From a virus, in IMG/VR virus record IMGVR_UViG_3300010354_000272, positions 1 to 35,131 of that record: a stretch of DNA of 35,131 nt; one strand, 5' to 3'. A program made the position numbers and the translations under genes. Of the stretch, positions 1-35,131 are shown piece by piece (position 1 is the stretch's first letter; the number at the start of each line of letters is the position of its first letter). The notes beneath the pieces were generated by a model. The model made no database searches and was not told the DNA's origin. It saw only the letters and a program-made list of their open reading frames with translations.

Positions 1-276
1 ATCGTGAACCCACGGGCCAGTAAACCCCATTCTATATGCGGCATTTGTATCTAGCGGATTTATAAGGTTGTATTTATGAGTTGTCGCCGTTCCGCCTACA
101 AATGGGTATACGGCTTTCATTTTTGTCCAAAGACCGTAGGACTTTAAATCAAGAACTAATTGATTAATCGCCGTCTTTTGAGTTGCATTGGTGATTCCAG
201 CGGCTGTAATAAAAGCCTGGGCGTTTGGATCATATGGGGAGCCGCCTCTTGCTGTAATCAATCGAAGAAGATTCAT
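1..276 (-). CDS. Fibre/lectin-like tail protein, N-terminal part (cut by window end)
   Basis: The gene starts with ATG at 274-276 and is open to the window edge (92 codons). It begins MNLLRLITARGG, followed by a Pro/Asp/Ala region and the segment AINQLVLDLKSYGLWTKMKA, YPFVGGTAT, HKYNLINPLDTNAAYRM. This pattern is common in phage receptor-type proteins whose C-terminal half is a LamG/concanavalin-like domain and which end in a GDGL...AANLYTAVQ...LxRQV tail. A segment with that kind of ending lies at the other end of the window (34972-35131). It directly abuts the stop of the upstream gene (277-279) in the fibre block. A role in host binding is inferred from family pattern and position. Confidence 0.6.
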   Translation of the reverse strand, partial: MNLLRLITARGGSPYDPNAQAFITAAGITNATQKTAINQLVLDLKSYGLWTKMKAVYPFVGGTATTHKYNLINPLDTNAAYRMGFTGPWVHD

Positions 277-1134
277 TTAAAACCCTAAAGCATAAGTGCC
301 AAAGTAGTTTGTGCCGTCCCAGTAAAGATTGATGATATCAATTTTTCCTGTTGCAGTTGAAAGCGTCGGAGCACCAGCAGTTCCCCACTTTACAGTTCCG
401 GGCCATGTAACGGTGCCCGGTGTAGCGCCCTGTACAATTTTAATTAAGTACGCACCACCAGTGACTGGGTTTGTAAGAGTGATTGCTAAAGGCCCAGCAG
501 CATTGACGGTAATCTTTTGAGCGGGACCATTTGCCCAGTTTAAAGAGATTGCTCCGGTAAATGTTCCAGCATCATAAAGTTGTGGGGAAACGATATAATT
601 TGGAACAAGGACATCGCCTGTTGCATTTATTGTTAATCTATCAAGGTTGGCCGTTTTTAAAACAATGTTTCCATTTGTGCCAGTTCCGCTTGCAACACCA
701 CCAGCAAGGGTGAGAAGCCCACCGTCTTTGTTTCCAGTGGTTCCATTACCACCTCTAACGGTAATGTCATGTTGACCCATTCCTGAAACGTTATCCCGCC
801 CTCTTACCGTTGGAGCTGTTACATGATTTGATGCATGTATTCCGCCGGGTCTACTGGCTCCATCGGCTCCGATATCATGAGTTGCGTCTGGATTAAAAAG
901 TAAACTTTGATTGATGGCGGTAGGAGAAGTTAAATTAGAAAGAAATGTGTTTGCTCCAGCGCTCCCGCTTGCAAGAACCCAAGCAGAACCACTCCATACA
1001 TAAATTTGATTTGTGGCCTGAACTACTCTTGCATCTCCTGTAGAGTTTCCACTTGCGGGTAAATTAATAACAGCAGCAACCGGGTCTTTCCAGTTTGCAG
1101 AACCATAGGCGGGAATGTTTATATATCCACTCAT
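277..1134 (-). CDS. Fibre-like structural protein, 285 aa
   Basis: ATG start with AAAGGG upstream. The N-terminus (IPAYGSANWKDPVAAVINLP, then ARVVQATNQIYVWSGSAWVL) resembles the head-attachment module of small phage fibre proteins, where a YVWSGSAW-type strand recurs. The middle has NPDATHDIGADGASRPGGIHASN, a frequent decoration of phage fibres, and a glycine-rich stretch. The C-terminus (PGTVTWPGTVKWGTAG, then INLYWDGTNYFGTYALGF) is a compact beta domain often found at fibre ends. No catalytic motif is visible. It lies between a 120-residue beta-sandwich protein and the lectin-like fibre gene, so it is probably a tail appendage subunit. Confidence 0.55.
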   Translation of the reverse strand: MSGYINIPAYGSANWKDPVAAVINLPASGNSTGDARVVQATNQIYVWSGSAWVLASGSAGANTFLSNLTSPTAINQSLLFNPDATHDIGADGASRPGGIHASNHVTAPTVRGRDNVSGMGQHDITVRGGNGTTGNKDGGLLTLAGGVASGTGTNGNIVLKTANLDRLTINATGDVLVPNYIVSPQLYDAGTFTGAISLNWANGPAQKITVNAAGPLAITLTNPVTGGAYLIKIVQGATPGTVTWPGTVKWGTAGAPTLSTATGKIDIINLYWDGTNYFGTYALGF

Positions 1135-1135
1135 A

Positions 1136-1498
1136 TTAGTAGCCCTTTGTGTTTACGGTTGCGTTTAATACGCCTGTATCGCTAACGGCCGGGGTGTAAA
1201 CAAGTTTTACCCATAAATAGTTTGGTTCTTGAACATTCCACATAAAAGTACCAGCACCGGAAATGGTGACAGCACTACTTGCGATAGTGACCCAATCTCC
1301 AGCCACGATAACGTTTTTTTCATTGTCTTCTTGATGATTAGAAGAGGCTTGTAGTTGCAACACTCCGCCAAGGGTTCCAGAAGTTGTGTAAACAGCCTGG
1401 ATGCTATAGCCAAAAACTTGATCTAAAGGAACCGTTTCAGATTCTAATGCTCCCGACATATTTCCATTAACAAGTATTGGGTCTTGAGAATATCTCAT
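1136..1498 (-). CDS. Small beta-sandwich virion accessory protein, 120 aa (paralogue of 4370-4747)
   Basis: ATG start with AAAGGAC nine bases upstream. The protein contains ILVNGNMSG near residue 10, a W-V-T-I strand, then YLWVKLVYTPAVSDTGVLNATVNTKGY at the C-terminus. The same layout (VNGDMS, WVPLTL, AYVRLVYTATSGSGTLNATIAGK) occurs in the gene at 4370-4747, so the two are paralogues on either side of the long fibre gene. The alternation of hydrophobic and polar residues fits an all-beta fold. The role is unknown; from position, a fibre- or baseplate-associated decoration is likely. It is separated from the next gene by a single base. Confidence 0.55.
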   Translation of the reverse strand: MRYSQDPILVNGNMSGALESETVPLDQVFGYSIQAVYTTSGTLGGVLQLQASSNHQEDNEKNVIVAGDWVTIASSAVTISGAGTFMWNVQEPNYLWVKLVYTPAVSDTGVLNATVNTKGY

Positions 1499-1508
1499 GT
1501 TTTGTCCT

Positions 1509-4370
1509 TTATGTGGCGTTAGTTGTGGCTAATAAATAGTAAACGGTACCGTTAATTTTAATTGCAATCTTGTTTGTAACCGTAACGTTAGTAATTCCAG
1601 CGTTGGTAATTCCGTTTCCTTCTGCTCTGATATACGGAATCGTGTTTCCGGCGCTTAAATCTACTGATCCAACGGCTATTTGATCAGCTATAGAAGTTGT
1701 TGGTTCTGTTCCAGTTGCGATTGCCAATGTTGTTGCTGCGCTTGTTCCGAACGACGTTGTTCCAACTCCAACGTTGCCAGAATTATCAATTCTCATTCTT
1801 TCTGACCAAGTAATGGTATTGCCGGCGGTGCCAGATACGGCCGTTCTAAAAAGATGCTGTCCTTGTAGTTGATAATATTGAGTTCCAAAATCTGTGTTTA
1901 TATATTTCCAATTGCCATCAAAAAACGAATTACTGGTCAATATTGCGTCATTACTATCGGAAGAAACGCTTCCAGTAGAAATCTGTAAGGCCCTAATAGT
2001 CCATGCGCTCGGTGTAGCACCAATTCCGACATTTCCAGCGGTGCTAATTACAAGCTTTGAATCTGCTAAATTGTTTGTTGTTGCAATAGAGTAAGAGCTA
2101 TTTGCGCTTCCCGCATTATAAACAACCCCCGACACCCAGTCTGTTACACCGGCAGTTGTGTACCTAATTGAAGACGTTCTAGCGGTGCCAGGTCTATCAA
2201 TTTGAACAACGGAACTTCCGGTTGCATTTGCATTTTTTACAACAAGAGTGTTTGTGTTGTCTGCCGACGTGGATTCATTGCTTTCAACATGAAGCCTTGT
2301 GGTTGCTGCTATTGTTGATTGACCGATACCGACGTTGCCAGAAGCATCAATTCTCATTCTCTCTGCGATTGTTGTAGAACCAGTTGGAGTAGTTCTAAAA
2401 GTCATGTAAGAACCGTTTGCAGAGTTGGTGTAGTTTTCTGCGGCTCTTATGTTTATGTCAGCCACAGTCCCACTAAACTGGGAAGCGCCATAACCACGAA
2501 ATGCGAGATATCCAACAATATCATCTAACTGTGTTGCTGTTGGTGCGCTTTGAGTTCCCCTGGTTTGTCTCATCATCACAAAACCGCCAGCGGTCCCAGC
2601 GCCAGTGTGAGCATCCATAACCATGTTAGTAGTGGTGTTTGATGACAGGGTTAAATAAGTTGAAGAAAATAATGTTCCGCCACTTCCGCCGTTTGGATTT
2701 ATTATTAGTCTCCCGCCAGCATCCAGTCGCATTCTTTCGCTTGAAGATGTTGACTGGGAGTTTGTTGTAAAAACAAGGGCCCCCTCAAGAGATCCAAGGG
2801 CTGGTGTTCCAGTCACAACAGATCTAATTCCGTTCGTTGGAACCAGGTTGGTTCCGTCAGACGCCTGAAAGTTTATCTCACCAACAGAATCCCCGCTTTG
2901 TACTATTGTGTTTCCACCGGACGAAGAGCTTCTGGTTTTTCCAAGGATTAAAAAGCTAGGATTGGCGTCGTTTGAGTCTCTAATTACAGAAATAGATGAG
3001 CCAGTATAACCCACACCCTCTACGCTAACCCTTGGGCTGCCGGCTGTTCCGTTAAATAAATTTGTTCTTAAAGTGGTGTAATTTATAAGAACGTTACCGG
3101 AGTTATCAATTCTCATTCTTTCTGAGGCAACCAAAGACCCAGATGGAACTGTCCAAAAACTAAGCCTTCCCGGCATTGCCGTATCGCTTGCGGTTCCGTC
3201 TACGTTAGCTTGAATATAGGCAGCACTTCTTAGGCTTGTTGAAGTGCTTCCGTTAAAAAATAAAGCCCCCAAATAGTCGCCGTCTTGAACAAGGCCAGTG
3301 CTGCCAACAGTAGTGCCTCTTGTTTTACTTAGATTAATTCCCCAGGATAATGCGTTTGCGTTGGAGTTTTGGGTAATTGATAGCGATGCGTTTGGATTGT
3401 TAGTTCCTTCAAGTTGTATATATGGAATAAAACTGGTTCCATAAAAATTAGACCGTTGAGAAGTGTTTCCTACCACAACACCGGGTTGAACAGTGAATAA
3501 CCCAGATTCAAGTCTCATTCTTTCTGCTGTTGTAGAGCTTCCAATTGATGTTACTCTAAAAGATATTCCACAGCCCTGAGCAGCGTCAGTCCAGTTTTCT
3601 GTTGCAGGAAACGAAATAGATGCTCTTGGGCCAGTAGGAAACGCTGTTGCTCCATAACCTATAGCTCCAACAAGACCCAAAACGTCGCCTGATTGAGTAG
3701 CTGTAGGAGCTGATTCTGTTCCTCTTGCGGATTGTAAATATAAAGAAGAACCGACGGCAGAATTGTTAAAGGAAGAAATTTCTTGATAACAAGCATTGCC
3801 CGAGTTTAATACTCGAAGCCTTGTGCCAGCTCCAAACGTTCCAGCACTTGTGGTTCCAATTAAAAGCTGACTATTGCCAGTAATTGTTGCCGCCTGATTG
3901 TACGAAATAGCACCCCCAGCTGTTCCACCTGCAGAGACAAAGAAAGCATGAGATGAGCCAGCGTTAGCCCCCACTTGCTCATATCTTGCAGAGCCAACAG
4001 CTGTTGCTTTATAAATCCAATTGGTTCCGTCCCAATACGCTCCGTGAACTAATTGAGCCCTTGTGCTCCCAGCAGAATCAAGAGCCAAAGAAAGAAGATT
4101 TGTTACTCCGTCAGCCATGTCAATGGTTCTGTAACCGACCCAAGGAGACGGAACTGTATTGATCCCAATTTGACCATCAGAGGTGATTCTTAGTCTTTCT
4201 GTTCCACCAGTAGAGAAATTTAAAGTATCAGAGCCGGAAGAAAACATTCCGGTATTTGGATCGGCTAAAAACGAATAAGAAGGAGCAGTTGCAGACCCTA
4301 ATGGAGCTAATAAAGGAAAATTTGGAACCCCGCCGCCGCCAATTCCAGAGTATTTAGAGTAAGTAGGCAT
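1509..4370 (-). CDS. Long repetitive tail fibre, 953 aa
   Basis: The start ATG (4368-4370) overlaps the stop of the upstream gene by one base (TAATG), implying translational coupling. The N-terminus has SYSFLADPNTGMFSSG followed by ERLRITSDGQIGI. The shaft then repeats a unit of the type (S/A)ERMRIDxSGNVxIG at irregular spacing, with at least six recognisable copies. This hallmark of long trimeric phage fibres probably marks successive beta-helix or coiled segments. The C-terminus (LSAGNTIPYIRAEGNGI, then KIAIKINGTVYYLLATTNAT) is a small beta domain of a kind also found at the ends of other phage fibres. I see no S74 chaperone domain. Receptor binding is inferred. It is the longest protein of the fibre block. 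Confidence 0.72.
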   Translation of the reverse strand: MPTYSKYSGIGGGGVPNFPLLAPLGSATAPSYSFLADPNTGMFSSGSDTLNFSTGGTERLRITSDGQIGINTVPSPWVGYRTIDMADGVTNLLSLALDSAGSTRAQLVHGAYWDGTNWIYKATAVGSARYEQVGANAGSSHAFFVSAGGTAGGAISYNQAATITGNSQLLIGTTSAGTFGAGTRLRVLNSGNACYQEISSFNNSAVGSSLYLQSARGTESAPTATQSGDVLGLVGAIGYGATAFPTGPRASISFPATENWTDAAQGCGISFRVTSIGSSTTAERMRLESGLFTVQPGVVVGNTSQRSNFYGTSFIPYIQLEGTNNPNASLSITQNSNANALSWGINLSKTRGTTVGSTGLVQDGDYLGALFFNGSTSTSLRSAAYIQANVDGTASDTAMPGRLSFWTVPSGSLVASERMRIDNSGNVLINYTTLRTNLFNGTAGSPRVSVEGVGYTGSSISVIRDSNDANPSFLILGKTRSSSSGGNTIVQSGDSVGEINFQASDGTNLVPTNGIRSVVTGTPALGSLEGALVFTTNSQSTSSSERMRLDAGGRLIINPNGGSGGTLFSSTYLTLSSNTTTNMVMDAHTGAGTAGGFVMMRQTRGTQSAPTATQLDDIVGYLAFRGYGASQFSGTVADINIRAAENYTNSANGSYMTFRTTPTGSTTIAERMRIDASGNVGIGQSTIAATTRLHVESNESTSADNTNTLVVKNANATGSSVVQIDRPGTARTSSIRYTTAGVTDWVSGVVYNAGSANSSYSIATTNNLADSKLVISTAGNVGIGATPSAWTIRALQISTGSVSSDSNDAILTSNSFFDGNWKYINTDFGTQYYQLQGQHLFRTAVSGTAGNTITWSERMRIDNSGNVGVGTTSFGTSAATTLAIATGTEPTTSIADQIAVGSVDLSAGNTIPYIRAEGNGITNAGITNVTVTNKIAIKINGTVYYLLATTNAT
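1783..4200 (-). repeat. Dispersed repeats encoding the ERMRID-SGNV fibre unit
   Basis: At DNA level a plus-strand string close to TTATCAATTCTCATTCTTTC recurs near 1783, 2343 and 3103, with more diverged copies near 2721, 3506 and 4180. All are in the same frame and encode ERMR-type shaft units of the fibre. The near-identical copies at 1783 and 3103 suggest recent internal duplication or gene conversion, which could lengthen or shorten the fibre by recombination. Confidence 0.6.
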
Positions 4371-4747
4371 TAGATAACCTTACCTGCAATAGTTGCGTTT
4401 AATGTTCCAGAGCCAGAAGTGGCAGTGTAAACAAGCCTTACATAAGCAGCGCCAGTGACATCAACATCAATAAAAGCAGTATCAGCAGTCCCTGCCGCAA
4501 GAACCGGAACAGAAAGAGTTAAAGGAACCCAAGTCCCAGCATTTAACGGCTCGTCCTGAACTCCCACGGGAGCGACATAGTCTTGAGATACTTCTACAGA
4601 AAATGTACCTGTTGGGGTTCCAGTCCAAGCTACAGTATATCCAACACAGCTAATCATATTGATATTGGTAACTAAGCTTGTGACACTTGAACTCATATCC
4701 CCATTAACAATAACTTTTTGGGGTCTTAAAAGTGGGCGAGATGACAT
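4370..4747 (-). CDS. Small beta-sandwich virion accessory protein, 125 aa
   Basis: ATG start with CAAGGAC upstream. Key features are VIVNGDMSSSVTSLVTNI near the N-terminus, GTPTGTFSVEVSQDY in the middle, and AYVRLVYTATSGSGTLNATI at the end. This is an all-beta pattern I associate with small proteins in structural operons of marine and freshwater podovirus-like phages; their role is not established. Its paralogue lies at 1136-1498. It is the first gene after the ejection block, separated by a 66-base leader carrying a recurrent motif and a hairpin, so it probably opens a transcription unit for the fibre genes. Confidence 0.6.
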   Translation of the reverse strand: MSSRPLLRPQKVIVNGDMSSSVTSLVTNINMISCVGYTVAWTGTPTGTFSVEVSQDYVAPVGVQDEPLNAGTWVPLTLSVPVLAAGTADTAFIDVDVTGAAYVRLVYTATSGSGTLNATIAGKVI

Positions 4748-4767
4748 TTTGAACCGTCCTTGTGGGT

Positions 4768-4785
4768 TAGGCCCTTATGGGGCTA
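4768..4785 (-). promoter_or_regulatory. Leader hairpin upstream of the fibre unit
   Basis: TAGGCCC at 4768-4774 pairs with GGGGCTA at 4779-4785, with one bulged G, a short loop and no T-run after it. It lies between the recurrent motif (4791-4812) and the ribosome binding site of the gene at 4747, so it would form near the 5' end of a transcript started at the motif. An mRNA-stabilising role is a guess. Confidence 0.35.
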
Positions 4786-4790
4786 CTCAA

Positions 4791-4812
4791 TACAAAATTG
4801 TTTAATCAAGGC
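4791..4812 (-). promoter_or_regulatory. Recurrent intergenic motif, copy 1 (promoter candidate)
   Basis: On the minus strand this reads GCCTTGATTAAACAAT followed by TTTGTA. It begins one base after the stop codon of the 816-residue gene and lies about 50 bases before the ATG at 4747. Near-identical copies occur at 17001-17016 and 22678-22699, also just before a structural gene. The element has no good -35/-10 pair in a fixed register, so it may be recognised by a phage-specific factor. Confidence 0.45.
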
Positions 4813-4813
4813 A

Positions 4814-7264
4814 TTATCTGTTTAATTGCCTTCGCTGCTGCTCTGTCTGGTACTGCCTGGAGGCTTTCTGTAAAGATGCGTTGGCTTTAGCAGGAGCCGT
4901 TTGTGTCATTTGCTGCCTGGGTTCTGGTTGTTTTGGAGCAAAGACGCTTTGCGCTGCTTGTATGCTTTGTGGCGTAAACCCTGTTTCTAGTGGTTGGCCA
5001 GAAAACAAAGAAAGCGCTTTTTGTACCTTGTACGGCACTCTTTGCCCTCTAGTCATGTGAGACATCATGGAAGAGGTAATTTTTTGAACCATGTCGGTAT
5101 AAAGCTCTGGGTACATGCTTTGTAAATCTGCAACGTCAGAAGACCTTAAAGTACCGTCTTTAATCTTTTTCATAATTACCAAAGGGTTTTCGGCAATTTC
5201 TAGGGTTCTAAAATATGCGGCCATTTCTTGTTTGGACGGCTGAATTTCTCTATCTAACGGGTTGTTTAGTTTCGGCCCAGGTCTTTTTGAGTTTAAATAG
5301 CTTAATGCGTTGATAGTAGAAAAAGATAGGGACGAGCTGTGATTTGGTAGTATTTTTCCCAAGTCGTCATTAAAATCCAGGAATGATTTTGGATCGCTCT
5401 GAATTTCTCTTGCTTTCTTATCTACTTTTTCTAAGTCCTTTTGGGCAACTTGTTTTAATGGGAACGCTTTGTCTTTTAAGAAAATTGCATCAGCAGCAAT
5501 CTTTGAAAGATTTTCTCCCTTGGCAATAGCACCAACTAAGTTGCTCGCAGCCCTTACAGATGCGGCTGTAGCACCAACGCCTGTCATGGGCTTTATAATT
5601 ACAGGAAGAATTTGCTTAAAAATGGGCTCTAATACGTTTGCGCCAAATAAAGCGCCCGCCCATTCACCACCAGGAACACCAAAACCTTTTCCGACTTTGT
5701 AACCAGCAACACCGCCGGCTCCAGTTGCAGCAGCTTCTAGCGCTTGGCCATAAACTAAATCTGCAGCTTTCATTCCGGGTGTCAGCTTTTGGGTTACCGC
5801 TCTTGATGCGGTCATGGTCGGTCTTTTGATTCCAGAATCAATTCCAAACTTAGAATCTATTTTGTCGATTGTTTCATAAAGCTCATCAACGGAATCTAAA
5901 AAGTTATTAAGAACGTTTTGTTTAATTTCTGCTTTGCCTTTTTTGGCTTGATTAATAAGCGTGTTTAGCTTGTCTGGATTTACTATCCATTCACCACTTG
6001 GGCCCTTAGACATGGCCACTGATTTTAAATCTTTTACTGTTTTAAAGAATTTTGTGGCTGCACTGTTTATTTCTTTTTGTCTTTTAGCGGCAACTCCCCA
6101 TGCTACTTCGTCTTCTAAATTAGATTTTAGAAGTTTATATAAATCATTTACCGCTCCTGCGGATGGCTTTTCTGCAACTCCCATGAACCTTGGATCCCAT
6201 TTTCCCAAAGGCCCAATTTGTTGTTTGAAATCATCTAGAGCAAAAAACAAGTCGCTCGCTGTAGCGTTTGGATTTGCAAGAGTTCCAGCAAGTCTTTCTC
6301 CTGCTTCTTCAATAATGCCAGCAGCTCTTCCGCCGTAGGTTTTTGGATCTTGAGCAACTTTCTTCAAATATTTGTCTGTATCGTATAAAGCTTTATTTGC
6401 CTGTTGCTTTACTGTTTCATCAGCAACGTTGGGTAAAAGCTTTGCAACTTCTTGTCGTTTTAATCCGCCGGCACCTGTAATCATTCCAGTTGCTTCATCG
6501 GCAGAGTCAATAATGGTTTGTAATTCTGTTCCTACGGCATCGGCAGCGGGGATTGCGCCTCTTGCGTGATCTTTACTTCGACCAACAAAATCATCTACGA
6601 AAGACTTATATTTTGGCTGGTATTTTGTTTTCCAAAGCTCCCCAGCTTTTCCTAGCGAACCACCAACAACGGTTCCTAAAGCACCGGAAAGGGCAACGTT
6701 ATAAAGTGCCTTTTGTGCTGTATTTGGATTTCCTTCAATGGCTTTTGCTGTTTCGTCAGCGGCTGCAAATAACGCATTTTCAACACCCATCGCAACGGCG
6801 GGTAATGCAACTGCGCCTTTTGCGCCAACTGCTTTTGCTGCTGCTTGACCAGCTTTTGTAAGAAGTCCTGCTTGAGTAAATTCGCCTAAAGTTGTTAGAG
6901 GAGCGATTGCTTTAGCGGCACCAGTTAATCCCGCTCTTGCTACAGCGGCACTTCCTAAAGTTGCTAATGCTGGGCCTGCAAGACCAGCCAATTCTAGTGC
7001 TGTACCATATCCACCAAGTGCGGCTTCTCTTTTTTTGGCTTCTAGTGGGTCGACCCCAAATAATCTTTGTGCTGCGGCAACTACTGGTCTAGAAACAAGG
7101 CCTTTTGCAACGGCTTCTGCTCCACCAATTACTTTTTCAGAAGGGGTAAGCTCTAAAGATTGAGTTTGCTCCCAGGAAGGTAATTCTTGTGGCTCTGCCA
7201 TTTGTGGCATTTCTGGCATTTGCTCTAGCGGAGCCGTGTCTTCCCATTTTGGTAAATCTGCCAT
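4814..7264 (-). CDS. Ejection/internal virion protein, gp16-like by position, 816 aa
   Basis: The start ATG overlaps the upstream stop by one base. The N-terminus carries two short tryptophan motifs (LPKWEDT at 4-10 and LPSWEQTQ at 29-36). Long Ala/Gly-rich hydrophobic stretches follow around residues 83-125 and 130-205, and another near 515-550, separated by charged helical regions. This layout is typical of large phage ejection proteins that cross or line the host envelope, and of P22 gp16-like proteins in particular. It is the last and largest of three consecutive ejection-type genes, as in P22 (genes 7, 20, 16). I see no lytic transglycosylase motif. The C-terminus is Gln-rich and basic. 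Confidence 0.55.
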   Translation of the reverse strand: MADLPKWEDTAPLEQMPEMPQMAEPQELPSWEQTQSLELTPSEKVIGGAEAVAKGLVSRPVVAAAQRLFGVDPLEAKKREAALGGYGTALELAGLAGPALATLGSAAVARAGLTGAAKAIAPLTTLGEFTQAGLLTKAGQAAAKAVGAKGAVALPAVAMGVENALFAAADETAKAIEGNPNTAQKALYNVALSGALGTVVGGSLGKAGELWKTKYQPKYKSFVDDFVGRSKDHARGAIPAADAVGTELQTIIDSADEATGMITGAGGLKRQEVAKLLPNVADETVKQQANKALYDTDKYLKKVAQDPKTYGGRAAGIIEEAGERLAGTLANPNATASDLFFALDDFKQQIGPLGKWDPRFMGVAEKPSAGAVNDLYKLLKSNLEDEVAWGVAAKRQKEINSAATKFFKTVKDLKSVAMSKGPSGEWIVNPDKLNTLINQAKKGKAEIKQNVLNNFLDSVDELYETIDKIDSKFGIDSGIKRPTMTASRAVTQKLTPGMKAADLVYGQALEAAATGAGGVAGYKVGKGFGVPGGEWAGALFGANVLEPIFKQILPVIIKPMTGVGATAASVRAASNLVGAIAKGENLSKIAADAIFLKDKAFPLKQVAQKDLEKVDKKAREIQSDPKSFLDFNDDLGKILPNHSSSLSFSTINALSYLNSKRPGPKLNNPLDREIQPSKQEMAAYFRTLEIAENPLVIMKKIKDGTLRSSDVADLQSMYPELYTDMVQKITSSMMSHMTRGQRVPYKVQKALSLFSGQPLETGFTPQSIQAAQSVFAPKQPEPRQQMTQTAPAKANASLQKASRQYQTEQQRRQLNR

Positions 7265-8970
7265 TATTTGTACCTTAAAGGTTTTTTGGTTTCGGCATCA
7301 TAAACAATTACTCGACCAGATTTCGGATCCATTCTTTCTACAGTCTTAGATGCTCCCCAAGTTTCTGGTCTAATTGCCGTGCTTTCAAATTGATTTAAAT
7401 TGATGCCAGCCTGATCAGAAGCTGGAGTTTCAACGTTTTCTTGTAACCAGCTTTTTAGTCTGTTTGTGTATTCTTGTTTATCAAAGACATCAGATGGGCC
7501 CGGTTTTAAAAGATTTAACAGGGCCTGCACTTTTGCTTCTCTTTGCTGGCCAGTTACATCGCCTTCTTGTTCGGGAATTATTCCTCTAATCTTTAGCTCT
7601 AAATCTTTTACGGCTTCTGGCTCTTTTACTCTCCCAACAAGTTGGCCAAGACCTTTGTAAGCCTCAAAGCTTTTTTCTAAAGACTCAAGAATCTTTGGTG
7701 CGTTTTTTACAATAGATTGTCTTCTTGAAATTTCTTTCTGAACTTTTTCTCTTAGTTTTTCATCGGGAACAATGGCTGGTAAAACAGCACTTGGGTTTGT
7801 TTTGGATAATTGTCCAGCTGCTTCGGCGCCAGGAGCTGCAACCATTTGCTTAATTTGTCGCACAGTTTTTCTTTGTGCAATTTCTCCGTTTAATCTGTCG
7901 ATATCGTTTTCAATTTGCATTCTAGCTAATTGCAGTCTTTGTTTTGCTAGAGGCTGATTATATTTTCTTTCTTCTTCTTCCATTCTGGCAGCCATAATCA
8001 TCTTCATGTTTGCCATGGTTTGAAGTCTTGCTGACATTTCGTCTTTAATGGCTTCGGAATTAAGTCTGTATAAATTAAGCGTGTTAACCTGATCTTGTTT
8101 TTGCGCTTCGATGTCTCTTTCCATTGCGTCGTTCATGGCGCGCATGACAACGTTTTCGCCACCAGAAAGACCTGCTCCATATCCGCCAGCAATTAATGCT
8201 GCGGCATTAATAATGTTTTGAAACAGGTTTTGGTTTTTGAACATTCTGTTTGGATCAATCTTTGGCAAAACTTCTCTTTCTCTGGCTCTTGCCATTCGAA
8301 GTTGATCAATGTTTTTTTGATAGAGAGCGTTTTGTGCTTCTAGCTGCTCTGCCATTGAGGCTTTTGGATCAGCAATTACTTGCTCAGGAGTTTTTTCTAC
8401 CGGAGCTTCTACAGCAGGAACTTGTGCTGCTGGAATTCTAGCAAGTCCGCCCTCTACTGGTTGTTCTTGCGGAACTGCTGCTTGTTCTACTTCTTGTGGT
8501 GCCAAAGTGGGTTGTTGATCCGTAACCACAGCTTCACCAACGTCTACTTTTTGTGGAGCGGCTGGAATTTCTGCGACTTGCGGCTTATTGGCAGAAAGAC
8601 TTTCTATATATCTGTCTTCTGGACTTGGGCCTCCCGCAAACTTTTCTACTGGTTGTCCTGTTGCAACATCTGTGGCCAAGGCGCCTTTTGCTGCGCCGAC
8701 CGTAATTTCTTTCTTAACATCTTCTGCAATTTTTTGTCCGATGGATTCAATTCCTGATTGTGCGGTCGACATTTGTGGCTCTAGTGGCTTTAGGCCTAAA
8801 GTTGGATCAGTTCCTTTTGCTTGGTGAAGAGGTAATTTTTCTAATTGTTTTTTTAGCTTTTTATCCAGTCCGCTTTTGGCAATGTTGATTTTGTGACCAT
8901 TTTCATGTTCCAAAATGGCATACTGATCATCTTCAGAAACCTTTTTAAATCCACTATAGAGGTTCTTCAT
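7264..8970 (-). CDS. Internal virion/ejection protein, gp20-like by position, 568 aa
   Basis: ATG start with GGAAAT upstream. The N-terminus has the segment YAILEHENGHKINIAKSGL followed by a short basic helix and LPLH, which recurs in structural proteins of related environmental phages. A Pro/Ala/Glu-rich, probably disordered part follows (about 100-210). Next come a Gly/Ala hydrophobic stretch (about 255-275) and long charged helices likely to form coiled coils (about 275-375 and 405-470). The gene is the middle of the three ejection-type genes, and its start is close behind the upstream stop. Function is inferred from order and architecture, not from a catalytic motif. Confidence 0.5.
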   Translation of the reverse strand: MKNLYSGFKKVSEDDQYAILEHENGHKINIAKSGLDKKLKKQLEKLPLHQAKGTDPTLGLKPLEPQMSTAQSGIESIGQKIAEDVKKEITVGAAKGALATDVATGQPVEKFAGGPSPEDRYIESLSANKPQVAEIPAAPQKVDVGEAVVTDQQPTLAPQEVEQAAVPQEQPVEGGLARIPAAQVPAVEAPVEKTPEQVIADPKASMAEQLEAQNALYQKNIDQLRMARAREREVLPKIDPNRMFKNQNLFQNIINAAALIAGGYGAGLSGGENVVMRAMNDAMERDIEAQKQDQVNTLNLYRLNSEAIKDEMSARLQTMANMKMIMAARMEEEERKYNQPLAKQRLQLARMQIENDIDRLNGEIAQRKTVRQIKQMVAAPGAEAAGQLSKTNPSAVLPAIVPDEKLREKVQKEISRRQSIVKNAPKILESLEKSFEAYKGLGQLVGRVKEPEAVKDLELKIRGIIPEQEGDVTGQQREAKVQALLNLLKPGPSDVFDKQEYTNRLKSWLQENVETPASDQAGINLNQFESTAIRPETWGASKTVERMDPKSGRVIVYDAETKKPLRYK

Positions 8971-8972
8971 GT

Positions 8973-10103
8973 TTATTTCCTTTTGCCTTGTTGTCTTGCA
9001 AGAATGGCAGCAACAAACTGTCTTGCCTTCTCCTCTGCGTTGTCTGATTGCATAACGCTTCTAGGAATAACAATTCCACCTTCTTTTAGATTCTTTTTAA
9101 CTGTGTCGTTCTTTAAGGAGTCACCAGCAACTTTTGCTTGTCCGGGGATCTTTTCTCCGGCTTTATGTGGCGCCTTTTCTCCATCTTTTACTTTTTTAAC
9201 TTCTGCGGGTGGTAAGTATCTTTCGCCGGGACTGACCATGGCAGGAACAACACCGCCTTGAGCAAATCTGTTTTGTGCAACACCCACTGGAGCGGGCTTT
9301 CCTAAATCGTCTTGTAGTCTTCTTAGATATTCATCCCCGTCCATTTCCTCTACTTCGCCGCCTTCTGCATACCCCTGAACTTTTCCGCCGTGTGCTAAAG
9401 AGGTGTAATCAGAAATGTTAGAGCCTCTAGATCCACCACCAAACAAGCTTCCGATTCCTGATCCAATTGCCCCGCCTAATGGGCCGCCAAGAACCGTTCC
9501 AACAGCCCCCGCTAATCCACCCAAAATTCCACCTTGTTGCTTTGAAGCAGCTTCCCGGGCTCTGTTCGACTCTGCAATAGCGTTTAAAACGTTTTGCTGG
9601 GCCGCTGTTGTGCCAGCAAGGCCTGTTTGCTGTGCTTGCCCTATTTGACCCAACTGTTGCCCTGTAAGGCCAGCTAAGCCCTGCTGAGCGGCTAGCTGTT
9701 CTTGGGCTCTTAAAGTTGCAGCCTGTCTTGCTGCTTGTTGTTGAGCGCCTGCTCCAACATCAGAAATGTTTCTTGCTAATAAACCAAGATTTGCAGATGC
9801 GCCTCTTTGACTTGCCATAAGAGCTGCTTGTCTTTGAGCGTTTTCAGCGGTTGTTTCTGCAAGCTGTCTTTGAGCAACGCTTGGGCCAGCGGTTCCCATT
9901 GCCTGGCCTTGTAGTTGTTTTAAAAGCTGTTGTTGAGCTGCAATCGCCTGTGGGCTCTGTGCCTGCAGCGCGTTTACAAACTGTTGTTGCTGTAATAATC
10001 TATCCTGTTGTTGTTTATACAACTCTTGTGCTTGTGCGCCGCTTGCGCCCATCGTGGGGGTAAATCCCATTCCTCCACCGAAGATAGAAGACATGAAACT
10101 CAT
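8973..10103 (-). CDS. Gln-rich internal virion/ejection protein, gp7-like by position, 376 aa
   Basis: ATG start with AAAGGAG nine bases upstream. Residues 25-190 are extremely Gln/Ala-rich and helical. Residues 191-224 form a glycine-zipper hydrophobic stretch (GGILGGLAGA...GGPLGGAIGSGIGSLFGGG) able to enter a membrane. The C-terminal third carries GG-V motifs (LAHGGKV, YAEGGEV, FAQGGVV), then SPGERYLPPAEV and KVAGDSLKNDTV...GGIVIPRSVM. The SPGE/GDSxxNDxV/IPRSVM series is a recurrent module in phage virion proteins. As first of three ejection genes it matches P22 gene 7. The same GG-V motif recurs in the portal-adjacent protein at 21734-22432. Confidence 0.55.
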   Translation of the reverse strand: MSFMSSIFGGGMGFTPTMGASGAQAQELYKQQQDRLLQQQQFVNALQAQSPQAIAAQQQLLKQLQGQAMGTAGPSVAQRQLAETTAENAQRQAALMASQRGASANLGLLARNISDVGAGAQQQAARQAATLRAQEQLAAQQGLAGLTGQQLGQIGQAQQTGLAGTTAAQQNVLNAIAESNRAREAASKQQGGILGGLAGAVGTVLGGPLGGAIGSGIGSLFGGGSRGSNISDYTSLAHGGKVQGYAEGGEVEEMDGDEYLRRLQDDLGKPAPVGVAQNRFAQGGVVPAMVSPGERYLPPAEVKKVKDGEKAPHKAGEKIPGQAKVAGDSLKNDTVKKNLKEGGIVIPRSVMQSDNAEEKARQFVAAILARQQGKRK

Positions 10104-10104
10104 T

Positions 10105-10479
10105 TTATAGCTCCTTTGCGATTACTGTTTGCTCTACAACACAAAAGCCGTGTTTTTTGGCTCTCTTTACAATGCAATCTTCTTTTGTTGTTGCAAAAAC
10201 CTTTTTAAAACCCAAATCCTTTGCCATTTTTAACATCGTGACGGTTAACTTGTCTAAGGCGCTGTTTCTGACTTGCCCTTCTACTTTCTGATCCGTGGCC
10301 ATAGAATCAATAAAACAGATTTCGCCTTCCATTAATCTAAACCCAGCAATAGCTATAATGTCACCATTTACAATCGCGCAAAAAGTATGCCCAGGTAAAT
10401 CTTTAGCTGTAATTTTAAATGGCAACCACTCATTCACCAACTCTACTTCGGTTTTTTTGTTTAAAAGCCTTATTTCCAT
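10105..10479 (-). CDS. GNAT-like phage protein, 124 aa
   Basis: I place the start at the ATG at 10477-10479, one base after the stop of the upstream gene. An upstream TTG at 10531-10533 would need a 53-base overlap. The order of elements fits a GNAT acyltransferase fold: HTFCAIVNGDIIAIAGF (strands 2-3), EGEICFIDSMATD (strand 4), a helix replacing the usual acetyl-CoA loop (EGQVRNSALDKLTVTMLKMA), then FKKVFATTKE and a KRAKKHGF ending. The canonical Q/RxxGxG/A pyrophosphate loop is degenerate, so it may bind but not use acetyl-CoA. Similar small proteins sit among phage structural genes; their target is unknown. Confidence 0.5.
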   Translation of the reverse strand: MEIRLLNKKTEVELVNEWLPFKITAKDLPGHTFCAIVNGDIIAIAGFRLMEGEICFIDSMATDQKVEGQVRNSALDKLTVTMLKMAKDLGFKKVFATTKEDCIVKRAKKHGFCVVEQTVIAKEL

Positions 10480-10480
10480 T

Positions 10481-13400
10481 TTATCCCGCCGTAATTGCAG
10501 CCGGAACAGTGTTAAACAGCCTCTTGACGCCAATTATAAAATTCATTCCCGATAGAGTTAATCCTTGTCCCGCTGCTTCACCAACAGTTGGATCATAACT
10601 TTCACTTATAGTAATTTGCACCGAGTCACACTTTTGTCTCTGAAGCATGATTCTCCATTTTTCAATATATTCAGTGCCGCCAAAGAACGATGGCGAACCA
10701 TAAATAGTATCGTCACCAAATGGCAAATTATAATTGTTTGGAGTAATGATCGTTGTTTGTGTGCTTGCAGGATTAAAATCGTAAGCCAAATCTACAGTAA
10801 GCTTGTGCGGGCTGTAGTATTTGCCTAATAAGAACAAGAAATAGGCTCTTTGAAACCCTAACATACCCCCAAGAGCAAACCAGCCTGTTTTAAATTTCAT
10901 GAGTACTGGTTTTGTTCCATCAACATATGTTCCAATAGCTTCTTGAAACAGCCTTCCGTCCGCGTCTACAAACGTGTGAAGTTGTTTAAACAGGTTTGAA
11001 CAAGTTGCTGCTTGGTTTGTAAAAACTCCCCATTGCTGGAAGAAATAATCAAACATGACGGTTTTTCCGCTATTCAGCATAAATCTAACTTGATTTGTGT
11101 TGGGTATTGTCAAAGCTTGAATGGTTGTTGCTGATTCGGTTAGCGCTTCTACCGGGGCTCCAACATAGTTTGTAGAAGTATCTCTTCCTAATAACCAAAT
11201 GCCTTTGTCGCTTTGAAACATTAGGCCTAATGGCATGATAGCAACGCAGGAAGAATTTTTGGCTCCGACCGTTCCGTTGATAAATATGGGCTCTGAAAGT
11301 CCGTTATTTGCGCCTGTGGCGTCTGGGCCAACGCCGTTAATGTAATAAATGGCGTCTTCTTTAAACAAAATAAGCTTGTCGTCCATTGGGCACAGGGCTG
11401 TGATTTTTCCTGTGTATCCTTGTGCTCCAAGGGTTGGGGTTACGTAGTAAGTTTGAAACGCGGTCATTTCTACTGGAGTGCCTGGAATTACCGCTTTGGA
11501 GTACCACAAGTATCCTGGCTTTTCTGAGTCAGAAACCCAAAGTCTATTGTCATAAAGGGATATGCTTGTGCATGGTGGGCCCGAGAAGTTTGGTAAAACT
11601 CCGCCGTAAGTATAAAGAACTGGGTTTGCTGTGATTGTGGCGTTTGAGCTTGCGTCTGAGATAGTGACAAAGTCGATTGTTGGATCGTTTACGGTTCCGC
11701 CAATAAAATAATCTACTGGTTGTGAGGTGCTTGATCTATATACCTCAATAAAAATTGGCTTTCCTGTTGTTACAGACTGATCCCTGTTCGATGTTCTTAA
11801 AGTGGGCGCTTTAATGCTTACGCTTTTTACGGCCGAATTAATTGTGTAAGTTGCGCCAGTAGAATTTGCGCTGGCGGTTGTGTTTAATGTAATTGTGTTT
11901 GCTGATGTGTCTATTGCAGAAATTGTTGCTAAAGAAAATCCGGTTCCGCTTAGTCTTTGACCAACTTGAACGCCAGTAAATGAAGACACGTTTGTGAGTG
12001 TGTTGTTTCCAAGGGTTGCATTAGCTGTAAAAGTAGATCCGGAAGCCAAAACTTCATAAGTCAAAGTTGTTGATGGCGCACCCTGAATAATGTTTCCCTG
12101 GCTGTCAAAAGTTTTGTAAAGAACCGTGTAGAAATATTTTTCTACTATTAGTCCGCCACTTGTATTCCACGGAACAGTTCCAGAAACATTTATATTTTCT
12201 GGATACAAGAAAAAGTTGTTTTCTGAAACCATCACACCGTCATATGACCACAAAAACCCACCAGATGCGTTTAGGTTTCCGCCCAGCTCTCCAATAGAAA
12301 CTGGCACATTTCCTATGGTCAAATCTAAATAATTTATACCGGCAGCTTCAGTTACCCCAGACTGTCCAATTGTTGTTGATATTTTGTTTAGATAGCAAAA
12401 ATTAGCCAGGTGGTTAGAAACGGTGACGTTTGGAAGTCCTCGTCTTACATATCCATCGCCCAGTTGATAGGCGTGCTTTGATACAACTTTTCCATCTAAA
12501 TTAATTACAAAATAGCTATCTTGTTCTGGGCTTTGATGAGCGGTTGTTACATACAACTCGCTGTCGATAGAAAATATTTTAGAAGCAAGGCCGTTGCCAC
12601 GAATTAAATCAGAGACCGATCCAACAACCCCAGCAGTTGTTACATTTACTTTTGAAATGTAGTTTGTGGGCACCGTTGGCGAATAGGTGTATGAATTAAT
12701 TCTTTCAAACAAAATTGTGTTTGTTCCCGAAACAGAAACGACCGCAACGTTTGAAACTAGTGGATTTAATACTGCTACCACTGTTGTTTGGGCCAACACG
12801 CTTGTAAGAGTTAAGCTTCTTATTGATAAATATAAGCTAGGGCCTGTTCCGCCAGTTGTGCCGTCATCATAATAAACAACACTTAAATTATTTGTGGTTG
12901 TATCAAATGCGCAGGTCACAATTTTAGATCTAATTGTTCCAGAGCTCACAACTACTGGCAGGCCTAAATTAAAAGACGGATCTAAAGCAATTGCATTAAC
13001 CCTGCTATTTGCATTAGAAGATTGCCAAACAATGTATAAATTTCCCTGGCCAGAAACGGCGTCAAAATCGCCTTGGGTGTTGTACAAGAAGTCGCTTGAG
13101 ATTTGAACTGGTGCTTCTGCAGTTAATGTTACCGAAGACACTCTGGTGTACTGAAGCCTGTCGGTTCCTGAGACAGATGCGCTGTAGATGATAACAAAGT
13201 TATTGTTGTGAGCGTAAACTCTTGGGCTTCCGTTTGGATTTCCACCAACTCCGGTCAAAGAAGTTGGCGCAACAATCATTTGCCCTGTTTCGGCATTAAA
13301 TATTGCGTATTTGTAGTAATACAAAACGCCGGCTATTGGTTCTTCTGTGTAAACTACGCAAACTAAATTGTTTATGGTTACAGAATCACATTGAATTACG

Positions 13401-13726
13401 TCAAAGGTGCCTTTTACTAGTGATGTGGCTTCTACTTTGGCCGATCTATAAAAGCCTCTATCGTAAAACAACCCGCCGTCTTGATAAGTAAAAACGTTTT
13501 TACCAAAAAGAGTTAATTGATCGTTTAAAGTGGATATCCCAGTAATGTTTTTGTCAGAAAGCTGTCCTAGTTGCTGATAGCCATTTCTTTTTTGTAATAG
13601 TCCCTGTTTGGTAAATACAGAGTTTTCTAGCTCCAAGAAGCTTCCAATTGGAACTTGCCATGGATCCGTTTTGGTATCCACGCCTCTTGCAAAGTTTACT
13701 GTGACTTGTTGTTTGTTTAATGACAT
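10481..13726 (-). CDS. Large beta-rich tail/neck protein (P22 gp10 or T7 gp12-like position), 1081 aa
   Basis: The start ATG overlaps the upstream stop by one base. The N-terminus has the strong signature ARGVDTKTDPWQVPIGSFLE, then LENSVFTKQGLLQKRNGYQQL, typical of the long beta-propeller-like tail proteins of environmental podoviruses. These occupy the place of T7 tubular protein B or P22 stabilisation protein gp10. The rest is almost wholly beta with repeated sugar-like or propeller-like strands (for example LWVSDSEKPGYLWYSK near 720-735 and ITALCPMDDKLILFKEDAIYYING near 765-790). It follows the neck genes and precedes the ejection genes, as expected for the tail that plugs the portal. Confidence 0.6.
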   Translation of the reverse strand: MSLNKQQVTVNFARGVDTKTDPWQVPIGSFLELENSVFTKQGLLQKRNGYQQLGQLSDKNITGISTLNDQLTLFGKNVFTYQDGGLFYDRGFYRSAKVEATSLVKGTFDVIQCDSVTINNLVCVVYTEEPIAGVLYYYKYAIFNAETGQMIVAPTSLTGVGGNPNGSPRVYAHNNNFVIIYSASVSGTDRLQYTRVSSVTLTAEAPVQISSDFLYNTQGDFDAVSGQGNLYIVWQSSNANSRVNAIALDPSFNLGLPVVVSSGTIRSKIVTCAFDTTTNNLSVVYYDDGTTGGTGPSLYLSIRSLTLTSVLAQTTVVAVLNPLVSNVAVVSVSGTNTILFERINSYTYSPTVPTNYISKVNVTTAGVVGSVSDLIRGNGLASKIFSIDSELYVTTAHQSPEQDSYFVINLDGKVVSKHAYQLGDGYVRRGLPNVTVSNHLANFCYLNKISTTIGQSGVTEAAGINYLDLTIGNVPVSIGELGGNLNASGGFLWSYDGVMVSENNFFLYPENINVSGTVPWNTSGGLIVEKYFYTVLYKTFDSQGNIIQGAPSTTLTYEVLASGSTFTANATLGNNTLTNVSSFTGVQVGQRLSGTGFSLATISAIDTSANTITLNTTASANSTGATYTINSAVKSVSIKAPTLRTSNRDQSVTTGKPIFIEVYRSSTSQPVDYFIGGTVNDPTIDFVTISDASSNATITANPVLYTYGGVLPNFSGPPCTSISLYDNRLWVSDSEKPGYLWYSKAVIPGTPVEMTAFQTYYVTPTLGAQGYTGKITALCPMDDKLILFKEDAIYYINGVGPDATGANNGLSEPIFINGTVGAKNSSCVAIMPLGLMFQSDKGIWLLGRDTSTNYVGAPVEALTESATTIQALTIPNTNQVRFMLNSGKTVMFDYFFQQWGVFTNQAATCSNLFKQLHTFVDADGRLFQEAIGTYVDGTKPVLMKFKTGWFALGGMLGFQRAYFLFLLGKYYSPHKLTVDLAYDFNPASTQTTIITPNNYNLPFGDDTIYGSPSFFGGTEYIEKWRIMLQRQKCDSVQITISESYDPTVGEAAGQGLTLSGMNFIIGVKRLFNTVPAAITAG

Positions 13727-14856
13727 TAGGTTTTGATGATGTAATTAACAACCAACGAGGGTTGAATGTTGTTGTGTGCGTTTCCTCCGCCCTGCGATGA
13801 AATCGTGTGAGTGTGTGCGGAATTTGGAATTGTGTTTGCGGATCCGACATTTTGTAACAACACGTTCGTTCCAACCGTGCCGCCAGTTGTTGTAGACAAA
13901 CAAGGCACAGCGGTGCTTCCGGTTGCTCCGCCGTGATCATGCGCAGGCATTTCACTAATAGCCAGTGTAACACTTTCTGCTCCGCCGCTATTACCAACCG
14001 AGCTTCCAAGAACGGCCGTTCCGACTCCGCCAGCACCAACTGCAGTTCGTCTTTGCATGTTAGGAAGCCTAAAGTTTCCAGCTCCTTCGCCGCCTGTATT
14101 AAATGCGGTTCCAACTGCTGCATAAAGAGCAGCATAAGTGCTTTGGGAAACAACGCTTCCGTCGCAAAGTAACCATCCAGTTGGAATAGATGTTCCGCCG
14201 TACATCATCATGACGCCGGCAGGAAGAACGAAAGAAGTGCTTACAAACGAAAGATTTCCTGCGTTGTCTGACTGAATAAACGAATTTGATGATGGAAGTG
14301 CAGCAGGAAGGGTCATTGAATAGTCGGCAGTTAAAGATGCGGACGATTGAATTGTGACCGCAGCACTGCTTGCCGTTAATTTTCTAACTAAAACAGATCC
14401 GACATCTAATTGTGCGGCTGTATTTGTTGCTGATTGAAATCTAAATGTTCCCGTTCCTGACAAATATGCAGCACTTGCTGTTCCAGATGGTAGGCCAGTA
14501 AATCCTACAGCACCGCTTACTGCGACAGCATTTCCGTTGGTAATTTGTACGTTGTATGATCCGGTTCCATCTTTCCAAAAAAGATTGTTGCCGCTCATGT
14601 AAATTGAGCCAGCAAGTCCTGGAGCGACTGATTGGTTTAATAAAGAAAGGCTTTTTAAACTATTAATTCCGTAGGTAGACATGGAAAAGTCTACGTTTGC
14701 AATAATTCCGCTTAGAGAAACTGGGCTTCCACTTCCGGGACTGTGATCATGAGCATCAATAACCGAAAAATTACTCGAAATATCTTCGGCATATTGTGGG
14801 CCAGGGGTTACCGTTGGCGTTGGTATGTTCAAATTCATGTTAGGTGAGATAGGCAT
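13726..14856 (-). CDS. Tail-collar-domain fibre protein, 376 aa
   Basis: The start ATG overlaps the upstream stop by one base. Residues 32-46 (VIDAHDHSPGSGSPV) form a short motif often found in phage fibres. Residues about 213-270 are a clear phage tail collar domain (MYGGTSIPTGWLLCDGS, then YAALYAAVGTAFNTGG, FRLPNMQRRTAVGAG). The C-terminus (AHTHTISSQGG...NIQPSLVVNYIIKT) has the usual His-rich turn and NYIIK ending of this family. The domain probably caps a trimeric fibre. Its position between the neck adaptor and the large tail protein, away from the other fibres at 1-4370, is unusual. Confidence 0.8.
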   Translation of the reverse strand: MPISPNMNLNIPTPTVTPGPQYAEDISSNFSVIDAHDHSPGSGSPVSLSGIIANVDFSMSTYGINSLKSLSLLNQSVAPGLAGSIYMSGNNLFWKDGTGSYNVQITNGNAVAVSGAVGFTGLPSGTASAAYLSGTGTFRFQSATNTAAQLDVGSVLVRKLTASSAAVTIQSSASLTADYSMTLPAALPSSNSFIQSDNAGNLSFVSTSFVLPAGVMMMYGGTSIPTGWLLCDGSVVSQSTYAALYAAVGTAFNTGGEGAGNFRLPNMQRRTAVGAGGVGTAVLGSSVGNSGGAESVTLAISEMPAHDHGGATGSTAVPCLSTTTGGTVGTNVLLQNVGSANTIPNSAHTHTISSQGGGNAHNNIQPSLVVNYIIKT

Positions 14857-15140
14857 TAAAATACTCCCAGTTTAATTGTTACCGCAGCAGATGAGTTTAA
14901 AGTTAAAGTCTTGTCATTAAAAGGTGCGTTTCTATAAATTGTAGAGGCACCATTTACGTCTAACAAAACCCATCCCTGTTGAACTCTTCCAAGCTTGTGA
15001 CTAATAACATTGTTCCCGATGGCTAAGCTTACATCTTCTAATATGTTTACCGAGTTAAGTGGATTTTCAAGAATTGGATCTAAAAGCGATTTCCATCTTG
15101 TTTGCATTAAGTCTGCACTTAGTTTTAAGGGCAGCTGCAT
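14856..15140 (-). CDS. Small structural protein with beta C-terminal domain, 94 aa
   Basis: ATG start three bases after the upstream stop. It begins with a helical segment (LPLKLSADLMQTRWKSLLDPILENPLN) and continues with a compact beta domain (GNNVISHKLGRVQQGWVLLDVNG, then TIYRNAPFNDKTLTLNSSAAVTIKLGVF). The HKLGR-QQGWVL-DVN pattern appears as small stand-alone proteins or fibre C-terminal domains in related phages. The stop overlaps the start of the collar-domain gene, so the pair may form one appendage. Function unknown. Confidence 0.55.
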   Translation of the reverse strand: MQLPLKLSADLMQTRWKSLLDPILENPLNSVNILEDVSLAIGNNVISHKLGRVQQGWVLLDVNGASTIYRNAPFNDKTLTLNSSAAVTIKLGVF

Positions 15141-15143
15141 ATA

Positions 15144-16205
15144 TTACCACCCAACCCCAAACGGGCCCTGCCATCCACCACCACCATCTGGGCCAAAGCC
15201 CGAAGCCATTCTTCCATCGGCGATGGTATCTGGCATGCCTTGGTCTCTGTTTGGTGCGGATTCTTCTATTCTTTGTTTTAAATATAAAATTTCAGCATCA
15301 AGCTTGCTTGTATCTGACTCTTCTTTATCAAGAGCGTATTTAGCAGCTCTTGCGATTATGTAATTAGTCCAACCGTTATACCCGTCGGTGGTATCTGTTT
15401 CTAAAAGGAGTTGTGTTCTTCTAGGAACGTACCATATCCCGATAGGTTGGCTAGATGATGGTTGCGGAATGAAACGAATAGTATTTCCAACGAGTCTGTA
15501 CTGCATGCCAAAGACACCATAAATCGTCGACGCAGTGTTTGGGAAAACATAGCGGTTTCGGTCAACAAAATTATATTTTTGTACAGTGACAAATCCGTTT
15601 GGTGCATTGTTTAGTCCCAAGTCCACGCCACACAATTTGTAAATTGGTGGAGGCACAATGTTTTGCCCTAGTTTATTTTGAAATACTGTTATGCCGTCAG
15701 GTAGTGGGTAACTTGATGTTTGGCCGTTGGTAGTAAAGTAAACTGGATCATGAACCTGATAATCTTCAAATACTGTCGTGATTAAATCATAAAGCTCATC
15801 GGCTGCTAGATTTATAAAACTGTTCCATTCTGGCAAAGTCACAAAGTTAGAATTAACTCTGTCTGCTTTTTGTTGTGCCAACGTTCTTAGCTGCTGCAAG
15901 CTCATGTAGCCTGCAATAACTGGAATAATTGAGTTTGGTGTTGGGTAGGTGTAGCCAGAAAGGCCTCCGCCAACTCCGGTGTTTTCTGCAGCGACCATGT
16001 ACCAATATTGTGTGTTTTGAGTAACCGAGGTGTCTAGATATTGGTTAATGGTTGGGCTTGCAAGTAGAGAATAGTTTAGCCCATCAACGCTTCTTTCAAC
16101 TCGGTAGTTTGTGGCCCCAGCAACAATGTTCCAGGAAACCAAAACTTGTTTGTTGCCCTGTTGTAAATAAGTCGATTGGGGATTGGGCGACGATGGAATA
16201 GGCAT
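15144..16205 (-). CDS. Neck/head-completion adaptor with N-terminal Fn3-like domain, 353 aa
   Basis: I choose the ATG at 16203-16205, which has AAGGGG just upstream, over a TTG at 16245-16247. Residues about 18-90 look like a fibronectin type III domain (QVLVSWNIVAGATNYRVERS, then YWYMVAAENT). Residues from about 100 on match neck/adaptor proteins of podovirus-like phages: LRTLAQQKADRVNSNFVTL, then EWNSFINLAADELYDLITTVF, and a beta region with FGMQYRLVGNTIRFIPQP. The C-terminal helix (AAKYALDKEESDTSKLDAEI) and Gly/Trp-rich tail are also typical. It occupies the P22 gene 4 position, joining portal to tail. The Fn3 fusion is probably displayed on the neck. Confidence 0.6.
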   Translation of the reverse strand: MPIPSSPNPQSTYLQQGNKQVLVSWNIVAGATNYRVERSVDGLNYSLLASPTINQYLDTSVTQNTQYWYMVAAENTGVGGGLSGYTYPTPNSIIPVIAGYMSLQQLRTLAQQKADRVNSNFVTLPEWNSFINLAADELYDLITTVFEDYQVHDPVYFTTNGQTSSYPLPDGITVFQNKLGQNIVPPPIYKLCGVDLGLNNAPNGFVTVQKYNFVDRNRYVFPNTASTIYGVFGMQYRLVGNTIRFIPQPSSSQPIGIWYVPRRTQLLLETDTTDGYNGWTNYIIARAAKYALDKEESDTSKLDAEILYLKQRIEESAPNRDQGMPDTIADGRMASGFGPDGGGGWQGPFGVGW

Positions 16206-16270
16206 ACAACCCCTTGTGTTTAAGTGGCCCCAAGAGCTAAAGCCCAAGGAGCCACTACTGATTTAATTCA

Positions 16271-16909
16271 TTAAACAGCTGGTATTTGAGAGCTGTTTGA
16301 TAAATACATATTTAATCTAATCAATGTTCCAGCTGCAGGGGCTGCTAATGATCCAGCATTTCTGCAAGCAAGAATCAATGTGCTTCCGCCATTTACTGCG
16401 GAATTTACAACCTGCATGTTTGAATTGTCGCTCATCAGGTCGATGGAATCTACTCCAGGAGCAGCTAAAGCTTTAGCAGTTCCGGTTCCACCAATTGCGC
16501 CGCTTGATTTACAAACAAAAGTCACGCCGGCTGCTGCAGGCATTCCAACCACAACCCCTCTGGTTTCCCATTGAGTTTGAGTAGTAGTTCCAACTGCGGT
16601 GATTTGATAAACAACACCGGCAGAAAGGGTGGTTAAATCAGAGCCAGTGACTGGGCCTTCGGCTTGAGACCAAACTCCTAAAACACCATTGTAGCAATCT
16701 TGGAGTTGAACGTGGATGATTCCAGCTGCTGGATTTGGATTAGCGGCAGAAGGAGAGGAGCTGTTCATGAAAACAGATTTAACTCCCATGCCTTGAAGGC
16801 CTGATACTCCTGCTCCTAAAGTGTTATTGACTGTGAAAACACAGTTAAGAAGCACCGGATATTGTTGAAATTGATATAGCTTTTGAGAAAGAAAATTTCT
16901 ATTAGCCAT
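16271..16909 (-). CDS. Capsid-proximal structural protein, 212 aa
   Basis: ATG start with AAGGAC upstream. It begins MANRNFLSQKLYQF and is rich in small residues and beta strands. Residues about 94-146 (LSAGVVYQITAVGTTTQTQW, then GVVVGMPAAAGVTFVCKSSG) form a module that recurs in fibre and decoration proteins of many phages. There is no catalytic motif. It lies directly downstream of the major capsid gene but after a terminator, so it probably has its own promoter. A capsid-decoration or head-surface role is the best inference. Confidence 0.5.
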   Translation of the reverse strand: MANRNFLSQKLYQFQQYPVLLNCVFTVNNTLGAGVSGLQGMGVKSVFMNSSSPSAANPNPAAGIIHVQLQDCYNGVLGVWSQAEGPVTGSDLTTLSAGVVYQITAVGTTTQTQWETRGVVVGMPAAAGVTFVCKSSGAIGGTGTAKALAAPGVDSIDLMSDNSNMQVVNSAVNGGSTLILACRNAGSLAAPAAGTLIRLNMYLSNSSQIPAV

Positions 16910-16975
16910 GATTTGTCCTTGTCTGCCCTTATCTTACCCTGGCATCGAGGTGGGCAGAACCCCGGCAAGTAGTAT

Positions 16976-16992
16976 CCCAAGGACATCTTGGG
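16976..16992 (-). promoter_or_regulatory. Leader hairpin upstream of the 212-aa structural gene
   Basis: CCCAAG at 16976-16981 and CTTGGG at 16987-16992 form a six-pair stem with a five-base loop. A second longer-range stem pairs CTGCCC (16923-16928) with GGGCAG (16952-16957). Both lie between the recurrent motif at 17001-17016 and the ATG at 16909, giving a structured 5' leader. No T-run follows, so neither looks like a terminator. Confidence 0.4.
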
Positions 16993-17000
16993 CTTACGCT

Positions 17001-17016
17001 ATTGTTTAATTAAGGC
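17001..17016 (-). promoter_or_regulatory. Recurrent intergenic motif, copy 2 (promoter candidate)
   Basis: The minus strand reads GCCTTAATTAAACAAT, identical to the core at 22684-22699 and one base different from 4797-4812. It lies immediately after the T-run of the capsid terminator and about 90 bases before the ATG at 16909. Termination followed at once by this motif is what a promoter restarting transcription would look like. The TTTGTA extension seen in the other two copies is absent here. Confidence 0.45.
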
Positions 17017-17056
17017 AAAAATAAAGCCCCACCAGCCAGGATCTAGCCAGTGGGGC
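17017..17056 (-). terminator. Intrinsic terminator after the major capsid gene
   Basis: On the minus strand GCCCCAC (17056-17050) pairs with GTGGGGC (17032-17026) across a 17-base loop and is followed at once by TTTATTTTTG (17025-17016). It lies 25 bases after the capsid stop codon. A seven-pair GC-rich stem plus U-run is a standard Rho-independent terminator and is the clearest one on the minus strand in this window. Confidence 0.8.
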
Positions 17057-17081
17057 CCACGCTATACTCTTCTTCCCTGTT

Positions 17082-18401
17082 TTACGCGGACAGAGACACT
17101 CTCATGTTCCATCCAGGCGCATTACATACGTAATTGTAGTATGCACCAACGCGCACTTCAAGGGCGTCGCTGTTTCCGACTCGGAGTCCTTCCAAACCTT
17201 CCAACCCGTAGGTCAGAATGTGAGGAGCTTTTCCAAGTGAGCGGAGTTTCCATGTATCCATGGACAAGCACCAGCCAGTTTGTGGTTGGCAGCTTCTGTC
17301 AGCGAATACAGTGACATAGCCATAAGCACTGTGGAATCGGATGCCTTCGAAGGCAATCGCAGCTTCTTCGTGCTTGATGTCAACATACTGTACCTTGGCT
17401 CCTAAAGCGTTTTCTAGAGCTGTGTAGCTCTGGAAAGATAGGATCATGGTATCAGGGTCAGCACCTTCTCGGTTAGCAAATCCAAGAGCGTTCACAACGC
17501 CTTCTTCAATGCTGTAAGAAGATGCATCATATCGAAGACCGGCCAAACGGGTTGGGTCTACCGAACGATTGACGCCCCAGAAGCTATCTGTGGAAGCAGG
17601 CGAAGTTGCCGGCACCCAAGCAGAAAGTCCAGAAGCGGCTAAGTAAGAACCAGTTGACCCAAGAGGACCGGATCCGGAACCACCAGCAGGAGGAATATCC
17701 CCTTGCACCGTGATGTAGTTACCTTGTGCCCAGCTTGAGTTCGGAGTTCCTTGAGCAATAGTGAACCGGATTACGCCAGTTGCACGATTTACGGAAGAAA
17801 CAACGCCCAAATCAGGTGTAGCAGGAGTTAGAGTAGGAATAACAGCTCCACCATCGGTTGCCGATGCTTGGATGGTCATTCCAACTTCGAACTGAACTAC
17901 GTCCTGTGGGTTAGCCAATGTGAATTGGTAAACGCCAGTGCTGGGGTTGGAGATAGCAGAACCAATAACGCCACGAGTGGCTGTTCCCGAACCAAAAAGC
18001 TCGAAAGCCATGTTGTTCGAAAGGTTCTTGATACCGCCATCCATTTGGCGCTTCATTTCGTCAACAAATGCACCAGCGTTTGATCGAGTTTGTTCGATCA
18101 ACAAGTTGGTGATGGTGACCAATTGATAGTCCTGAACCACATACACGAAAAAGCTCGAGTATTGGTTAGGTGTTTGGTTTCCTTGAGCGTTTGCAAAAGT
18201 ATGCGAACGGCCCATGGGATTACCGAACTGAATGGGTACTGGAATATATTTACCAGCTAGACCATCGGTTGATTCGTTCTTTGGCATAAGAGCCAGAGCT
18301 GGATTTTTAGCATAGACTAAATCCTTTAAATAATCGGAATTGTCTACGTAAAGCTCTTTAAGAACTGCAACCGAGCTAGCACTACTTGCGAATGAAGGCA
18401 T
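17082..18401 (-). CDS. Major capsid protein, 439 aa
   Basis: ATG start with AGGAGC eight bases upstream. It follows the scaffold gene, is followed by a strong terminator, and its length is close to P22 coat (about 430 aa). The N-terminal part (SSVAVLKELYVDNSDYLKDL, then PALALMPKNESTDGLAGKYIPVPI) and the DEMKRQMDGGIKNLSNNMAFELFG helix match capsid proteins of environmental podovirus-like phages. The late segment DTMILSFQSYTALENALGAKVQYVD and the SYGY-type strand fit an HK97-fold coat. Its codons are noticeably less AT-rich and more regular than those of its neighbours, as expected for a highly expressed gene. The role as shell subunit is inferred from order, size and family pattern. Confidence 0.8.
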   Translation of the reverse strand: MPSFASSASSVAVLKELYVDNSDYLKDLVYAKNPALALMPKNESTDGLAGKYIPVPIQFGNPMGRSHTFANAQGNQTPNQYSSFFVYVVQDYQLVTITNLLIEQTRSNAGAFVDEMKRQMDGGIKNLSNNMAFELFGSGTATRGVIGSAISNPSTGVYQFTLANPQDVVQFEVGMTIQASATDGGAVIPTLTPATPDLGVVSSVNRATGVIRFTIAQGTPNSSWAQGNYITVQGDIPPAGGSGSGPLGSTGSYLAASGLSAWVPATSPASTDSFWGVNRSVDPTRLAGLRYDASSYSIEEGVVNALGFANREGADPDTMILSFQSYTALENALGAKVQYVDIKHEEAAIAFEGIRFHSAYGYVTVFADRSCQPQTGWCLSMDTWKLRSLGKAPHILTYGLEGLEGLRVGNSDALEVRVGAYYNYVCNAPGWNMRVSLSA

Positions 18402-18434
18402 TTTTAGCTCCTGTTACATAAACCAAAAATCTTT

Positions 18435-18451
18435 CAGTAAACCATTTACTG
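18435..18451 (-). promoter_or_regulatory. Perfect hairpin at the scaffold stop codon
   Basis: CAGTAAA (18435-18441) and TTTACTG (18445-18451) form a seven-pair stem with a three-base loop that includes the scaffold stop codon. A weak T-rich stretch (GATTTTTGG) follows on the minus strand. It could reduce read-through from scaffold to capsid, stabilise an mRNA end or simply be an mRNA processing site. The stem is AT-rich, so strong termination is unlikely. Confidence 0.4.
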
Positions 18452-19540
18452 TCTGACTTTTGATTCGTTCATTTCTTGTATTTTTAAAATCGCCCTTTCT
18501 CTTGGAGACAAAGTTCTTTGAACTGCTCCGTTGTTAGAAAGAGTCGTTTGCGGCTGCGGCGCTTTTGCTGCTTCTGCTGGAGGCTCTGCCAGCTTCCCCA
18601 ATCGCGACTTAATTTTTTGAAGCTTTGTTAGTTTTTCGATTTCAGCAATCTTATTTTCTAACAATTTATCTTCCACAAGTCTGGCAGCTTCCTCTACAGC
18701 GAGGATTGTGCCTTCTTTTTGGAAGACCTTCTCAATCAGTTCCACCACAGATTCTGTTTCACCAGTTTCTTTGATGGTTTCAAACGAGGGGTCGGAATCG
18801 ACCAGAAGCTTAACATCATTACGAATCTGATTTACTGCCGCTGTATAAGCTTGTTTATCGCGATTGACGAATTGTTCGTCTACGCTTGCAAGCTTAGATT
18901 CCAACTGCGCTATTTTGTCTAGGAGTTGTTGGTTTGGATCAGGATTAAGCTGACTTAGCTGTAACTCGGTCAACTTATCGTAAGTGAGGCCAAGCTCATT
19001 CAAGGCCTTAATAGGATCAGCTTTAAGCTGCTCAAGATTAACGTAAGCTGCTTTCTCACGTTCCCAAGCCTCTTGCTGGCTCTTAAGCTCTTGACGGGCT
19101 TTCCGAATCGCCTGCTCTCTCTTTGCAAGAGCAACGAATTGAGGGCTTAGCGGTTGACTTGCTGCTTCAGTCTCTACCGGCTCAGTCTCAACATTATTGT
19201 TTATTTGAGGCGCAGCGTCCTGTACGGGCGCTTCATTTGCGGCTGGCATTCCACCTGGAGGTGGTTCCACATTCTGCATGGGCTGAACATAGTCAGTTTG
19301 CGCGGATTGTGGAGGCGGAGCATAGCTTTGAAGCTTGGAATATTGGTCTGCTCTAGCAGAACTTCCTGCAACTCTTGGAGGAGCTGGGTTGTTTGTTGGC
19401 TGACCAGTAAGCCTTGCCTTTAAAGCTTCTGTCCTGGCTGTAGTAGAAGATGGTCTTCCCATCACTACTTCAACTCTACTTGTTGGTGTTTTGCTCGCTG
19501 GAATTGCGGGCGTGCCTTTGTTTTCTGTTACTAGAGGCAT
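18446..19540 (-). CDS. Capsid scaffolding protein, 364 aa
   Basis: ATG start with AAGGAG seven bases upstream. The first 125 residues are Pro/Ala/Gln-rich and probably disordered. Residues about 130-320 are highly charged helices likely to form coiled coils (LAKREQAIRKARQELKSQQE, LLDKIAQLESKLASVDEQF, LENKIAEIEKLTKLQKIKS). The C-terminus is basic and helical (LSPRERAILKIQEMNESKVRQ), as expected for a coat-binding tail. Position between portal and major capsid, low complexity and coiled coils are the usual marks of scaffolding proteins. No protease motif is visible, so scaffold release without cleavage, as in P22 and T7, is likely. Confidence 0.75.
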   Translation of the reverse strand: MPLVTENKGTPAIPASKTPTSRVEVVMGRPSSTTARTEALKARLTGQPTNNPAPPRVAGSSARADQYSKLQSYAPPPQSAQTDYVQPMQNVEPPPGGMPAANEAPVQDAAPQINNNVETEPVETEAASQPLSPQFVALAKREQAIRKARQELKSQQEAWEREKAAYVNLEQLKADPIKALNELGLTYDKLTELQLSQLNPDPNQQLLDKIAQLESKLASVDEQFVNRDKQAYTAAVNQIRNDVKLLVDSDPSFETIKETGETESVVELIEKVFQKEGTILAVEEAARLVEDKLLENKIAEIEKLTKLQKIKSRLGKLAEPPAEAAKAPQPQTTLSNNGAVQRTLSPRERAILKIQEMNESKVRQ

Positions 19541-19545
19541 GATGA

Positions 19546-19584
19546 CTCCTTACCGTAATCGGCGGTATTAGCACTGCGGTGCTA
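19546..19584 (-). promoter_or_regulatory. Tandem hairpins next to the scaffold ribosome binding site
   Basis: Two stem-loops lie in the 50-base portal-scaffold gap. TAGCAC/GTGCTA (19569-19574 with 19579-19584) has a four-base loop. TACCG/CGGTA (19551-19555 with 19563-19567) has a seven-base loop and ends at the first base of the scaffold AAGGAG (19546-19551). Structure touching the ribosome binding site could tune scaffold translation relative to portal. Confidence 0.45.
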
Positions 19585-19590
19585 GGGTTT

Positions 19591-21510
19591 TTATACTGGC
19601 ATGCCGGGAGCAACGCCTTGAGGGAGTAATTCACTCGTTGGCAATGCTTCTGGCACGGCTAGGGCGTTTTGCGTTGGCATCATTGCCGGCTGATGCGGCA
19701 TTGCGGCCATTTGCAAATCTTGAATTTCTGTAAAGAAGTCTCGAAGCATCTGCATTTTTTCTTCTTCGAGGTTGCAGGTAGAATATAAATTTATGTATTG
19801 GGTTACAATCTCTGTGGCTTTAGCTAAATCCATCCACTGATCAGGCCCCTGATATTTACCTTCTTCGATAATATCATCCAAATATTGGAAAATTCTTTCT
19901 TCGCTGCTATTGGCAAGCGTTTCAATTTGACCCAAGTCTGGGAAATCAAGCAGTCGTCTACCTTCTTGAATTGAAATCATGTTGCTTTGGATCATCTCAG
20001 TGACTTTTTGAAGTCTACCGGCTGGTTCTTTGGGTAGTGATGATTGAACGTAAGCTTGAATGACGAATGGATCTCTTAAAATTGATAGATCTGGTAGTTC
20101 GATTTCTTTGCATCCCTTTTTTCGGTCTGTGAATACCGTAGAATACTTTCCATCTCTTCTTGCGATATCCATAGCCTTATCAATAATTTGGTAAGCCAAA
20201 TCCACATAAAAATTAGTATATCGTCTTTCTAGTGCAGCAAATCTATCAGAATTAATGTCCTGATAAACCCTTTGCGCTTCACCAGAGTTTAAACCAGCTG
20301 GCTTTTGGCTGGTAGCAGAAAGCATAGACAAGCCTTCTTGCTCAAACCCAAACTGAATAAGTCTTGCTCGCTCTTCATATAGCTCTGGAGCATTGCTTTG
20401 TGACACAGAAAAGATTGGCGGCGTTCCACGATATGGAATAATTACACCAATTTTGTTTTGAAATGCGGCTTTGTTAACCTTGCTGCCCTCTTCAATAAAC
20501 ACTCTTGGCACGCCTGCAAGCCTAATTGATTTAGAAATGGTATCTAATAAAGAATTTAGCTCTAATTGGGTTCCCAACAAGCTTTCGGCAACGCCGATTG
20601 ACCAGAATCCAAGTTGTCTTTTTTTGTGGTGCAAGAACACAAACGGGAATTTCTGCTTGTCCCATTTTTCATGAAACAGTTCGCCTTCGGAGCAGGCAAT
20701 AGAATGATATCCGTCACCGGTATTTTCTCCGCTGGGTAAGCTCCAGCCCTCAACAACCATCACTAAATCAGCAACAGACTTAGCGTTTTCTCCGCTAGAA
20801 TCAATGCTTGCCTTCTCACTCTCTGCGGCCTTCCTTTTTTCTTTAGGAAAAGCTGCTTCTACCATTGCTCTATCCATCAATTTTAGCTGATATAGGCGTC
20901 TTGGATTACCAAATGCGGATTCTTGAAGGTCTACAAAAAGCTCTGTTATTAATACGCGCTCAATGCCTACTTTTCCGTCCATGGTTTCAAGTATTTTTAA
21001 ACATCCTGTTCCTTGCACCAGAGCGTCGGTCAAAATATATTCGCCGGTCTCGTAGGCTTTTGTCCGGTAAAATTCACCTAAAATAAAGTTGTTTAGCTTT
21101 TTGGCTAAGTTTCTTTCTTTGTAATCGCCGTTGTCTGTAAGAAAAACTGGGGTGGGTCTGTTTTGGCTAAGCTTACTGACCAAAGTATCTGTTACTGATG
21201 CAACAAGGTTGTATGTGGGTCTGTTTGGCGCAAGAGAAGAGACCTGATCCATCTTCATCATGTTGTTGCCGACAAAACTATATAAGCTTTGTCCGCCGTA
21301 CATTCTTGCGTATTGAGCAGCTTGTCTTTGTCTAAAGCTTTGAGCCTGCTTTAGGTAAGCAACCGTTTTAATAAGTTGCATCGCCCTTTGAGAGCTGTCT
21401 TTTTCTTCCCACCAACGATAACCCCGGTTTCCCTCAAAAGGATTTTCGTTTGTTCGATAAACTCGGGAAGCTCTTTCTTCTTTTGGCTTAATAGAAGTTT
21501 TTAAACTCAT
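19591..21510 (-). CDS. Portal protein, 639 aa
   Basis: The start ATG overlaps the upstream stop by four bases (ATGA). It matches podovirus-type portals in length and layout: an N-terminal helical wing (QRQAAQYARMYGGQSLYSF), the APNRPTYNLVASVTDTLVSKLSQNRPTPVF region, the conserved ILTDALVQGTGCLKIL strand-helix, then KFPFVFLHHKKRQLGFWSIG and LNSLLDTISKSIRLAGVPRVF. The C-terminal third is helical and Gln/Met/Pro-rich. It would form the dodecameric DNA gate to which terminase and neck bind. Its place before scaffold and capsid supports this. Confidence 0.8.
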   Translation of the reverse strand: MSLKTSIKPKEERASRVYRTNENPFEGNRGYRWWEEKDSSQRAMQLIKTVAYLKQAQSFRQRQAAQYARMYGGQSLYSFVGNNMMKMDQVSSLAPNRPTYNLVASVTDTLVSKLSQNRPTPVFLTDNGDYKERNLAKKLNNFILGEFYRTKAYETGEYILTDALVQGTGCLKILETMDGKVGIERVLITELFVDLQESAFGNPRRLYQLKLMDRAMVEAAFPKEKRKAAESEKASIDSSGENAKSVADLVMVVEGWSLPSGENTGDGYHSIACSEGELFHEKWDKQKFPFVFLHHKKRQLGFWSIGVAESLLGTQLELNSLLDTISKSIRLAGVPRVFIEEGSKVNKAAFQNKIGVIIPYRGTPPIFSVSQSNAPELYEERARLIQFGFEQEGLSMLSATSQKPAGLNSGEAQRVYQDINSDRFAALERRYTNFYVDLAYQIIDKAMDIARRDGKYSTVFTDRKKGCKEIELPDLSILRDPFVIQAYVQSSLPKEPAGRLQKVTEMIQSNMISIQEGRRLLDFPDLGQIETLANSSEERIFQYLDDIIEEGKYQGPDQWMDLAKATEIVTQYINLYSTCNLEEEKMQMLRDFFTEIQDLQMAAMPHQPAMMPTQNALAVPEALPTSELLPQGVAPGMPV

Positions 21511-21731
21511 TGTTGAGCCTCAGGTTCAATTGCTGGAGTTGCAGAATAAAAAAGAAGCTCTTCTTCGGTAAGCTCTGGTTCTTCCATCACGCTTTCAATC
21601 TCTTGTTTTCTTTTATATCGAGATTGCGGGACGTCTTCTGAAAGCTTTAGCTTTAGGCCATCACTTTCAAATTCTAACACGCCCTTTTCGCGAAGAAGCT
21701 TTAATAAATCTTTTAAATCTTTAAGATTCAT
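21507..21731 (-). CDS. Small portal-adjacent protein, 74 aa
   Basis: ATG start; its stop overlaps the portal start by four bases, so portal translation is probably coupled to it. The sequence has a helical N-terminus (MNLKDLKDLLKLLREKGVLEF), a LKLKLSEDVP strand and a C-terminal ELTEEELLFYSATP motif. Short proteins with an LxxLLxxxGV start and a TEEExLFYSA end sit just before portals in related environmental phages. No function is known to me. A role as portal chaperone or assembly factor is a guess from coupling. Confidence 0.55.
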   Translation of the reverse strand: MNLKDLKDLLKLLREKGVLEFESDGLKLKLSEDVPQSRYKRKQEIESVMEEPELTEEELLFYSATPAIEPEAQQ

Positions 21732-21733
21732 TA

Positions 21734-22432
21734 TTAGCGCATTTCTTTCTTTTTTCTTTCTCTTTCGCTCATGATTTGACCAACAAGCTTGTCGTCATCA
21801 TCGCTTGGATTTGCGTCAACTTCGTGTTCGTCGTCTTCCATGTAATGCACGTTTGAGAAATCAATCTCGTGTTCAAAGGCTGGTTCGTAATCTCTTTCAG
21901 ATTCGACTTCGCCTCCGCCTGCCATTTTCTTTCTTCCGTGCATGATTTGATCAACAACGCTTCCGCCCATGGCGAGCTTTGCAACATCACTTGAATCGTG
22001 CTGAGACTGTCTCATGACGTTTGTTTGATGTCGTAGTCTTGCGTCCATCGGGACTTCATGACCCGGATGAAGCTTTTGATTTTGAACCTCGCCGCCCATA
22101 GCAAGCTTAGCTAAATCACTTTGGGGCTTACCAATGTGACTAACTTCTCTTTCGCTTTTCCCCGCCGGAGATAGAGCAGGTTGGCCGATTTTAGCAGCCT
22201 CTTTCTGCTCAACTCCGACCTCTCCCCCTAGCGCCATATGGTGTCCGCATTTTTCGCATTGTACGCTTTCTTGTTGGCTTACGTGTTTTTTCACTTCTCC
22301 CCCTTTGGCCATATTACGGCGCTTTACCGAATAAGCGATAGCGACAGCCTGTTTTGGGTCGCGACCAGCTTCGATTTCGGTCTTAATGTTTTTTTGTAAT
22401 GATTTCTTAGATTTACCTTCAATTAGTGGCAT
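21734..22432 (-). CDS. Repeat-containing portal-adjacent protein with GG-V motifs, 232 aa
   Basis: ATG start one base overlapping the upstream stop. The N-terminus ([20 protein letters not shown], then [18 protein letters not shown]) is a recognisable phage module of unknown function. It is followed by five short repeats: MAKGGEV (41-47), MALGGEV (66-72), LAMGGEV (110-116), LAMGGSV (153-159) and MAGGGEV (170-176). CEKCGHH at 59-65 is a possible half zinc site. The C-terminus is highly acidic, then basic. Similar GG-V motifs occur in the ejection protein at 8973-10103, so both may use the same partner. Confidence 0.55.
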
Positions 22433-22656
22433 TAGATATGTTCCCCTTCTTCGTGAGGCATAGCATCTAATAGTTCAAAAGCGTTCTTTAGGGCGATAGC
22501 AATTCCGCCAATATCTCTTTTTTCTAGGGCATGCATAAGCTCCATGGCGCAGGATTCTAGGCCTGGATCCATTTCTTTACCGCTGTCTGAGCGATGTTCT
22601 ACTGCAATAACGCCTACTTTTTTGTCTTTGTCTTGGAACGGCGGTGGTAGGGGCAT
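22432..22656 (-). CDS. Small structural-operon protein, 74 aa
   Basis: ATG start with AAGGAG nine bases upstream; first gene of the portal unit. After a Pro-rich start ([13 protein letters not shown]) comes a helical C-terminal half with [28 protein letters not shown]. The CAxExMxAxExxD pattern resembles the ending of small portal-adjacent proteins in related phages, where it can be fused to a GG-V repeat protein. Here it is a separate gene. Function unknown; co-expression with portal is clear. Confidence 0.5.
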
Positions 22657-22677
22657 TTAAAAATCTCCTTATTTTTG

Positions 22678-22699
22678 TACAAAATTGTTTAATTAAGGC
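22678..22699 (-). promoter_or_regulatory. Recurrent intergenic motif, copy 3 (promoter candidate)
   Basis: The minus strand reads GCCTTAATTAAACAAT followed by TTTGTA, only about 22 bases before the ATG of the first portal-unit gene. Copies at 4791-4812 and 17001-17016 share the 16-base core. The motif includes the palindrome TTAATTAA. The short distance to the ribosome binding site means that, if it is a promoter, transcription would start within or just after it. Confidence 0.5.
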
Positions 22700-22777
22700 G
22701 CTTTTTTGATGACTTTTTTATGAAATTAACTAAAACAGGCCTTGTTAATTCTTCCCCAAAGAAAAAACACGTCGAAG

Positions 22778-22808
22778 ATAGCCGTTGGCCTCCAAAGCTT
22801 TCGGCTAT
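22778..22808 (-). terminator. Possible bidirectional terminator between packaging and portal units
   Basis: ATAGCCG (22778-22784) pairs with CGGCTAT (22802-22808), with an inner TTGG/CCAA stem, in the 148-base gap after the 78-residue gene. On the plus strand TTTTCTTTTT follows immediately; on the minus strand the T-run (GTTTTTTC) begins about ten bases after the stem. It overlaps the stop of the upstream minus-strand gene. Termination on the minus strand is plausible but weak. Confidence 0.4.
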
Positions 22809-23041
22809 TTTCTTTTTCTGATGACCTTTATTTTCTTTATCGTGCTTTTAAGAATCGTGTGGCTGTCTAAATTACTGTGGTCATGGTCTTCGGTTAACCA
22901 GCTAGCAAGATAGAATGCCGCTTTATCTTCGTTTACAAGCTCTCCAATCGCTCGGCAGAGAAGGGGTGATACCAACCCATTGGTTGTAGAGACATGGTCT
23001 AGAAAGAAAACCTCGAGCACGTCACCGCGTTTGTGTCTCAT
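22805..23041 (-). CDS. Small phage protein, 78 aa
   Basis: ATG start overlapping the stop of the metallophosphoesterase gene by four bases. The sequence contains VLEVFFLDHVSTTN, a Cys-containing helix (LCRAIGELVNEDKAAFYLASWLTED) and a basic end rich in Lys and Ile. A DH...C...G...D...Y-L-W pattern is seen in small proteins near phage terminases, but I know no function for it. Translational coupling to the phosphoesterase suggests shared timing. Confidence 0.5.
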   Translation of the reverse strand: MRHKRGDVLEVFFLDHVSTTNGLVSPLLCRAIGELVNEDKAAFYLASWLTEDHDHSNLDSHTILKSTIKKIKVIRKRK

Positions 23042-23790
23042 CGCTGGTACACCGTGTCGTTAAAGAACAACTCGTGGGTGCCTTTGTTTAGGTAAATGCT
23101 AATTAGCTGATGAAAGAAAGATCCGTTTGGCTTATGCCAAGTGACCCCAAAGCCAAGAGTCCAATCAGAGATGTCCATGATGTAATCGGCTGCTTGTTTC
23201 TGACTTCCAAGCCAACCAATGTTTAGTGCAACGAAGTCTTCTCCGTGTGCGTTTTGGATGTGGTATTCCTGGATTTTATGGGTGTGGCCGAATATGACTG
23301 AGTTTCGAAACTTTTTGACCATCGACGCTGCTGGATTTTCGCCAGCCCGACTACCGTGCACACATACAAGATTGCCAACAGTATATTTCCCGTTCTGCCC
23401 ATAAGGAACGTAAGTAATGTCTCTTGGAAGTCCCATGCATTCTTCTGCTTTAAAGAGTCCTGCAAGTTTTGGGGCTTTTTCGTGGACGTATTTGATGAGT
23501 CTTTTTTCATGGTTACCCTCAAGATAAACCAATTCTTTGTGTGGCACAACCGAGCGAAGTTCATCAAGGGCACCACGAGCTTCATTCATTTCGTCTTTCC
23601 AGGTCTTAAAGTCCATCATTGGATCAAGTAAGTGCCTAGAGACCGAATAGAAATCAAAGAAGTCTCCGTGAATAACGATGATGTGTGGTTTTAAAGTTCT
23701 TCCTACGTCTAAGAGTAATTTCCAGGCTGCTTTATTTACAAAAGGATGATGACAATCCGAAACGTGTAACACCCGTTTTAGTGAGTTCAT
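23038..23790 (-). CDS. Calcineurin-like metallophosphoesterase, 250 aa
   Basis: ATG start. All five motifs of the calcineurin-like fold are present in order: D-x-H as SDCHHP (D12, H14), GDFFD (42-46), GNHE (92-95), VHG (144-146) and GHTH (168-171). These hold a two-metal centre that hydrolyses phosphomono- or diesters. Such genes are frequent next to phage terminases. The substrate cannot be told from sequence; nucleotides, DNA ends or protein phosphate are all possible. The gene follows the large terminase after 58 bases and is coupled to the next small gene. Confidence 0.85.
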   Translation of the reverse strand: MNSLKRVLHVSDCHHPFVNKAAWKLLLDVGRTLKPHIIVIHGDFFDFYSVSRHLLDPMMDFKTWKDEMNEARGALDELRSVVPHKELVYLEGNHEKRLIKYVHEKAPKLAGLFKAEECMGLPRDITYVPYGQNGKYTVGNLVCVHGSRAGENPAASMVKKFRNSVIFGHTHKIQEYHIQNAHGEDFVALNIGWLGSQKQAADYIMDISDWTLGFGVTWHKPNGSFFHQLISIYLNKGTHELFFNDTVYQR

Positions 23791-23848
23791 TTACACCGCC
23801 AGTTTAAATTTAATTCGTTTCGGAATAATTCGTGTTTAACTTGAAAAA

Positions 23849-25282
23849 CTATTCTACAAGATTTTCGAAATAATTTTCATCATCTTCTTCTTGCGCGCGC
23901 TGTCGTTCAAAAGCCTGCTGGTACATAATATCTTCTTCGTTTTTAAACCATTTCGGCGTGTAGGGTTTAAGTATTGGTTTTTGTGGCTCAAATGCCCAGT
24001 GGTAGGCTTCACGAAATGCGTATAGAACCGCGTCACAAATATCTGAGTGATAGTTTTCTTTTATTTTTAATTTGTCTGGCGTGACGTCGTCTTTGTCCCA
24101 TTCAACAAGTTTACAGTCCTCAGCAAACTTAGAAGTTTTCTTTGCCATAAACTTTTTAGTTCGCATGGCATCGTTTAAAAGCTCGATGTATTCAAACTTT
24201 CTTTGCTTCTCTGCTGCGTGAACGACGATTCCAAATCTTCTTGTAACTTCTTCGGCAATCTTTTTACCAAGACCGCCAGTGTCCATTACTATTTTGTCTG
24301 GATTATATCTCTTAACAAGCTCTTCAAGTTGTCCGGCCAGTTCAGTGATTCCTTGTTTGTCTTTGACGATTTCTTCGACGAGAAATAATTGGGGCGATTG
24401 TGACTGCCAGCCAAGAACGCTGATAGCATCAGAATCGTCAAAACCCAAGTCGACACCGATAACGTAATGAAAACCCACTCCAGATTTTGGAAGTTCATCA
24501 TAGTGATTTATCTCCTCTTTATATTTAAAGACGAGAGCATCTGGATCATACGCCCACCGACCAAAACACTCTCTTTGAATGCTTGGGTCTTCTCGTGTAA
24601 CGCCTTTTCTGTCAAGCTCGCGCTGCAGTATCTCTTCATGCGTAAGCCCTGACTTAATCGGGAGCCATGGGTTATCAAACATTGTCCAATAGTGGTGCGA
24701 ATAATTCGTATTTTGCGTTTGGCTGTAATAATAGCCAGTGGGGACAGGCCCTGGGGTACCAAGCAGTCTTAAACGGCCTTTATAATCCATTAAACACTTC
24801 GTAATGACGTCTTCGATGAGTGGTTCGATGTAAGGCTTAAACGATTGGCATTCGTCGATATAGCACAATATAAGCGCCATACCACGATACTTTTCAATCT
24901 CGGCCGAGTCTGATGCGCCTGAAATATAAATAACGCTTTCGTTTGGAAATGTGAGCGTCAGCTCGGATTCGTTAATCTTCGCATTTAGGCCATACTCTCG
25001 GTTGATTCTAATTAAATCGGGCCAGATGATTCTTTTAGCAGATAGTCGATTAAGCGTGAGGTATAGGCAATTGACTCTTTCTCGTGAGAGAGCAGTTGAA
25101 ACCAAATCTGCGATGCATGCGATTGTTTTGCCTGCTCTTCGTGAGCACACAGCCGTTGCAAAGTCTGATTTATCAAGAACAAAGTCTTTTTGTTTACCAA
25201 AACAAAATTGTTCGACGCTAAATTTAGGTCGGTCATGTTTTTTAAGCCATTCTCTTGCAAGGGTCTCAAGCTCTGCGTCCAT
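23849..25282 (-). CDS. terL: Terminase large subunit, 477 aa
   Basis: ATG start with AAAGGGG upstream. The ATPase half has Walker A SRRAGKT (47-53), Walker B LILCYIDE (137-144, catalytic E144) and the coupling motif LLGTPGP (173-179). The nuclease half has the RNase H-like acidic residues in IGVDLGFDDSD (D278), KIVMDTGGLG (D334) and NYHSDICDAVLYA (D414/D417). The length is normal. The enzyme packages genome DNA into the prohead and cuts it. It follows the small subunit by nine bases. Whether packaging is headful or cos-type is not shown. Confidence 0.93.
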   Translation of the reverse strand: MDAELETLAREWLKKHDRPKFSVEQFCFGKQKDFVLDKSDFATAVCSRRAGKTIACIADLVSTALSRERVNCLYLTLNRLSAKRIIWPDLIRINREYGLNAKINESELTLTFPNESVIYISGASDSAEIEKYRGMALILCYIDECQSFKPYIEPLIEDVITKCLMDYKGRLRLLGTPGPVPTGYYYSQTQNTNYSHHYWTMFDNPWLPIKSGLTHEEILQRELDRKGVTREDPSIQRECFGRWAYDPDALVFKYKEEINHYDELPKSGVGFHYVIGVDLGFDDSDAISVLGWQSQSPQLFLVEEIVKDKQGITELAGQLEELVKRYNPDKIVMDTGGLGKKIAEEVTRRFGIVVHAAEKQRKFEYIELLNDAMRTKKFMAKKTSKFAEDCKLVEWDKDDVTPDKLKIKENYHSDICDAVLYAFREAYHWAFEPQKPILKPYTPKWFKNEEDIMYQQAFERQRAQEEDDENYFENLVE

Positions 25283-25291
25283 GTTTCCCCT

Positions 25292-25615
25292 TTATTCAAT
25301 TTCTTCTCCAGCTGGCAATAGTTCCACTTCTTTTACGGGTTTAGCTTCAATAGCGTCTTTAAGCCTTTTTCTCAATATATCTTTTAGCTCTTCGTCCGTA
25401 ATCTCATGCTGAAACACTTTCTTCTTTGGATACATAAACTCCAAAAGCTTTATAAGCGTGTCTGCTCGCATGTAGTCTGGTTGGGCCGCTATGCTTTCAA
25501 TAATCGCTGCTATCACGTCAAAGTTACACTCCTCAAACTTAGCCATGATGTTTGATTTGTTTTTAACGCCCTTTTTGCGGCCCCCAAACTTTTTGTGTCC
25601 CTTTTGAAATGGCAT
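25292..25615 (-). CDS. Probable terminase small subunit, 107 aa
   Basis: ATG start. The N-terminus is a basic Gly/Lys stretch (FQKGHKKFGGRKKGVKNK) typical of small terminase-like DNA-binding proteins. It is followed by helices (FDVIAAIIESIAAQPDYMRADTLIKLLEFMYPKKK) and an acidic tail. It lies directly upstream of the large subunit. Size, basic start and position support a DNA-recognition role, but no classic helix-turn-helix is clear. Confidence 0.65.
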   Translation of the reverse strand: MPFQKGHKKFGGRKKGVKNKSNIMAKFEECNFDVIAAIIESIAAQPDYMRADTLIKLLEFMYPKKKVFQHEITDEELKDILRKRLKDAIEAKPVKEVELLPAGEEIE

Positions 25616-25647
25616 ACTAAAATTTTACCAAACTAGTATAACGCGCG

Positions 25648-26289
25648 TCATGTGCTACATGCCAGATCATACAGCTTTGGCGCTACTTTTGGTGCAATTT
25701 TCTTGTCTACTACGCGCTCAAGTACCATGGCTGCTGGGCTGCAAATCAAATAATAGCCAGCGCCGTGTAGTGCTGTTGTGCAGGCAATAGCTGCTGACCA
25801 ATAAGTGATTACTGGAGCAAAGCCTCTGTACTTGCTGTCATGTATAAAATGAAGCTTGAACTCGTTGATTCCAAAATAGCATGGTCTAAACACGACAACG
25901 ATTCCATGGTTGATTGTTTTTAGGTCAGACAGCCGTAATGCCCTACAGATTTCTAGTCCAAGCGCAAGCTCAACGGTTTCGTAAAACAAAGATAGCCATT
26001 CTATTAGGGGCTTGAACCAGCCGATGTCTCGTTTTGTGACAACAGCGTCGGTTAGGTATCCGTCGAATTGTTTCCATTCTTCTCGAAGTCGTTTTGCAAG
26101 GTGTGGGGATCCGGTTCTTTCAAGCTCGTGGGTAGCTACATGAACAATCGCTGAGATGGCTGCATTGGTTGTGTAAGAAAGAGTGGCAAAGCTTGAGATG
26201 TTTAGTTCTAGTCTTTCCTCGATTTTGTCTTTTGGGCCGGCTATCGTTATGGTTTGTAGAAGAAGAATTAGGGTGACAAGATATTTCAT
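25648..26289 (-). CDS. Signal-peptide protein of unknown function, 213 aa
   Basis: ATG start with AAAGGAG upstream; four-base overlap with the preceding gene. The first 18 residues (MKYLVTLILLLQTITIAG) are a convincing signal peptide with a possible cleavage site after AG. A hydrophobic stretch around 157-190 (FAPVITYWSAAIACTTALHG and on) may enter a membrane. Five Cys lie in the mature part (115, 137, 170, 183, 211). I do not recognise the family. An exported phage protein could alter the host envelope, block other phages or help lysis; these are inferences only. Confidence 0.5.
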   Translation of the reverse strand: MKYLVTLILLLQTITIAGPKDKIEERLELNISSFATLSYTTNAAISAIVHVATHELERTGSPHLAKRLREEWKQFDGYLTDAVVTKRDIGWFKPLIEWLSLFYETVELALGLEICRALRLSDLKTINHGIVVVFRPCYFGINEFKLHFIHDSKYRGFAPVITYWSAAIACTTALHGAGYYLICSPAAMVLERVVDKKIAPKVAPKLYDLACST

Positions 26290-26681
26290 TCGGGCTCCTT
26301 TAGTGAATCATATATCTTCTTTTCGTTTAGTTGCTCGCGTTTCTTTAGCCATTCTTCCACTTGGAGTTTACTTAAGTCTTCGGGGCTCATTAGCATTATG
26401 TCTTCCCCGCGCTTTTTAAGTTTCTCTTCTTTAAGTAGTCTTAGCTTTTCAAATGCTTCTATCTTTGCGGCGACTTCCTTCTTACCCTCAATCCCAAATG
26501 TCGCAAGCGTCACAATGCACTCACCAAGCTTGTAGCTATCCCCAGCCTTAAGCGCAACTTGGGTGATGCTTACTTTTTTGTGCTGTTTCGTAAAAGGCTT
26601 AAACCAGCCCTTTAGCTTTGTAAATTTCACGCCCAAGTAAAATACAAGAGCGTGATATAGATTATTAAGAAGCCTGAACAC
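26286..26681 (-). CDS. Hypothetical protein with hydrophobic N-terminus, 131 aa
   Basis: The start is GTG at 26679-26681; no in-frame ATG occurs until late in the gene, and it overlaps the upstream stop by 17 bases. The N-terminus (FRLLNNLYHALVFYLGVKF) is hydrophobic and could be a membrane anchor. A basic patch (KLKGWFKPFTKQHKK), a beta region and a charged C-terminal helix follow (about 70-131). Its stop is coupled (ATGA) to the signal-peptide gene, so the two may act together at the membrane. Family not recognised. Confidence 0.45.
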   Translation of the reverse strand: MFRLLNNLYHALVFYLGVKFTKLKGWFKPFTKQHKKVSITQVALKAGDSYKLGECIVTLATFGIEGKKEVAAKIEAFEKLRLLKEEKLKKRGEDIMLMSPEDLSKLQVEEWLKKREQLNEKKIYDSLKEPE

Positions 26682-26928
26682 GTTTATCTTTCGGTAGCTT
26701 TACGGTGCTTCCCTTGACTGTGGCTTCCACATCAACCACCCAAGCTCTAGCGAAAATCATAGGAAAGCCAAACTCTACGTCTCGCCATTTAACTTCAATC
26801 GTTTGTTCTTCGGTCAAAGTCATGTCGATGCCGGGGTAGTTTTGTTCATCAAGCGTTCTGTTGAACGATGTTTTTAGTACGGGCATCATAAATCCGTCTG
26901 TCATGTATACGCATTTTAGTTTTTTCAT
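26665..26928 (-). CDS. Hypothetical protein, 87 aa
   Basis: I choose the ATG at 26926-26928, preceded by AAAGGAG at ideal spacing and overlapping the upstream stop by four bases; a GTG 60 bases further up lacks this. The protein reads MKKLKCVYMTDGFMMPVLKT and continues with beta-rich sequence (IEVKWRDVEFGFPMIFARAWVV) and a basic tail. No motif recognised. The tight overlaps on both sides mark it as part of a compact early or middle operon. Confidence 0.5.
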   Translation of the reverse strand: MKKLKCVYMTDGFMMPVLKTSFNRTLDEQNYPGIDMTLTEEQTIEVKWRDVEFGFPMIFARAWVVDVEATVKGSTVKLPKDKRVQAS

Positions 26929-27254
26929 TGCTGCTCCTTTAGTTTGTTTAGAAGTAGTTCTTCTATCTTTTGCGGGCTGTTTCTCCACGCTAATTTCACA
27001 TACACAAAATCTTTTTCTTCGCCGTCTTTAAATCCAAATCCCACAATAATGTCTTCGTCTTGGGATAGGCAGGCGACCTGTACTTTTTGGGTCTCTAGTA
27101 TTTTATCTAGCCTTTTTCGTTGCAGTCCCATCCACGTTGCTTTTTTTAGCGTCGTTGAGTTTTCTTTCAAGTACCAATTATTTCGCATGTAGGCGTCGTA
27201 AATAAATGCGATGTCGTCTTCAACGTGATCCCTAACTTTTATGTATCGATTCAT
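26925..27254 (-). CDS. GNAT-like phage protein, 109 aa
   Basis: ATG start overlapping the HTH gene stop by four bases. The sequence follows a GNAT-like phage family: EDDIAFIYDAYMRNNWYLKE, an HKLIxxIL-type segment (LQRKRLDKILETQKVQVACL), a central strand (DIIVGFGFKDGEEKDFVYVKLAWRN), and a short C-terminal helix. In relatives the YVKxxxRxxGIA segment binds acetyl-CoA; here it is YVKLAWRNSPQKIEELLL, with GIA lost. Function unknown, possibly modification of a host or phage protein. A second GNAT-like gene is at 10105-10479. Confidence 0.5.
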   Translation of the reverse strand: MNRYIKVRDHVEDDIAFIYDAYMRNNWYLKENSTTLKKATWMGLQRKRLDKILETQKVQVACLSQDEDIIVGFGFKDGEEKDFVYVKLAWRNSPQKIEELLLNKLKEQQ

Positions 27255-27643
27255 TTTTTTAACCCAAACTCTTTAGCAAGTCTTTCAATGGTTCGTCTAG
27301 CTTTATCTAGGGTTACGTTTATTTTCTTAGATATCTCTTTGTAACTATGTCCATCCACATGCAATTCCCAAATCTCTCGCTCAAGCTCGTTTCGAAAGTC
27401 CCTGTCGTGTAAACATTGGCTTGCGATCCTGTAATACTCCGCCTGGGATTCTTTCCACACAAGGCTTGTGTAACCGTAGTTTGCTTTTTGCATGGCATGC
27501 TTATCGTCACACGATATTGAGCCTGCCCAAGTAATTAGCATCCCGGTTTTTCTGTTCTCAATGTCAACAAAGCCTGAGTCTTTCAACTTCCTGTCCCATT
27601 CTTTAATTAACTTCTTGAGTTGTATTTTGCTGTTCTCTTTCAT
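27251..27643 (-). CDS. Helix-turn-helix regulator, 130 aa
   Basis: I choose the ATG at 27641-27643; an upstream TTG at 27664 is less likely. The C-terminus (about 87-124: LEREIWELHVDGHSYKEISK, then KINVTLDKARRTIERLAKEF) is a sigma-region-4-like helix-turn-helix, with the xxIWxLHxDGxSYxEI pattern seen in small phage regulators near terminase genes. The N-terminal half is charged and includes CDDKHAMQKANYGYTSLVWK, a segment conserved in relatives. It is the only convincing DNA-binding transcription factor in the window and therefore the prime candidate to act at the repeated intergenic motif or at late genes. Confidence 0.65.
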   Translation of the reverse strand: MKENSKIQLKKLIKEWDRKLKDSGFVDIENRKTGMLITWAGSISCDDKHAMQKANYGYTSLVWKESQAEYYRIASQCLHDRDFRNELEREIWELHVDGHSYKEISKKINVTLDKARRTIERLAKEFGLKK

Positions 27644-27938
27644 TGATGAGTGACAAGCATTCAATTGCTACTTGATTAGCCGCCGCTTTTTTCACCAAGT
27701 TCGCAATGTTTCTTTTTGGAACATATGCGACATTGGGCGGTAGGCTTATGATTAAATGCGACACCACTTTTTTGAGTTTATCGTTTTGCGGTAACTCAGT
27801 TAGAAGTGATATCTCATCCACCCATCGGTTAAATTCCGTCATGCCTTGAGGAAGACGTTCTGGAATAAAAGAGTTTAACCAATTCCACAGCTTAGATAAG
27901 CGCAGAATCAGGTTTTGAACCATTAGTGATAGTTTCAT
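27603..27938 (-). CDS. Hypothetical phage protein, 111 aa
   Basis: ATG start with AAAGAAG upstream; overlaps the previous gene by 47 bases and the next by 41. It has a hydrophobic start (MKLSLMVQNLILRLSKLWNWL), then LPQGMTEFNRWVDEISLLTELPQND, then FxxxLVKKAAANQVAIECLSLI. The LPxGxxEFxxW...AANQVA pattern belongs to a family common in environmental phages, with no known function. The long overlaps suggest strong compaction. Confidence 0.5.
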   Translation of the reverse strand: MKLSLMVQNLILRLSKLWNWLNSFIPERLPQGMTEFNRWVDEISLLTELPQNDKLKKVVSHLIISLPPNVAYVPKRNIANLVKKAAANQVAIECLSLINEREQQNTTQEVN

Positions 27939-28158
27939 TTATTTCTTCTTTCACTTTTTCTTTTGTTTTTTCTAACTGCTGAGCAAGCCTGTTCATTGCG
28001 GCAATTTTTTGATTAATTGCTTCGTGAGTTAAATCCACTTGCTTGTTCAAAGCATCAAGCTCAAGAGTGTGGCGACCTAATTGAAATTGTAGGTTGCTAA
28101 GCTCCTGGTGAAGCTCCTGAATCGTTATTGGTTTTTTATCTTTTTTAAATAGGCTCAT
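27892..28158 (-). CDS. Coiled-coil protein, 88 aa
   Basis: ATG start overlapping the previous stop by four bases. Residues about 13-75 form one continuous helix with heptad-like hydrophobic spacing (ITIQELHQELSNLQFQLGRH, TLELDALNKQVDLTHEAIN, QKIAAMNRLAQQLEKTKE). No signal peptide or membrane segment. Probably a small dimeric or trimeric coiled coil. Partner unknown. Confidence 0.5.
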   Translation of the reverse strand: MSLFKKDKKPITIQELHQELSNLQFQLGRHTLELDALNKQVDLTHEAINQKIAAMNRLAQQLEKTKEKVKEEINETITNGSKPDSALI

Positions 28159-28388
28159 AGTTTTTCCGTGGGAACTTCTTGTGTTTTTGTTTCATCTTTC
28201 ATCTTGATGACTTCTTGCTCAAGACGAACAACCTGATCAGAAAGTGCATGCACCAAATAATTGGCTGCAACATTTCCGGTAAGAGTTAAAGCTTTGGTTG
28301 TTTTGTTGATTGTTGCCCAAGGAACGTTCACCCATAGAACTTCCTGATCTGTTTGCTGTTGCGTTTCTGTTGTTTTAGTTTCTTCCAT
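28155..28388 (-). CDS. Hypothetical protein, 77 aa
   Basis: ATG start two bases after the upstream stop. The N-terminus is acidic and Gln/Thr-rich. A core WVNVPWATINKTTKALTLTG then leads into a helix (VAANYLVHALSDQVVRLEQEVIKMKDE). The stop overlaps the next gene start by four bases. No family recognised. Confidence 0.45.
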   Translation of the reverse strand: MEETKTTETQQQTDQEVLWVNVPWATINKTTKALTLTGNVAANYLVHALSDQVVRLEQEVIKMKDETKTQEVPTEKL

Positions 28389-28390
28389 TT

Positions 28391-28621
28391 TTATTCTCCT
28401 CTTGGTGCATATTGAAATTTTCTACCGAACGGGAAATTTGGATCCTTGTCTCTAAGCCTGACGTATTTTCTCCAAGCAAGCTCTCTGTCACAGACCATGC
28501 TATCTGGTTTAGGAATTACTTTTTGTTTTGAGTCAAAGTACTCGTGGCTGCCGTTACAGCACGACTCGTCTTCAAAAGTAATGTGCCTTTGCCATTCTTT
28601 CATTGCGTCTCTAACCGTCAT
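28391..28621 (-). CDS. Hypothetical protein, 76 aa
   Basis: ATG start overlapping the DUF1064-type gene stop by four bases. The sequence has MTVRDAMKEWQRHITFEDESCCNG near the start and CDRELAWRKYVRLRDKDPNFPFGRKF near the end. Cys residues (21, 22 and 44) could bind a metal but no clear zinc pattern is seen. Coupled to the nuclease gene upstream, so possibly used with it. Confidence 0.45.
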   Translation of the reverse strand: MTVRDAMKEWQRHITFEDESCCNGSHEYFDSKQKVIPKPDSMVCDRELAWRKYVRLRDKDPNFPFGRKFQYAPRGE

Positions 28622-29043
28622 TTTTCTCCCCCCGAAGTAAAAATATGGTCACACTTTGGGCAATGTACAGCATCTTCTCCGCTGCTTCTGTTATGCACGA
28701 CATCATCGCGAATTACTTTTGTGTATTTGCCTCGATAAATTTCTAATCGTCCGGGCCCATAAAACTCCCAAAGTTTCTTTTTGATTCTCCACGTCGCTGT
28801 CTCAACGCCTTTGGCCTCAACCCAAATAGTTTCGTTTAATTCTTTGTCGAATATTTTAAAATCGGGGATGTAGTGAATTCTAGATTTTGTCAGGTAGACA
28901 TGACTTTGCGCCTGCAAGATTTCTATCTCGCCTGCTTTTTCTCTAAGTTTTAATAAATTATAAACGGCCGCTTCTAGTTTGGAGGCGAAGCTTCTGCCAT
29001 CGTGCGAGACTTTCTGGGCTCGATATTTCGATAATGTCGTCAA
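28618..29043 (-). CDS. DUF1064-type PD-(D/E)XK nuclease, 141 aa, TTG start
   Basis: The protein matches the DUF1064 pattern in order: SKYRAQKVSHDGRSFASKLEA (E24), AGEIEILQAQ (Q46), HYIPDFKIF (D61), then ETIWVEAKGVETATWRIKKK with E76 and K78 as the ExK motif. This family is a predicted Vsr/T7-endonuclease-I-like nuclease, probably cutting branched or nicked DNA. The C-terminus adds HCPKCDHIF, half of a zinc ribbon. The only start that gives a full family-like N-terminus is TTG at 29041-29043, and there is no ATG nearby. It overlaps the upstream gene by 86 bases. Confidence 0.72.
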   Translation of the reverse strand: MTTLSKYRAQKVSHDGRSFASKLEAAVYNLLKLREKAGEIEILQAQSHVYLTKSRIHYIPDFKIFDKELNETIWVEAKGVETATWRIKKKLWEFYGPGRLEIYRGKYTKVIRDDVVHNRSSGEDAVHCPKCDHIFTSGGEK

Positions 29044-29179
29044 TGTTGCAAACTTCTTTCTGCGTTTCGTTAAGCCAGATAAAGCTATCGTTAGTGAGTA
29101 TTAGATATTTTGCAAGCAGTTTCTTCTTCGCAGCGCGTGATAAGCCGGATATTCGGTAATCAAGTTTCTTCAGATTCAT
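28958..29179 (-). CDS. Hypothetical protein overlapping the nuclease start, 73 aa
   Basis: ATG start overlapping the upstream stop by 20 bases. The sequence is MNLKKLDYRISGLSRAAKKK, LLAKYLILTNDSFIWLNETQ, KEVCNIDDIIEISSPESLAR and WQKLRLQTRSGRL. The last 28 codons lie over the nuclease start in another frame, yet still look protein-like. If real, its translation would run across the TTG start of the nuclease and could feed ribosomes to it. It is less certain than its neighbours, but without it a 116-base gap would remain in a very compact operon. Confidence 0.4.
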   Translation of the reverse strand: MNLKKLDYRISGLSRAAKKKLLAKYLILTNDSFIWLNETQKEVCNIDDIIEISSPESLARWQKLRLQTRSGRL

Positions 29180-29402
29180 ATTCTTTTTTTCTGGCGTGAA
29201 TTTCTTTCATGCGAAGTTCGCGAACCATTTTGCGAAATTCTTCAACGCTGATCATGTTATCGACATTTCTCTCAAGCTCTTCTGCTTTTTGTTTTTCTTC
29301 TTTGGTTACAATCTTTTTGTTTTTTTCTTTTGATTCTCGACAGGCCTGATTAAAGATTTCTCTAACTTCATCGGAATCTTTTTTCGTATAAATCCGTGTC
29401 AT
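29160..29402 (-). CDS. Small charged helical protein, 80 aa
   Basis: I choose the ATG at 29400-29402, which has AAGGGGAAG upstream, over an ATG at 29454-29456. It overlaps the helicase end by 35 bases. The protein (MTRIYTKKDSDEVREIFNQA, CRESKEKNKKIVTKEEKQKA, ...SVEEFRKMVRELRMKEIH) is very rich in Lys and Glu and almost wholly helical. No motif recognised. It may be an accessory to the helicase or a nucleic-acid-binding helical protein. Confidence 0.45.
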   Translation of the reverse strand: MTRIYTKKDSDEVREIFNQACRESKEKNKKIVTKEEKQKAEELERNVDNMISVEEFRKMVRELRMKEIHARKKEYESEET

Positions 29403-30417
29403 ATGGCTTCCCCTTTGAGTATTCAATTGGTGCTGCGATCGTTGGATATGTTGCATTTTTTGCCCAATGTGGGCCAGTTGTCAAAAGCTCCGGATCTTCC
29501 GCAAACTTTATTTTGGCTAAGTTGTACTTCTTCATGAACTCACCAGTGTTTTTATCAAAGCTTACTATGCCAGCAAACTCTCTTGCTTCCGGTGCGGTTC
29601 TGCTTTTAGCCAAATGAAAGTACATTGGAAAAACTCTCTCTGGTGGTAACCCTTGCTTTTTGTCGTCTGGAACTGGGGAAATAATTAACACATCCGTTGC
29701 GATGTCAGTAAGAGCAGCTGTGCCTCGGATGTCTTCGTACTTTGGCAACGTTCGTTTGGTGTGACTACCGAAATCGTTTTTTCTTAGCTGTGCAAGAATG
29801 ACAATGGGGGCATCTAAATCCTCCTTGAGCCTTTTGATTGAGTGAATTGTTTTTTTAAGAGCTTCAACTTCATCGCCCTCTAAAAAGAAATGGTGAAGAT
29901 GGTCTAAGATTATCAGATCTGGTTTCTCTTCGCTCTGAATTAATTCTTCAACGTCTGCTTTAAACATCTCAGGCGAATAAATTCCAGTTTCGTATCTGGT
30001 CACTAAAGTCTGGGTGTCTAAGTCTAATTGCTTTCTTGCTTCTTTCTCAACAGCATGCCAAGCGCCATCGTACCCAGCATGAAGCCATTCTCGGTATCTA
30101 GGCTTTGGAATGTTTGGGTAGTGCTGAGACAAAAGCCTTGTTGTGTAATAAAAAAGCTGTCGCCTTTCGATTTCGTGCTTCTCTGCTTCTAGGGCAAAAT
30201 AGACTACTTTGTTTTGTTGCTTTGCTGCGAATAAGGCTAATTGAACGCCGAAAAATGTTTTTCCAACTCCGGTCTTTGCGGCAACTAATAATAAATTTTC
30301 TTTGTCTAACCCTCCTGCAAGGGCGTCGTCTATCCAGGGATTGCCAGTGGGAGTAACTGAGGCGGCAATAAGATGGCGGTGTAACTGTTCTGCGCTAAGT
30401 TCTTTTTGTTCCGACAT
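29368..30417 (-). CDS. DnaB-like replicative helicase (RecA-type ATPase), 349 aa
   Basis: ATG start. The RecA-like core shows Walker A AAKTGVGKT (46-54), a YFALEAEK segment (73-80), Walker B LIILDHLHHF (168-177), the sensor AQLRKN (209-214), and DIRGTAALTDIATDVLII (229-246), which matches the DnaB DxRGSGxIEQDADxV motif. There is no N-terminal DnaB domain, and length is below the usual 450 residues, so this is a C-domain-only helicase. It would unwind DNA at the fork. The neighbouring O-like gene is its likely loader. Without a phage polymerase it must work with the host replisome. Confidence 0.85.
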   Translation of the reverse strand: MSEQKELSAEQLHRHLIAASVTPTGNPWIDDALAGGLDKENLLLVAAKTGVGKTFFGVQLALFAAKQQNKVVYFALEAEKHEIERRQLFYYTTRLLSQHYPNIPKPRYREWLHAGYDGAWHAVEKEARKQLDLDTQTLVTRYETGIYSPEMFKADVEELIQSEEKPDLIILDHLHHFFLEGDEVEALKKTIHSIKRLKEDLDAPIVILAQLRKNDFGSHTKRTLPKYEDIRGTAALTDIATDVLIISPVPDDKKQGLPPERVFPMYFHLAKSRTAPEAREFAGIVSFDKNTGEFMKKYNLAKIKFAEDPELLTTGPHWAKNATYPTIAAPIEYSKGKPYDTDLYEKRFR

Positions 30418-30429
30418 TTTGTTTTTTCT

Positions 30430-31218
30430 CTAGTCACCTCCCGCTGTTGCTTCATCCGACCAAATGTACTTTTGGTTTTCGGGGGTGTTTAACTCGTCAT
30501 CGTAATTACCCTCAAAAACCTTCTGGTGGTTAGCGTCATTTTTTAAAATCCAATCAATCGTTGCTTTCCAATCATTTGACCCGTTGCAGAAAGAGCTCTT
30601 TGCCATTTTGGTGATTACATGTTGCCAGTAACCAAGCTCAGGAACTTCTTTCCACCGAGCTTCCCATTTTTTTTGACGGCTTTTGGTCATTCCCCTGGCT
30701 TTAGGCAGTTCGCCGCAGAAAGTATTCCACAGGGTTTGTAGGCAAGGTATTTCTTTTTTACCCAATTCTTCTTTTCCTACCAACCGATCCCCAGAATCTT
30801 TTGGCGGTAGAGGCAAAGCGCAAGCTTTGACGTCTTTGACGTATATGTTCTGTTCTGTATTGTTATGTTCTGTTATGTTATGTTGCTTGAGTAAATTGTG
30901 AGTTTGTTGTGAGTCCGATGACAGTATGCTCACGGTACCGTTTTCTTCTAGCATCTTAATTGCTGATATTATTGAAGATTCCGATATCTCGCAAAGCTTC
31001 ACAAATCTACTGATTTTTATAGAAATGGTGTCAGTATCTTTTCGACAACACTCGCAAAGAAGTTGTATGTAAAACCACTTTTGTTCGGCGTTAAGGCCAA
31101 ATAAGCCGTGGGAAGTCCCACAATCCATGTTGACCCTAAACCAGTATTTGTACCTGGCCCGTTCGCTTTTTGATTGGTACTTTTCCCAACCAACAATTTT
31201 AAGCAGTATTTCTTCCAT
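30430..31218 (-). CDS. O-like replication initiator/helicase loader, 262 aa
   Basis: ATG start. The N-terminal half (about 22-98) has the winged-helix layout of phage replisome organisers (YKYWFRVNMDCGTSHGLFGL, then WFYIQLLCECCRKDTDTISI and ISESSIISAIKMLEENG). A low-complexity linker (about 100-125, rich in Gln/Asn/His/Thr) follows. The C-terminal part (about 160-240: WEARWKEVPELGYWQHVITK, then NDWKATIDWILKNDANHQKV FEG) resembles helicase-loading domains. It sits directly before the helicase. Its linker-coding DNA carries ordered direct repeats (30825-30914), as the lambda O gene carries its origin. DNA-binding and loader roles are inferred from domain order. Confidence 0.7.
   Translation of the reverse strand: MEEILLKIVGWEKYQSKSERARYKYWFRVNMDCGTSHGLFGLNAEQKWFYIQLLCECCRKDTDTISIKISRFVKLCEISESSIISAIKMLEENGTVSILSSDSQQTHNLLKQHNITEHNNTEQNIYVKDVKACALPLPPKDSGDRLVGKEELGKKEIPCLQTLWNTFCGELPKARGMTKSRQKKWEARWKEVPELGYWQHVITKMAKSSFCNGSNDWKATIDWILKNDANHQKVFEGNYDDELNTPENQKYIWSDEATAGGD
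30825..30842. repeat. Perfect 9-bp tandem repeat CTTTGACGT x2
   Basis: CTTTGACGT occurs at 30825-30833 and again at 30834-30842 with no gap. It encodes part of VKDVKAC on the minus strand. It directly borders the pentanucleotide run. Confidence 0.75.
30846..30885. repeat. Pentanucleotide tandem repeat, eight TGTTN units
   Basis: Forty bases read as TGTTC, TGTTC, TGTAT, TGTTA, TGTTC, TGTTA, TGTTA, TGTTG. Seven of eight units fit TGTTN. Translated on the minus strand it gives an Asn/His/Thr-rich stretch (QHNITEHNNTEQN). Since five is not a multiple of three, unit gain or loss would shift the frame; only changes in groups of three units keep it. Confidence 0.8.
30882..30914. repeat. Three 11-bp iteron-like direct repeats
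   Basis: Units at 30904-30914 (TTGTTGTGAGT), 30893-30903 (AAATTGTGAGT) and 30882-30892 (GTTGCTTGAGT) share the TGAGT ending and a spacing of 11, one helical turn. The first two share TTGTGAGT exactly. The third is diverged and overlaps the pentanucleotide run by four bases. They would place binding sites on one DNA face. Confidence 0.6.
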
Positions 31219-31227
31219 GTTTTGCTT

Positions 31228-31518
31228 TTAGTTGCTTAGATCAACGTCCAAAACATAACCCTTTTGCTTGCAGTAAGAACCATCGGCAAGCTTGGAACCG
31301 CAGTAATATTCGTTTTCTTTGTACTTGCTAGGCCTCATTGCTTTACCATGAAGGCTACAAACAGGGATATCGTTAGAAGTCGCTGTAGGGCGGTTCTGTT
31401 GCGCTTTTGGCTTCGGAGGCATACCCTCCCCTGGGTTTGCTATTTCCGTGCCCTGGTAACACGCTGCGAACGCACGAGCGGCGCATAACAATGCTTTCTC
31501 GAGATTGGTTAATTGCAT
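31228..31518 (-). CDS. Small zinc-finger-like protein, 96 aa
   Basis: ATG start with AAAGGAG upstream. The N-terminus is helical (MQLTNLEKALLCAARAFAAC), then a Pro/Lys/Gln linker. Then comes VCSLHGKAMRPSKYKENEYYC, followed by SxLADGSYCKQKG. The C-x2-H...C...C spacing resembles the zinc-binding ending of some phage single-strand-binding or recombination proteins. Function unknown; position before the O-like gene fits a DNA-binding accessory. Confidence 0.55.
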   Translation of the reverse strand: MQLTNLEKALLCAARAFAACYQGTEIANPGEGMPPKPKAQQNRPTATSNDIPVCSLHGKAMRPSKYKENEYYCGSKLADGSYCKQKGYVLDVDLSN

Positions 31519-31530
31519 ATATTCTCCTTT

Positions 31531-31797
31531 TTAAAAAATTATCTTGGATTCTTTTACATCATTTACGACATAGGCAGTGAGCATAAAAGCACGAGAAAAA
31601 ACTTTGCGGTGAAGCTCTTCCATGTTGACCTCTTCTACCCGAAACCCGTTCTTTGAACTGTCTTTAATGCTGGCTTCTAAAAGCGTTAAATAAACCGATT
31701 TAAATAGCTCGTATCTGTCTTTGTTTTCCACTTTGACCCCCAGCTGTGTTAAAGTTTCCCAGCCCGAAGTAGAACTACCCTCGGGCCGGAAAACCAT
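31531..31797 (-). CDS. Small replication-region protein, 88 aa (possibly 5'-truncated)
   Basis: ATG start at 31795-31797 with a poor ribosome binding site. The protein (MVFRPEGSSTSGWETLTQLG, VKVENKDRYELFKSVYLTLL, ...MEELHRKVFSRAFMLTAYVV) is helical in its second half. The same reading frame stays open for twenty codons before this ATG and looks protein-like (VASWVEAALRRRNNFRSE), but has no start codon. In a neighbouring frame a TTG at 31884-31886 begins MTRGNKAKASGKLP-like sequence. A frameshift or unusual start may have hidden part of the gene. Confidence 0.5.
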   Translation of the reverse strand: MVFRPEGSSTSGWETLTQLGVKVENKDRYELFKSVYLTLLEASIKDSSKNGFRVEEVNMEELHRKVFSRAFMLTAYVVNDVKESKIIF

Positions 31798-31898
31798 CTC
31801 GCTTCGAAAGTTATTACGCCGTCGAAGAGCAGCTTCAACCCAACTGGCAACTTGCCGCTAGCTTTGGCTTTGTTGCCACGAGTCAAAAGTGTTTAAGA

Positions 31899-32780
31899 CT
31901 ATTTGCCTTGCTGTGTCAATATCTTTTGGTATTGGGCACAAAACTTAGAAACCGGGCAGTAGAGTTCGCATCTCATGTTCTGTCCGGGCCTGTGTTCTAT
32001 TTCAAAACCAGAGCCAAGTTCGGCTAATTTTTCTTTGGCTTTTTCTTCAATCGCAAAGAGACCGCCTGTAATTGCGCGGGACGTGTTTTTCTTTTTGATT
32101 GCCCAGATTGTTGGCTTTGCCCAGCGGTCTTCTGGCGAGCAGGTTGCTTCTTCTGTTTCAGCTTGAAGATGTAATTTAACTCTGTCTTCGAGGTATTGTT
32201 TTGCTTTTTCGTCGTCCCAGATTGGGATGTCGAGATATAGGACTGGGCTCTGTGGATAGTCAGGATCTCGTCTTGCTTCAGGCTTTGAATAATCTCTAAT
32301 AATAAGAACAATTCGAGCTCTTTTGATGTGATGTCCTTCGTTCCGAAGTAAGTGGGCAAGAATGTTGATCTGATGAACCCACTCCTCAGGGGCTTCGTTT
32401 CTTTTCGCCTTATAGGCCGTTGAGTTTTTAACATCTATCAGTTCCCCTGTTTCCGGGTTGAATAAATCGTAAGCACCCGATATTTTTTTTCCCAATACTT
32501 CCTTAAACAATCTCTTTTCACTAAGCCAGCCGTCTTTAACGCACTCTTCGGACTTTGCATTGCGCTCAATAACTGCGTGTACGATTTCTCCCTGAAACGT
32601 ATACACCCTGTCAATAACGTCTTCTTCAAGCTCGTTATCATGCTTCCTTTTTAAATGCGCAATCTTTGGAGGAGCTATTAGCTCAGTAATCGTTCGCCAG
32701 CTTCCTTGGTTGTCGTATGTCTTTTGTTTAACAGCCAAAACAAACGGCAAAGGCAAATTGTATTTATTGGTTAGCTTCAT
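31899..32780 (-). CDS. PD-(D/E)XK nuclease with Fe-S-type cysteines, 293 aa
   Basis: ATG start. The nuclease motifs appear in order: TFQGEIVHAVIE (H68), KISGAYDLF (D105), ELIDVKNSTAYK (D117-V-K119) and WVHQINILAHLL (Q137). Four Cys (214, 271, 275, 281, the last three in MRCELYCPVSKFCAQY) are arranged as in Cas4/AddB-type nucleases with one distant and three clustered Cys that hold a 4Fe-4S cluster. The likely role is DNA end resection in recombination-dependent replication or processing of host DNA. It is in the replication operon, with no adjacent helicase partner as in AddAB. Confidence 0.78.
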   Translation of the reverse strand: MKLTNKYNLPLPFVLAVKQKTYDNQGSWRTITELIAPPKIAHLKRKHDNELEEDVIDRVYTFQGEIVHAVIERNAKSEECVKDGWLSEKRLFKEVLGKKISGAYDLFNPETGELIDVKNSTAYKAKRNEAPEEWVHQINILAHLLRNEGHHIKRARIVLIIRDYSKPEARRDPDYPQSPVLYLDIPIWDDEKAKQYLEDRVKLHLQAETEEATCSPEDRWAKPTIWAIKKKNTSRAITGGLFAIEEKAKEKLAELGSGFEIEHRPGQNMRCELYCPVSKFCAQYQKILTQQGK

Positions 32781-32782
32781 TG

Positions 32783-32893
32783 CTAATCACTTAGCTTTTT
32801 AGAGCAAGCTTCACAACACTTAATTTCGCCATGCGTACCGTCAAATAAATAGACAGCTACAGCGTCACAATAATCACAAAATTCAATATGCAT
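32783..32893 (-). CDS. Tiny zinc-binding protein, 36 aa
   Basis: ATG at 32891-32893 with GAGGAGG at 9 bases and stop TAG at 32783-32785. The product is MHIEFCDYCDAVAVYLFDGT then HGEIKCCEACSKKLSD. C6-x2-C9 and C27-x2-C30 form a four-Cys zinc ribbon in a minimal length. It is wedged between the tiny membrane protein gene and the nuclease gene with only a few bases between, and has a very strong ribosome binding site. Such small ribbons often act as inhibitors or adaptors of host proteins; this one is unassigned. Confidence 0.62.
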   Translation of the reverse strand: MHIEFCDYCDAVAVYLFDGTHGEIKCCEACSKKLSD

Positions 32894-32904
32894 AGTTAGC
32901 CTCC

Positions 32905-33060
32905 TCACTTAATTGCTCTGTTTCTGTTTGACCACATGAAAAATAAAATAACGCCAGGCAACCCAAAGGTGCCGTAAATCAATCCGTAAAACTTAAACGT
33001 TAAAACGAATAAGAAGGCGACAAAACCGACGATGACCAAAAACAATAAGCTGTTTTCCAT
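32905..33060 (-). CDS. Tiny membrane protein, 51 aa
   Basis: ATG at 33058-33060 with GAGGAA upstream; stop TGA at 32905-32907, inside the ribosome binding region of the next gene. The product has two hydrophobic segments, LLFLVIVGFVAFLFVLTF (about 5-22) and LIYGTFGLPGVILFFMW (about 27-43), then a short basic tail. Length and layout fit a small two-helix membrane protein. It opens the replication operon, far from the lysis genes, so a superinfection-exclusion or membrane-anchor role is more likely than a holin, but this is unproved. Confidence 0.55.
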   Translation of the reverse strand: MENSLLFLVIVGFVAFLFVLTFKFYGLIYGTFGLPGVILFFMWSNRNRAIK

Positions 33061-33213
33061 TTGATTTCCTCATTTTGTTTGTCCCCCACAAGACCATAAA
33101 CATACAAAACCCATGCCTAAAACAGCACGCGAGGAGGCAACGAAAAGCTGTTATTTGTTAGACAGTGGTGACAATTTTTGTTACTTAATTTGTCTAGGGT
33201 GAAAGAAACGAAT

Positions 33214-33259
33214 GGGGGATATGGGCTTCATAGTTGCGGCTCGTATCCCCCTGTTTTTT
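33214..33259 (+). terminator. Plus-strand intrinsic terminator T1
   Basis: GGGGGATA (33214-33221) pairs with TATCCCCC (33244-33251) across a 22-base loop, followed by TGTTTTTT. The eight-pair stem and T-run are typical. It points along the plus strand, opposite to all protein genes. Confidence 0.75.
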
Positions 33260-33336
33260 ATGTTGCCTTATAGGGATTTGTTTATTACAAAAGCCACAGA
33301 TGCTTGTTTCTCAAGGTGTTTAACAGACAACGCATG

Positions 33337-33371
33337 AGGGGGATCGCGAAAGCGATTCCCCTTTTGTTTTT
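33337..33371 (+). terminator. Plus-strand intrinsic terminator T2 with GAAA loop
   Basis: AGGGGGATCGC (33337-33347) pairs with GCGATTCCCCT (33352-33362), eleven pairs with one G-T, around a GAAA tetraloop. TTTTGTTTTTG follows. This is a near-ideal terminator and lies only five bases before the tRNA. Confidence 0.85.
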
Positions 33372-33375
33372 GTGA

Positions 33376-33452
33376 TGGGGGATGGCAGTCAGGGCGATTG
33401 CACCGAGCTGTTAACTCGGACTAGGTTGGTTCGATCCCAACTCCCCCAGCCA
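33376..33452 (+). tRNA. tRNA-Asn (anticodon GUU)
   Basis: Full cloverleaf on the plus strand: acceptor TGGGGGA/TCCCCCA (seven pairs), D stem GCAG/TTGC, anticodon stem CCGAG/CTCGG with loop CTGTTAA (anticodon GTT), five-base variable arm, T stem GTTGG/CCAAC with TTCGATC loop, discriminator G and an encoded CCA. All stems are intact, so it is probably functional. It reads AAC and AAT codons. It lies opposite to all protein genes, with its CCA directly abutting the stop of the gene at 33453. Confidence 0.93.
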
Positions 33453-33674
33453 TTACCTATAGATTAGAGCCTGAAGTTCTACGAATTTGTTTTTGTCTAG
33501 TGTGAGCTTGTTATTGCAGTTCCAAAGAACCATTTTGAGGTGAAACGTTCTTGTGCCGACAACGATTTCTTCCGGGATTTCATTAAATACCCAGCGAACC
33601 TGCTTCATGTTCTTGTTGAATATTAAATACGCTTTGTATTTAACATCGCTCTTTTTTGGGCTATTTGATGCCAT
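33453..33674 (-). CDS. Hypothetical protein, 73 aa
   Basis: ATG start. The sequence is MASNSPKKSDVKYKAYLIFN, KNMKQVRWVFNEIPEEIVVG, TRTFHLKMVLWNCNNKLTLD and a short end. It is beta-rich with a basic start; no motif recognised. It overlaps the endolysin stop by 14 bases, and its own stop touches the 3' end of the tRNA on the other strand. Confidence 0.5.
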   Translation of the reverse strand: MASNSPKKSDVKYKAYLIFNKNMKQVRWVFNEIPEEIVVGTRTFHLKMVLWNCNNKLTLDKNKFVELQALIYR

Positions 33675-34026
33675 TGTGAAGAATGGAGAAGTGTTGTGCG
33701 TCCACTTCTTTAAAATCCCCTCCCCAACAACATTCTATCAGAGAGTTTGAATAAGACTTCCAAATTTTGCCGGGGATCTCCAAGTCTTCTTTTGTAATAA
33801 GCCAGTCTTTAAAGTAAAAAATATTTAGGTCTATAGCCAAACGATTAATGTGATTTGAGCCTGATATGCCCCTATTATGCTTCTCGTAATACTGCGCCAC
33901 CTCTTCTGGTCGCCACGCTTCACCCAAGGTGACTTCATAACCACGCTTGTAAAGGTCTTGAATAAATTGGGCAAGAAGCCTTGAAAAGATTTTTTGCTTT
34001 TCAATTAGCGCCATTTTTTTATTCAT
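33661..34026 (-). CDS. Endolysin, peptidase M15 (D-Ala-D-Ala carboxypeptidase-like), 121 aa
   Basis: ATG start overlapping the upstream stop by four bases. The M15 zinc site is visible: SGSNHINRLAIDLNIF gives H59 and D66 (H-x6-D), and VDAQHFS gives H112. GEAWRPEEVAQYY (35-47) and CCWGGDF (99-105) are the other family motifs. It would cleave the peptide part of peptidoglycan at the end of infection. No signal peptide is present, so a holin is needed to release it. A holin-like gene lies close upstream (34595-34786). Length is typical of single-domain phage M15 endolysins. Confidence 0.85.
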   Translation of the reverse strand: MNKKMALIEKQKIFSRLLAQFIQDLYKRGYEVTLGEAWRPEEVAQYYEKHNRGISGSNHINRLAIDLNIFYFKDWLITKEDLEIPGKIWKSYSNSLIECCWGGDFKEVDAQHFSILHNGIK

Positions 34027-34238
34027 AGCTTTACAGTGTCTGGTAAATGAACGCTTGAAGTTAAGCTTTCTCTAACCTGATTAACCGCACGTTCTTTATT
34101 GGGTTCTTCAGAAATATATTTAAGTATTTCTTTTATCACGGGCCCAAGACCTGGGTATTTAGATTCAAGCCACTTAAGGGCCCATCGTAAAGCAATAGGC
34201 CCCAATGCATTAAGAATAGGAATTAGCCAGCCCGGCAT
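34023..34238 (-). CDS. Small amphipathic protein of the lysis region, 71 aa
   Basis: ATG start directly after the previous gene's stop; its own stop overlaps the endolysin start. The sequence starts MPGWLIPILNALGPIALRWA, a hydrophobic or amphipathic helix, followed by LKWLESKYPGLGPVIKEIL and a charged tail. This could be a second holin-type or antiholin protein given the endolysin neighbour, but the hydrophobic part is short. Confidence 0.45.
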   Translation of the reverse strand: MPGWLIPILNALGPIALRWALKWLESKYPGLGPVIKEILKYISEEPNKERAVNQVRESLTSSVHLPDTVKL

Positions 34239-34586
34239 TTAAACCTCTTTGATAAATTGAGATAGTTTTTTTCCAACGCCAACGCCTTCTTCTGCGTAGT
34301 CTACTGCTTCGACAAGAAGACCAAAGCCCTCTACAATCTTTGCTTCGACTTTTTGGTTTTCAACAATTTTTAATTTTTGAGACAGTACTTGCTCTAGTTT
34401 TGCTTTTTCTTCGTTTGATAAAGAAAGAAGTTCTTCCCCGCAAGCTTTCCAGTTTCTGTTGCCGTCTAAGCTTCCTGCCAAAGCAATCCCTTTTCTTAGA
34501 GCAGAAAAGTAAGATTTATTTACAACGTCTTTTACAACCATTCCAACGTCGACCAAGTCGACAAGTAGTTTCTCTAGGTTTTTCAT
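34239..34586 (-). CDS. Hypothetical helical protein of the lysis region, 115 aa
   Basis: ATG start, eight bases after the holin-like gene. The product (MKNLEKLLVDLVDVGMVVKD, ...SLSNEEKAKLEQVLSQKLKI, ...FGLLVEAVDYAEEGVGVGKK) is helical throughout, with two Val/Leu-rich segments too interrupted to be clear membrane spans. No family recognised. Conserved placement between holin-like and endolysin genes suggests a lysis or virion accessory role. Confidence 0.45.
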   Translation of the reverse strand: MKNLEKLLVDLVDVGMVVKDVVNKSYFSALRKGIALAGSLDGNRNWKACGEELLSLSNEEKAKLEQVLSQKLKIVENQKVEAKIVEGFGLLVEAVDYAEEGVGVGKKLSQFIKEV

Positions 34587-34594
34587 AATCCCTC

Positions 34595-34786
34595 TTAATG
34601 TTTACTGATGAAGATATTAACGATAGAAGTTGCAATCATCGTGAGAAGCCCACAAGCTCCGCTTACGACCAAAGAAGCGAGTCTTACGGTCGCAAGCGAA
34701 GTGACTTTAAATTCTTGAAGCTGGTCAATCTTGTTTTCAATTCGATTGAGCCGCTCGTAAAGCTGTTCAAGATGAATGTCGTCCAT
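34595..34786 (-). CDS. Holin-like protein, 63 aa
   Basis: ATG start three bases after the upstream stop. Residues 1-30 are a charged coiled-coil helix (LEQLYERLNRIENKIDQLQE). Residues about 34-60 (LASLVVSGACGLLTMIATSI VNIF) form one strong membrane segment, and the protein ends with a short basic tail. Coiled coil plus one C-terminal span resembles XhlA-type lysis proteins. It lies four genes from the endolysin, in the right order for a holin. One span only, so it could also be a spanin partner. Confidence 0.6.
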   Translation of the reverse strand: MDDIHLEQLYERLNRIENKIDQLQEFKVTSLATVRLASLVVSGACGLLTMIATSIVNIFISKH

Positions 34787-34789
34787 GGT

Positions 34790-34927
34790 TTATTTGCAGC
34801 ACGAACATTTTTCTTCAAGGGCCCGAAGTCTCAGCATCAATCTTCGTAATCGAAGACCTCTGAGTAGAACTACTTTTTTCTTGGCTAGCATATGTAGTCT
34901 TTCGACTAGTTCTTTTTTAGATAGCAT
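34790..34927 (-). CDS. Tiny basic protein with CxCC ending, 45 aa
   Basis: ATG at 34925-34927 with AGGAGAAAC upstream; stop TAA at 34790-34792. The product (MLSKKELVERLHMLAKKKVV, LLRGLRLRRLMLRLRALEEK, CSCCK) is strongly basic and helical, with Arg/Leu-rich repeats and a Cys cluster at the very end. It is the first gene after the fibre end and three bases upstream of the holin-like gene. Function unknown; an amphipathic membrane-active or nucleic-acid-binding peptide is possible. Confidence 0.55.
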   Translation of the reverse strand: MLSKKELVERLHMLAKKKVVLLRGLRLRRLMLRLRALEEKCSCCK

Positions 34928-34971
34928 CTTGTTTCTCCTTTTGTGTTTATCGACAAAATCTTAAATTTTCT

Positions 34972-35131
34972 TTAAACCTGGCGTCCGAGCCTGGTTTGGT
35001 ACGCCTGTACTGCTGTGTATAAATTAGCGGCTTCGGTTGCGTCTAAGCCCTCGCCGACCGTACAAAATGCATAATTTCTGTTGGTAATATATCCGTTGTT
35101 GTATCCGTTGATGTAAATGTTGTCGTTTACC
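34972..35131 (-). CDS. Fibre/lectin-like tail protein, C-terminal part (cut by window end)
   Basis: The frame is open from the window edge to the stop TAA at 34972-34974 (53 codons plus one base). The sequence (VNDNIYINGYNNGYITNRNY, AFCTVGEGLDATEAANLYTA, VQAYQTRLGRQV) is the classic ending of LamG-type phage receptor proteins. It would fit as the C-terminus of the gene whose N-terminus lies at 1-276: same strand and same family. Direct joining of position 1 to 35131 breaks the frame, so an unseen piece of about 300 bases is expected between them. Confidence 0.65.
   Translation of the reverse strand, partial: VNDNIYINGYNNGYITNRNYAFCTVGEGLDATEAANLYTAVQAYQTRLGRQV

Follow-up and report, generated by a model that had tools for sequence, protein, structure and literature searches.

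The replication origin of phage lambda maps inside the O gene (PMC5043065, PMC7466680), where iterons are accompanied by an A+T-rich stretch of 40 bp that opens (PMC5043065), and oriL of phage SPP1, which lies inside gene 38, is composed of direct repeats and an AT-rich unwinding element (PMC6316719). For most uncultured phages the replication origins are unmapped. We analysed a linear virus record from IMG/VR, 35,131 bases long (the whole of this stretch is referred to here as the window) and found within its initiator gene a segment which is very probably an intragenic replication origin of the lambda/SPP1 type in a compact variant, the variant features being iterons spaced one per turn and an opening region built of tandem 5-base units. 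The features concerned are as follows.

30430..31218, minus strand: O/DnaD-like replication initiator gene, 262 amino acids, assigned on the basis of PHROG and AlphaFold2
30882..30925, minus strand: four tandem 11-bp iterons with the core ACTSWCA, proposed initiator binding sites
30845..30884, minus strand: tandem pentanucleotide array of 8 units, AACAN on the coding strand and TGTTN on the plus strand, proposed opening region
30830..30842, minus strand: hairpin 1, ACGTC-AAA-GACGT, formed by two CTTTGACGT copies (30825-30842)
30814..30829, minus strand: hairpin 2, CAAAGC-TTGC-GCTTTG, 3' of the array in gene direction and adjoining hairpin 1
29368..30417, minus strand: DnaB_C-like helicase gene, next downstream of the initiator, 349 amino acids (Pfam DnaB_C 4.6e-18, PHROG 19 3e-29)

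The initiator protein matches DnaD-like and O-like phage initiators, namely PHROG 10469 (4e-21) and PHROG 345 ("replication initiation O-like", 6e-18), the latter being a match to a family profile and not to lambda O itself. It is laid out as an N-terminal winged helix (about residues 1-105), a disordered linker and a C-terminal domain, AlphaFold2 giving a pLDDT of mostly 81-91 for the N-domain (55 at residues 31-40) and of below 50 for the linker, which it predicts to be disordered. A fold search returned generic winged helices at Z 6.5 and lower (all below Z 8), and the N-domain of primosomal DnaB (5wtn) was a weak match among them (Z 5.8 over 89 residues); neither lambda O nor DnaD was among the matches listed, to which we attach no weight. 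The repeat segment sits in the middle of the gene, between the DNA-binding and C-terminal domains, and with the PHROG matches, the low linker pLDDT and the helicase gene adjacent, the preliminary description of an O-like gene with repeats in its linker is supported. The predicted helicase matches the C-terminal part of DnaB only, the N-terminal DnaB domain not being seen, and no helicase-loader family (P-like or gp39-like) was recognised among the immediate neighbours of the initiator gene. Elsewhere in the window, a tRNA-Asn (GTT) lies at 33376-33452 on the plus strand, opposite to the minus-strand genes, within a 392-base gap and just after a strong terminator-like hairpin (33336-33363); there is also a T-rich tract of period 12 inside coding DNA (27933-27973) and a 12-base tandem repeat close to the window end (35090-35115).

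On the plus strand, seven of the eight pentamers of the array fit TGTTN and the third is TGTAT (TACAG on the coding strand); eight TGTTN in a row had been reported earlier, and the row of eight stands while the uniform motif does not. The array has the strongest 5-base periodicity of the window, period 5 scoring 29/36 there and 20 at the next best place, and its local score of 22 stayed out of reach of 300 dinucleotide-shuffled copies of the whole window, whose best was 17, so that the repeat enrichment which had been proposed as a check turns out, for the 5-mer, to be far beyond chance. Cumulative GC skew, proposed alongside it, has no turning point near 30.8 kb and is uninformative, as nearly all genes lie on one strand. 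The period-5 score was reached in 0.025% of synonymous redraws of the segment (and in 0/200 of a separate synonymous shuffle test), and because it is so rare in synonymous draws the protein sequence does not explain the array. The 40-bp stretch is among the 2.4% least stable in the window, and this A+T-rich region, predicted to melt easily, adjoins the iterons directly on their 3' side. The 5-base unit gives one five-residue cycle whatever the frame (HNITE, NRTEQ), and the array carries substitutions yet holds its 5-base register. A plus-strand promoter-like site, antisense to the initiator, overlaps the array (30836-30863) and is placed like the antisense pO of lambda; such sites are not above chance here. 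Nothing relevant on pentamer arrays in phage origins, or on the strings NRTEQNRTEQ and AACAGAACAGAACAG, came up in a literature search, most subscription journals being outside that search.

The 11-bp iterons read, on the coding strand, ACTGTCATCGG (iteron 1, 30925-30915), ACTCACAACAA (iteron 2, 30914-30904), ACTCACAATTT (iteron 3, 30903-30893) and ACTCAAGCAAC (iteron 4, 30892-30882), with the cores ACTGTCA, ACTCACA, ACTCACA and a diverged ACTCAAG in turn. Three 11-base units, one of them diverged, had been described in a segment ending at 30914; the units are real and one is diverged, but they number four and run past that end. They are direct repeats spaced about one per helical turn, and all four lie on one side of the 5-mer array, the order being 11-bp iterons, 5-mer array and hairpins. 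Their period-11 z is 4.1 against synonymous shuffles and the 5'-side test gave P 0.003, with the 11-mer score reached by 1.1% of synonymous draws and by 4.7% of whole-window shuffles; alone, apart from its conservation in a relative, the 11-mer signal is modest. No inverted repeats of at least 12 nt were found in the initiator gene region.

Relatives were obtained via the terminase, which gave twelve related loci (52-80% identity), four of them holding the replication region; a DNA-level search among annotated phages, tblastn with the N-domains of the window and of L012, and a helicase-based scan of viral contigs each returned none. In L296 the initiator N-domain is 66% identical to that of the window, but the C-domain belongs to a different family, and a different gene follows. 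L296 has five 11-base units with the core ACTGACA (ACTCACA in the window) at gene positions 282, 293, 304, 315 and 326, and the units of the window occupy the same positions 293, 304, 315 and 326; an AACAT/AACAG array longer than that of the window occupies gene nucleotides 330-414, with a hairpin after it whose sequence is not that of the window. Linker residues differ between the two though iterons and array persist, and the switch of C-domain and next gene beside the array (window 30430-31218 vs L296 2721-3461) suggests that modules may have been exchanged at the origin. The units of L300 are CGTNACG with period 11 and its array is ACAAN/AACAN; in L303 and L298 the 11-base units come with arrays of 8 and 7 bases, and L012 and L045 (N-domains 45% identical) have a common GAATCTGTACA unit and 5-mer arrays. 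The iteron sequence thus tracks the DNA-binding domain in the two close pairs, although L303 also has the GAATCTGTACA unit, at just 23-30% identity. The 5-mer type of array is retained in L296, L300, L001, L012, L045 and L051, and 11-bp iterons occur again in L300, L012, L045, L303 and L298, each time 5' of an array with 5-, 7- or 8-base units, some relatives having linkers of other residues (KLNETK) and 7-mer or 8-mer arrays. Counting against an origin, the 11-bp period is missing in 2/9 relatives (L001, L051). The comparison with homologues proposed in the preliminary description thus finds the repeats kept while the linker amino acids, and even the C-terminal domain, vary, and its suggestion that the linker is shaped by its DNA function is the best reading.

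Searching viral contigs for runs of five AACAK units yielded 50 stretches, and those in open frames are mostly in initiator linkers, on the coding strand, with DNA methylases as the second group (5/34 array-bearing ORFs of the viral set match them, which we count against an origin). The control unit AAACK, of equal composition, gave 47 stretches, whose ORF matches are also mostly initiators, often after iterons (e.g. the CAGACAA-type 12-base units of L065). In bacterial genomes, AACAG arrays are found mostly between genes, at the ends of contigs or in unrelated frames, which likewise counts against an origin. We therefore rejected AACAK as an initiator-specific unit, the control being also mainly in initiators and bacterial AACAK arrays mostly elsewhere; since AACAK and AAACK behave alike, the common property is that of tandem short units of non-codon period and not one sequence. 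To reduce selection bias, a set of 51 Clostridia prophage initiators, picked by protein family only, was compared with 136 neighbouring ORFs, unmatched for disorder, with periodicity judged beyond codon shuffles. Period 5 was significant in 9/51 initiators (18%) vs 1/136 neighbouring ORFs (0.7%), period 11 in 11/51 vs 3/136, period 22 in 12/51 vs 0/136, and any period not a multiple of three in 34/51 vs 17/136. Iterons lie 5' in 9 and 3' in 2 of the 18 prophage initiators with a short array, and five Clostridia prophage initiators (L259, L268, L276, L278, L291) show a 4-base periodicity at the same linker position. The AACAG pentamer arrays of L015, L024, L033, L043 (and L030) are within phage DNA methyltransferase genes, where slippage in copy number would shift the frame, and these genes may therefore be phase-variable. 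Those of the bacterial contigs L101-L219, frequent at contig ends and between genes and in some cases of many perfect copies, could be either genuine microsatellites or artefacts of assembly.

That the array of the window is itself a slippage-grown microsatellite, in a disordered linker tolerating any polar residues and with no DNA function, is unlikely. AACAG microsatellites are indeed found in unrelated places, the linker is predicted to be disordered, and the arrays of L045 and some others are nearly perfect, but the array of the window is substituted with its 5-base register kept, and in initiators this same position is taken again and again by arrays of differing units (AACAN, AAACK, 7-mers, 8-mers). 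The tandem iterons also stand on one fixed side of the array, and the signal is almost never seen in neighbouring ORFs (controls unmatched for disorder).

The perfect CTTTGACGT pair noticed earlier is present, and it had been taken as iteron-type, giving such repeats on both sides of the array. A second iteron block 3' of the array is not supported: 9.6% of synonymous draws reach the score of the 9-mer pair, which is not significant, and of 36 array-bearing initiators 17 have significant tandem iterons on the 5' side of the array and only 2 on the 3' side. A hairpin, one of two that adjoin each other (30814-30842), is a better reading of the pair than iterons. The level of hairpin 2 was reached by 4% of control segments of the gene, and no control segment was as stable as the DNA fold of the hairpin region (-11.1; synonymous P 0.043), although the hairpins were first picked by eye in this group and the per-sequence P values are not independent of that choice. 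Stronger evidence for hairpins than these P values is given by the compensatory changes among relatives: L303, L298, L296 and L300 have a 15-pair interrupted palindrome directly 3' of the array, with 96.7% of cells paired and 7/15 pairs altered on both sides vs 0-2 in slid controls, in a test of four sequences only, two of them close. Counting against the reading, L045 and L051 have only a weak 3' hairpin, and among the Clostridia prophages none is conspicuous. The hairpin is thus not supported as a universal origin part, and we treat it as part of the origin of this phage group and not as general.

These features also bear on whether the repeats form an operator, by which the initiator binds its own gene and regulates transcription or translation while the origin lies elsewhere. 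Iterons can act in autoregulation in plasmids, and the antisense promoter-like site overlapping the segment, though of a kind not above chance here, would suit such a role; the mid-gene position, the low-stability array, the 3' hairpin and an order the same as that of the lambda ori speak against it, and we consider an operator very unlikely. That protein-level selection for a linker of the HNITE/NRTEQ type created the repeats is extremely improbable: the amino-acid cycle itself does recur in many initiators, but a protein repeat would give a 15-base periodicity and not a 5- or 11-base one, the 5-base signal is above synonymous resampling, and there are relatives with other residues (KLNETK) and 7-mer and 8-mer arrays.

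For the intragenic origin, computation establishes the anatomy, its order, its conservation and a constraint beyond codon choice, and from these we infer binding, melting, helicase recruitment and the start of replication at the segment. The winged-helix domain of the initiator would bind the four 11-bp direct repeats, about one per helical turn, and the nucleoprotein complex would strain the tandem 5-mer array next to them, which is of low stability, and open it. The strands thus opened would then be engaged, with the C-terminal domain of the initiator bringing the phage DnaB-like helicase from the next gene, and the hairpins past the array would mark the far edge and may help to load helicase or primer. 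As the array would be constrained as DNA, and its 5-base unit gives the same five-residue cycle in every frame, the odd linker would be a by-product.

The 5-base register may do no more than keep the DNA soft and unpaired; alternatively, a protein may read it in steps of 5 bases. In bacterial oriC the DnaA-trio, a tandem repeat of short, 3-base units, lies next to the initiator boxes where the DNA opens, and the protein there is DnaA, which is of the AAA+ kind. We put forward tentatively, as a rather doubtful possibility, that the array is a register-bearing element, with the initiator, helicase or loader contacting one opened strand in 5-base steps, and so a phage counterpart of the DnaA-trio that has arisen anew in many phage initiators unrelated to one another, each time with its own 5-, 7- or 8-base unit. 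If true, the array would be more than a soft spot. The 5-base array also offers a direct handle on what initiators without an AAA+ motor recognise in the opening region during strand separation. If the segment is indeed an origin, origins would be readable from sequence alone, in the linker of the initiator gene, as one-turn iterons followed by a short-unit tandem array, and the useful periods for such a search would be those not divisible by three, which repeats at the protein level cannot produce.

Compared with the DnaA-trio, the window has 5-base units and no AAA+ domain is recognised in its initiator. The rep gene of Lactococcus phage TP901-1 (AF304433), whose product is annotated as an experimentally shown replication protein, is similar in being a replication protein gene with a low-complexity AT-rich linker, and differs in that the period test shows no 5-mer array there and, as its sole signal, a weak one at period 15. 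SPP1 oriL, by its published description, is alike in having direct repeats bound by the initiator (predicted sites in the case of the window) and an AT-rich element within the initiator gene; SPP1 differs in also having oriR, the gp39 loader and the gp40 helicase, whereas no gp39-like loader is recognised beside the initiator of the window. In ori lambda (NC_001416) the iterons are four 18-19 bp inverted repeats bound by dimers, compared with four 11-bp direct repeats in the window, the A-rich tract is without a significant short-unit period where the window has a tandem 5-mer array, and the next gene encodes the loader P where that of the window encodes a DnaB-C-like helicase. Iterons that are direct repeats of 11 bp, and a helicase in place of a P-like loader as the next gene, are the reasons why we do not class the segment as a strict lambda ori. 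The same tests applied to lambda O as a positive control found its annotated iterons (period 20 z 5.0, period 23 z 4.3) and, past these, an A-rich tract and then the best hairpin of the gene. The window and ori lambda share a position in the middle of the initiator gene and the order of iterons, A-rich tract and palindrome in gene direction, the palindrome past the low-stability tract of the window being weaker than that of lambda and split in two, and with a layout that matches the lambda ori in this way the lambda-type logic proposed in the preliminary description, with its predicted binding and replication, is the best reading of the segment.
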